Shown here piece after piece: positions 1 through 37,107 of a stretch of 37,107 nt of DNA (the first letter of the stretch is position 1; the number at the start of each line of letters is the position of its first letter). Source of the stretch: Hyphomicrobiales bacterium. GTDB lineage: Bacteria > Pseudomonadota > Alphaproteobacteria > Rhizobiales > Beijerinckiaceae. The stretch is from assembly GCA_903644085.1 (NCBI GenBank), contig CAHJXE010000001.1:1-37107 (forward strand). The letters run 5' to 3'. A program made the translations under genes and the position numbers. Under the pieces are notes generated by a model, which did no database searches, was not told the origin of the DNA, and saw only the letters and a program-made list of their open reading frames with translations.

Positions 1-1239
1 GGCTGGGTGTTCCGCAACGAGAAGCCGGGACCGGGCCGCTTCCGTCAGTTCATGCAGTTCGACGCCGACACGGTCGGGTCCGGCTCCGTGGCGGCCGATG
101 CCGAGATCTGCATGATGATGGCGGACGCGCTGGAGGCGGTCGGCATCCCGCGCGGCCACTACGTGGTGAAGGTGAACAACCGCAAGGTCCTCGACGGCGT
201 GATGGAGGCGATCGGCCTCGGCGGCGATGAGAACGCGGGGCGGAGGCTGATCGTGCTGCGGGCACTGGACAAGTACGACCGGTTGGGCGTGGACGGCGTA
301 CGCGATCTGCTCGGGCCGGGGCGCAAGGACGAGAGCGGGGATTTTACGAAGGGGGCTGGGCTCGATCAGACTCAATCCGACCACCTCATCCGATACCTCA
401 CGACAGGTTATCGGGAGGGAAAAGCCGACTTGCACGCTAAGGGCGCCCAATCTCCGGTCGATCCATTTGGAGAAGGCACGTTTCGCTCATCGAGCATGTC
501 GCTTTCAGCATGGTACGACGCGGTAGGTACATCGGAGCTCGGACGGGCAGGAGTTGCGGAGCTCGAAGAGCTCTCAAGGTACTGCGTAGCGTCAGGGTAC
601 GATGTCGATCGTGTGATGGTCGAAGCATCCGTCGTCCGCGGCCTCGAATACTACACAGGTCCGGTCTTCGAGGCCGAGCTGACCTTCCCGGTCGTCAACG
701 ACGAGGGGCAGACCGTGCGGTTCGGCTCGGTCGCCGGAGGAGGGCGCTATGACGGGCTCGTGGGGCGTTTCCGTGCCGAACCGGTGCCCGCGACGGGCTT
801 CTCGATCGGCGTGTCGCGGCTGCTCTCGGCGCTCCAGATCGTCGACTCGCCGATCGTGGCCGGCGCGCGCGAGCCGGGCCCGGTCGTGGTGCTGGTCATG
901 GATCGCGACCGCGTCGCCGACTACCAGGCGCTGGTCGCGCGCCTGCGCGCGGCGAAGATCAAGGCCGAACTCTACTTGGGCTCGGCCGGCATGAAGGCGC
1001 AGATGAAGTATGCGGACCGCCGCGGCGCGCCCTGCGTGGTCATCCAGGGCTCGAACGAGCGCGAACGCGGGGAAGTCCAGATCAAGGACTTGGTGGCGGG
1101 CGCCGAGGAGGCTCAAGGCGCAGGGGCGGCCGACAATGCCGCCTATCGGGCCGCACGCCTCGCTCAGCAATCCGTGCGCGAAGATCGACTCGTGGACGCC
1201 GTTCGAGAAGTACTGGCCCGGCACGCGGCATCGTCTTAA
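1..1239 (+). CDS. hisS: Histidyl-tRNA synthetase, C-terminal part (5' end outside window)
   Basis: Charges tRNA-His with histidine in the cytoplasm. The reading frame is open from base 1 (Gly-Trp-Val-Phe-Arg-Asn...), so the GTG at 7 is an internal valine and the true start lies upstream. About 412 residues are visible. They include class II motif 2 ([20 protein letters not shown]), the histidine-binding signature [16 protein letters not shown], the glycine-rich [12 protein letters not shown] and motif 3 ([13 protein letters not shown]), followed by a C-terminal anticodon-binding domain. All expected core motifs are present, so the enzyme looks functional. Odd: bases 361-660 have about 57% GC (172 of 300 counted) against about 70% in the lines sampled on either side, and use codons such as TCA, GTA and GCA. 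The family assignment is certain; the meaning of the composition dip is not. Confidence 0.95.
361..660 (+). other. Low-GC patch inside hisS
   Basis: Hand counts give 33, 35, 33, 37 and 34 G+C per successive 60-base line (57% overall). The sampled line at 181 has about 43 and the line at 721 has 42. The patch encodes the insertion region between motif 2 and the [10 protein letters not shown] signature and stays in frame. It may be a recombined segment from a lower-GC relative, or simply a poorly conserved loop under different codon pressure. Confidence 0.6.
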
Positions 1240-1256
1240 CGCTACTGTATCAACTC

Positions 1257-1281
1257 GGAACCTTGCCGACGGACCGCTGTT
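1257..1281 (+). promoter_or_regulatory. Candidate EcfG-type (general stress sigma) promoter
   Basis: GGAAC at 1257-1261, a 16-base spacer, then TGTT at 1278-1281. Alphaproteobacterial EcfG promoters follow GGAAC-N16/17-(C)GTT, so only the weakly conserved first base of the -10 element differs. It lies 44 bases before the GTG start at 1326, in the intergenic space after hisS. No experiment supports it here. Confidence 0.5.
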
Positions 1282-1325
1282 GACCGTCGAGTTTGAGTTC
1301 AGCAGTTCGAGTTCGGAGAAACGGC

Positions 1326-2066
1326 GTGGCGAAGAAGCAGGACACCAAGACGAAAGTCGCGAAGGCCAAGTCCGACACGAACAAGTTCGACAAGACGAAG
1401 CCGGAAAAAGCTCCTGTCGCGAAGACCGCCAAGGCCCCCAAGCCTCAGAACGTCCGCAGCGCGGTGAAGTCCGTCGCCCCGACCGTCGCGGCCGTTCCCG
1501 ACAAGGCCAAGAAGGTCATGAAGTCGGCCCGCGCGACCGCGCGCCAACTGGTGCCCAGCGTGCCGTCGCTTCCCAAACTCCCGAGCGCGCCGCGCCTGCA
1601 CACGCCCTCGATGCCCGACCTCGACGTGTCCGGAACGGTGAAGGAGATCGGCGGCCAGATCATGTCCGTGCTGAACAGCAGCGCGGGCCGGGTGATCGTC
1701 GCCGAGGTGCTGATCTATCTGGCGACCTCGCTGACGAAAGCCGCGGCGAGCACCGAGACCGGCAAGGACGTGACGGACAACGTCGTGAACGCGGGCGCCA
1801 AGATCGGCGCGGCGGTCGCGAGCGCCGGCGCCAAGATGATGGAGGGCGGCGCCTCGGGTGCGGACGCGGCGGGCGAGGTCGCGATGGACGCCAAGGGTAT
1901 CGCCCGCGAGGTCGCGTCGGTCGCTGTCGGGGCGGTCGGCGGTGTCGTGGCCGAGGCGGCATCCAAGGTGATGGGCCGACGTAAGAAGACGCTCGATGCC
2001 GGGAAGAGCGATGCAAGCACGAGCGAGCCGATCAAGCCTCCGATCGGCGGCCCGAATCCGGCCTGA
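1326..2066 (+). CDS. Lys/Ala-rich histone H1-like hypothetical protein
   Basis: A 246-residue protein of unknown function. The GTG start at 1326 is chosen because GGAGA (1315-1319) sits six bases before it; a TTG at 1293 would add 11 residues but has no clear ribosome site. Residues 1 to about 60 are rich in Lys, Ala, Pro and Thr with KxAK-type repeats (KTKVAKAK, KAPVAKTAKAPK), like histone H1-tail or nucleoid-associated bacterial proteins. The middle part is proline-rich (VPSVPSLPKLPSAP). Residues 100 to about 215 are Ala/Gly/Val-rich and could form amphipathic or membrane-associating helices, and a short RRKK basic stretch lies near the C-terminus. The EcfG-like promoter just upstream suggests stress induction. 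It could bind DNA, or coat a granule as phasins do; neither is shown. It sits between hisS and hisZ on the same strand. Confidence 0.75.
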   Translation: MAKKQDTKTKVAKAKSDTNKFDKTKPEKAPVAKTAKAPKPQNVRSAVKSVAPTVAAVPDKAKKVMKSARATARQLVPSVPSLPKLPSAPRLHTPSMPDLDVSGTVKEIGGQIMSVLNSSAGRVIVAEVLIYLATSLTKAAASTETGKDVTDNVVNAGAKIGAAVASAGAKMMEGGASGADAAGEVAMDAKGIAREVASVAVGAVGGVVAEAASKVMGRRKKTLDAGKSDASTSEPIKPPIGGPNPA

Positions 2067-2173
2067 CTTCGCGCATCCTCGACACCGGCCATCGATCTTT
2101 GAGAATCGCATGACGGCTCGTGACGATTATCGTCGCGGGTCGGTCGCAAACCGGGTATCGACGCCCGGCCGCC

Positions 2174-3286
2174 ATGACCCAGCCCACGATATCGCCCGAC
2201 GAGGCCCTCATCGGCCTCCTTCAGGAGCGCGGCTATGCTCGCGTCGAGCCGCCTCTCCTCCAGCCGGCCGGGCTGTTCCTGGACCTCTCGGGCGAGGATA
2301 TCCGGCGCAGGCTCTACCTCACGCAAGGTCCGGAGGGTTCGGAGCTCTGCCTACGGCCTGAATACACGATCCCCGTCGCCCTCGATCACCTGCGCGCAGG
2401 CGGGGTGGCGGCTGAGTACTGCTATGCCGGTCCCGTTTTCAGACACCGGTCGGGCGAGAGCGGCGAGTTTCGGCAGGCCGGGCTCGAATCGATCGGGCGG
2501 GCGGACATCGAGGCCGCCGACGCGGATGTCCTCGCGACCGCGCTCGCCGGGCTCGCGGTCTTCCCGCCGCGTGAACTTGAGATTCGCGTCGGTGACATGG
2601 GCCTCTTCGACGCGATCGCGGCCGCCCTGGACGTGTCGGTCCCGCTCCGCCGTCGGATTGTTCTCGCGCTCGCGGCCGGACGCCCGCTCGACGCGGCGCT
2701 CAGCCCCTCGGAGCAGCGCCCGGGGCGGTCGGATTACGGGGGCTTGCTCGCCGCCATCGAGGGACAGGACCCTGGCGGCGCGCGCGCCTTCGTGGAGGAC
2801 GTGATCTCGATCGCCGGGATCGCGCGTGTCGGAGGCCGAAGCGCCGCGGAGATCGCGGACCGGTTCCTGTCCAAGGCGAGCCAGCGATCGGGCCCGATGA
2901 CGGCTTCGTCGCGCGACATCCTGCGGAGCTACCTCGCGATCGCGGCCCCGCTCGACCGCGCGATCGTGGCCGTGACCGACCTCGTGCGGGAGACGGGGCT
3001 CTCGGTCGCACCCGCCCTCGACCGGTTCGCGCGCCGCGCGGACGAGATCGCGCGACGACGCATCGACCTGTCCCGGCTCGGCTTCGCGGCGGATTTCGCC
3101 CGCAATCTCGATTATTACACCGGTTTCGTGTTCGAGATCCGGGACTCCGCGTACCCGGACGGCCGCTTCGTGGTGGCCGGCGGCGGTCGCTACGACCGGC
3201 TGCTGCACCGCCTCGGCGCGACCGGGGCAGAGATGCCCGCCGTCGGCTGCGCCTTCTGGCCCGACCGCCTGACGGGCTCCCCATGA
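2174..3286 (+). CDS. hisZ: ATP phosphoribosyltransferase regulatory subunit HisZ
   Basis: HisZ is a catalytically inactive paralogue of histidyl-tRNA synthetase that partners HisG in the first step of histidine synthesis. The 370-residue protein keeps the class II synthetase fold: [10 protein letters not shown] near the N-terminus, the [11 protein letters not shown] motif 2-like segment, [13 protein letters not shown] in place of the histidine-binding signature, and the terminal [12 protein letters not shown]. It lacks the anticodon-binding domain, as HisZ does. The ATG at 2174 ([12 protein letters not shown]) is preferred over a GTG at 2120, which would add an unrelated 18-residue leader; neither has a strong ribosome site. 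The stop overlaps the hisG start by four bases (ATGA), indicating translational coupling. Confidence 0.93.
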
Positions 3287-4266
3287 GCAGCGAGCAGCCA
3301 CTCGTCATCGCGGTTCCGTCCAAGGGGCGGCTCCAGGAGAACGCGTCCGCGTTCTTCGCCCGGGCCGGGCTACCGCTCACCCAGGCACGCGGGCTGCGCG
3401 ACTACCGCGGCGCGGTCGCGGGCCTACCCGGCATCGAGGTGCTGTTCCTGTCGGCGGCCGAGATCGTGACGCAACTCGCGAGCGGCGCGGCGCATCTCGG
3501 TGTGACGGGCGAGGACCTGGTGCGCGAGTCGATCCCGAACGCGGACGCCTCGGTCGAGCTGATCACGGGACTCGGCTTCGGCGGGGCGAACGTCGTCGTG
3601 GCGGTACCCCAGGCCTGGATCGACGTGCGCGACATGGACGACCTCGATGAGGTCGCGGGCGAGATGCGCGCCCGGCAGGGCCGGCGCATGCGGGTCGCCA
3701 CGAAATACATGAACCTGACGCGGCTCTTCTTCGCCGAGCACGGCGTCGCGGATTACCGGATCGTGGAGAGCCTGGGCGCTACCGAGGGGACGCCGGCCTC
3801 GGGCGCGGCTGACCTCATCGTCGACATCACCACGACCGGCGCGACGCTCGCGGCGAACGGGCTGAAGGTGCTCGACGACGGCGTCATCCTGCGCTCGGAG
3901 GCGAACCTCGTCGCGTCGCTCGCCGCCCCCTGGGGGAGCGCGGCCCGCGCGTCTGTCGCGACCGTGCTGTCGCGCATCGCCGCCGAAGAGGCGGCCAGGA
4001 CCACGCGCGAGATCCGCGCCGGCATCGATCCGGCGCTCGTCGATCTGGCGGATCTCCAGACACGCTACGGGGCGACCCGGCCGGCCGGGCGCGCTGGCGG
4101 TGAGCTCGTTCTGCACTGCCCGGCCGCGCGCGCATTCGAACTCGCGGCCGCCTTGGTGGATGGCGGGGCGCAGGACGTGACCGTGCGCGCCCTCGACTAC
4201 GTCTTCCGCACCGTCAATCCCCTGGCCGATCGACTCTTCGCCCGGATCGGTCGATATGGTAGCTAG
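3283..4266 (+). CDS. hisG: ATP phosphoribosyltransferase HisG
   Basis: Condenses ATP with PRPP to give phosphoribosyl-ATP, the committed step of histidine synthesis. The N-terminus ([15 protein letters not shown]) is typical, followed by the LGVTGEDLV segment and the PRPP-binding region ([20 protein letters not shown]) of the HisG catalytic core. At 327 residues it is longer than the roughly 200-230-residue short form that usually depends on HisZ. The last 90 or so residues (GGELVLHC...[12 protein letters not shown]) look like an extra C-terminal domain. Coexistence of a long HisG with HisZ is, as far as I recall, seen in several Rhizobiales. Translation is coupled to hisZ by the ATGA overlap. 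Feedback inhibition by histidine is expected for the family but not visible here. Confidence 0.94.
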
Positions 4267-4349
4267 TCTCGCGCCAAGGTCGAATTGCCGCAAAATTGCA
4301 CGATTCACGTGGTTGTAAAGACTACGCTCGGTTGAGGAGAGAGGGACAC

Positions 4350-4823
4350 ATGCGTTCGCTCGGATGCGCCATCTGCTTCGTGGGCGCGCTGGCGGCTTCG
4401 ACAGCCGCCGAGGCGCAGACTCGCGGCAAGCGCGGCAACCAGGACCAGCAGTCGAGCGGCTACGTGGCCCCTGTCAAGAAGGAAGAGAAGCGCTTTCCGC
4501 TGGGCCAGTCCTGGATCGCGGTCAGCCTCAATAACAAGTCGCTCGGCGGCACGGAGCGACCGGCCTTCACGCTCGACGACCAGTTCCGGGTGCGCGGCTT
4601 CGGGGGCTGCAACAGCTTCTCCGCGACGGCATTTCCGCTGAAGGAGCAGGGGCTCGCGGTGGGCCCGCTCGCCATGACGAAGCGGAGCTGCGACGCGGCC
4701 GTGATGGCGACAGAGCAGGCCTTCTTCACGGCTTTGCGCACCTCGGCGAAATGGGACACGGTCATCGGATCGCTCGTCATCAAGGGACCGAACGGCGAAT
4801 TGAAGTTCGAGCGCTCCCTGTAA
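4350..4823 (+). CDS. Secreted META-domain protein (HslJ-like)
   Basis: A 157-residue exported protein. The ATG at 4350 follows a strong purine-rich ribosome site (GAGGAGAGAGGG, 4334-4345); an upstream in-frame start at 4296 has none. Residues 1-23 form a signal peptide ending in AEAQ. The rest is one META domain: QSWIAVSLNNKSL at the start, the diagnostic FGGCNSFSATAF, then GPLAMTKRSCD and EQAFFTAL. The two cysteines in the GGCN and KRSCD segments are a conserved pair in the family. E. coli HslJ, the best-known member, is linked to heat shock and novobiocin tolerance, but the biochemical role is unknown. It stands alone between hisG and the ABC protein. Confidence 0.85.
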   Translation: MRSLGCAICFVGALAASTAAEAQTRGKRGNQDQQSSGYVAPVKKEEKRFPLGQSWIAVSLNNKSLGGTERPAFTLDDQFRVRGFGGCNSFSATAFPLKEQGLAVGPLAMTKRSCDAAVMATEQAFFTALRTSAKWDTVIGSLVIKGPNGELKFERSL

Positions 4824-4979
4824 GCGCCTGCCAGGACCGCATGGCGCGCCCGTTCGTGACCTGATATCGCGGCGGAACGCGCGATCTGAGCGTTCCCCTC
4901 CAGACGACCCTCGTCTAGAGAGTCGATCGGCCGGACAACAGACCGTCCTGCCACTTATCCATCCACATCGGAGCGCCTG

Positions 4980-7082
4980 ATGAAGCCATTCGCCGCCGCG
5001 ATCGGTGCCTTCGCGCTCGTGACCTTCTTCGTCGGCCACCTGCCGGTCTACGTGCCGGTAAGCGGCATCGTGCTCGCGGGCATCGTGTACCTGTCGCGCG
5101 ACATCTCGGCCTATCTGCGCATCTTCGTGGCGATGTACGCGGTCGGCTACATCTTCCTGTGCGTCACCTCGGTGCTCTCAGGCTACGGCATCATTCCCCT
5201 GGCGATCGGCGCGCTCCTGCCACCGCCCTACGCGACATCCGCGGCGGTCGCCTTCGCGCTCATCGTCTACGGCGTCTCGTTCGTCCCCGTCATCCGCTCC
5301 ATCACGGCGATCGCCGACCCGTATTTCGAGTCGCCCGACCCGGCGCGCACCTTCGGCCGGCCCTTCGCGTGGCTCGCTCGAGGGGAGGGTGGCGTCGGGG
5401 CGCGGCTCGTCGCGATGCTCATCATCATCAACTTCTTCCAGGTCGCGATGCAGATCCGGCTGAACGTGTGGTACCGCGACCTCTTCAACGCGCTTCAGGA
5501 GAAGAACGTCGGGCAGTTCTGGATCCAGATCTTCGAGGTGTTCGCGCCCCTGGCGGCCATCTGGATCAGCGTCGCGGTCTACGAGGTCTTCGTCGATAAC
5601 GCGCTCCACATCCGCTGGCGCACCTGGCTCACGCACCGCATGACCGAGCGTTGGCTGGAGGGCGGCACGCATTACCGCATCTCGCTATCGGGCACCACGG
5701 CCGACAACCCCGACCAGCGTATCCAGGCCGACATCCGCGCCTTCATCAGCCAGACGATGGACCTCTCGATCCGGTTGCTCTCGCAGGCCGCGACCCTCGT
5801 GTCCTTCGTGATCATCCTGTGGGGCCTGTCGCGCGATTTCGCGATACCGGGCACGGATGGAGTCGTCGTCCCGGGCTTCCTCGTGTGGGTCGTCATCGCG
5901 TACGCAGTCGTCGGCACGTGGCTGACCCACGTGATCGGCAAGCCGTTGATTGGGCTCGATTTCCGGCAGGAGAAGGTCGAGGCGGACTTCCGCTTCTCGC
6001 TCGCGCGTCTGCGCGAATACGGCGAGCAGATCGCGCTTCTGCGCGGGGAGCGCGCCGAGACGGAGCGGCTCGACCGCTCGTTCGCGAACGTTGTGGTGAA
6101 CTTCCTCCAGATCCTCACCCGGCGCATGAAGCTGACGACCTTCACGGCCGGCTACAGCCAGCTCAGCGTCATCTTCCCCTACGTGCTGGCCGCGCCCTCC
6201 TACTTTCTCGGCAAGATCACGCTGGGTCAGTTTCAGCAGACATCGGGCGCCTTCAACCAGGTGCAGAGCGCGATGTCGTTCTTCATCTCCGCCTACACGA
6301 CGCTCGCCGCATACAAGGCGAATATCGACCGATTGACGAGCTTCAACGCCGCGATGAGCCGGGCCGAGAGCACGGGCCGGCAATCCGCCATCAAGCTCTC
6401 GGATGCGCCCGGCACCGATCTCGGGATCGCGGACCTGCGGCTCGCGCTGCCGGACGGGCGCCATCTCGTCAATGCGGCCGGCTTCACGTTCCAGGCGGGC
6501 GAGCGAACGCTGGTGACCGGCCCCTCGGGCTCGGGCAAGTCGACGCTGTTTCGTGCGCTCTCGGGGATCTGGCCCTTCGGCGAAGGCAAGATCGTGGTGC
6601 CGGCGGGGCGCAGCATGATGCTGCTGCCGCAGAAACCCTACCTGCCGACGGGCACGCTGCGCGCCGCCGTCACCTATCCGGGGGTGGATGCCGAGTACGA
6701 CGATGCGGCGGTGCGCTCCGCGCTCGCGGCCGTGCGGCTGGGCGATCTCCTGGACCGATTGGACGAGGAGGATGCCTGGGCGCAGCGCCTGTCCGGCGGC
6801 GAGCAGCAGCGGCTCGCGGTCGCACGCGCTCTGCTGGCGAAGCCCGATTGGCTGTTCCTTGACGAGGCGACCGCCTCGCTCGACGAGCCTATGGAAGCCG
6901 AGATCTACGCGGCGCTCCGCGAGCGTCTCCCCGCGACCACGGTCGTGTCGATCGGCCACCGCACGACGCTCATCGGTATGCACGACAGGCATGTCGCCAT
7001 GCAGCCGGGTCAAGCAGCCGGATTCGAGCTGCGTGACCGTGCCGCCGCCCGCCCGGAGCCCGTCGCGGCCCCAGCCGAGTAG
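4980..7082 (+). CDS. Fused ABC permease/ATPase, SbmA/BacA-related (BclA/YddA type)
   Basis: A 700-residue inner-membrane ABC protein with permease and ATPase in one chain. The ATG at 4980 has GGAG at 4970-4973. About three hydrophobic segments (residues 1-110) precede a BacA/SbmA-like membrane domain (about 130-440: NVWYRDLFNALQEKN, WRTWLTHRMTERWL, NPDQRIQADIR). The nucleotide-binding domain has Walker A GPSGSGKST (Lys520), signature LSGGEQQRL (604-612), Walker B WLFLDEATASLD (Asp628, Glu629) and a late switch histidine (SIGHRTTL). ABC-fused relatives such as Bradyrhizobium BclA import antimicrobial or nodule peptides and affect very-long-chain fatty acid envelope lipids; substrate here is unproven. 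It is transcribed alone and ends 30 bases from the convergent fpr gene. Confidence 0.88.
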   Translation: MKPFAAAIGAFALVTFFVGHLPVYVPVSGIVLAGIVYLSRDISAYLRIFVAMYAVGYIFLCVTSVLSGYGIIPLAIGALLPPPYATSAAVAFALIVYGVSFVPVIRSITAIADPYFESPDPARTFGRPFAWLARGEGGVGARLVAMLIIINFFQVAMQIRLNVWYRDLFNALQEKNVGQFWIQIFEVFAPLAAIWISVAVYEVFVDNALHIRWRTWLTHRMTERWLEGGTHYRISLSGTTADNPDQRIQADIRAFISQTMDLSIRLLSQAATLVSFVIILWGLSRDFAIPGTDGVVVPGFLVWVVIAYAVVGTWLTHVIGKPLIGLDFRQEKVEADFRFSLARLREYGEQIALLRGERAETERLDRSFANVVVNFLQILTRRMKLTTFTAGYSQLSVIFPYVLAAPSYFLGKITLGQFQQTSGAFNQVQSAMSFFISAYTTLAAYKANIDRLTSFNAAMSRAESTGRQSAIKLSDAPGTDLGIADLRLALPDGRHLVNAAGFTFQAGERTLVTGPSGSGKSTLFRALSGIWPFGEGKIVVPAGRSMMLLPQKPYLPTGTLRAAVTYPGVDAEYDDAAVRSALAAVRLGDLLDRLDEEDAWAQRLSGGEQQRLAVARALLAKPDWLFLDEATASLDEPMEAEIYAALRERLPATTVVSIGHRTTLIGMHDRHVAMQPGQAAGFELRDRAAARPEPVAAPAE

Positions 7083-7112
7083 GGGCCAGAGCCCGTCGAG
7101 GTCGCTTGTTCG

Positions 7113-7886
7113 CTACTTCTCGACGAACGCCTTCTCGATCACGAAATCACCGGGCTCGCCGTGGTTGCCCTCGACGAAGCCCATGCCGTCGAGCAGCACG
7201 CGCAGGTCGACCAGCATGGCCGGGCTGCCGCACAGCATGACGCGGTCATGCGCCTGCTCGATCGGCGCGATCCCGGCATCCGTGAAGAGCTTGCCAGAGG
7301 TCATCAGGTCCGTCACCCGGCCGCTGTTGCGGAAGGGCTCGCGCGTGACGGTCGGGTAGTAGATCAGCTTCTCGCTCAGGAGTTCGCCGATGAGTTCGTC
7401 TCGGGGCAGGGTCTCGGCGATCATGTCGCCGTATGCCAGTTCCTTCACGGTCCGGCAGCCATGCACCAGAACGACGCGCTCGAAGCGCTCGTAGGTCTCC
7501 GGGTCCTTGATGATGCTGAGGAAGGGCGCGAGGCCCGTGCCGGTGCCGATCAGGTACAGGTTGCGGCCCGACGTGACGTTGTCGAGCACGAGCGTGCCCG
7601 TTGCCTTGCGGCTGACGATGATCGGATCGCCCACCTTGAGATGCTGTAGCCGCGACGTCAGCGGCCCGTCCTGCACCTTGATCGAGAAGAACTCGAGCTC
7701 CTCCTCGTAATTCGCCGAGACGATGCTGTAGGCCCGCAGCAAGGGCTTCTCGCCGACCTTCAGGCCGATCATCGTAAACTCGCCGTTCCGGAAGCGGAAC
7801 GACGGGTCACGGGTCGTGCGAAAGCTGAACAGTGTGTCCGTCCAGTGATGGACGCTGAGCACGCGCTCCTCGTTCATGTTGCTCAT
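7113..7886 (-). CDS. fpr: Ferredoxin-NADP(+) reductase
   Basis: FAD enzyme that moves electrons between NADPH and ferredoxin or flavodoxin, supporting Fe-S cluster assembly and oxidative-stress defence in proteobacteria. The 257 residues match the bacterial subclass in length. The FAD-binding motif is RAYS (51-54), the NADP-binding loop is GTGTGLAPF (114-122), and the conserved VLVHGCRTVKELAY, VMLCGSPAML and terminal VEK follow. The ATG at 7886 has only a weak ribosome site; a second ATG three codons later is possible. The gene is convergent with the ABC protein. A perfect 10-base inverted repeat lies 45 bases upstream and may be its operator. Confidence 0.93.
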   Translation of the reverse strand: MSNMNEERVLSVHHWTDTLFSFRTTRDPSFRFRNGEFTMIGLKVGEKPLLRAYSIVSANYEEELEFFSIKVQDGPLTSRLQHLKVGDPIIVSRKATGTLVLDNVTSGRNLYLIGTGTGLAPFLSIIKDPETYERFERVVLVHGCRTVKELAYGDMIAETLPRDELIGELLSEKLIYYPTVTREPFRNSGRVTDLMTSGKLFTDAGIAPIEQAHDRVMLCGSPAMLVDLRVLLDGMGFVEGNHGEPGDFVIEKAFVEK

Positions 7887-7930
7887 GATGATGGCCGGCC
7901 TGTTGATCTCGCGAACGCAATAGCGTCGCC

Positions 7931-7968
7931 CGCCGAAAACGCCAGGGCCGGACCTCCGGTTTTCGGCG
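7931..7968. repeat. 10-bp inverted repeat upstream of fpr
   Basis: CGCCGAAAAC at 7931-7940 is the exact reverse complement of GTTTTCGGCG at 7959-7968, with 18 bases between. It lies 45-82 bases upstream of the fpr start, a normal place for an operator or a 5' leader hairpin. No protein-coding gene covers it. Confidence 0.6.
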
Positions 7969-8012
7969 TTACGGCTAATATTTGTTCGTGTGCAAACGAT
8001 TCACGCACTCGA

Positions 8013-8270
8013 TCAGCGCGCCTCGGCGCCCTCGGGCGGTGCGGGGAGAGGCTGCCAATGCGTCGGCAGTTCGTCCTCGTCCCGGATCGCCACGGGTACC
8101 TGCATGCGTGACAGCCACTCTCCGAATTCGGAGCTGTGCAACGCGATGATCGGTCCCCAGGGACGAGTGTAGACGAGGATCTCCTGATCCTTCGGCGCAT
8201 CGTCGATCGGCCGCCACGATCCGGTCTGCTCGTCGCTCATCGTTCGTTCGTCTCGCGTTGGGATCCGCAT
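8013..8270 (-). CDS. Small DUF551-like protein
   Basis: An 85-residue protein whose core (WRPIDDAPKDQEILVYT, then a closing THWQPLPAPP) matches the DUF551 pattern WxPIxxAPKDxxILVY...HWxPLPxPP, common in phages and alphaproteobacteria and without known function. The ATG at 8270 is chosen because GGGAG lies seven bases before it; the ATG at 8240 (MSDEQTG, 75 residues) starts closer to the conserved domain but has a weaker site. The intervening sequence between the conserved ends (WGPIIALHSSEFGEWLSRM) fits a small beta-rich domain. It lies upstream of fpr on the same strand, separated by 126 bases, so it is probably a separate unit. Confidence 0.65.
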   Translation of the reverse strand: MRIPTRDERTMSDEQTGSWRPIDDAPKDQEILVYTRPWGPIIALHSSEFGEWLSRMQVPVAIRDEDELPTHWQPLPAPPEGAEAR

Positions 8271-8407
8271 ATCGCGTCTCCCGGGCCGTGCCGCAACGGC
8301 GTCGCCGGGCGTCACGCGACGCGGACACAAGGATCGTGCATGCGCCATCTAAATGCTGCAATGCGGAATGAGGTGTCAAAAGCGTACGGGATCGCTTAGA
8401 TCGTGAG

Positions 8408-8425
8408 GCCAAGCTCGTGCTTGGC
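8408..8425. repeat. Perfect 7-bp hairpin before the rhodanese gene
   Basis: GCCAAGC (8408-8414), loop TCGT, GCTTGGC (8419-8425) form a perfect stem with a tetraloop, 66 bases before the rhodanese start. It has no following T-run, so it is not a typical terminator. The surrounding 8271-8491 stretch has no other supported element. Confidence 0.4.
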
Positions 8426-8491
8426 GCCCACCGCGACGTCGGCCACAAGCCGACGGGATGAGGCCGCGGGCCAATTCGGGATATCTTGAGA

Positions 8492-8821
8492 ATGGCGAAC
8501 CCGACGATCACGACTGTCGATCTCGACACCCTGCGCGACGGCGTGGCGGACGGCACGCTCGTCGTCGTCGACGTGCGCGAGCCGCACGAATTCGTCGCGG
8601 GCGCGATCCCGGGCTCCATATCGATGCCGCTCTCGCGCTTCGATCCGGCGGAGCTCGGCGCCCATGCCGGGTCGCGGATGATCTTCTCCTGCGCGGCCGG
8701 CGTTCGATCGGCGCGGGCGATCGAGATCGCCCAGGCGTCGGGTCTCGATCTTCACGAGCATTTCGCGGGCGGCTTCCGGGAATGGGCCGCGTCCGGCGAA
8801 CCCGTCACCAAGGGCGGATAG
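8492..8821 (+). CDS. Single-domain rhodanese (sulfurtransferase-like)
   Basis: A 109-residue cytoplasmic rhodanese-homology domain, able in principle to carry sulfane sulfur on its active-site cysteine. The ATG at 8492 is preferred to a TTG two codons earlier. Visible are the CH2A-like segment VVDVREPHEFVAGAIPGS (26-42) and the active-site loop CAAGVRSA (Cys67 to Ala74), then FAGGFREWAASG (the usual G-G-W-like end) near the C-terminus. The six-residue loop is the GlpE/PspE type. Two bases separate its stop from the start of the adaptor gene, so the two are likely co-transcribed. Why a rhodanese should lead an efflux operon is unclear. Confidence 0.88.
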   Translation: MANPTITTVDLDTLRDGVADGTLVVVDVREPHEFVAGAIPGSISMPLSRFDPAELGAHAGSRMIFSCAAGVRSARAIEIAQASGLDLHEHFAGGFREWAASGEPVTKGG

Positions 8822-8823
8822 CG

Positions 8824-9984
8824 ATGGCAGATCGAGGAGGATTCGTGCCGACATCGGGACGCTTGATCGGCGGGTTGCTCGCCGGGTTGATACTCGTTGC
8901 CCTGCCGCGCACGGGGCTCGCTCAGGCGCCCGGTGGGCCGCCACCCGCGGTCACGGTCGCGAAGCCGATCGTCAAGGATGTCGTCGAGTACGACGACTTC
9001 ACGGGCAGGTTCGAGGCGGCCGATTCCGTAGATATCCGCGCTCGCGTATCCGGCTACCTCGAGAAGGTCGCCTTCCAAGACGGCGCCATCGTGAAGAAGG
9101 GCGACCTGCTCTTCGTGATCGACCGCCGCCCGTACAAGGCCGCTCTCGATCAGGCGCAGTCCAGCATCGCGTCGAACCAGGCGAAGCTGACCTTCGCGCA
9201 GGGCGACTTGGAGCGCGCCCAATCCTTGCAGAAGACCGGCAACATCGCCGAGCAGCTCGTCGACCAGCGACGTCAGAATTACACGTCGGCACGTGCCGAC
9301 CTCGACAATTCCGACGCGATCCTGCGCAACGCTCAGCTCAATTACGACTTCACGGAAGTCCGGGCGCCACTCTCGGGGCGGATCAGCCGCAAGCTGATCT
9401 CGGAGGGGAATATCGTCAACGCCAACGATACCCTGCTGACCACGATCGTGTCGCTCGATCCGATCTATTTCTATTTCGACGTCGACGAGCGATCCTACCT
9501 CGCCTACTCGCGTATGGCGACGGCCGAGAAGCAGGCCGGGCATCAGGTGCCGAGCGCAGTCCGGGTCGGTCTGACGGACGAGCGCACCGCGAAGCGGCCG
9601 GGAACGCTGGACTTCCTCGACAACCGCATCGATCAGTCGAGCGGGACGATCCGGGCTCGGGCGACGGTGCCCAACGGTGACCTGTTCCTGGTACCTGGCC
9701 TGTTCGGCACGATACAGATCACCGGATCGCCCCTTCACCGTGGCGTCCTGATCCCGGACGAGGCCGTCGCGACCGATCAGGATCGGCGGATCGTGTGGGT
9801 CGTGGCGGAGGACGGCACCGTAACGTCCCGGGTCATCCGGCTAGGCCCCAAGATCGATGGGTATCGACTCGTCCGCGACGGGCTCAAAGGCGACGAGACC
9901 ATCGTCATCGCGGGCCTGCAGCGCATACGCGGCGGCGCCAAGGTCACGCCTCAGCTCAAAGAGCTGCCGGCGGACCGCTCCTGA
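8824..9984 (+). CDS. RND efflux periplasmic adaptor (membrane fusion protein)
   Basis: Links an inner-membrane RND pump to an outer-membrane channel. The ATG at 8824 gives 386 residues; the longer open frame upstream overlaps the rhodanese and is not used. Residues 10-33 form an export signal ending in GLAQA; no lipobox cysteine is seen, so it is probably not a lipoprotein. The lipoyl half-motifs (VDIRARVSGYLEKVAFQDG and VRAPLSGRISR) flank a coiled-coil hairpin (about 100-165), followed by a beta-barrel (TTIVSLDPIYFYFDVDE) and a membrane-proximal domain (VLIPDEAVATDQDRRIVWVV). It is followed after 21 bases by its pump. Confidence 0.92.
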   Translation: MADRGGFVPTSGRLIGGLLAGLILVALPRTGLAQAPGGPPPAVTVAKPIVKDVVEYDDFTGRFEAADSVDIRARVSGYLEKVAFQDGAIVKKGDLLFVIDRRPYKAALDQAQSSIASNQAKLTFAQGDLERAQSLQKTGNIAEQLVDQRRQNYTSARADLDNSDAILRNAQLNYDFTEVRAPLSGRISRKLISEGNIVNANDTLLTTIVSLDPIYFYFDVDERSYLAYSRMATAEKQAGHQVPSAVRVGLTDERTAKRPGTLDFLDNRIDQSSGTIRARATVPNGDLFLVPGLFGTIQITGSPLHRGVLIPDEAVATDQDRRIVWVVAEDGTVTSRVIRLGPKIDGYRLVRDGLKGDETIVIAGLQRIRGGAKVTPQLKELPADRS

Positions 9985-10005
9985 ACGTCAGCGGACCCCG
10001 AACGC

Positions 10006-13000
10006 ATGCGCTTCGCCCACTTCTTCGTCGAGCGGCCGATCTTCGCGTCGGTCCTCTCGATCGTGCTCGTCCTGGTCGGCTACGTGTCCTACACGCGGCT
10101 GCCCGTCGCGCAGTACCCGGAGATCGCGCCGCCGACGATCACCGTCAGGGCCTCCTATCCGGGCGCCAACGCCCAGACCGTCGCGGACACGGTCGCGAAC
10201 CCGATCGAGCAGGAGATCAACGGCGTCGAGGACATGCTCTACATGTCCTCCTACGCGACCGCCGACGGCAACATGACGCTGACGATCACGTTCAAGCTCG
10301 GGACCAATCTCGACCAGGCGAACGTGCTCGTACAGAACCGCGTGGCGACCGCCCAGCCGCGTTTGCCCGTCGAGGTGCGTAACCTCGGCATCACGACCCG
10401 CAAGGCGTCGTCGGACTTCCTGATGGTCGTCCACATGCTCTCGCCCGACGACAGCTTCGACCAGCTCTACATCTCGAACTACACGCTGATCCGGGTGCGC
10501 GACGAGCTTCTGCGTCTGGACGGGGTCGGGGACGTGACGCTGTTCGGCGTGCGCGAATACTCGCTGCGCGTCTGGCTCGATCCCGACAAGCTCGCGGCCT
10601 ACCAGCTCTCCACGACCGACATCACGCAGGCGTTGCAGGAGCAGAACGTCCAGGTCGCGGGCGGCGCGCTCGGCGCACCTCCCTCGCCGAAGGACAGCGC
10701 GTTCCAGCTGATCGTGCAAACGCAAGGGCGCTTCGAGAACATCCAGCAGTTCCAAGACGTGATCGTGAAGTCGAGCGGCGGCCGGCTGGTGCGGTTGCGG
10801 GACGTCGCGCGCGTCGAACTCGGCGCGAAGGATTACACGACGAATTCCTATCTCGACGGCAAGCCGGCGGTCGGCATCGGCGTGTTCCAGCGCCCGGGCA
10901 CCAACGCGCTCGACGCGGCCGACGCCGTCATCGCCAAGATGACCCAGCTGAAGGCGAGCTTCCCGAAGGGGCTCGACTATCGCATCGCCTACAATCCGAC
11001 CGAGTTCATCGCCGAGTCCGTGAACGAGGTCTACAAGACTCTGTTCGAGGCGATCGCGCTGGTGGTGATCGTCGTGGTCGTGTTCCTGCAAAGTTGGCGC
11101 ACGGCCCTGATCCCGATCATCGCGATCCCGGTCTCTCTCGTCGGCACGTTCGCGCTGATGAAGGCGTTCAATTTCTCGTTGAACAACCTGACGCTGTTCG
11201 GCCTCGTCCTGGCGATCGGCATCGTGGTCGACGACGCGATCGTGGTGGTCGAGAATGTCGAACGCAACATCTCCGAAGGGCTATCGCCGCGCGACGCCGC
11301 CCACCGGACGATGGACGAGGTCGGGGGCGCGGTGACGGCCATCGCGCTGGTGCTCTCGGCCGTGTTCATCCCGACCGCCTTCATCCCGGGGATCTCGGGC
11401 CAGTTCTACCGGCAGTTCGCGCTGACGATCGCGGCCGCGACGATCATCTCGGCCTTCAATTCGCTGACCCTCTCGCCCGCTCTGTGCGCGTTGCTGCTGC
11501 GACCACATTCCGAGCATCCCCCCCGCTTCGTCCTGGCGCGGTTCGGGACGTGGCTGGCGAACGGCTTCAACCGGGGCTTCGACGCGACGTCGCACGGCTA
11601 CTCGCGGGTGGTCCGAGGGCTCGTCGGCAACAGGGTCGGGCTGTCGCTCATGATCCTGGTTTATGCGGGCATGATCGCCGGGACGGTGCTCCTCACCCGC
11701 ACGACCCCGACCGGCTTCATCCCGGCTCAGGATCAGGGCTACCTGATCGCGGTGATCCAGTTGCCGGACGGTGCTTCCCTCAACCGGACGGATGCGGTGA
11801 TCCACCGGGCGGAGGGCATCCTGAAAGACATTCCGGGGATCGAGCACGTGATCTCCATCGGCGGATTTAACGGCGCGACCTTCACGAACACGACCAGCGG
11901 CGCCGTCATGTTCCTGCCGTTGACGCCGTTCCCGGACCGCGTCGCGAAAGGGCAGACCGCGCAGATGCTGGCCGGTCAGGTGATCGGGAAGCTGTCCGTC
12001 ATCCAGGACGCGACCATCTTCGCACTTCCCCCGCCGCCGGTCCGCGGCCTCGGCAACTCGGGCGGCTTCAAGGTGCAGCTCCAAGACCTGACCGGGAGGG
12101 GGCTCGGCGCGCTTCTCGCTTCGGCCCGCGAAGTAATCGGCCAAGCGAACCAGAACCCGAATCTGTCGCGCGTGTTCACGACTTTCGGCAATAACACGCC
12201 GCAGATCTTCCTCGACATCGACCGGGTGAAGGCGCGCATGCTCGACGTGCCGCTCGCCAACATCTTCAACACGCTGCAGGTCAATCTCGGCGGCGCCTAC
12301 GTCAACGATTTCAACGTGTTCGGCCGCGTCTACCAGGTCCGCATCCAGGCGGACGACCGCTTTCGCGTCGAGCGTGAGGACATCCTGCGCCTCAAGGTGC
12401 GCAGCGCGACGGGCGCGCTCGTACCGCTCGGTTCGCTCGTCGCCATCCGCGACACGTCCGGTCCCGACCTCGTGCAGCGCTACAACATGTACACCTCGGT
12501 GCCGGTCCAGGGAGACACGGCGCGCGGCGTCTCGTCCGGAGCCGGACTCGCCAACATGGAGGCGATCGTCTCCAAGCTGCCGGACGGGGTCGGCTACGAG
12601 TGGACCGAGCTCGCCTACCAGGAGCGTGCGACCGGCAACACGGCGATCTTCGTCTTCGCGCTCGGCGTCGTGTTCGTGTTCCTGGTCCTGTCCGCGCAGT
12701 ACGAGAGCTGGACTCTGCCGCTCGCCATCATTCTCGTGGTGCCGACCGGCGTGCTGGCGGCGCTGGCGGGCGTGGTGTTGCGCGGCCAGGACAATAACAT
12801 CCTGACCCAGATCGGGCTGGTCGTGTTGATCGGGCTCGCGGCGAAGAACGCCATCCTGATCGTCGAGTTTGCGAACCAGATCGAGACCCGCGACGGCAAG
12901 GGCCCGGTCGAGGCGGTGGTCGAGGCCACGCGTCTGCGCTTGCGGCCGATCCTGATGACGGCCTTCGCGTTCATCCTCGGCGTCGTGCCGCTCGTCATCG

Positions 13001-13191
13001 CGACGGGTCCGGGCGCGGAGATGCGTCAGGCCCTAGGCACTGCGGTGTTCTTCGGTATGATCGGCGCCACGTTCTTCGGCCTGTTCCTCACACCCGTATT
13101 CTACGTCGTGATCCGTAGCCTTGCGGGCCTGATGCGCCCGAAGCGCCGGGCCCGCACCGTAATCGCCGCGCCGCAGGGTTCGCCCTCCTGA
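10006..13191 (+). CDS. RND multidrug efflux transporter (HAE1/AcrB family)
   Basis: Proton-driven inner-membrane pump of 1061 residues, the normal length for AcrB-type trimers. The N-terminus (FFVERPIFASVLSIVLVLVG) is TM1. The proton-relay aspartates are Asp409 and Asp410 in IVVDDAIVVVENVER, and the partner lysine is Lys947 in LAAKNAILIVEFA. Two large periplasmic loops and 12 membrane segments fit the family. The substrates are likely drugs, dyes, solvents or detergents, not metals (HME pumps have different TM4 residues). No outer-membrane channel gene and no TetR-type repressor lie beside it, so the channel must be encoded elsewhere. Confidence 0.95.
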   Translation: MRFAHFFVERPIFASVLSIVLVLVGYVSYTRLPVAQYPEIAPPTITVRASYPGANAQTVADTVANPIEQEINGVEDMLYMSSYATADGNMTLTITFKLGTNLDQANVLVQNRVATAQPRLPVEVRNLGITTRKASSDFLMVVHMLSPDDSFDQLYISNYTLIRVRDELLRLDGVGDVTLFGVREYSLRVWLDPDKLAAYQLSTTDITQALQEQNVQVAGGALGAPPSPKDSAFQLIVQTQGRFENIQQFQDVIVKSSGGRLVRLRDVARVELGAKDYTTNSYLDGKPAVGIGVFQRPGTNALDAADAVIAKMTQLKASFPKGLDYRIAYNPTEFIAESVNEVYKTLFEAIALVVIVVVVFLQSWRTALIPIIAIPVSLVGTFALMKAFNFSLNNLTLFGLVLAIGIVVDDAIVVVENVERNISEGLSPRDAAHRTMDEVGGAVTAIALVLSAVFIPTAFIPGISGQFYRQFALTIAAATIISAFNSLTLSPALCALLLRPHSEHPPRFVLARFGTWLANGFNRGFDATSHGYSRVVRGLVGNRVGLSLMILVYAGMIAGTVLLTRTTPTGFIPAQDQGYLIAVIQLPDGASLNRTDAVIHRAEGILKDIPGIEHVISIGGFNGATFTNTTSGAVMFLPLTPFPDRVAKGQTAQMLAGQVIGKLSVIQDATIFALPPPPVRGLGNSGGFKVQLQDLTGRGLGALLASAREVIGQANQNPNLSRVFTTFGNNTPQIFLDIDRVKARMLDVPLANIFNTLQVNLGGAYVNDFNVFGRVYQVRIQADDRFRVEREDILRLKVRSATGALVPLGSLVAIRDTSGPDLVQRYNMYTSVPVQGDTARGVSSGAGLANMEAIVSKLPDGVGYEWTELAYQERATGNTAIFVFALGVVFVFLVLSAQYESWTLPLAIILVVPTGVLAALAGVVLRGQDNNILTQIGLVVLIGLAAKNAILIVEFANQIETRDGKGPVEAVVEATRLRLRPILMTAFAFILGVVPLVIATGPGAEMRQALGTAVFFGMIGATFFGLFLTPVFYVVIRSLAGLMRPKRRARTVIAAPQGSPS

Positions 13192-13230
13192 CGCGGGGTC
13201 CTTCCCTATCGGTCCACCCGGAGTGACACC

Positions 13231-15534
13231 ATGCGTCCGATGAAGTTCGGTATCGGCCAGCCCGCCACCCGCATCGAGGACCCTCGCCTCGTGACGGGGC
13301 ACGGGCGCTACACCGACGACATCCTGCCCGCGGGCTGTGCTCACGCGGCGCTCGCCCGATCGCCTCACGCCAACGCGGCGTTCGCGATCGGCGACGTCGA
13401 GGCCGTACGCGCCATGCCGGGCGTGCTGCTCGTGCTGACCCATGCCGACCTCGACGGATATGGCGGGCTGCCCTGCGGCGCGCCCGCGAAGAACTCCGAC
13501 GGGACCGTCATGACCCTGCCGCCCTATCCGCTCCTGGCGGATGGGCACGTGCGCCATGTCGGCGACGCGGTCGCCTTCGTGGTCGCCGAGACTGCCGCGC
13601 AGGCCCGCGACGCCGCCGAGGCACTCGAGATCGCCTACGAGCCTGAGGCCGCGATCATCGGCATCGCGGGCGCGGAAGCGGAGGGCTCCCCGCTCGTCTG
13701 GCCGCAGGTGCCCGGCAACGTCGCGTTCGATTGCCGCGAGGGGGACGCGGCCGCGACCGAGGCGGCTTTCGCGAAGGCGGCGAAGACCGTGTCGCTCACG
13801 CTCGTCAACAACCGGCTCGTCACGAACTACATGGAGCCGCGCGCCTGCATCGGCGAGTACGATACCGAGACCGGGCGCTGGACCCTGACGCTCGGCAGCC
13901 AGGGCGGCCACAGCATCCGCGACGGCCTCGCGAAGGCGATCCTCAAGGTCGATCGCGAGCGCATCCGGGTAGTGACGCCCGATGTCGGCGGCGGCTTCGG
14001 CACCAAGCTGTTCCTCTATCGCGAATACCCGCTCGCGATGATCGCGGCCGAGCGCACGGGCCGCCCGGTCAAGTGGTCGGCCGAGCGCAGCGAGCATTTC
14101 CTGGGCGACGCGCAGGGGCGCGACAACCTCAACGTCGTGGAACTCGCGCTCGACGCCGAAGGCCGTTTCCTCGCGATGCGGGTCGACCTTAAGGCCGATA
14201 TGGGCGCCTACCTGTCCGGCTACGCGCCCTATATCCCGACCGCGGGGTCGCTGCTGTCGCCCGGCGTCTACGACATCCCGGCGATCTCGATCCGCATCCG
14301 CGGCTATTATACAAACACGCTGCCGGTCGACGCCTACCGTGGTGCGGGACGCCCGGAGGCCGCCTACGCGATCGAGCGCCTCGTCGATCACGTGGCGCGC
14401 GAGACCGGCTCCACGCCGGACGCGGTGCGCGCGGCGAACTTCATCAAGCCCGAGCGGATGCCGTACCGGACCTCGACCGGGAAGGTCTACGACACGGGCG
14501 AGTTCGAGGGTGCCATGCGGCTCGCGATGGACCGTGCGGATTGGACGGGCTTCGCGGCCCGCCGTGACGCCACCGCCGCGACGGGCAAGATCCGCGGGCT
14601 CGGCATGGCGAGCTACATCGAGGCCTGCGCGGGCGGCCCGGGCGAGAACGCGCTCGTGCGCCTGGAGACGGACGGCAACGCGACCGTGCTGATCGGCACG
14701 CAATCCTCGGGGCAGGGGCACGAGACCGCCTACGCGCAGATCGTCAGCCAGGAACTCGACCTGCCGCTCGACCGGATCAAGGTCGTGCAGGGCGACACCG
14801 ACCGCATCGCGACGGGCGGCGGCACGGGCGGATCGCGCTCGATCCCGGTCGGCGGGGCATCCGTCAGCGGCGCGTCGCGCCATCTCGCGGTGAAGCTGAA
14901 GGAGCTCGCGGCCGAGCTCCTGGAGGCCGGGACGGGCGATCTCGAGATCGCGGACGGGGCGGTCAGGGTCGTCGGAACCGACCGCGCGGCGAGCTTCGCC
15001 GAGATCGCCGGACATGCCGAAGGCAGACCGGATGCGCTCAGCGCGAAGGACATCTGGCAGCCCCCGGAGGCGACCTACCCCAACGGCACGCATATCTGCG
15101 AGGTCGAGATCGATCCCGATCTCGGCGAGGTGGAGGTCGTGAGCTACGTGGTGGTCGACGATTTCGGCGTCACGCTGAACCCGCTTCTGCTCGCAGGCCA
15201 AGTCCATGGCGGGATCGTGCAGGGGATCGGGCAGGCCTTGCACGAGCACACCTTCTACGACGCGGAGGGGCAACTCGTGACGGCCTCGCTGACGGATTAC
15301 CGCTTGCCGCGCGCGGCCGATGTGCCGCCGATCCGCTTCGAGACGCGCAACGTGCCCTCCACCACGAATGCGCTCGGCATGAAGGGCGCGGGCGAGGCCG
15401 GGGCGATCGGCTCGTGCCCGGCCGTGATGAACGCGGTCGTGGACGCGCTCCACGCGCGCTACGGCATCGCGCATCTCGATATGCCGGCGACGCCGGACCG
15501 GATCCGCGCGGCCGTGATCGGGGCGGCGGGCTGA
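13231..15534 (+). CDS. CoxL-type molybdopterin-binding dehydrogenase subunit (form II-like)
   Basis: Large subunit of a xanthine dehydrogenase/CO dehydrogenase-family molybdenum hydroxylase, 767 residues. The ATG at 13231 has GGAG at 13220-13223. The N-terminal aldehyde-oxidase a/b hammerhead domain (RIEDPRLVTGHGRYTDD) precedes the Mo-pterin domain, with VGGGFGTKLFLYREYPL, SSGQGHETAY and GGTGGSRS. The active-site loop is AYRGAGR (368-374), the form II signature, not the AYRCSFR of true CO dehydrogenase; the catalytic glutamate is Glu722 in KGAGEAGAIG. The substrate is unknown, and CO oxidation is unlikely from the loop. The FAD (CoxM) and 2Fe-2S (CoxS) subunits are not adjacent, which is unusual. 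The start follows the pump by 39 bases, but the two are probably unrelated. Confidence 0.9.
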   Translation: MRPMKFGIGQPATRIEDPRLVTGHGRYTDDILPAGCAHAALARSPHANAAFAIGDVEAVRAMPGVLLVLTHADLDGYGGLPCGAPAKNSDGTVMTLPPYPLLADGHVRHVGDAVAFVVAETAAQARDAAEALEIAYEPEAAIIGIAGAEAEGSPLVWPQVPGNVAFDCREGDAAATEAAFAKAAKTVSLTLVNNRLVTNYMEPRACIGEYDTETGRWTLTLGSQGGHSIRDGLAKAILKVDRERIRVVTPDVGGGFGTKLFLYREYPLAMIAAERTGRPVKWSAERSEHFLGDAQGRDNLNVVELALDAEGRFLAMRVDLKADMGAYLSGYAPYIPTAGSLLSPGVYDIPAISIRIRGYYTNTLPVDAYRGAGRPEAAYAIERLVDHVARETGSTPDAVRAANFIKPERMPYRTSTGKVYDTGEFEGAMRLAMDRADWTGFAARRDATAATGKIRGLGMASYIEACAGGPGENALVRLETDGNATVLIGTQSSGQGHETAYAQIVSQELDLPLDRIKVVQGDTDRIATGGGTGGSRSIPVGGASVSGASRHLAVKLKELAAELLEAGTGDLEIADGAVRVVGTDRAASFAEIAGHAEGRPDALSAKDIWQPPEATYPNGTHICEVEIDPDLGEVEVVSYVVVDDFGVTLNPLLLAGQVHGGIVQGIGQALHEHTFYDAEGQLVTASLTDYRLPRAADVPPIRFETRNVPSTTNALGMKGAGEAGAIGSCPAVMNAVVDALHARYGIAHLDMPATPDRIRAAVIGAAG

Positions 15535-15568
15535 AGCGCGTCCATCGACCGAGTAGAACGATCGTGGG

Positions 15569-15625
15569 TTCACCTCTCCCCGAGAGGGAGAGGACGCATC
15601 GGCAACTCCGACCGGGTGAGGGGGG
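15569..15625. repeat. REP-like intergenic palindromic element
   Basis: CCTCTCCC (15573-15580), loop CGAGA, GGGAGAGG (15586-15593) form a perfect 8-bp hairpin, and CCGGGTGAGGGGG follows at 15612-15624. This layout (CACCTCTCCCC...GGGAGAGG...CCGGGTGAGGGG) resembles a dispersed intergenic repeat I recall from Rhizobiales genomes. Only one copy is in this window, so repetition cannot be shown here. It may also act as a transcript-end stabiliser for the gene before it. Confidence 0.5.
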
Positions 15626-15628
15626 ACG

Positions 15629-15648
15629 CGACCTTTCCAGATAGGTCG
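15629..15648. repeat. 6-bp inverted repeat next to REP-like element
   Basis: CGACCT (15629-15634) and AGGTCG (15643-15648) are exact reverse complements with an 8-base loop. Directly after the REP-like element it may be part of the same unit, or a weak terminator hairpin; no T-run follows. Confidence 0.3.
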
Positions 15649-15720
15649 TAACCGGCCACGCTACCCCGCCTGTCGGGAGAGGGTTCCGCGTCCAGTCCCG
15701 TCATCCCGAGGGGGGCGTCC

Positions 15721-15751
15721 TTGACCTCGTCCCGATCTGTTCTATGAACAG
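15721..15751 (+). promoter_or_regulatory. Sigma-70-like promoter with palindromic operator before metY
   Basis: TTGACC (15721-15726) and TATGAA (15743-15748) are spaced by 16 bases and lie 41 bases before the metY start. A perfect palindrome CTGTTC-TAT-GAACAG (15737-15751) covers the -10 element, so a bound dimeric regulator would block RNA polymerase. The regulator is unknown; a sulfur or methionine regulator is a reasonable guess. Confidence 0.55.
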
Positions 15752-15788
15752 GACGATACGTTCGCTCTAGCGGATCAGGGAAACGCCG

Positions 15789-17069
15789 ATGTCCGACCGC
15801 CCGCCCGGGTTCAACACGCTCGCCGTCCACGCCGGAGCCGCACCCGACGCCGCGACCGGCGCGCGCGCGACGCCGATCTATCAGACGACGTCCTTCGTGT
15901 TCGACGACGTCGACCACGCGGCGTCGCTGTTCGGGTTGCAGGCCTTCGGCAACATCTACTCGCGAATCGGCAATCCGACCTGCGCGGTGCTGGAGGAGCG
16001 GGTCGCGGCGCTCGAAGGCGGGACCGCGGGGCTCGCGGTCGCGTCCGGCCACGCGGCCCAGTTCCTGGTGATGCACGCCCTGATGCAGCCAGGCGACGAG
16101 TTCGTGGCGTCGAACAAGCTCTACGGCGGCTCGATCAACCAGTTCAACCACTCCTACAAGAACTTCAACTGGAACGTCGTGTGGGCGGACGCGGACGACC
16201 CGTCCGCCTTCGAGGCCGCGATCACGCCGCGCACCAAGGCGATCTTCATCGAGTCGATCGCCAACCCGGGCGGCGTCATCGTGGACATCGAGGCGATCGC
16301 GAAGGTCGCCAAGGCACATCGCATCCCGCTCGTCGTCGACAGCACGATGGCGACGCCCTACCTCATCCGACCCTTCGAGCACGGGGCCGACATCGTGGTC
16401 CATTCCGCCACCAAGTTCCTGGGCGGCCACGGCAACTCGATTGCGGGCGTGATCGTGGATGGCGGTTCGTTCAACTGGGCCGGCGACGATCGCTACCCCA
16501 TGCTCTCGAAGCCGCGCCCCGAATATGGCGGCATGGTGCTGGCCGAGACCTTCGGCAACTTCGCGTTCGCGATCGCCTGCCGGGCGCTGGGCCTGCGCGA
16601 TCTCGGGCCGGCCTGCTCGCCCTTCAACGCCTTCATGATCCTGCAAGGTATCGAGACCCTGCCGCTGCGCATGCAGCGCCAGTCCGACTCGGCGCTCGCC
16701 GTCGCCCGGCACCTCGCGGGGCACGAGCGCGTATCCTGGGTCAGCTATCCGGGGCTGCCGGAGGACCGCTACCACGCGCTGCACCAGCGCTACTGCCCCA
16801 AGGGGGCGGGCGCGGTCTTCACCTTCGGGGTGAAGGGCGGCTACGAGGCCGGCGTGAAGCTCGTCTCGAACCTCAAGCTGTTCTCGCATCTGGCGAATAT
16901 CGGCGACACGCGCTCGCTCGTGATCCACCCGGCTTCCACGACGCACCGTCAGCTGACGGAGGCCCAGCAGATGGTCGCGGGCGCCGGGCCGGACGTCGTG
17001 CGCCTCTCGATCGGCCTCGAAGATCCGGCCGACCTCTTGGCCGATCTCGACGGCGCCCTCGCGGTCTAG
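15789..17069 (+). CDS. metY: O-acetylhomoserine sulfhydrylase (PLP enzyme)
   Basis: Cys/Met-metabolism PLP enzyme that most likely makes homocysteine from O-acetylhomoserine and sulfide in methionine synthesis. It has 426 residues, the usual length for the O-acetylhomoserine aminocarboxypropyltransferase branch and longer than the roughly 390 of cystathionine enzymes. The N-terminus NTLAVHAG and [12 protein letters not shown] are typical. YSRIGNPT (57-64) is the PLP/substrate loop, [11 protein letters not shown] carries the ring-contacting aspartate, and the Schiff-base lysine is Lys209 in [13 protein letters not shown]. The ATG at 15789 follows AGGGA. It is led by a promoter-like sequence with a palindrome. 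No SAM-II-like riboswitch was recognised in the leader. Confidence 0.9.
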
Positions 17070-17184
17070 GCCGTTCCGGCATCGGCGTTCGTTGCGTCGG
17101 TACGTTGCGGAACAAATAGAGCCATCCTGGCTTCTCCGCCTCTCGCCGGTCGTCGTTCGCGGCTTCGGCGTCTCGGGGATCAGG

Positions 17185-19050
17185 ATGGCAGATCAACCAA
17201 CACCGAAATGCCGCATCGAGGATTACGCGCTCCTCGGCGATTGCCAGACGGCAGCGCTCGTCGGGCTCGACGGCTCGGTCGATTGGCTGTGCTGGCCGCG
17301 ATTCGATTCGGGCGCCTGCTTCGCCGCGATGCTCGGCACCGGGGATCACGGGCGGTTCAAGATCGTGCCGACGGGCGAGATCCGCCGAACCTCCCGCCGT
17401 TATCGCGGCGACAGCCTGATCCTGGAGACGACCTTCGAGACCGACGAGGGTCGCGTCACCGTCGTGGACTTCATGCCGCCGCGCGGCGAGGCGTCGGACC
17501 TGATCCGCATCGTCACGGGCGTCGAGGGCAAGGTCGCGCTCCGCATGGAGCTGACGCTTCGTTTCGGTTACGGCAAGATCGTGCCGTGGGTCACGCGGCT
17601 GGACGACGGCACGCTCCGGGCCATCGCGGGTCCCGACATGGTGATCTTGCGGACCACCGCGGAGACGCGGGGCGAGGGCATGTCGACGGTCGCCGACATC
17701 ACCGTCTCGGCTGGTGAGACGGTTCCCTTCGTGCTCACCTATGGGCTCTCACATCGCCCGATCCCGGCCGTGGTGGACGCGGATGCGGCGCTCGCCGACA
17801 CCGAGGTGTTCTGGACGGAATGGTCGGGCAAGTATCAGCCCGAGTCGATGGACGGGCGGTCGCCGCTGCCGTCCCACTGGCGTACGGCCACCATGCGATC
17901 GCTCATCACGCTGAAGGCGCTGACCTACGCGCCGACGGGCGGGATCGTGGCCGCACCGACGACCTCCTTGCCGGAGTGGATCGGAGGCGAGCGGAATTGG
18001 GATTACCGCTACTGCTGGCTGCGCGACTCGGCCGTGACCCTCTTCGCCTTCATGAATGGCGGCTACTTCGACGAGGCGCAGGCGTGGCGCGATTGGTTGA
18101 TCCGCGCGATGGCGGGAAGCGCCGACCAGCTCCAGATCATGTACGGGCTCGCGGGCGAGCGGCGGCTAGACGAATGGGTGGCCGATTGGCTGCCGGGTTT
18201 CGCGGGCTCCGCCCCCGTGCGGATCGGCAACGGGGCGAGCGGCCAGCTCCAGCTCGACGTGTATGGCGAGGTGATGAGCCTGCTCCATCAGGCGCGCCAG
18301 GGCGGCCTACCGGAGGACGACCAGGCCTGGAACCTGCAACGCTCCATGCTGGAGCATCTCGCGACGATCTGGCGGGACCCGGACGAGGGAATCTGGGAGG
18401 TGCGCGGCCCACGCCGCCACTTTACCTTCTCCAAGATGATGTGCTGGGTCGCGTTCGATCGCTGCATCCGCACCGCCGAGGAGTTCGATGTCGGCGCATG
18501 CCCGATCGACAAGTGGCGGGCCATCCGCGACGAGATCCATCGCGATGTCTGCGCCAAAGGCTTCGATTCCGAACTCGGCGCCTTCACGCAGTATTACGGG
18601 TCGAAGGGTCTGGATGCGAGCCTGCTGCTGCTGCCGACACTCGGCTTCTTGCCGGCCGACGACCCCCGCGTACGCGGAACCGTCGAGGCGATCGAGCACG
18701 GGTTGGTGGAGGGCGGCTTCGTGATGCGCTACCGGACGGAGGCAGCGGTGGACGGGCTGCCACCGGGGGAGGGCGCGTTCCTCGCCTGCAGCTTCTGGCT
18801 CGCGAGCGCGCTGGCCGAGATCGGCCGGATCGCGGACGGCAAGGCGCTCTTCGAGCGACTGCTCGCGCTCGTGAACGACGTCGGGCTCCTGGCCGAGGAG
18901 TATGACGCGGGCTCCGAGCGTCAGCTTGGCAACTTCCCGCAGGCCTTCTCCCATCTCGCGCTCGTGTCCGCCTCGCATCGCCTGATGATGGCGCAGGAGG
19001 CGTCCAAGCCCGCCGACGTGCCGGTCGAGCTCGGGATCGCAGCCGGATGA
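17185..19050 (+). CDS. Glycoside hydrolase family 15 (glucoamylase/trehalase-like)
   Basis: A 621-residue GH15 protein. The ATG at 17185 (MADQPTPKCRIEDYALLGD) has GGGG upstream and matches the family start; the open frame begins earlier at 17092 without support. An N-terminal beta-sandwich domain (1 to about 230; GLDGSVDWLCWPRFDS) precedes an alpha/alpha barrel with WIGGERNWDYRYCWLRDS. The catalytic acid is probably Glu405 in DEGIWEVRG, and the base probably Glu571 or Glu572 in AEEYD. No signal peptide is seen, so it acts in the cytoplasm. Bacterial members of this group hydrolyse trehalose or short alpha-glucans; which applies here is open. It meets ctaA tail-to-tail with no spacer. Confidence 0.9.
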   Translation: MADQPTPKCRIEDYALLGDCQTAALVGLDGSVDWLCWPRFDSGACFAAMLGTGDHGRFKIVPTGEIRRTSRRYRGDSLILETTFETDEGRVTVVDFMPPRGEASDLIRIVTGVEGKVALRMELTLRFGYGKIVPWVTRLDDGTLRAIAGPDMVILRTTAETRGEGMSTVADITVSAGETVPFVLTYGLSHRPIPAVVDADAALADTEVFWTEWSGKYQPESMDGRSPLPSHWRTATMRSLITLKALTYAPTGGIVAAPTTSLPEWIGGERNWDYRYCWLRDSAVTLFAFMNGGYFDEAQAWRDWLIRAMAGSADQLQIMYGLAGERRLDEWVADWLPGFAGSAPVRIGNGASGQLQLDVYGEVMSLLHQARQGGLPEDDQAWNLQRSMLEHLATIWRDPDEGIWEVRGPRRHFTFSKMMCWVAFDRCIRTAEEFDVGACPIDKWRAIRDEIHRDVCAKGFDSELGAFTQYYGSKGLDASLLLLPTLGFLPADDPRVRGTVEAIEHGLVEGGFVMRYRTEAAVDGLPPGEGAFLACSFWLASALAEIGRIADGKALFERLLALVNDVGLLAEEYDAGSERQLGNFPQAFSHLALVSASHRLMMAQEASKPADVPVELGIAAG

Positions 19051-20133
19051 TCAGGAAGCCGCGCTTGCGGACAGGCTCACGCGGGCGTGGACGCTCGCCA
19101 TAGCGAGCAGCGCCATGGCGAGGAGCTGGTGCGCGAGGCCGGCCCAGAGCGGTACCGCGAGCAGCAGAGTCGTGATGCCGAGCGCCATCTGAGCCAGCGC
19201 GATACCCGCGAGCGCGCTTGCCCTCCGTACGAGGGACAGATCCGCCCCGGTGCGCCAAGCCGAGATCGCGTCCCAGACCGCCAGCGCCACGACCAGGTAG
19301 GCGGTCAGACGATGATTGAGCTGCACGAGGGCCGGGTTGTCGACGAGGTTCTCGAACCAGGGCCGCACGACGAACAGCGTCTCCGCCGAGGGTACGACCC
19401 GCCCGTCCATGAGCGGCCAAGTGTTGTAGGTCAGGCCGGCCTTCGAACCCGCCATCAGTCCGCCGAGCGCGATCTGCACGGCGATCAGCACGAGGAGCGT
19501 GACTGCAAATCGCGCTCCGTTGGTCGGCTCCCCTCGGCGGTGCCCGCGGCCGAGACCGGCCGCAACCCACACGATGAGGCCGAGGATGACGCTCGCGATT
19601 AGGAGGTGAAGCGTCAGCTTGACGGGCGCGACCGCCACCATGCCGGGCTCGAGCCCCGACGCCACCATGATCCAGCCGACCGTCGCCTGCAGTCCGCCGA
19701 GCGCCCCGATGCCGAGGAGCGCCAGAGCGAACCGCGCCCGGACCGCACCCGTCCAGTAGAACCACGCGAGCGGCAGGAAGAACACGAGCCCGATCAGGCG
19801 GCCGAGCTGGCGGTGGCTCCATTCCCACCAGTAGATGAACTTGAAATCGGACAGCGTGAGCCCGCGCGTCAGGTTCTCGTATTGCGACGATCCCTGGTAG
19901 CGGGCGAATTCGGCCGCCCAGCTCGCGTCGCTCATGGGCGGGACCGCGCCGGTCACCGGCCGCCATTCCGTGATCGAGAGGCCGGAGCCGGTGAGCCGTG
20001 TCGCGCCGCCGATCGCCACCATCAGGATGACGAGGCCGGCGAGCAGGTAGAGCCACGCCTTCACTGCCGCGAGGGAGGGCAACCTGTCGATCGTGGCGAA
20101 AGGGGCAGGGCGGGCGGCGGTGAATGCCGACAT
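19051..20133 (-). CDS. ctaA: Heme A synthase CtaA/COX15
   Basis: Oxidises heme O to heme A for aa3-type cytochrome oxidase, in the inner membrane. The ATG at 20133 (MSAFTAARPAP) gives 360 residues, the normal length of the alphaproteobacterial/mitochondrial type; a longer frame to 20235 adds an unlikely leader. About eight membrane segments are seen. Conserved histidine-bearing motifs are present: GGATRLTGSGLSITEW, WWEWSHRQLGR, VKLTLHLLIA, LNHRLTAYL and GLAHQLLAM. The segments TRLTGSGLS and AGSKAGLTYNTWPLM are family signatures. It diverges from the DUF2842 gene. Confidence 0.95.
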   Translation of the reverse strand: MSAFTAARPAPFATIDRLPSLAAVKAWLYLLAGLVILMVAIGGATRLTGSGLSITEWRPVTGAVPPMSDASWAAEFARYQGSSQYENLTRGLTLSDFKFIYWWEWSHRQLGRLIGLVFFLPLAWFYWTGAVRARFALALLGIGALGGLQATVGWIMVASGLEPGMVAVAPVKLTLHLLIASVILGLIVWVAAGLGRGHRRGEPTNGARFAVTLLVLIAVQIALGGLMAGSKAGLTYNTWPLMDGRVVPSAETLFVVRPWFENLVDNPALVQLNHRLTAYLVVALAVWDAISAWRTGADLSLVRRASALAGIALAQMALGITTLLLAVPLWAGLAHQLLAMALLAMASVHARVSLSASAAS

Positions 20134-20227
20134 CGTGGTCTCGTGACGCGCTTGGCGGCGCTTGGAATTCGTCGTGGCAAGGCTCAGATAGAAGCTTGAG
20201 ATCGAGTGGACAACGAACGCCCTCGTC

Positions 20228-20246
20228 GCACCCACTCCTCGGGTGC
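20228..20246 (+). repeat. Leader hairpin before DUF2842 gene
   Basis: GCACCC (20228-20233), loop ACTCCTC, GGGTGC (20241-20246) form a perfect 6-bp stem just before the GGAGG ribosome site at 20256-20260. It could affect translation or be chance in a GC-rich leader. Confidence 0.3.
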
Positions 20247-20264
20247 ACCCGCTCTGGAGGACTC

Positions 20265-20471
20265 ATGCCGAGACGATTGCGAACCCTCATCGGCACGATC
20301 GCGATCCTCGTCTTCGTGTGCCTCTACGCGCTGGTCGCGATGGCGCTGGCCGAGAGCCGTGTCGTTGATGCACCACGCCTCGTGCAGACGCTGGTGTATT
20401 TTCTTCTGGGGATCGCCTGGATCGCGCCCGTCTTCCCGCTCATCGTCTGGATGGAGCGCCCGCGGGCCTGA
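20265..20471 (+). CDS. DUF2842 small membrane protein
   Basis: A 68-residue inner-membrane protein of unknown function. The ATG at 20265 has GGAGG four bases before it; the longer open frame from 20124 overlaps the ctaA 5' region and is not used. Two membrane segments (about 8-29 and 42-60) are linked by a short loop (AESRVVDAPRLVQ), and the end WIAPVFPLIVWMERP matches the DUF2842 pattern. It diverges from ctaA, an arrangement that hints at, but does not prove, a link to oxidase biogenesis. Confidence 0.85.
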   Translation: MPRRLRTLIGTIAILVFVCLYALVAMALAESRVVDAPRLVQTLVYFLLGIAWIAPVFPLIVWMERPRA

Positions 20472-20480
20472 TGGGCATCG

Positions 20481-20508
20481 TTGATTGTCTTCACCAGTTA
20501 GACATAGA
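20481..20508 (+). promoter_or_regulatory. Possible promoter of the HicB-like/HicA-like pair
   Basis: TTGATT (20481-20486) and CATAGA (20503-20508) are spaced by 16 bases in an AT-richer 73-base gap, 36 bases before the HicB-like start. The -10 match is only three of six, so this is weak. Confidence 0.3.
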
Positions 20509-20544
20509 GTCAGAGATGTCGAAGTGCCTTGGCGGGAACGGCTG

Positions 20545-20733
20545 ATGAGCGACGCGACAGAACAGGTCAGGCTGATCGAGCGAGAGGTCGGTCGGCAATG
20601 GATGATCACATCACCTGACTTACCGGGGCTATACGTGGCTCACACAGATCTGGACACGGCTCGCCATGCCGTGCCCGGCGCGATTCAGATGCTTCACGAG
20701 ATGCAGGAACGTGCGGCGAGCAAGCAGGATTAA
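20545..20733 (+). CDS. HicB-like/DUF1902 small protein (possible antitoxin)
   Basis: A 62-residue protein. The ATG at 20545 (MSDATEQ) follows a GGCGGGAACGG stretch; a longer start at 20485 is less likely. Residues 9-52 fit the HicB/DUF1902 half-fold: a beta-strand (QVRLIERE), RQWMITSPDLPGLYVAHTDL (the W...SPDLPGL...D signature) and a helix (DTARHAVPGAIQMLHEM). HicB antitoxins carry such a domain, often with a separate DNA-binding domain that is absent here. The next gene follows after 14 bases and is similarly small. GC content is about 57% in the sampled line, below the neighbours. It may be an antitoxin of a TA pair; function is not shown. Confidence 0.65.
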   Translation: MSDATEQVRLIEREVGRQWMITSPDLPGLYVAHTDLDTARHAVPGAIQMLHEMQERAASKQD

Positions 20734-20747
20734 GCCGTCACGCTCTG

Positions 20748-20933
20748 ATGGCCCGCTATCGATACGCCGACCTGCGAACATACCTCATCAGCCGAGGATG
20801 TCACACCGAAGGTGACGCGTTCGAAGCGGGTACCGGCTGGTTTCAGCCTGACTGGATGCCGTTCTCGTTGCCTGCGCTGGTCGACGGGTGGGTGGATGCC
20901 GACGTGATCGACGCGGTTCTTGCAGACCGATGA
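20748..20933 (+). CDS. Small protein with HicA-like layout, catalytic His missing
   Basis: A 61-residue protein of no certain family. Its layout follows HicA toxins: a first helix (YADLRTYLISRGC), a strand pair (GDAFEAGTGWFQP aligning by eye with the GSHHxFxxP strand), then PFSLPALVDGWVDADVIDAVLA, like the VPxxxxKxIxxGTLxxIL tail. Where HicA RNases have the catalytic histidine, a Thr or Gly stands. It is 14 bases downstream of the HicB-like gene, with a weak ribosome site, which suggests coupled translation. GC is about 58% in the sampled line. It could be a divergent toxin, a decayed toxin or an unrelated partner. The alignment is by eye only. Confidence 0.5.
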   Translation: MARYRYADLRTYLISRGCHTEGDAFEAGTGWFQPDWMPFSLPALVDGWVDADVIDAVLADR

Positions 20934-21002
20934 ATTTGCGTCGGCCCTGCGCCGCTTCGACGTTTTCCCGATGACAACTAAGCCTGACGTGTGAAACCAA
21001 GT

Positions 21003-21635
21003 CTAGCTGACACGCCCACCGGTCATCCAGCGGGCGATATCGAGGAACACGCTACCCGAGGCACGGTCGAGCGCCTGTGTGACGTCGAGCGCGGTCGACG
21101 TGCCGGCGGGCTCGCGGGCGGTGAAGACGCGGGCCCGCACGATCTTGCCCGCGGGCAGCGCGATGACCTTGGCGGAGATCTCGACGAAGGCCTCGCCCGT
21201 CGTGGCGTCGAGCTGGAACGCTCGCAGCTCGGTCGCGAGCTGGTACTCGGCGATGACGCCGTCGCCGGGCCGGGCGGCGGCGCGCAGGCGGGAGCCGTTC
21301 TCGAAGGTCTGGATCAGCCGGGCCTGGACGAGCCGCGGCAGCCGGTCCGACCATTGTCCGCCGCCGAGATTCGACACCGCGCCCGACGCGTCCTTGACCA
21401 GGATGCGCTCGCTCTCCAGCGGCGCCAACGCGACCGGCTCCACGACGACGAGTTGGCCAGCAACTCCGCCTCCACCGCGCGGCGGCTGCCCCGGTGCGGT
21501 CAGGTCGAAGGCGGTCACAGGAGCCGACGAGCATCCCGCGACCCCGGCCAGCACGGCCGCGAGAGAGGCCGAGATCACGAACCCGCGCAGGCTCGCCCTC
21601 GGACCGGTGGTGACGCTGGGAACACGATGTTGCAT
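21003..21635 (-). CDS. ABC-type transport auxiliary lipoprotein (PqiC/ABC_trans_aux family)
   Basis: An outer-membrane-type lipoprotein of 210 residues, last gene of the Mla-like operon. A signal peptide with lipobox LAGVAGCSS places the lipidated cysteine at about residue 35. The mature part fits the ABC_trans_aux family: APVTAFDLTAP at the start, LVVVEPVALAPLESERILVKD, WSDRLPRLVQARLIQTFEN and ALDRASGSVFLDIARWM at the end. Such lipoproteins pair with MCE-domain proteins in Mla/Pqi-type transporters, probably as the outer-membrane contact. It is 21 bases downstream of the mlaD-type gene, on the same strand. It is convergent with the HicA-like gene. Confidence 0.88.
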   Translation of the reverse strand: MQHRVPSVTTGPRASLRGFVISASLAAVLAGVAGCSSAPVTAFDLTAPGQPPRGGGGVAGQLVVVEPVALAPLESERILVKDASGAVSNLGGGQWSDRLPRLVQARLIQTFENGSRLRAAARPGDGVIAEYQLATELRAFQLDATTGEAFVEISAKVIALPAGKIVRARVFTAREPAGTSTALDVTQALDRASGSVFLDIARWMTGGRVS

Positions 21636-21656
21636 GACGCCGATACTAACGAGAGT

Positions 21657-22985
21657 TCAGCGTCCGCTGTAATCGGGAATCGACGCGCGTCCACCACCGA
21701 ATATCACGGATTGCGGATTTCGCTCCAGATTGCGCGCGGCACGTCCCACGTCGCTGATGGTGCGCCGCGCGTCTCCCGCGACGCCTTCCAGCTGGCGCGT
21801 GCCCGCGCCTGACAGGCGCGTGATACCGCCCGAGATCTCGGTCGCGCGCAAGCTGAGGTTGTCCGCCGACTTGCGCACGGAATCGGCCGCCGCCCGGATC
21901 GACGCGAAGGTGCTTTGGCCCTCTTGGCCTGCCGCCGAGCCGAGGAAATTCTCGGCCGCCTTCAGGACGCCGTCGATGCGGCCTGCCGCCTGATCGAGCT
22001 TGGCGGTCAGAGAACTGGCGTTACGCGCCGTCGCCTCCACGTCTCGGCTCGAGTTCGAGAGCGAAGTCGCGAAGCGGCTCGTGCCGTCAACGATGTTATT
22101 CAGCTTCACGGCGTCGATCGCCGCCACGACCCGCCCGGCATCGCCGAGCAAGCTGTTCAGCGTCGGAGCGACGTCGTTCAGCTGACGCATCAGGGTCGAG
22201 GTGTCGGCCAGGATGCTGCCGATCTGAGCGCGGTTGTCGTTGACGGTCTGAAGCGTGTTGTCGACGCTCGTCAGGATGCTCGCGACGCGCTGCCGGTCGA
22301 CCGCGCGGATCAGCGCGTCCGTGTCCTCGGTCAGGCTCTCGAGCTTCGCCGCGACCGGGCCGATCCGGTCTGCCACGCCGGAGAGCGAGGTCAAGAGCTT
22401 GTCGAGGCCGGGGGCGCTCTTGCCGAGCGCACTGGAGAAGGCTTCGACGTTCTGGAGCGTCCGGTTGATGGATTCCCGATTGCCCGCCACGATGCCGTTG
22501 AGCCCATCGAGGAGGTCGTTCGCCCGCTCCGTCGTGCCGCGCGCGGTCTCGAGCAGGCTCGAGATGCCGCCGCGCTGCGCCTCGATCGTCGGCATGTCCT
22601 CACCGGGCTTTGTCTCGAGCGCCGGCGAGGTCTCGCCCCCGCCGTTCAGCGCGACGAGCGCCGTGCCCGACAGGATCGCGACGTCGAGACTCGCGCTCGT
22701 GTCCGTCTTGACCGGAGTGTTACGTTCCACCTGAATGGTCGCGAAGGCCTGCTCGGGCTTCTTCGCGTCGAAATAGACGGTGGTGACGTCGCCGACCCGG
22801 ATGCCGTTGAAGAGCACGGAGGCGCCCTTCGAGAGGCCCGCGACCGAGCCGTTGAAGACGACCCGGTAGGCCTGCTTCGCCTGACCGGTGTCTCGCCCCG
22901 AGAACCAGAACACGAACCCGAAGGCGGCGGCGATCACCGCGACGGTGAAGATGCCGATGATGGCGTAGTTGGCACGCGTGTCCAT
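21657..22985 (-). CDS. mlaD: MlaD-family (MCE domain) lipid transport protein
   Basis: Periplasm-facing substrate-binding component of an Mla-type phospholipid/lipophile transporter. It has one N-terminal membrane anchor (residues 8-29) and an MCE domain (about 38-115: YRVVFNGSVAGLSKGASVLF, GIRVGDVTTVYFD). A long C-terminal region of roughly 300 residues is predicted helical or coiled coil (repeats such as LDGLNGIVAGNRESINRTLQ). At 442 residues it is much longer than E. coli MlaD (about 180), as in rhizobial and chloroplast TGD2-like forms; the helical tail probably makes a periplasm-spanning tube. It follows mlaF by seven bases. Symbol given by family, not by proven orthology. Confidence 0.9.
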   Translation of the reverse strand: MDTRANYAIIGIFTVAVIAAAFGFVFWFSGRDTGQAKQAYRVVFNGSVAGLSKGASVLFNGIRVGDVTTVYFDAKKPEQAFATIQVERNTPVKTDTSASLDVAILSGTALVALNGGGETSPALETKPGEDMPTIEAQRGGISSLLETARGTTERANDLLDGLNGIVAGNRESINRTLQNVEAFSSALGKSAPGLDKLLTSLSGVADRIGPVAAKLESLTEDTDALIRAVDRQRVASILTSVDNTLQTVNDNRAQIGSILADTSTLMRQLNDVAPTLNSLLGDAGRVVAAIDAVKLNNIVDGTSRFATSLSNSSRDVEATARNASSLTAKLDQAAGRIDGVLKAAENFLGSAAGQEGQSTFASIRAAADSVRKSADNLSLRATEISGGITRLSGAGTRQLEGVAGDARRTISDVGRAARNLERNPQSVIFGGGRASIPDYSGR

Positions 22986-22992
22986 TCGTCTC

Positions 22993-23793
22993 TCAGTGTC
23001 TCGCCGCGGTGGCGGCGCGCGCCCGCTTGCCGTGGAAATAAGATCGGACCCAGGGGTCGTCCGAGGCCAGCATCCTGTCCATTGGACCCTGCGCGATGAT
23101 GCGCCCGTCGCCCAAGGCCGCGATGCGGTTGCAGACGGTATACAGGCTGTCGAGGTCGTGGGTCACCATGAATACCGTCAGTCCGAGCGTTCGCTGAAGG
23201 GTCGCGATCAGTTCGTCGAATTCGCCGGCCCCGATCGGGTCGAGGCCGGATGTCGGCTCGTCGAGGAAGAGGATCTCGGGATCGAGCGAGAGCGCGCGGG
23301 CGAGCGAGGCCCGCTTGATCATGCCGCCGGAGAGCTCGGAGGGCAGCTTGTCGGCGGCGTCCGGCTTCAGGCCCACCATCTCGATCTTCAGCATCGCGAG
23401 TTCGTCGAGCAGCCGGTCGGAGAGCTTCAGGTACTCGCGCATCGGCACCTGGACGTTCTGCCGGACGGTGAGCGCCGAGAACAGCGCGCCCTGCTGGAAC
23501 AGCACGCCCCAGCGCTGCTCGATCCCGCGCCGGCGTTCGGTCGAGAGCTTGTCGACGTCCTGCCCGAAGACCTCGATCGTCCCGGAGCGCTTGGGGATGA
23601 GCCCGAGCACGGCGCGCGTCAGCACGGACTTGCCCTGGCCGGAGGGACCCACGAAACCCAGGATCTCGCCCCGGTAGACGTCGAGGTCGAGTTTCTTCAT
23701 CACGAGGCGCTCGCCGAACCCGACCTCCAGGTCGCGCACGCGGATGACGACCTCCTGGTCGCCGGGCTCGTCGGTCTGATGATCGTTCTTCAT
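22993..23793 (-). CDS. mlaF: Mla-type ABC ATPase
   Basis: Energy-coupling ATPase of the lipid transporter, 266 residues. Walker A is GPSGQGKS (49-56), the Q-loop segment is LFQQGALFSALTV (98-110), the signature LSGGMIKRASLARA (154-167) has the Met-Xaa-Lys form typical of MlaF/TGD3, and Walker B is ILFLDEP (174-180). The switch histidine lies in MVTHDLDSL. It follows mlaE with a four-base gap, so the two are translated together. Confidence 0.93.
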   Translation of the reverse strand: MKNDHQTDEPGDQEVVIRVRDLEVGFGERLVMKKLDLDVYRGEILGFVGPSGQGKSVLTRAVLGLIPKRSGTIEVFGQDVDKLSTERRRGIEQRWGVLFQQGALFSALTVRQNVQVPMREYLKLSDRLLDELAMLKIEMVGLKPDAADKLPSELSGGMIKRASLARALSLDPEILFLDEPTSGLDPIGAGEFDELIATLQRTLGLTVFMVTHDLDSLYTVCNRIAALGDGRIIAQGPMDRMLASDDPWVRSYFHGKRARAATAARH

Positions 23794-23797
23794 CGGC

Positions 23798-24946
23798 TCA
23801 GTATTTTACCGCGGCGAAGAAGACCGCGAAGAATCCGTCGAGTACGATCACCATGAAGATCGATTTCACCACCGCCGAGGTGACGTGGTGGCCGAGCGAT
23901 TCGGCCGATCCCTCGACCGCCACGCCCTCGATCGAGGAGATCACCCCGATGACGAGTGCCATGAACGGGGCCTTGATGAGGCCGACCAGGAACGTGTTCA
24001 TCGCGATGGTGGCCTTCAGCCGCGCCAGGAACGCGTCCGGCGGGATGTCGCCGTAGATCCAGGCGACGAGCGCGCCGCCCGTCAGTGCCGCCATCGCGGA
24101 CAGGAAGGCGAGAATCGGCAACCCGATCACGAGTGCGAGGACGCGCGGCACGATCAACACCTCGACAGGGTCGAGGCCCATGACGCGCAGCGCGTCGATC
24201 TCCTCGCGCATCTTCATCGAGCCGATCTCGGCCGTGAAGGCGGAGCCTGACCGCCCCGCCACCATGATGGAGGTGAGGAGCACGCCGAGCTCGCGCAGGA
24301 TCAGGATGCCCACGAGGTTGACCACGAAGGTCTGCGCCCCGAACCGCTGGAGCTGGAAGATGCCCTGCTGGGCCACGATGCAGCCGACCAGGAACGAGAT
24401 CAGCACGATGATCGGGACGCCCCGGAAGGCGATCTGATCGAGCTGGTTGACGAGCGCCGCGAAGCGGAAGCGACTCGGCATCAGGATCACGCGCAGGAGC
24501 GCCGTCACGATCTCGCCGAGGAAGCTCACGCCGCGTGCGAAATCCTTGCCCGCGAGCACGATCGTCTCGCCCGTGTCGGCGAAGACGTCGACGAGCTGGT
24601 GACGTCGCTTGGCTGGTTCCGGCTGGAAGCCGCGATACGCGACCTCGTTCAGCAGGATGTGGTGCTCGGACCGCGCACCCACGAAATCGGCCGCGATCCC
24701 GTTCTGGCCAAACTCGTGGCGTGTCCGGTCGAGCACCCAGGCGCCGAGCGTGTCGAGCCGCGATATGTCGGAGAGGTCGACGATGACGCGCTGCTCGCCC
24801 TCGGCGGCGGACGCGAGTTCCGCCATCTCGCGCTCGACCGCGCCCGCATGCTCGACGGTCCAACGGCCGGAGAGCCATGCACGCGTAGCGCCCTTGGTGC
24901 GGTCGATCTCCGCACGCGGCGTCTCGGCCGTGGTGTCCTGCTGCAA
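23798..24946 (-). CDS. mlaE: MlaE-family permease with N-terminal STAS domain
   Basis: Inner-membrane permease of the lipid transporter, first gene of the operon. The N-terminal part (about 20-105) is a STAS domain (VIVDLSDISRLDTLGAWVLD), the role played by separate MlaB in E. coli. The MlaE permease domain follows (about 135-382), with FRGVPIIVLISFLVG, ELGVLLTSIMVAGRSGSAFTAEIGSMKMREEIDALRVM read in parts, and SSIEGVAVEG. The start is uncertain: a TTG at 24946 has GAGAGG ten bases upstream and leaves room for a promoter; a GTG at 25036 would add 30 residues and put the two divergent starts only 14 bases apart. I prefer the TTG. Confidence 0.88.
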   Translation of the reverse strand: MQQDTTAETPRAEIDRTKGATRAWLSGRWTVEHAGAVEREMAELASAAEGEQRVIVDLSDISRLDTLGAWVLDRTRHEFGQNGIAADFVGARSEHHILLNEVAYRGFQPEPAKRRHQLVDVFADTGETIVLAGKDFARGVSFLGEIVTALLRVILMPSRFRFAALVNQLDQIAFRGVPIIVLISFLVGCIVAQQGIFQLQRFGAQTFVVNLVGILILRELGVLLTSIMVAGRSGSAFTAEIGSMKMREEIDALRVMGLDPVEVLIVPRVLALVIGLPILAFLSAMAALTGGALVAWIYGDIPPDAFLARLKATIAMNTFLVGLIKAPFMALVIGVISSIEGVAVEGSAESLGHHVTSAVVKSIFMVIVLDGFFAVFFAAVKY

Positions 24947-25050
24947 GCTCGTGACGCCTCTCGACCGTGCCGCCCCTTGGCATCGATCCCACCCGGTGAT
25001 AGCGCGCCGAGGCGGCTCAAGTCGAGCGCGACGCACGGTGCGGAGACGGA

Positions 25051-26037
25051 ATGGCTCGCGAACTCACGATCGCGATTGAGCGATTTCCCATCGCGGGGGT
25101 GTTCACCATCGCGCGCGGCACCCGGACCGAGGCGGTCGTGGTCACCGTAACGCTGCGCGACGGCGCCGCGACGGGGCGGGGCGAAGGCTTCCCGCTCGCG
25201 CGCTACGACGAGGACGCGGAGGGCGTGGCGGCCCTGATCGAGACGCTGCGCGGGCCGCTCGAAGCCGGCATGGACAGGGCCGAGCTGCAAGGCGCGATGC
25301 CGGCGGGCGCCGCCCGCAACGCGGTCGATTGTGCGCTGTGGGACCTCGACGCCAAGCTCACCGGCACGCCGGCCCACGTGCTCGCGGGACTCGACCGCGT
25401 CCGGCCGGTCACGACCGCCTATACGATCAGCCTCGGCGAGCCGGACGTGATGGCGTCCGCCGCCGCGCGCGCTGCGGACCGGCCGATCCTCAAGATCAAG
25501 CTCGGCGGCCCGGGCGGCGATCTCGCGCGCATCGCGGCCGTGCGGGAGGCCGCGCCCGACGCGACGCTGATCGCGGACGCGAACGAGGGCTGGACCGATC
25601 GGAACATCTCCCTCCACCTGCGCGCGTGCGCGGATGCCGGGTTCAGGCTGGTCGAGCAGCCGCTCCCGGCGGGCAAGGACGCGATCCTCGGAACCGTCCC
25701 GCACGACGTGCCGGTCTGCGCGGACGAGAGCGCGCACGATCGCCACGGGCTGGCGGAGCTCGTCGGGCGCTACGACGCGATCAATATCAAGCTCGACAAG
25801 ACGGGTGGCCTGACGGAGGCGCTGGCGCTTGCCGATGAGGCGCAAAAGCTCGGCTTCAAGATCATGGTCGGCTGCATGGTCGGTACCTCGCTCGGCATGG
25901 CGCCGGGCCTCCTCGTCGCGCCGCGCGCGAGCTTCGTCGACCTTGACGGACCGCTCCTGCTGGCGCGCGATCGCGAGAACGGTCTCGTCTACGACGGCAG
26001 CCTTGTGCAGCCTGCTCCATCGTCGCTCTGGGGATGA
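25051..26037 (+). CDS. dgcA: Dipeptide epimerase / N-acetyl-D-Glu racemase-like (enolase superfamily)
   Basis: Mandelate racemase/muconate-lactonising-type enzyme of 328 residues. It has the capping domain N-terminus (ELTIAIERFPIAGVFTIARG) and barrel catalytic residues: KIK at 148-150 (first lysine base), metal ligands Asp176 (IADANEGW), Glu202 (LVEQPL) and Asp225 (CADES), and the second base Lys247 (NIKLDKTGG). This is the L-Ala-D/L-Glu epimerase subgroup, which recycles murein dipeptides. Many alphaproteobacterial members are DgcA, with a neighbouring dgcN for D-glutamate use; no dgcN is in this window, so the exact substrate is open. It is divergent from the mla operon. Confidence 0.85.
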   Translation: MARELTIAIERFPIAGVFTIARGTRTEAVVVTVTLRDGAATGRGEGFPLARYDEDAEGVAALIETLRGPLEAGMDRAELQGAMPAGAARNAVDCALWDLDAKLTGTPAHVLAGLDRVRPVTTAYTISLGEPDVMASAAARAADRPILKIKLGGPGGDLARIAAVREAAPDATLIADANEGWTDRNISLHLRACADAGFRLVEQPLPAGKDAILGTVPHDVPVCADESAHDRHGLAELVGRYDAINIKLDKTGGLTEALALADEAQKLGFKIMVGCMVGTSLGMAPGLLVAPRASFVDLDGPLLLARDRENGLVYDGSLVQPAPSSLWG

Positions 26038-26082
26038 CGGCGGCGATCGTCCCCTCGCGGTCGTCCTGCCCTTGGATTCGAG

Positions 26083-26967
26083 GTGCCGGATGCTACCAAC
26101 ACGACCGAGAACCTCGTCTTGGGCTCTCAGGTGTGGATGTGGGCCGGCATGACGGGTGAGGGCAGGTCGCAGGACGATCGCGATTACAACGCGATGCAGG
26201 CCGCACTTTCCGAGACGGAGCGGGGACGCTGGTTCCTGTCCGAGCATGAGCGCCGGCATCGCGGCCTGGACACCCAGGTCCTCCTCGAGGCGATCGGCCG
26301 GATCGAGTCGGCCTTGGCAGGACGGCCGGTCGTCGGTGAAGCGCCCGAGCGGTCCGGCGAAGAACTGCCCGGGATCGCCCTGATGGTCACGCGGATCGCC
26401 GACGCGCTTACGGATTCGGGGAAGGGCGCGCCGCCGGAGAGCCTGCCCCGGTTGAGCGACATCGCAACCTCCGAGGTGCTCGACGCGACGGAGCGGATCC
26501 AGGAAGCCGCGTGGACGCTCCGCGAGCGGGGCACGGATCCCTCCATCTGCGATCTCCTCGACCAGCGCGCGACGGAGATCTACGCGGCCTGCGCGGTGCA
26601 AGATGGTCTCGCACGGCGGGTCGCCGCGGCGATCGAGCTGGTTCGGTCTCTCGACGAGCGGCTCGGTCGCGAGCAGACGACGGCGGCGCGCAAGGTCGCG
26701 ACCGCGTCGCTCCCCGCGCCGGCTCGGTCCGCGCCGGCGCCGGGATCGTGGCTCGATGCCCCGGCCGTCACGAGGGCGCGGATCGTACCGGAGCCTTCCG
26801 ACGAGGCGGCGGCCTGGCCGCTGACGGCTCCGACACATGACGACGACGCGCAGGACACGCCCGATTCGTCGCCTGTCACACGACCCCCACCGGTCGAGGC
26901 GCGTCTCGCGACGCTCGACGCCGTCGACGCGCTCGACATTCGCGAGAAGCTGCGGCTGTTCACATGA
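26083..26967 (+). CDS. CheZ-like helical protein with altered active site
   Basis: A 294-residue, probably cytoplasmic, mostly helical protein. The GTG at 26083 has GGA six bases before it. An N-terminal block (DYNAMQAALSETERGRWFL, then RRHRGLDTQVLLEAIGRIE) resembles one I recall from uncharacterised Rhizobiales proteins. The middle (about 125-195) has the CheZ core pattern: SEVLDATERIQEAAWTL, then EIYAACAVQDGLARRVAAAI, like the CheZ segment FQDLTGQ. The catalytic Asp is kept (Asp174), but the catalytic Gln position is Arg178. A Pro/Ala-rich linker leads to a C-terminal helix (LDAVDALDIREKLRLF) that may bind a partner. It is probably not an active CheY phosphatase. Its stop overlaps the DMT transporter start by four bases. 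Confidence 0.55.
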   Translation: MPDATNTTENLVLGSQVWMWAGMTGEGRSQDDRDYNAMQAALSETERGRWFLSEHERRHRGLDTQVLLEAIGRIESALAGRPVVGEAPERSGEELPGIALMVTRIADALTDSGKGAPPESLPRLSDIATSEVLDATERIQEAAWTLRERGTDPSICDLLDQRATEIYAACAVQDGLARRVAAAIELVRSLDERLGREQTTAARKVATASLPAPARSAPAPGSWLDAPAVTRARIVPEPSDEAAAWPLTAPTHDDDAQDTPDSSPVTRPPPVEARLATLDAVDALDIREKLRLFT

Positions 26968-28007
26968 GCGCACCCGCGAAGGCCGCTCCAGCCGCCCGCA
27001 TCGCCAGCCAGGACACCGTCGTCCTGACGCGCCTGCGGCCGCCCACGGTGACGGCACTCCCGCCTGAGCCCTTCCCGGACGCGAACCCGCTCACGGGGAT
27101 CATCCTCAAGGTCCTGGCGGCGCTCGCCTTCACGATCATGTCGGCCGGCATCAAGTGGCTAGGGTCGGGCTATCCGGTCGGCGAGATCGTCTTCTTCCGC
27201 TCGGCCTTCGCGCTCGTGCCGCTCCTCGTCTGGCTGTCCTGGAACGGCCGGCTGTTGCGCTCGGTATCGACGTCGAACCTCGGCGGCCACATCGTCCGGG
27301 GCCTGATCGGGAGCTGCGGCATGTTCGCGGGCTTCGCGGCGCTGTCGTACCTGCCGCTGACGGACGCGGTCGCGATCGGCTACGCGTCCCCGCTGATCAC
27401 GGTCGTGCTGGCGGCCGTCTTCCTGCGCGAGACTGTCCGCGTCTATCGCTGGTCGGCGGTCGCGGTCGGGTTCGTGGGCGTGATCATCATGCTCTCGCCC
27501 CATCTCGACCTCGGCGAGCTGGCGGGCTCGTCGCCCGGCGCCGCGATCGGGGCGGGTTTCGGGTTGCTCGGGGCGTCCTGCGCGGCGGCCGCCACGATCC
27601 AGGTCAGGCGTCTCACCGCGACCGAGCGGACGGGCGCGATCGTGCTCTACTTCTCGCTCCTCACCACGTTCTTCGGGCTCGTGACGCTCGCCTTCGGCTG
27701 GACGGTGCCCGGCACGACCGACCTCGCGGTCCTTGTCGGCCTCGGCATCATGGGCGGGATCGGGCAGATTCTGCAGACGCAGAGTTACCGCTACGCCGAC
27801 GCCTCGCTCGTCGCACCCTTCGACTACACGACCATGATCTGGGCGCTGCTGCTCGGCTGGGTGCTGTTCGGCCAGTTGCCGGGCCCGGCCGTGCTGGTCG
27901 GCGGCGCGATCGTGGCGGCGGCCGGGCTCTTCGTGATCTGGCGCGAGCACCGCCTCGGGCTGGTGCGCGCCAAGCACGTCGAGAGTCCAGCGCAGCGCTC
28001 GACCTGA
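26964..28007 (+). CDS. DMT-superfamily transporter (two EamA domains)
   Basis: A 347-residue membrane protein with ten membrane segments in two EamA repeats (about 45-180 and 195-330). Family features include GEIVFFRSAFALVPLL, YLPLTDAVAIGYASPLITVV, FLRE (end of repeat 1) and YRYADASLVAPFDYTTMIWALLLG in repeat 2. Members export or import amino acids, nucleosides or other small metabolites; the substrate cannot be read from sequence. The first 40 residues are a non-conserved Ala/Pro-rich leader. The ATG overlaps the preceding stop (ATGA), so it is translated with the CheZ-like gene; thiD follows after eight bases. Confidence 0.9.
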   Translation: MSAPAKAAPAARIASQDTVVLTRLRPPTVTALPPEPFPDANPLTGIILKVLAALAFTIMSAGIKWLGSGYPVGEIVFFRSAFALVPLLVWLSWNGRLLRSVSTSNLGGHIVRGLIGSCGMFAGFAALSYLPLTDAVAIGYASPLITVVLAAVFLRETVRVYRWSAVAVGFVGVIIMLSPHLDLGELAGSSPGAAIGAGFGLLGASCAAAATIQVRRLTATERTGAIVLYFSLLTTFFGLVTLAFGWTVPGTTDLAVLVGLGIMGGIGQILQTQSYRYADASLVAPFDYTTMIWALLLGWVLFGQLPGPAVLVGGAIVAAAGLFVIWREHRLGLVRAKHVESPAQRST

Positions 28008-28015
28008 GGTCCGGC

Positions 28016-28840
28016 ATGTCTGGACGGGCCATCGTGGCGCTAACGGTCGCGGGGTCCGATTCGGGCGGCGGCGCGGGCATCCAGGCCGACCTGAAGACCT
28101 TCGCGGCGCTCGGCGTCTACGGCGCGTCCGTCGTGACGGCCCTGACGGCGCAGAACACGCGGGGCGTCCAGGGCGTCATGGCGGTCCCGCCCGAGTTCGT
28201 GGCCCGGCAGATGGAGAGCGTGTTCTCCGACCTGGAGGTCCGGGCCGTGAAGATCGGCATGCTCGCGAACGGCGATGTGATCGCGGCGGTCGCCGAGGAG
28301 CTGCGTCGGCACGCGGCAGCCCAGGTGGTGCTCGATCCGGTGATGGTCGCGACCAGCGGCGATCGGCTGATCGCCGAGGACGCGGTCGCGCGCCTACGCG
28401 AGGACCTGCTGCCGCTGGCCGACGTGCTGACCCCCAACCTCCCCGAGGCGGCGGCGCTGCTGGGCGAGCGGGTCGCCGAGGACGAGGCGGAGATGGCCGC
28501 TCAGGCGCGGCGACTCCTCGCGCTCGGCCCCCGCGCGATCCTCCTTAAGGGGGGGCACGCGGACGGTCCGGAGAGTGTCGACCTCCTGGTCGACCGTGAG
28601 GGCGTGCACCGGCTCGCGGCGGAACGCGTCGCAACTCGCAATACGCACGGGACTGGCTGCACCCTGTCTTCCGCGCTGGCGGCGTTCATGGCACGCGGTT
28701 TGTCGCTGCACGATGCGGCGGACGGCGCCAAGGCCTATCTCACGGTCGCGTTGCGGGCGGCGGACGAGGTCGGGGTCGGTCACGGGCACGGGCCCGTTCA
28801 CCACTTTCACGCGTGGTGGGGGCGTGAATCTCACGGGTGA
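28016..28840 (+). CDS. thiD: Hydroxymethylpyrimidine/phosphomethylpyrimidine kinase ThiD
   Basis: Phosphorylates HMP and HMP-P for thiamine diphosphate synthesis. The ATG at 28016 (MSGRAIVALTVAGSDSGGG) gives 274 residues; the frame stays open far upstream inside the DMT gene but that part is antisense-like noise. Key motifs: AGSDSGGGAGIQADLKTFA (substrate site), AVKIGML, VVLDPVMVATSGDRL, LTPNLPEAA and the ATP-binding anion hole NTHGTGCTLSSALAA. The C-terminal HGHGPVHHFHAWW is also typical. No TPP riboswitch is seen upstream; it appears to be read from the DMT transcript, whose product might then carry a thiamine precursor (inference). Confidence 0.95.
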   Translation: MSGRAIVALTVAGSDSGGGAGIQADLKTFAALGVYGASVVTALTAQNTRGVQGVMAVPPEFVARQMESVFSDLEVRAVKIGMLANGDVIAAVAEELRRHAAAQVVLDPVMVATSGDRLIAEDAVARLREDLLPLADVLTPNLPEAAALLGERVAEDEAEMAAQARRLLALGPRAILLKGGHADGPESVDLLVDREGVHRLAAERVATRNTHGTGCTLSSALAAFMARGLSLHDAADGAKAYLTVALRAADEVGVGHGHGPVHHFHAWWGRESHG

Positions 28841-28908
28841 CGCCGCGACGGCCTTGATCTTTCCCCGTTCGGGCGGCCATTTCTGGATCGTGTGTAATGT
28901 GGGGCCGC

Positions 28909-29526
28909 ATGGCGATCGAGGGGCGGGAGCGGACGCGGGAGCTGGAGGCCGGCGCGCAGGTGCTGTCCGGGCAGCTCGGCAAGACCATCCAGCGTCTGCG
29001 CAAGGCTTACAACCTCTCCCTCTCCGAGCTGTCCGAGCAGTCGGGCGTCGCGAAATCGATCATCAGCCAGATCGAGCGCAACGAGACCAACCCGACGCTG
29101 GCGACGATCTGGCGGCTGAGCCAGGCGCTCGACGTCTCGATCGAGCGCGTGCTGGCGAGCGCCGACGAGGGGCCCTTCATCGAGAAGTCGAGCCGGCCCG
29201 ACACGCCGATCCTCGTCTCGGACGACGGGCGGATGAAGCTCGCCATCATCGGCTGGCTGAAGACGGTCGAGTGGCTGCAATGGTACGATGTCGTGTCCGA
29301 ACCGGGCGGCGTGCTCGAATCGGACGCGCACCAGCGCGGCTCGGTCGAGTGCCTGTCGGTCATCGCGGGCGAGTTCGAGGTGGAGATCGGCGGCACCGTT
29401 CAGACGGCGCGGGCCGGCGAGACGCTGCGCTATCGCTGCGACCGCCCGCACGTGGTGCGCTGCACGGCGCCGGAGGGCGGGCACGCCACGATGGTGGTGA
29501 TCATCAAGGCCGCGGTGATGGAGTGA
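28909..29526 (+). CDS. XRE-family HTH regulator with cupin domain
   Basis: A 205-residue transcription regulator. The ATG at 28909 has GGGG upstream; an ATG at 28897 would add four residues. Residues 24-80 form an XRE/Cro helix-turn-helix (GKTIQRLRKAYNLSLSEL, SGVAKSIISQIERNETNP, TIWRLSQAL). Residues 115-200 form a cupin (SVECLSVIAGEFEVEIGG, then AGETLRYRCDRPHVVRC). This layout is common in PuuR/SutR-like regulators that sense amino acids or polyamines through the cupin. The target and ligand are unknown; the neighbouring thiD and transporter are candidates. It meets the cytochrome b561 gene tail-to-tail, three bases apart. Confidence 0.9.
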   Translation: MAIEGRERTRELEAGAQVLSGQLGKTIQRLRKAYNLSLSELSEQSGVAKSIISQIERNETNPTLATIWRLSQALDVSIERVLASADEGPFIEKSSRPDTPILVSDDGRMKLAIIGWLKTVEWLQWYDVVSEPGGVLESDAHQRGSVECLSVIAGEFEVEIGGTVQTARAGETLRYRCDRPHVVRCTAPEGGHATMVVIIKAAVME

Positions 29527-29529
29527 GCG

Positions 29530-30267
29530 TTACGCGAGCGTCCCACCGAACACCTTGATTGTCCCGAGTACGAGGACGATCGCGGCCGCGAGCGACGCGA
29601 TCGCCCGCCACGCGAGATGGGGCGGAGCGTGCATCCCCGCCTCGTCCGCGAAGGGCTCGACGGGCTTGCGGCCGACGATCATCGCGGCAACCACCGGGTC
29701 GTGTTTCACGAACTGGTAGAACAGGTTCACCGCGATGTGGACCGTCGCGAAGATCAGGATGAGCCGGAACGCGCCGTGATGGTAGCGCGACAGCGCGCTC
29801 TGCACCGGCGTCGGGTCGCCGAAATCGAGGTTCGCGAAGGGGCCGCCGACGAGCCCGTTCGAATCGACCGTGAACAGGCCCGCGACCGCCTGCGAGCCGA
29901 CGATCAGAAGAAGCGCGATGATCATCCACGAGCCGAGCGGGTTGTGCCCCAGATAGGGCCGTCCCCGGCCCCGCACGATGGCGTAGCCGTATCCCAGCGC
30001 CGTCCAGGGCCATCGCACCCAGGACGTGAATCGTGACGTCGAGGAACCGACGAACCCCCAGATCAGCCGGAACACGATCAGCACAAGGACCGCGTAACCG
30101 TTCCAGACGTGATAGCGGATCCACGCGTCGCCGAGCCATTGCATGAGCCAGGCATTCGCGACCGCGAGCACGAAGGCCCATTTGAACAGCCGCGTCGGCA
30201 GGTCCCAGGCCGCGACCGTGCGGCCGCGCGGCCGCGTCGACGCGGCCTCCACCAACGCTCCGCTCAC
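29530..30267 (-). CDS. Di-heme cytochrome b561-type membrane protein
   Basis: A 245-residue membrane electron carrier of the cytochrome b561/hydrogenase b-type family. About four core helices are seen plus one C-terminal helix (residues about 222-242). Candidate heme-ligand histidines are in AWIRYHVWNGYAVL, in LSRYHHGAF and in FATVHIAVNLFYQFVKHDP. The N-terminus has VAAWDLPTRLFKWAF (Trp-Asp-Leu-Pro-Thr-Arg, family-typical). The GTG start at 30267 lies seven bases after the c-type cytochrome stop, so the two form an operon: b561 could pass electrons across the membrane to the periplasmic partner. Physiological donor and acceptor are unknown. Confidence 0.88.
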   Translation of the reverse strand: MSGALVEAASTRPRGRTVAAWDLPTRLFKWAFVLAVANAWLMQWLGDAWIRYHVWNGYAVLVLIVFRLIWGFVGSSTSRFTSWVRWPWTALGYGYAIVRGRGRPYLGHNPLGSWMIIALLLIVGSQAVAGLFTVDSNGLVGGPFANLDFGDPTPVQSALSRYHHGAFRLILIFATVHIAVNLFYQFVKHDPVVAAMIVGRKPVEPFADEAGMHAPPHLAWRAIASLAAAIVLVLGTIKVFGGTLA

Positions 30268-30274
30268 GTTCGGA

Positions 30275-30709
30275 TCAGACCTTCTCGCGATAGTTCTGGT
30301 GGCAGCCGCCGCAGGCTTTCGTCAGCCCGCCGAACGCCGTCTTGAAGCCATCGAGTGTCTCGACTGACCCTGCGGCCGCCTTGATTTCGGTGTTCCAGGC
30401 CGCGAAGCGCGCTTCGAAATCGGCTTTGGTCTCCCAGATCTTGGGTGCCGCCGAGGTGCCCCCGCCCTCCTTCGAGTTGTCCGGAAAGAGGCCCGGCATC
30501 TTCTCGGCCGCGTCGCCGTAGGCGCGCAGAACGTCGTGTGCCTTCTGCGGGTCAAACGGCGTCTCGCCCTTGACCAGCTGCGCGCCGAGCGCGCTCGCGC
30601 GGCCGACGCCCTTCATCAGGTTGCGGCGTTCCGTGATCGGGTCGCTCTGCGCGATGACGGCCGTCGTGACCCCGACGAGGGTGGCGATGATCAACACGGG
30701 ACGAAGCAT
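30275..30709 (-). CDS. Class II c-type cytochrome (cytochrome c-556/c' like)
   Basis: A periplasmic four-helix-bundle cytochrome of 144 residues. The signal peptide (1-20, ending VIA) is followed by a mature start QSDPITERRNLM. The heme-binding motif CGGCH (133-137) is at the C-terminus, as in class II. Met32, about the twelfth residue of the mature chain, stands where the sixth ligand lies in c-556, so it may be a low-spin electron carrier and not a gas-binding cytochrome c'. It is the first gene of a pair with the b561 gene. The 89-base gap upstream is AT-richer and may hold its promoter. Confidence 0.9.
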   Translation of the reverse strand: MLRPVLIIATLVGVTTAVIAQSDPITERRNLMKGVGRASALGAQLVKGETPFDPQKAHDVLRAYGDAAEKMPGLFPDNSKEGGGTSAAPKIWETKADFEARFAAWNTEIKAAAGSVETLDGFKTAFGGLTKACGGCHQNYREKV

Positions 30710-30798
30710 GGTCTCTCGCTCCAGTATTCGGCGCGACCGGATGCTACGCGATCGTCTGTCGCGAGACGACTGACTTTTTCACATTATTCCAGAGACGA

Positions 30799-32058
30799 TC
30801 AACTGCGAGCCGGCTCCTTGTGCGTCGGCCGGAACAGCCGGCCGCGCTCGGTGACGAGCACCACGATCACCGTCATGATCCCGAGCCCGAGATAGCCGAG
30901 CGTTAGCGGGTACACCGTCCCGTTGAAGGACTGCCCCACCACCGCGCCGAAGAACGCGCCGACGAGCGTCGTGTAGGAGCCGATGAACGAGGAGGCGGTG
31001 CCCGCGACCGCGCCCAGCGGCTCCATCGCGAGCGCGTTGAAGTTCGGCATGGCGAGGCCCGAGGCGAGCTGCCCGAGGCCCAGCAGCGCCACGAAGGCGA
31101 CGAGCGGAGGCCGCCCGTCATAGGCCAGCGCCAGCGCGCAGAGCGCGACCCCGACGCCCACGAATGCCAGCATGCTCAGATGCGAGATGCGGTGCATGCC
31201 GAGCCGCCGCACGAGCCGGGAGTTGATGAGCGCCGCGAGCCCCATCAGGGCCGCGACCGAGCCGAAGACGATCGGGAAATAGGCCCCGAGGCCGTAGACC
31301 TCGCCCGCGAAGATCTGCTGCGAGGAGCCGACATAGCCCATGATCGAGCCGAACATGCAGCCGACCGCCGTCCCGTAGCCGAGCGCCGGCCGGCAGGTCA
31401 CGGTCGTGCGGATGCCGCCGAGCACGCGGCCCACGGAGGCGGGCATTCGGTACTCGGGGCGCAGCGTCTCGGGCATCCGCATCGCGAACCAGGTGCCGAT
31501 CCCGACGGCGAGCACCAGCATCGAGCCGAAGATCGCGTGCCAGTCGGCGACGAGCAGGATGAGGCCGCCGATCGCGGGCGCGAGGACCGGCACCATGATG
31601 AAGATGATCATCGTGAGCGACATGACCCGCGCCATCTCGCGCCCGGCGTACCGGTCACGCACGATCGCGACCGCGAGCACCCGGCCGGCGCCCGCCCCCG
31701 CACCCTGGATCGCGCGGGCGACGAGGAGCGTGTGGAGTTCGCCGGACAGCATCGCCATGAGAGCGCCGGCGGCATAGATGCCGAGGCCGACGAGCAGCGC
31801 CGGCCGCCGACCGACCACGTCGGAGATGGGTCCGTAGACAAGTTGCGCGACGCCGAACCCCGTCATGTAGACGTAGACCAGGAGTTGAAGCTGGTTCTGA
31901 TCACTCACCCCGAACGCCCGCGCCAGGGCCGGGAAGGCCGGCAACGCGTTGTCGACGCCATACGCGGTGACGCCCATGGTGAGGGCGACCAGCGCGACGA
32001 ACTCGCCGAAGCCCGGCAGCCGCTTGCGCAGGATCTTCGGATCCACGGGGGCGTGCAT
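30799..32058 (-). CDS. MFS drug efflux transporter (Bcr/CflA-like)
   Basis: A 419-residue inner-membrane antiporter with 12 predicted segments. The ATG at 32058 (MHAPVDPKILRK) has AGGA five bases upstream; the frame open to 32244 adds a non-membrane leader without support. Motif A is YGPISDVVGRRPALLVG between TM2 and TM3, and the drug-export motif C-like segment lies in TM5 (MVPVLAPAIGGLI). The region RAIQGAGAGAGRVLAVAIVRD is the Bcr/CflA TM4 pattern. It probably exports drugs or metabolites such as sulfonamides, bicyclomycin or cysteine-like compounds; the substrate is unknown. It is divergent from the protease gene. Confidence 0.88.
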   Translation of the reverse strand: MHAPVDPKILRKRLPGFGEFVALVALTMGVTAYGVDNALPAFPALARAFGVSDQNQLQLLVYVYMTGFGVAQLVYGPISDVVGRRPALLVGLGIYAAGALMAMLSGELHTLLVARAIQGAGAGAGRVLAVAIVRDRYAGREMARVMSLTMIIFIMVPVLAPAIGGLILLVADWHAIFGSMLVLAVGIGTWFAMRMPETLRPEYRMPASVGRVLGGIRTTVTCRPALGYGTAVGCMFGSIMGYVGSSQQIFAGEVYGLGAYFPIVFGSVAALMGLAALINSRLVRRLGMHRISHLSMLAFVGVGVALCALALAYDGRPPLVAFVALLGLGQLASGLAMPNFNALAMEPLGAVAGTASSFIGSYTTLVGAFFGAVVGQSFNGTVYPLTLGYLGLGIMTVIVVLVTERGRLFRPTHKEPARS

Positions 32059-32174
32059 GATGGTCCTGTCCGGGGCTGTGACGGCGAGCCCCGTCTCGAC
32101 GTCGACGCGTCTCTCTCGCCCGCTTCGCCCCGCACGGCAATCGTGGATCGCACATGGCAGGGTCGCGGCCGGCT

Positions 32175-32199
32175 GGATCCGGACCGGCGCGACGACGTT
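32175..32199 (+). promoter_or_regulatory. Weak EcfG-like promoter before the Do-type protease
   Basis: GGATC (32175-32179), 16 bases, CGTT (32196-32199): one mismatch to GGAAC-N16/17-CGTT. It is 132 bases before the protease start, in the 273-base divergent gap 32059-32331, where I see no other supported element. Confidence 0.3.
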
Positions 32200-32331
32200 C
32201 TCCAACCTGACGCAAGTGTAATGCGGACGACAGGACGTCGTCACCCGTCAGGGTCCATCTGTGCATCACGGGATCGGAGCCCGGCGGGGGGTATCCCAGC
32301 GGCGCCGCAAACCTCCCCAGAGGAGATCATC

Positions 32332-33858
32332 ATGTCCAATCAGGTATTCCATTCGGCATCACCGCTCCGTCGCAAGGCGCTCGCTTCCGCGGCGGCCGTC
32401 GCGATCGTGGCGTCCGGCGCAGTCGGCGCGACACTGGTGCAAGGTGTCCACCCGGCCTTTGCCCAGGCGCCCATCACGGTGCCTCAGGCGAGCGAGCCCG
32501 CAGGTTTCGCGAACGTCGTCGAGAAGGTGAAGCCGGCCGTGGTGTCCGTGAAGGTCGCGGTCGACAACGTCTCGTCCGACGACGAGGACGGCCAGAGCTC
32601 GCGCCTCGAGAACGTGCCGCCGCAGCTGCGCGAGTTCCTCCGCCGCTTCGGCGAGGGCAACGGGGGTGGCCAAGGCGGCGGGATGCCCCAGGCGCAGCCG
32701 CGCCGCGGTGGTCGCGGCATGGCTGTCGGCTCCGGGTTCTTCGTCTCCGCCGACGGTTACGTCGTGACCAACAACCACGTGGTCGAGCATGGCAAGAACG
32801 TCCAGGTCACGACCGACGACGGTCGCACCCTCGACGCCAAGGTCATCGGGACCGACCCGAAAACCGACATCGCGCTCCTAAAGGTGAACGAGTCCGGCAC
32901 CTACCCCTACGTGAAGCTCGCGACCGTCCTGCCGCGCGTCGGCGATTGGGTGGTAGCGATCGGCAACCCGTTCGGGCTCGGCGGCACGGTCACCTCCGGC
33001 ATCGTGTCCGCGCGCGGCCGCGACATCGGGGCAGGGCCCTACGATGATTTCCTGCAGATCGACGCGCCGATCAACCGCGGCAACTCGGGCGGCCCGACCT
33101 TCAACCTGCGCGGCGAGGTCGTGGGCGTGAACACCGCCATCGCGTCGCCGTCGGGTGGTAGCGTCGGTCTCGCCTTCGCGATTCCGGCCGCGACCGTCGG
33201 CAACGTCGTGGCGCAGCTCGAGGAGAAGGGTCAGGTGACCCGCGGTTATCTCGGCGTCGCGATCCAGCCACTCAGCAAGGACCTGGCTGAAGGCTTCGGC
33301 CTGAAAACCGAGCACGGCGCGCTCGTCAACGCCGCGCAGCCGAACACGCCGGCCGCGAAGGCGGGCATCAAGTCGGGCGACGTCATCGTGGCGGTGAACG
33401 GCGAGAGCGTGACGGATGCGCGCGAGCTGACCCGGCGGATCGCCGCGATGCGGCCCGGGGCCTCCGTCGAGCTCGGTTACCTGCGCGACGGCCGCGAGCG
33501 CAGCGCGTCCGTCGAGCTCGGCACGTTGCCGAACGCCGAGACGGCCTCGATCGATAGCGGCGAGGCGAAGTCGAGCGCGCTGCGCCTTGGCCTCCAGCTC
33601 GCCCCGGCGGATCGCGTCGGGGCCGGCGACGAGGGCGTCGCCGTCGTGAACGTCGATCCCGACGGGCCGGCGGCCGCGAAGGGCATCGCTGAAGGCGACG
33701 TCATCCTGGAGATCGGCGGCCGGGCGGTCTCCTCGCCCGCCGACGTCGCGACCGGCATCAAGGCGGCGCGCGATGCCGGCAAGAGCGCGGTCTTGATGCG
33801 GGTGAAGAGCCGGCAGGGCGTGCGCTTCGTGGCGATCGCACTTCCCAAGGCGGGGTAA
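32332..33858 (+). CDS. Do/DegP-type periplasmic serine protease
   Basis: HtrA-family protease/chaperone for misfolded envelope proteins, 508 residues. The ATG at 32332 has AGAGGAG upstream. Residues 1-45 form a signal peptide (ending AFAQA). The trypsin-like domain carries His149 (NNHVVEHG), Asp179 (KTDIALL) and Ser252 (RGNSGGP). A Gly/Gln-rich insert (GGGQGGGMPQ, about 110-120) lies in the LA-loop region. Two PDZ domains follow (about 285-375 and 395-495; GYLGVAIQPL opens the first). All catalytic residues are present. The symbol is left open because alphaproteobacteria carry several degP/degQ-like copies. Confidence 0.93.
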   Translation: MSNQVFHSASPLRRKALASAAAVAIVASGAVGATLVQGVHPAFAQAPITVPQASEPAGFANVVEKVKPAVVSVKVAVDNVSSDDEDGQSSRLENVPPQLREFLRRFGEGNGGGQGGGMPQAQPRRGGRGMAVGSGFFVSADGYVVTNNHVVEHGKNVQVTTDDGRTLDAKVIGTDPKTDIALLKVNESGTYPYVKLATVLPRVGDWVVAIGNPFGLGGTVTSGIVSARGRDIGAGPYDDFLQIDAPINRGNSGGPTFNLRGEVVGVNTAIASPSGGSVGLAFAIPAATVGNVVAQLEEKGQVTRGYLGVAIQPLSKDLAEGFGLKTEHGALVNAAQPNTPAAKAGIKSGDVIVAVNGESVTDARELTRRIAAMRPGASVELGYLRDGRERSASVELGTLPNAETASIDSGEAKSSALRLGLQLAPADRVGAGDEGVAVVNVDPDGPAAAKGIAEGDVILEIGGRAVSSPADVATGIKAARDAGKSAVLMRVKSRQGVRFVAIALPKAG

Positions 33859-33987
33859 CGGCCGGCTGATCCAGGTTGCGTGGCACCGAGGCGGCGGGCG
33901 CGAGCTCCCCGCCTCGATCACGTCACGTTGTGCAGGGTCCGGCGAACGCGGGCTCAGCCGCGGCGTTGTCATGTCGAGGAGAGCGAC

Positions 33988-34500
33988 ATGCGAGACGGAC
34001 CGATCATCGCCCTGACGCTGGTGGCAGGCTTGGTGTTCGCGCCGCTCGCCCACGCCGCCGAGACTCGCGTCTCGTTCGGGTCGCCCGACGGGTTCACCGA
34101 TATCGACACCGAGGGTAGCTCCTTGACGGTGCGGGCGACGCTCGACCGCATCCGCCAGGTCCTGACGGATCTCGGGCAGCGTCTTCCTGCCGACCAGGTG
34201 CTCGACATCGAGGTGACCGACGTCGACCTCGCGGGACTCGTCCTGCCGTCCCGGCAGGGCATGTCTCCGCAACGTGTCTTGACCGACAACACTCGCCCGG
34301 CGGTCCGGCTGGCCTACCGTCTGAGCCGGGGAGGGCGTCTCGTCGCCTCGGGCCAGGAGAACGTCACGGACCCGACCTATCTCCAGAACGGCACGACCCA
34401 CATGTCGAGCGACACGCTCCGCTACGAGACCGCGATGCTGGGACGCTGGTTCGATGCCCGGCTCGGCCGGTTCGCATCTGCCGGTCGTGGTTCCTTTTGA
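33988..34500 (+). CDS. Secreted DUF3016-like protein
   Basis: A 170-residue exported protein. The ATG at 33988 follows GAGGAGAG (33976-33983); an upstream frame from 33880 is not used. Residues 1-23 are a signal peptide (ending AHAAE). The mature start ETRVSFGSPDGFTDI matches the DUF3016 opening (VxFxxPxxFTDI), and the rest contains LPADQVLDIEVTDVDLAG and GPLRYE-like end features (SDTLRYETAMLGRWF). The function is unknown. It lies 129 bases after the protease, probably as a separate unit. Confidence 0.75.
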   Translation: MRDGPIIALTLVAGLVFAPLAHAAETRVSFGSPDGFTDIDTEGSSLTVRATLDRIRQVLTDLGQRLPADQVLDIEVTDVDLAGLVLPSRQGMSPQRVLTDNTRPAVRLAYRLSRGGRLVASGQENVTDPTYLQNGTTHMSSDTLRYETAMLGRWFDARLGRFASAGRGSF

Positions 34501-34737
34501 GGCGCGTGGGCACCTTCGCGTGATATCCGGCGCTCGCGCAGCGGGCAGCAAGGTGTCCCAGGACCTCCGATACGAATCACGAGAGGCGCTGGATCTCTGC
34601 CATACGGCATCTCCGGCGCGAAGGCCGACACGCTCCACCCCGGCCCAGTCTCGTGAATTCAGCGGGGGATGACCCGCCGGACGCCTCGCGGAATACGGAC
34701 GTCGCGCCTATCTCCATCTGACCTTGAGGATACTCAG

Positions 34738-35172
34738 ATGCATCCCCACCACGCCGTCCTGCCGATCGCCTTCTCGCTCGCACTCCTCGTCGCAGGGTCG
34801 GCCCTGGCCGACGGCATGGTCAATCGCACGGCCACGATCGCTCCCGGCAAGCCCGCCCGCCTCGCGGTCGTGACGGCGCTGAAGAAGGATTGCTCCATCG
34901 GCGAGGTCGGTTCGATCCGCATCGTGACGCCGCCGAAGAGCGGTTCGCTCGTGATCAAGACGGGCAAGACCAAGACCCCCGGCTCGTTCCGCTGTCCGAA
35001 CGTCGAGACGCCCGTCCAGGCCTTGTTCTACCAGCCGAACGGCAAGTTCACGGGGCAGGATGAGGTTGCCTACGAGACCAAGGGAACGGACGGCGAGACA
35101 GAGAATTTCACCGTCAAGATCAACGTGACCGACAAGTCAGGCGCCCCGAAGAAGGATCTGATGGAACTCTGA
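34738..35172 (+). CDS. Small secreted protein with Ig/cadherin-like fold (unknown)
   Basis: A 144-residue exported protein not assigned to a named family. The ATG at 34738 has TTGAGGA seven bases before it. The signal peptide covers residues 1-24 (ending ALA). The mature part has two cysteines (KKDCSIG and FRCPNVE) that could form a disulfide. The pattern PPKSGSLVIKTGKTK, ALFYQPNGKFTGQDEVAYET, ENFTVKINVTD resembles cadherin- or Ig-like beta-sandwich repeats (P.xG.xG.D.xxY). The 237-base gap before it (34501-34737) shows no gene, hairpin or promoter that I can support. Confidence 0.7.
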   Translation: MHPHHAVLPIAFSLALLVAGSALADGMVNRTATIAPGKPARLAVVTALKKDCSIGEVGSIRIVTPPKSGSLVIKTGKTKTPGSFRCPNVETPVQALFYQPNGKFTGQDEVAYETKGTDGETENFTVKINVTDKSGAPKKDLMEL

Positions 35173-35224
35173 ACGGCGTCTCGTCGCAGCGACGACCGAA
35201 TGTCTGGACGCTAGGCTCGCGTGC

Positions 35225-35656
35225 ATGGCTCTCCATCTGATCAAGCTTTGCGTCGGCATCGACGCGATCGGCGATCTGGAAGACTGGATCGTCGAGCGGC
35301 GTCGGCGCTCGCGGGCGAGCCCCGACGAGCATGTTCACGTGACGCGCATGATGCCGAAGCGTCATCCCGAGCTCGTGGACGGCGGCTCCCTCTTCTGGGT
35401 GATCCGTGGGCAACTCTGCTGCCGCCAGAGGCTGGTCGCGGTGCGTGGTGTGGTCGACGAGGGCGGCGTCTCGCGCTGCCACCTCGTGCTCGAGTCGCAG
35501 GTCGTGCCTGTCTCGCCGCGCCCGGTGCGTCCCTTCCAGGGCTGGCGCTACCTCGAGCTCGACGACGCGCCCGGCGATCTCGGGGCGAACGCGGCCGCGA
35601 TCGGCGCTATGCCTGAGACGATGCGGCGCGAGCTCGCCGCCCTGGGGCTGCTGTGA
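35225..35656 (+). CDS. DUF1489 family protein
   Basis: A 143-residue cytoplasmic protein of unknown function, widely conserved in alphaproteobacteria. The opening MALHLIKLCVGIDAIGDLEDW and the block VTRMMPKRHPELVDGGSLFW, then GQLCCRQRL and RPFQGWRYLELDDAP, match DUF1489. The Arg/Lys-rich segment with two adjacent cysteines may bind a ligand or nucleic acid, but no role is established. Its stop overlaps the GTG start of the next gene (GTGA), so the two are translated together. Confidence 0.9.
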   Translation: MALHLIKLCVGIDAIGDLEDWIVERRRRSRASPDEHVHVTRMMPKRHPELVDGGSLFWVIRGQLCCRQRLVAVRGVVDEGGVSRCHLVLESQVVPVSPRPVRPFQGWRYLELDDAPGDLGANAAAIGAMPETMRRELAALGLL

Positions 35657-35913
35657 GATCGTCGCTCACGCTTCTGTGCGCAGGCTCACTGCTGGTCGTC
35701 GCGGGGCCGGTGCTCGCTGGATCCTGCCGCGTTCCCGACCGTGCCCATCGCAAGACGGCGCGCCAGACATCCTGTCCCCCTGGCGAGCGCGTGACACCTT
35801 ACGATCCCAACCGTGTGCGGTCAGGCCGTACCCCCGGTTTCATCGATCTGGGAAACGGGACGGAGGTTCGGATCGGCGGCCGTGCACGTGTCGACTACGA
35901 TGTTCGCCGATGA
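35653..35913 (+). CDS. Small secreted hypothetical protein
   Basis: An 86-residue protein with a clear signal peptide (1-22, ending VLA) and a mature part of about 64 residues with two cysteines (GSCRVPD and TSCPPGE) and a basic, Arg-rich sequence. It ends with TEVRIGGRARVDYDVRR, a strand-like segment. No family is recognised. Translation is coupled to DUF1489 through the GTGA overlap, and the J-domain gene follows after 16 bases. Confidence 0.65.
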   Translation: MRSSLTLLCAGSLLVVAGPVLAGSCRVPDRAHRKTARQTSCPPGERVTPYDPNRVRSGRTPGFIDLGNGTEVRIGGRARVDYDVRR

Positions 35914-35929
35914 TGCCGGATGAGGCGCC

Positions 35930-36505
35930 ATGCTGTTCGGCCTGATCGCCGCGATCGTCGTCATCGCATCCTTGAGGTGGGCCGGACGGGCCGGCCCCAA
36001 GAAGGTGTCGCGCGTGGTCCGCGAAGGCCGCAAGCTCGGCGGGCTCGCGGGCGGGATCGGCACGTCGCTCATCGCGCGGCGCTATCCGCTGGTCGGCCTC
36101 GGCCTCGGTCTTTGGACCCGCGCGACGTCGGCCCGACCCGGCGCGTCGCCCGCGCCGGAGCCCCCCAGCCTAAGCGAGCTCCTGTCCCTGAGACGTCAGC
36201 ATGCCGTTGGCGGACAGGACGCGGCAGGACGGATCGAAGCCGAGCTCGACCGCCGCTTTCCCGGTTGGCGTGAACACGCTCATCGCGATTCGGATGCGAG
36301 GCGGGGGTCCGATCCGGAGCGCAGCCCTATGTCGGAGCAGGAAGCTCACGAGATCCTGGGGCTTCAGCTTGGCGCGGATACGTCCGCGATCCGCGAGGCT
36401 CACCGCGCGCTCATCAAGAGGCTCCATCCCGACGGGGGCGGGTCGACCTATCTTGCGAGCCGCGTCAACCAGGCGAAGGACGTCCTTCTGTACCGACATC
36501 GCTGA
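35930..36505 (+). CDS. Membrane-anchored J-domain protein (DnaJ/Pam18-like)
   Basis: A 191-residue Hsp70 co-chaperone candidate. An N-terminal membrane segment (1-16) is followed by a Gly-rich hydrophobic stretch (36-62, perhaps a second segment), a Pro/Ala linker, a helical part (80-115) and a C-terminal J domain (134-191). The J domain has SEQEAHEILGLQLGADTSAI, the essential HPD at 166-168 (LHPDGGGS) and VNQAKDVLL. This layout resembles alphaproteobacterial relatives of mitochondrial Tim14/Pam18. The final helix is complete. It probably stimulates DnaK at the inner membrane; clients are unknown. Confidence 0.88.
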   Translation: MLFGLIAAIVVIASLRWAGRAGPKKVSRVVREGRKLGGLAGGIGTSLIARRYPLVGLGLGLWTRATSARPGASPAPEPPSLSELLSLRRQHAVGGQDAAGRIEAELDRRFPGWREHAHRDSDARRGSDPERSPMSEQEAHEILGLQLGADTSAIREAHRALIKRLHPDGGGSTYLASRVNQAKDVLLYRHR

Positions 36506-36582
36506 ACTCCACGCGCGACCGGTCGAACGGACCGGCGTCGGAACGTTTGTCTGAGGCGCAGGCTCGATGCCGCGCCAGGGGA

Positions 36583-37107
36583 TCAGCTACGGGTCGCGAA
36601 GCACGCGAAGCCGCTGCGCTTCAGCGTTCGGCAGGCCTCCTGGGCCGTGTCCGCCTCGCTGAATCCCGAGAAGCGTGCGCGGTAGAGTGTCGAGCCGCTC
36701 CGCACGACCTTCTCCGTGAAGGGTGCGGCCTTGGCGAGGAGCCGCCCCGACTTCGACTTCGCCTCGTCGAGGATGGCCCGGGCCTCGCCTTCGCCCTCGG
36801 CTGCCCCGAGCTGGATCACCCAAGGGCTAACCTTCGCGGGACGCACGATTTCGGGCGCTCGCTCGCTCCTCGTCTCGCGCACCGGCGGCTCCACCCGCAT
36901 CACGGGTATCGGAGACGGTGGCAGGCGTGCCTCGATCTTCTGCGAGGTCGAGGGCGGCATCGGCAGCACGTCGGAGGGCGAAGCCGACGCGTAGGCGAGC
37001 GCGACGCCCGGCACGGAGCGCTGCGAGCTCGGAGTCATCGTGGACGAGCCGCCGGACGCCGAGGCGACGGCGGGCCGCATGGCGGCGAGATCGAGCGGCC
37101 GGCCGGC
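36583..37107 (-). CDS. SPOR-domain C-terminus, probably D-alanyl-D-alanine carboxypeptidase (5' end outside window)
   Basis: The frame is open to the window edge (37107), so the ATG at 37080 is probably internal. About 174 residues are visible. The first 90 are a Pro/Ser/Ala-rich linker. The last 80 are a SPOR domain (SPWVIQLGAAEGEGEARAIL, ARFSGFSEADTAQEACRTL, GFACFATRS), which binds denuded septal peptidoglycan. In Rhizobiales this tail commonly follows a DacF/DacC-type D,D-carboxypeptidase, the likely identity here, but the catalytic part cannot be seen. Other SPOR-tailed proteins, such as RlpA, remain possible. It is convergent with the J-domain gene. Confidence 0.75.
   Translation of the reverse strand, partial: AGRPLDLAAMRPAVASASGGSSTMTPSSQRSVPGVALAYASASPSDVLPMPPSTSQKIEARLPPSPIPVMRVEPPVRETRSERAPEIVRPAKVSPWVIQLGAAEGEGEARAILDEAKSKSGRLLAKAAPFTEKVVRSGSTLYRARFSGFSEADTAQEACRTLKRSGFACFATRS

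What the first reader, a model, noticed from the sequence alone, without database searches (positions are those of the whole stretch)
20481..20933. HicB-like/HicA-like gene pair with a histidine-less toxin candidate
Two tiny genes (62 and 61 codons, 14 bases apart) lie in a lower-GC pocket (about 57-58% in sampled lines) between core genes. The first fits HicB/DUF1902; the second has a HicA-like strand and tail layout, but a Thr or Gly where the catalytic His belongs. It could be a new toxin-antitoxin variant with another catalytic residue, a decayed module or a non-toxic regulator pair.
Basis: partly seen in the sequence, partly recalled or inferred. Interest (0 to 1): 0.65.

Follow-up and report, generated by a model that had tools for sequence, protein, structure and literature searches.

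The report
Eroded copy of histidine-less HicBA-like pair
Two tiny neighbouring genes are a shortened, probably decaying copy of a small two-gene unit that resembles a bacterial toxin-antitoxin system, but whose toxin-like protein lacks the amino acid the known toxins need, so how the unit works is an open and testable question.

Summary
In detail: genes of 62 and 61 codons, 14 bases apart, in a low-GC pocket. Relatives of the pair occur at 11 other loci; the HicB-like gene lies directly upstream on the same strand at 12 of 12. A relative of the first protein models as a HicB fold. The second models as alpha-beta-beta-beta-alpha, and HicA 1WHZ ranks first of 350,542 chains, with weak scores. 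A distant branch of the same HicB-like gene pairs with proteins whose best Pfam hit is HicA_toxin, below its cut-off. No second protein read in either branch (12 and 3) has His at the HicA position; two intact ones contain no His at all. Both genes show purifying selection in Bosea, so missing His is a family trait, not decay. The window copy itself is eroded: gene 1 stops five codons before its ancestral overlapping stop, and gene 2 has TGA where 9 of 9 other aligned copies keep Trp, with homology continuing behind it. I call it a 3'-truncated, probably inactive copy of a His-less, Class-2-like hicBA module. Whether intact relatives are toxic is untested. New variant of a known kind.

The parts
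20545..20733 (+). gene 1, HicB-like protein, 62 aa (P0003)
   Evidence: ORF; relatives at 11 further loci; HicB-like fold of its intact Bosea relative
20731..20733 (+). early stop TAA of gene 1, five codons upstream of the ancestral stop
   Evidence: sequence; the relatives' gene 1 runs on to the start of gene 2
20746..20750 (+). relic junction TGATG: in-frame stop of the gene 1 frame overlapping the ATG of gene 2
   Evidence: sequence; same junction type in relatives
20748..20933 (+). gene 2, HicA-like histidine-less protein, 61 aa (P0001)
   Evidence: ORF; relatives; model and PDB match 1WHZ; no His at positions 27-30
20931..20933 (+). TGA stop at the codon where the aligned relatives keep Trp62
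   Evidence: Trp in 9 of 9 other aligned copies
20934..20978 (+). relic of the lost C-terminal tail of gene 2 (frame stays open to TAA 20979-20981, similar to relatives' tails)
   Evidence: (ICVGPAPLRRFPDDN) against IWTGPSRIQR in L014; profile matches run through the stop

Best explanation
The pair is a 3'-truncated copy of a small accessory two-gene module, HicB-like gene first and HicA-fold gene second, that belongs to a His-less side branch of the hicBA kind. In intact members the two genes overlap or abut, so the small HicB-like protein is probably translated first and masks the second by packing its helix on the second protein's beta-sheet, as HicB does to HicA (inferred). The second protein cannot use the HicA histidine. 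Most likely it acts, or acted, as an RNA-binding toxin-like protein that is held silent by protein 1 and works either without cleaving or with other residues (inferred, not shown). In the window, gene 1 has lost its last residues and gene 2 its conserved Trp62 and tail, so this copy is probably inactive or on the way out. Shown: pairing, order, overlap in relatives, truncations, absence of His, signs of selection on both genes in Bosea. Supported by prediction only: the HicB and HicA folds. Inferred: interaction, RNA binding, toxicity.
For: Pairing at 12 of 12 gene-2 loci; gene-1-led search: the 7 strong hits of 15 are all paired with gene 2. HicB fold: 4 of the first 7 Foldseek chains are named HicB (E 0.51-1.3 for the seven); VIA Z 6.5 to 6u0i. 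HicA fold: 1WHZ first of 350,542 chains, TM 0.62, VIA Z 5.0 over 59 residues, next row 3.0; 1WHZ is a HicA by sequence profile, E 1.7e-9. Bridge branch: same HicB-like gene with second proteins whose best Pfam hit is HicA_toxin, E 0.0012, 0.051, 0.032; profile against HicA E 9.7e-6. Truncation. Selection: G590-G629 dN/dS 0.06 (gene 1) and 0.07 (gene 2).
Against: No member of the gene-2 branch hits HicA or any other Pfam family convincingly. Its direct profile match to HicA is weak (E 0.0017-0.0024), and a control comparison expected to be unrelated (HicB-like profile against HicA) scored nearly as high and also beat 100 of 100 column shuffles, so that control is lenient. Foldseek E for 1WHZ is 2.2 and no gene-1 hit reaches E 0.001; VIA Z 5.0 is below what unmatched models often reach; release-factor domains reach Z 6.0 against gene 1. 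Toxicity, interaction and RNA binding were not tested. The window genome is an 85.7% complete draft in 398 contigs, so an assembly error at either stop cannot be excluded.
Confidence: 0.62

Rival explanations
1. The pair is functional in the window as it stands: the lost tails are dispensable, and the 62- and 61-residue proteins fold and bind each other as in the relatives.
For: The truncated 61-residue protein still models with mean pLDDT 80.9 and both helices and the strands. The start codon and core residues C18, G28, W31, F39, L41, P42 and D50 are kept. Against relatives, dN/dS of the window copy, where dS is not saturated, is 0.13-0.40 in gene 1 (7 of 11 comparisons) and 0.20-0.38 in gene 2 (3 of 9), so most of its history was constrained.
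Against: Both genes end early; the conserved Trp62 is lost; the former coding overlap has become a 14-base gap. dN/dS over such distances averages old constraint and says little about the present.
Confidence: 0.2
2. The family is a real toxin-antitoxin system whose toxin cleaves RNA with residues other than the HicA histidine (for example the conserved Cys18, Trp31, Asp50, Arg61).
For: Overlapping antitoxin-first two-gene layout, patchy distribution (6 of 67, 2 of 111, 1 of 48 genomes of three genera), two copies in one genome, gene 2 broken while gene 1 is intact in 2 of 6 Bosea copies. Invariant polar residues exist.
Against: No active site is known and no toxicity was tested. Invariant residues can serve folding. 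The broken copies could be assembly errors in draft genomes.
Confidence: 0.25
3. A non-toxic pair: a HicA-fold RNA- or protein-binding regulator kept by its HicB-like partner, evolved from a hicBA module after loss of catalysis.
For: The catalytic His is absent in each copy read, and two intact second proteins hold no His at all. Signs of purifying selection on both genes. In published HicA proteins, changing this His abolishes toxicity (PMC12297915, passages read).
Against: Patchy occurrence and mobile or phage-like surroundings at some loci fit a selfish or defence module better than a housekeeping regulator.
Confidence: 0.3
4. Gene 2 is unrelated to HicA; the alpha-beta-beta-beta-alpha outline is a coincidence of a small protein.
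For: No useful sequence-family match; weak Foldseek E; the control profile comparison is nearly as strong.
Against: The PDB search picks HicA first for gene 2 and HicB first for its neighbour, two separate searches that need not have agreed. The bridge branch links the same HicB-like gene to HicA-like second proteins.
Confidence: 0.15

Closest known systems
Class 2 hicBA modules (Gerdes 2024, mBio, PMC10865869)
   Same: Small HicB (63-103 codons) without DNA-binding domain encoded first, small HicA-fold protein second, genes close or overlapping.
   Different: The second protein lacks the catalytic His and reaches no HicA model. The paper's main text holds neither the word 'histidine' nor 'catalytic'; I read its introduction, the first third of its results and single passages, not its supplement.
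DUF1902-hicA pairs
   Same: HicB-type small gene directly upstream of a HicA match in the same bacterial family: 6 of the 8 DUF1902 matches in 41 genomes; gene-1 profile similar to DUF1902 (E 3.9e-5).
   Different: The HicA partners of those six keep the motif with His (such as GKGSHEIW, RGDHDIW); gene 1 does not hit PF08972.
HicA_toxin family members with Arg for His (GSR)
   Same: His-less HicA-family proteins already sit near or inside PF07927: 3 of 29 matches read here (L055, L056, L057), two of them over the family cut-off.
   Different: Those keep the G-S-x motif and match the family model; the window's branch does not match it.
HicA of Thermus thermophilus, 1WHZ
   Same: Best structural match of the model.
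   Different: 15% identity; 1WHZ belongs to the HicA profile, gene 2 does not.

Membership tests
HicA toxin (PF07927) | reaches the curated cut-off of the family model | tested here: not met
   No PF07927 match listed at E up to 10 in any of 9 members scanned. The bridge branch matches below the cut-off only.
[quoted passage not shown]
   Predicted only: helix 6-15, short strands, helix 51-59, pLDDT 80.9, pTM 0.63; 1WHZ first in PDB, VIA Z 5.0, rmsd 3.1, 59 aligned. Modest scores; an extra strand at 48-50.
HicA toxin (PF07927) | catalytic His at the start of the second strand | tested here: not met
   No His at positions 28, 29 or 30 in 10 of 10 aligned copies, nor in L016 and L072; two intact copies hold no His.
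HicA toxin (PF07927) | conserved Gly two residues before the His | tested here: inconclusive
   G28 is invariant in 10 of 10, but the alignments place the motif one to two residues apart.
HicA toxin (PF07927) | RNase activity and growth arrest | not testable with these tools
   needs expression and RNA assays
HicB antitoxin | reaches a curated HicB-type model (PF15919, PF08972 or other) | tested here: not met
   PF15919 18.9 bits against a cut-off of 27; listed at E up to 1 in 2 of 10 members.
HicB antitoxin | partial RNase H-like fold (three strands, helix) | tested here: met
   Predicted on the intact Bosea relative L014, pLDDT 88.5: three strands, one helix. Of Foldseek ranks 1-7 four chains are named HicB, 1wv8 is TTHA1013 (described with this fold in PMC10865869), 3kwr and 2dsy are HicB-like by recall; E 0.51-1.3. 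VIA Z 6.5 to 6u0i; release-factor domains reach 6.0.
HicB antitoxin | C-terminal DNA-binding domain (classes 3 and 4) | tested here: not met
   62-80 residues; the model ends in one helix, no HTH or RHH family listed.
Class 2 hicBA (Gerdes 2024) | hicB first, small hicB without DNA-binding domain, genes close or overlapping | tested here: met
   Order in 12 of 12 loci; overlap or within 1 base in 11 of 11 relatives (non-ATG starts assumed in some), 14 bases in the window. Window gene 1 is 62 codons, just under the stated range.
Class 2 hicBA (Gerdes 2024) | second gene encodes a HicA domain | tested here: inconclusive
   fold yes by prediction, sequence family no

The most novel reading that the evidence does not exclude
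A conserved clade of hicBA-like modules in which the HicA-fold protein works without any histidine: a toxin that blocks RNA by binding alone or with a new active site, still held by a HicB-like antitoxin. The window copy would be a relic of it.
Probability: 0.3. Interest if true: 0.6.

Novelty: new variant of a known kind. Interest (0 to 1): 0.42.

Why it matters
In the HicA proteins tested by mutation in the passages I read, one His at the start of the second strand is needed for activity (the gonococcal study also needs Gly22 and His29). A family that keeps the partner, the layout and the predicted fold, shows signs of selection, and yet has no such His (in two copies not one anywhere) would separate fold from catalysis. 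It would show either that HicA-fold toxins need no catalytic His, or how a toxin-antitoxin pair turns into something else. The sequence models tried here miss it, so such units may be undercounted.

Tried and rejected
Pfam, NCBIfam, PHROGs and PADLOC scans of gene 2: nothing useful (the NCBIfam hit to TruA, E 0.067, was ignored). NCBIfam on intact relatives of both genes and on the bridge branch: nothing useful. Plasmid and phage records: no relative of gene 2 (plasmids; phages, window protein only); the single plasmid hit, E 0.5 in a ParA gene, was dropped. Gene 1 was not searched in those two collections. IMG/VR viral contigs: none confirmed for either protein. PDB sequence search with both profiles: no meaningful match.

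Weak hits dropped: 7 of the 14 matches lie in long ORFs that by eye belong to one hydrolase-like family sharing a short HGWMKPDFPVF-like stretch. Three matches with E 0.0066-0.0095 were not followed. In one search, 5 of 15 gene-1 hits (in G006, G595, G026, G559, G053) were not counted as members; for two of them (G559, G026) a neighbour with a similar outline was seen (see Noticed in passing), for the other three none was recognised in the frames printed.

Profile comparison alone was rejected as proof: the gene-2 profile against HicA scored 20-21 and none of 100 column shuffles reached it, but the HicB-like profile against HicA, expected unrelated, scored 19 and was also reached by none of 100. 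In the comparison of gene 2 with the bridge branch, 1 of 100 shuffles reached the score. Two of the six rows of the DUF1902-linked HicA alignment A9 have tails that look frame-shifted (from L042 and L063).

HicA matches read for the His count: 29 of the 36; L050 (with a stop) and six without a fetched locus were left out.

Mobility by empty site: 5 relatives of the window's genus have a DUF2842 match (of 8 searched besides the window's genome). CtaA is next to it in 5 of 5, but the window's lipoprotein and MlaD genes were not found in the fetched flanks, so no clean empty site could be read.

Literature: the searches 'HicA' + 'lacks the catalytic histidine', 'HicA-like' + 'antitoxin' + 'active site residue', and 'HicA family' + 'histidine' + 'not conserved' + 'dsRBD' gave no paper. 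Other searches gave listings in which I looked only at the papers cited; PMC10440598 passages added nothing. This covers only the open-licence library.

Full report
WHAT IS THERE. The window (37,107 bases, 68.1% GC) carries two small plus-strand genes at 20545-20733 (62 aa) and 20748-20933 (61 aa), 14 bases apart. They lie between a DUF2842 gene (20265-20471; PF11003 E 6.5e-20) and a minus-strand lipoprotein-like gene (21003-21635, judged by eye), in a stretch of 58.6% GC; 1.4% of sampled 389-bp stretches of the window are as low as the pair.

RELATIVES AND PAIRING. Gene 1 has one Pfam hit, HicB_lk_antitox, E 0.0017, below its cut-off; gene 2 has none, and none of its relatives hits HicA. Searching 100 genomes (the window's own and relatives) with each protein found the same three places for both: the window, a second contig of the same genome (C318), and one relative (G007). 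Profile searches and one scan of genome contigs extended this to 12 loci in 11 genomes: two in the window's genome, G007, G577, G645, G1092, and six of genus g12 (G590, G629, G1061, G1062, G1066, G1074), which I take for Bosea because three of its contigs match named Bosea contigs in length and position. The gene-1 relative lies directly upstream on the same strand at 12 of 12. From the gene-1 side, the search of 396 genomes of the family gave 15 hits: 7 strong ones (E 2.4e-27 or better), all of them these same pairs, 3 of a bridge branch described below, and 5 weak ones. The distribution is patchy: 6 of 67, 2 of 111 and 1 of 48 genomes in three genera at E 1e-6. In 289 genomes drawn from the class, only the window's own matched at E 1e-4.

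FOLDS. The model of gene 2 (9-row alignment, mean pLDDT 80.9, pTM 0.63) has a helix, short strands and a second helix in HicA order. Among 350,542 PDB chains the first hit is 1WHZ (TM 0.62, Foldseek E 2.2, probability 0.44). The second look gives Z 5.0 over 59 residues, with the next row at 3.0. 1WHZ itself matches a HicA profile at E 1.7e-9. The model of gene 1 (an intact Bosea relative, L014, 12 rows, pLDDT 88.5) is three strands and a long helix. Of its first seven PDB hits (E 0.51-1.3) four chains are named HicB, one is TTHA1013, which PMC10865869 describes with the HicB fold, and two (3kwr, 2dsy) are HicB-like by my recall. Z is 6.5 to HicB3, although release-factor domains reach 6.0. Each score alone is weak, and no hit of either search is significant by E-value. 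The agreement of two separate searches on HicA and on HicB is the stronger point.

A BRIDGE. The gene-1 search also reached three more distant pairs, in G007, G001 and a third contig of the window's genome (L103, L096, L104). Their second proteins have PF07927 HicA_toxin as best Pfam hit (E 0.0012, 0.051, 0.032, all under the cut-off), and the three-row profile matches HicA at E 9.7e-6, with 0 of 100 column shuffles as good. They too lack the His: a Thr stands at the aligned place in 3 of 3. Gene 1 of both branches together matches the DUF1902 profile at E 3.9e-5. The direct link from gene 2 to the bridge branch is weaker: score 21.7, reached by 1 of 100 shuffles. In the same bacterial family 6 of 8 DUF1902 matches sit directly upstream of a HicA match that keeps its His, as reported for DUF1902 genes in general (PMC10865869: introduction, first third of the results and single passages read).

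THE MISSING HISTIDINE. In HicA, the His at the start of the second strand is needed for activity (PMC12297915, PMC7180214 and PMC11594946, passages read). In the gene-2 branch the alignments place residue 28, 29 or 30 opposite that His. Residue 28 is Gly; 29 is Ser, Thr, Met or Glu; 30 is Gly, Ala, Val or Ile: no His in 10 of 10 aligned copies, nor in the two broken ones. Position 27 is His in 6 of 10 aligned copies and Ala in the window. The proteins of G629 and G577 contain no His at all. This is not decay: between G590 and G629 dN/dS is 0.06 for gene 1 (dS 0.88) and 0.07 for gene 2 (dS 1.55, near saturation, so rough), and among the other Bosea pairs compared with L014 it is 0.07-0.20 (gene 1, 5 comparisons) and 0.14-0.26 (gene 2, 3 comparisons). 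His-less HicA relatives are not unheard of: 3 of 29 HicA-family matches read here have Arg at the place.

THE WINDOW COPY IS ERODED. In 11 of 11 relatives the two genes overlap or lie within one base. This assumes a CTG start in L003 and a TTG start in L020; in L016 the place of the start reads ACG. In the window the old junction TGATG is still there at 20746-20750, in the frame of gene 1, but an earlier TAA (20731-20733) now ends gene 1. Gene 2 has TGA (20931-20933) at the codon where 9 of 9 other aligned copies have Trp. Behind it the frame stays open for 15 codons that resemble the relatives' tails (ICVGPAPLRR against IWTGPSRIQR). Two of the six Bosea copies of gene 2 are also broken by frameshift (G1066, G1062) while gene 1 is intact beside them. 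That would fit a costly second gene, but these are draft genomes.

HOW IT PROBABLY WORKS. Intact members look like Class 2 hicBA modules: small HicB without DNA-binding domain, encoded first, apparently translationally coupled to a HicA-fold protein. I infer that protein 1 masks protein 2, as HicB masks HicA, and that protein 2 binds RNA. Without the His it either does not cleave or uses other residues. I put a toxin-like role in intact members somewhat ahead of a harmless regulator, and think the window copy is most likely inactive. Neither was tested.

SURROUNDINGS ELSEWHERE. In the three Bosea loci checked in detail (L014, L015, L085) the pair follows a LOG-type gene and precedes a phage-like head-gene cluster; the terminase, portal, prohead protease and capsid genes were confirmed by Pfam in L014, and those of L015 and L085 judged by likeness to it. 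In G590 (L085) an IS1595 transposase lies between. In G1092 the pair lies between an HTH gene and a VapE-like gene. No copy of gene 2 was found in the plasmid and phage records searched, nor of either gene in viral contigs.

VERDICT. Real, conserved, HicBA-like, His-less as a family, and truncated here. It is not filed as a HicA or HicB family member, since the catalytic His and the curated cut-offs were tested and not met. It is a new variant of a known kind, of moderate interest.

Noticed in passing
L014:3375-8757, L015:4792-10172, L085:388-6298: In Bosea the pair sits between a LOG-type gene and a phage-like head cluster (in L014 by Pfam: terminase, portal, prohead protease, capsid). By recall it looks like a gene transfer agent cluster; identity not tested.
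   Followed up: partly
L100 (minus strand) and L099: Two weak gene-1 hits (G559, G026) have a neighbour of 83-84 aa with the outline L...C...G...EWW...FTVP...F, similar to gene 2, without any Pfam hit: a possible third His-less branch.
   Followed up: partly
L055, L056, L057: HicA_toxin-family matches with GSR in place of GSH: HicA-family proteins without the catalytic His.
   Followed up: no
L087:5082-8810 (G1092:C162): A copy of the pair lies between an HTH gene and a VapE-like gene, as in a prophage or island early region.
   Followed up: partly
L016 and L072 (G1066, G1062): Gene 2 is broken by frameshift while gene 1 beside it is intact.
   Followed up: partly
G000:C318:3040-3488 and G000:C3:20235-20375: The window's genome holds a second pair of the same branch with open frames, after a two-component system (judged by eye), and a third pair of the bridge branch.
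   Followed up: partly
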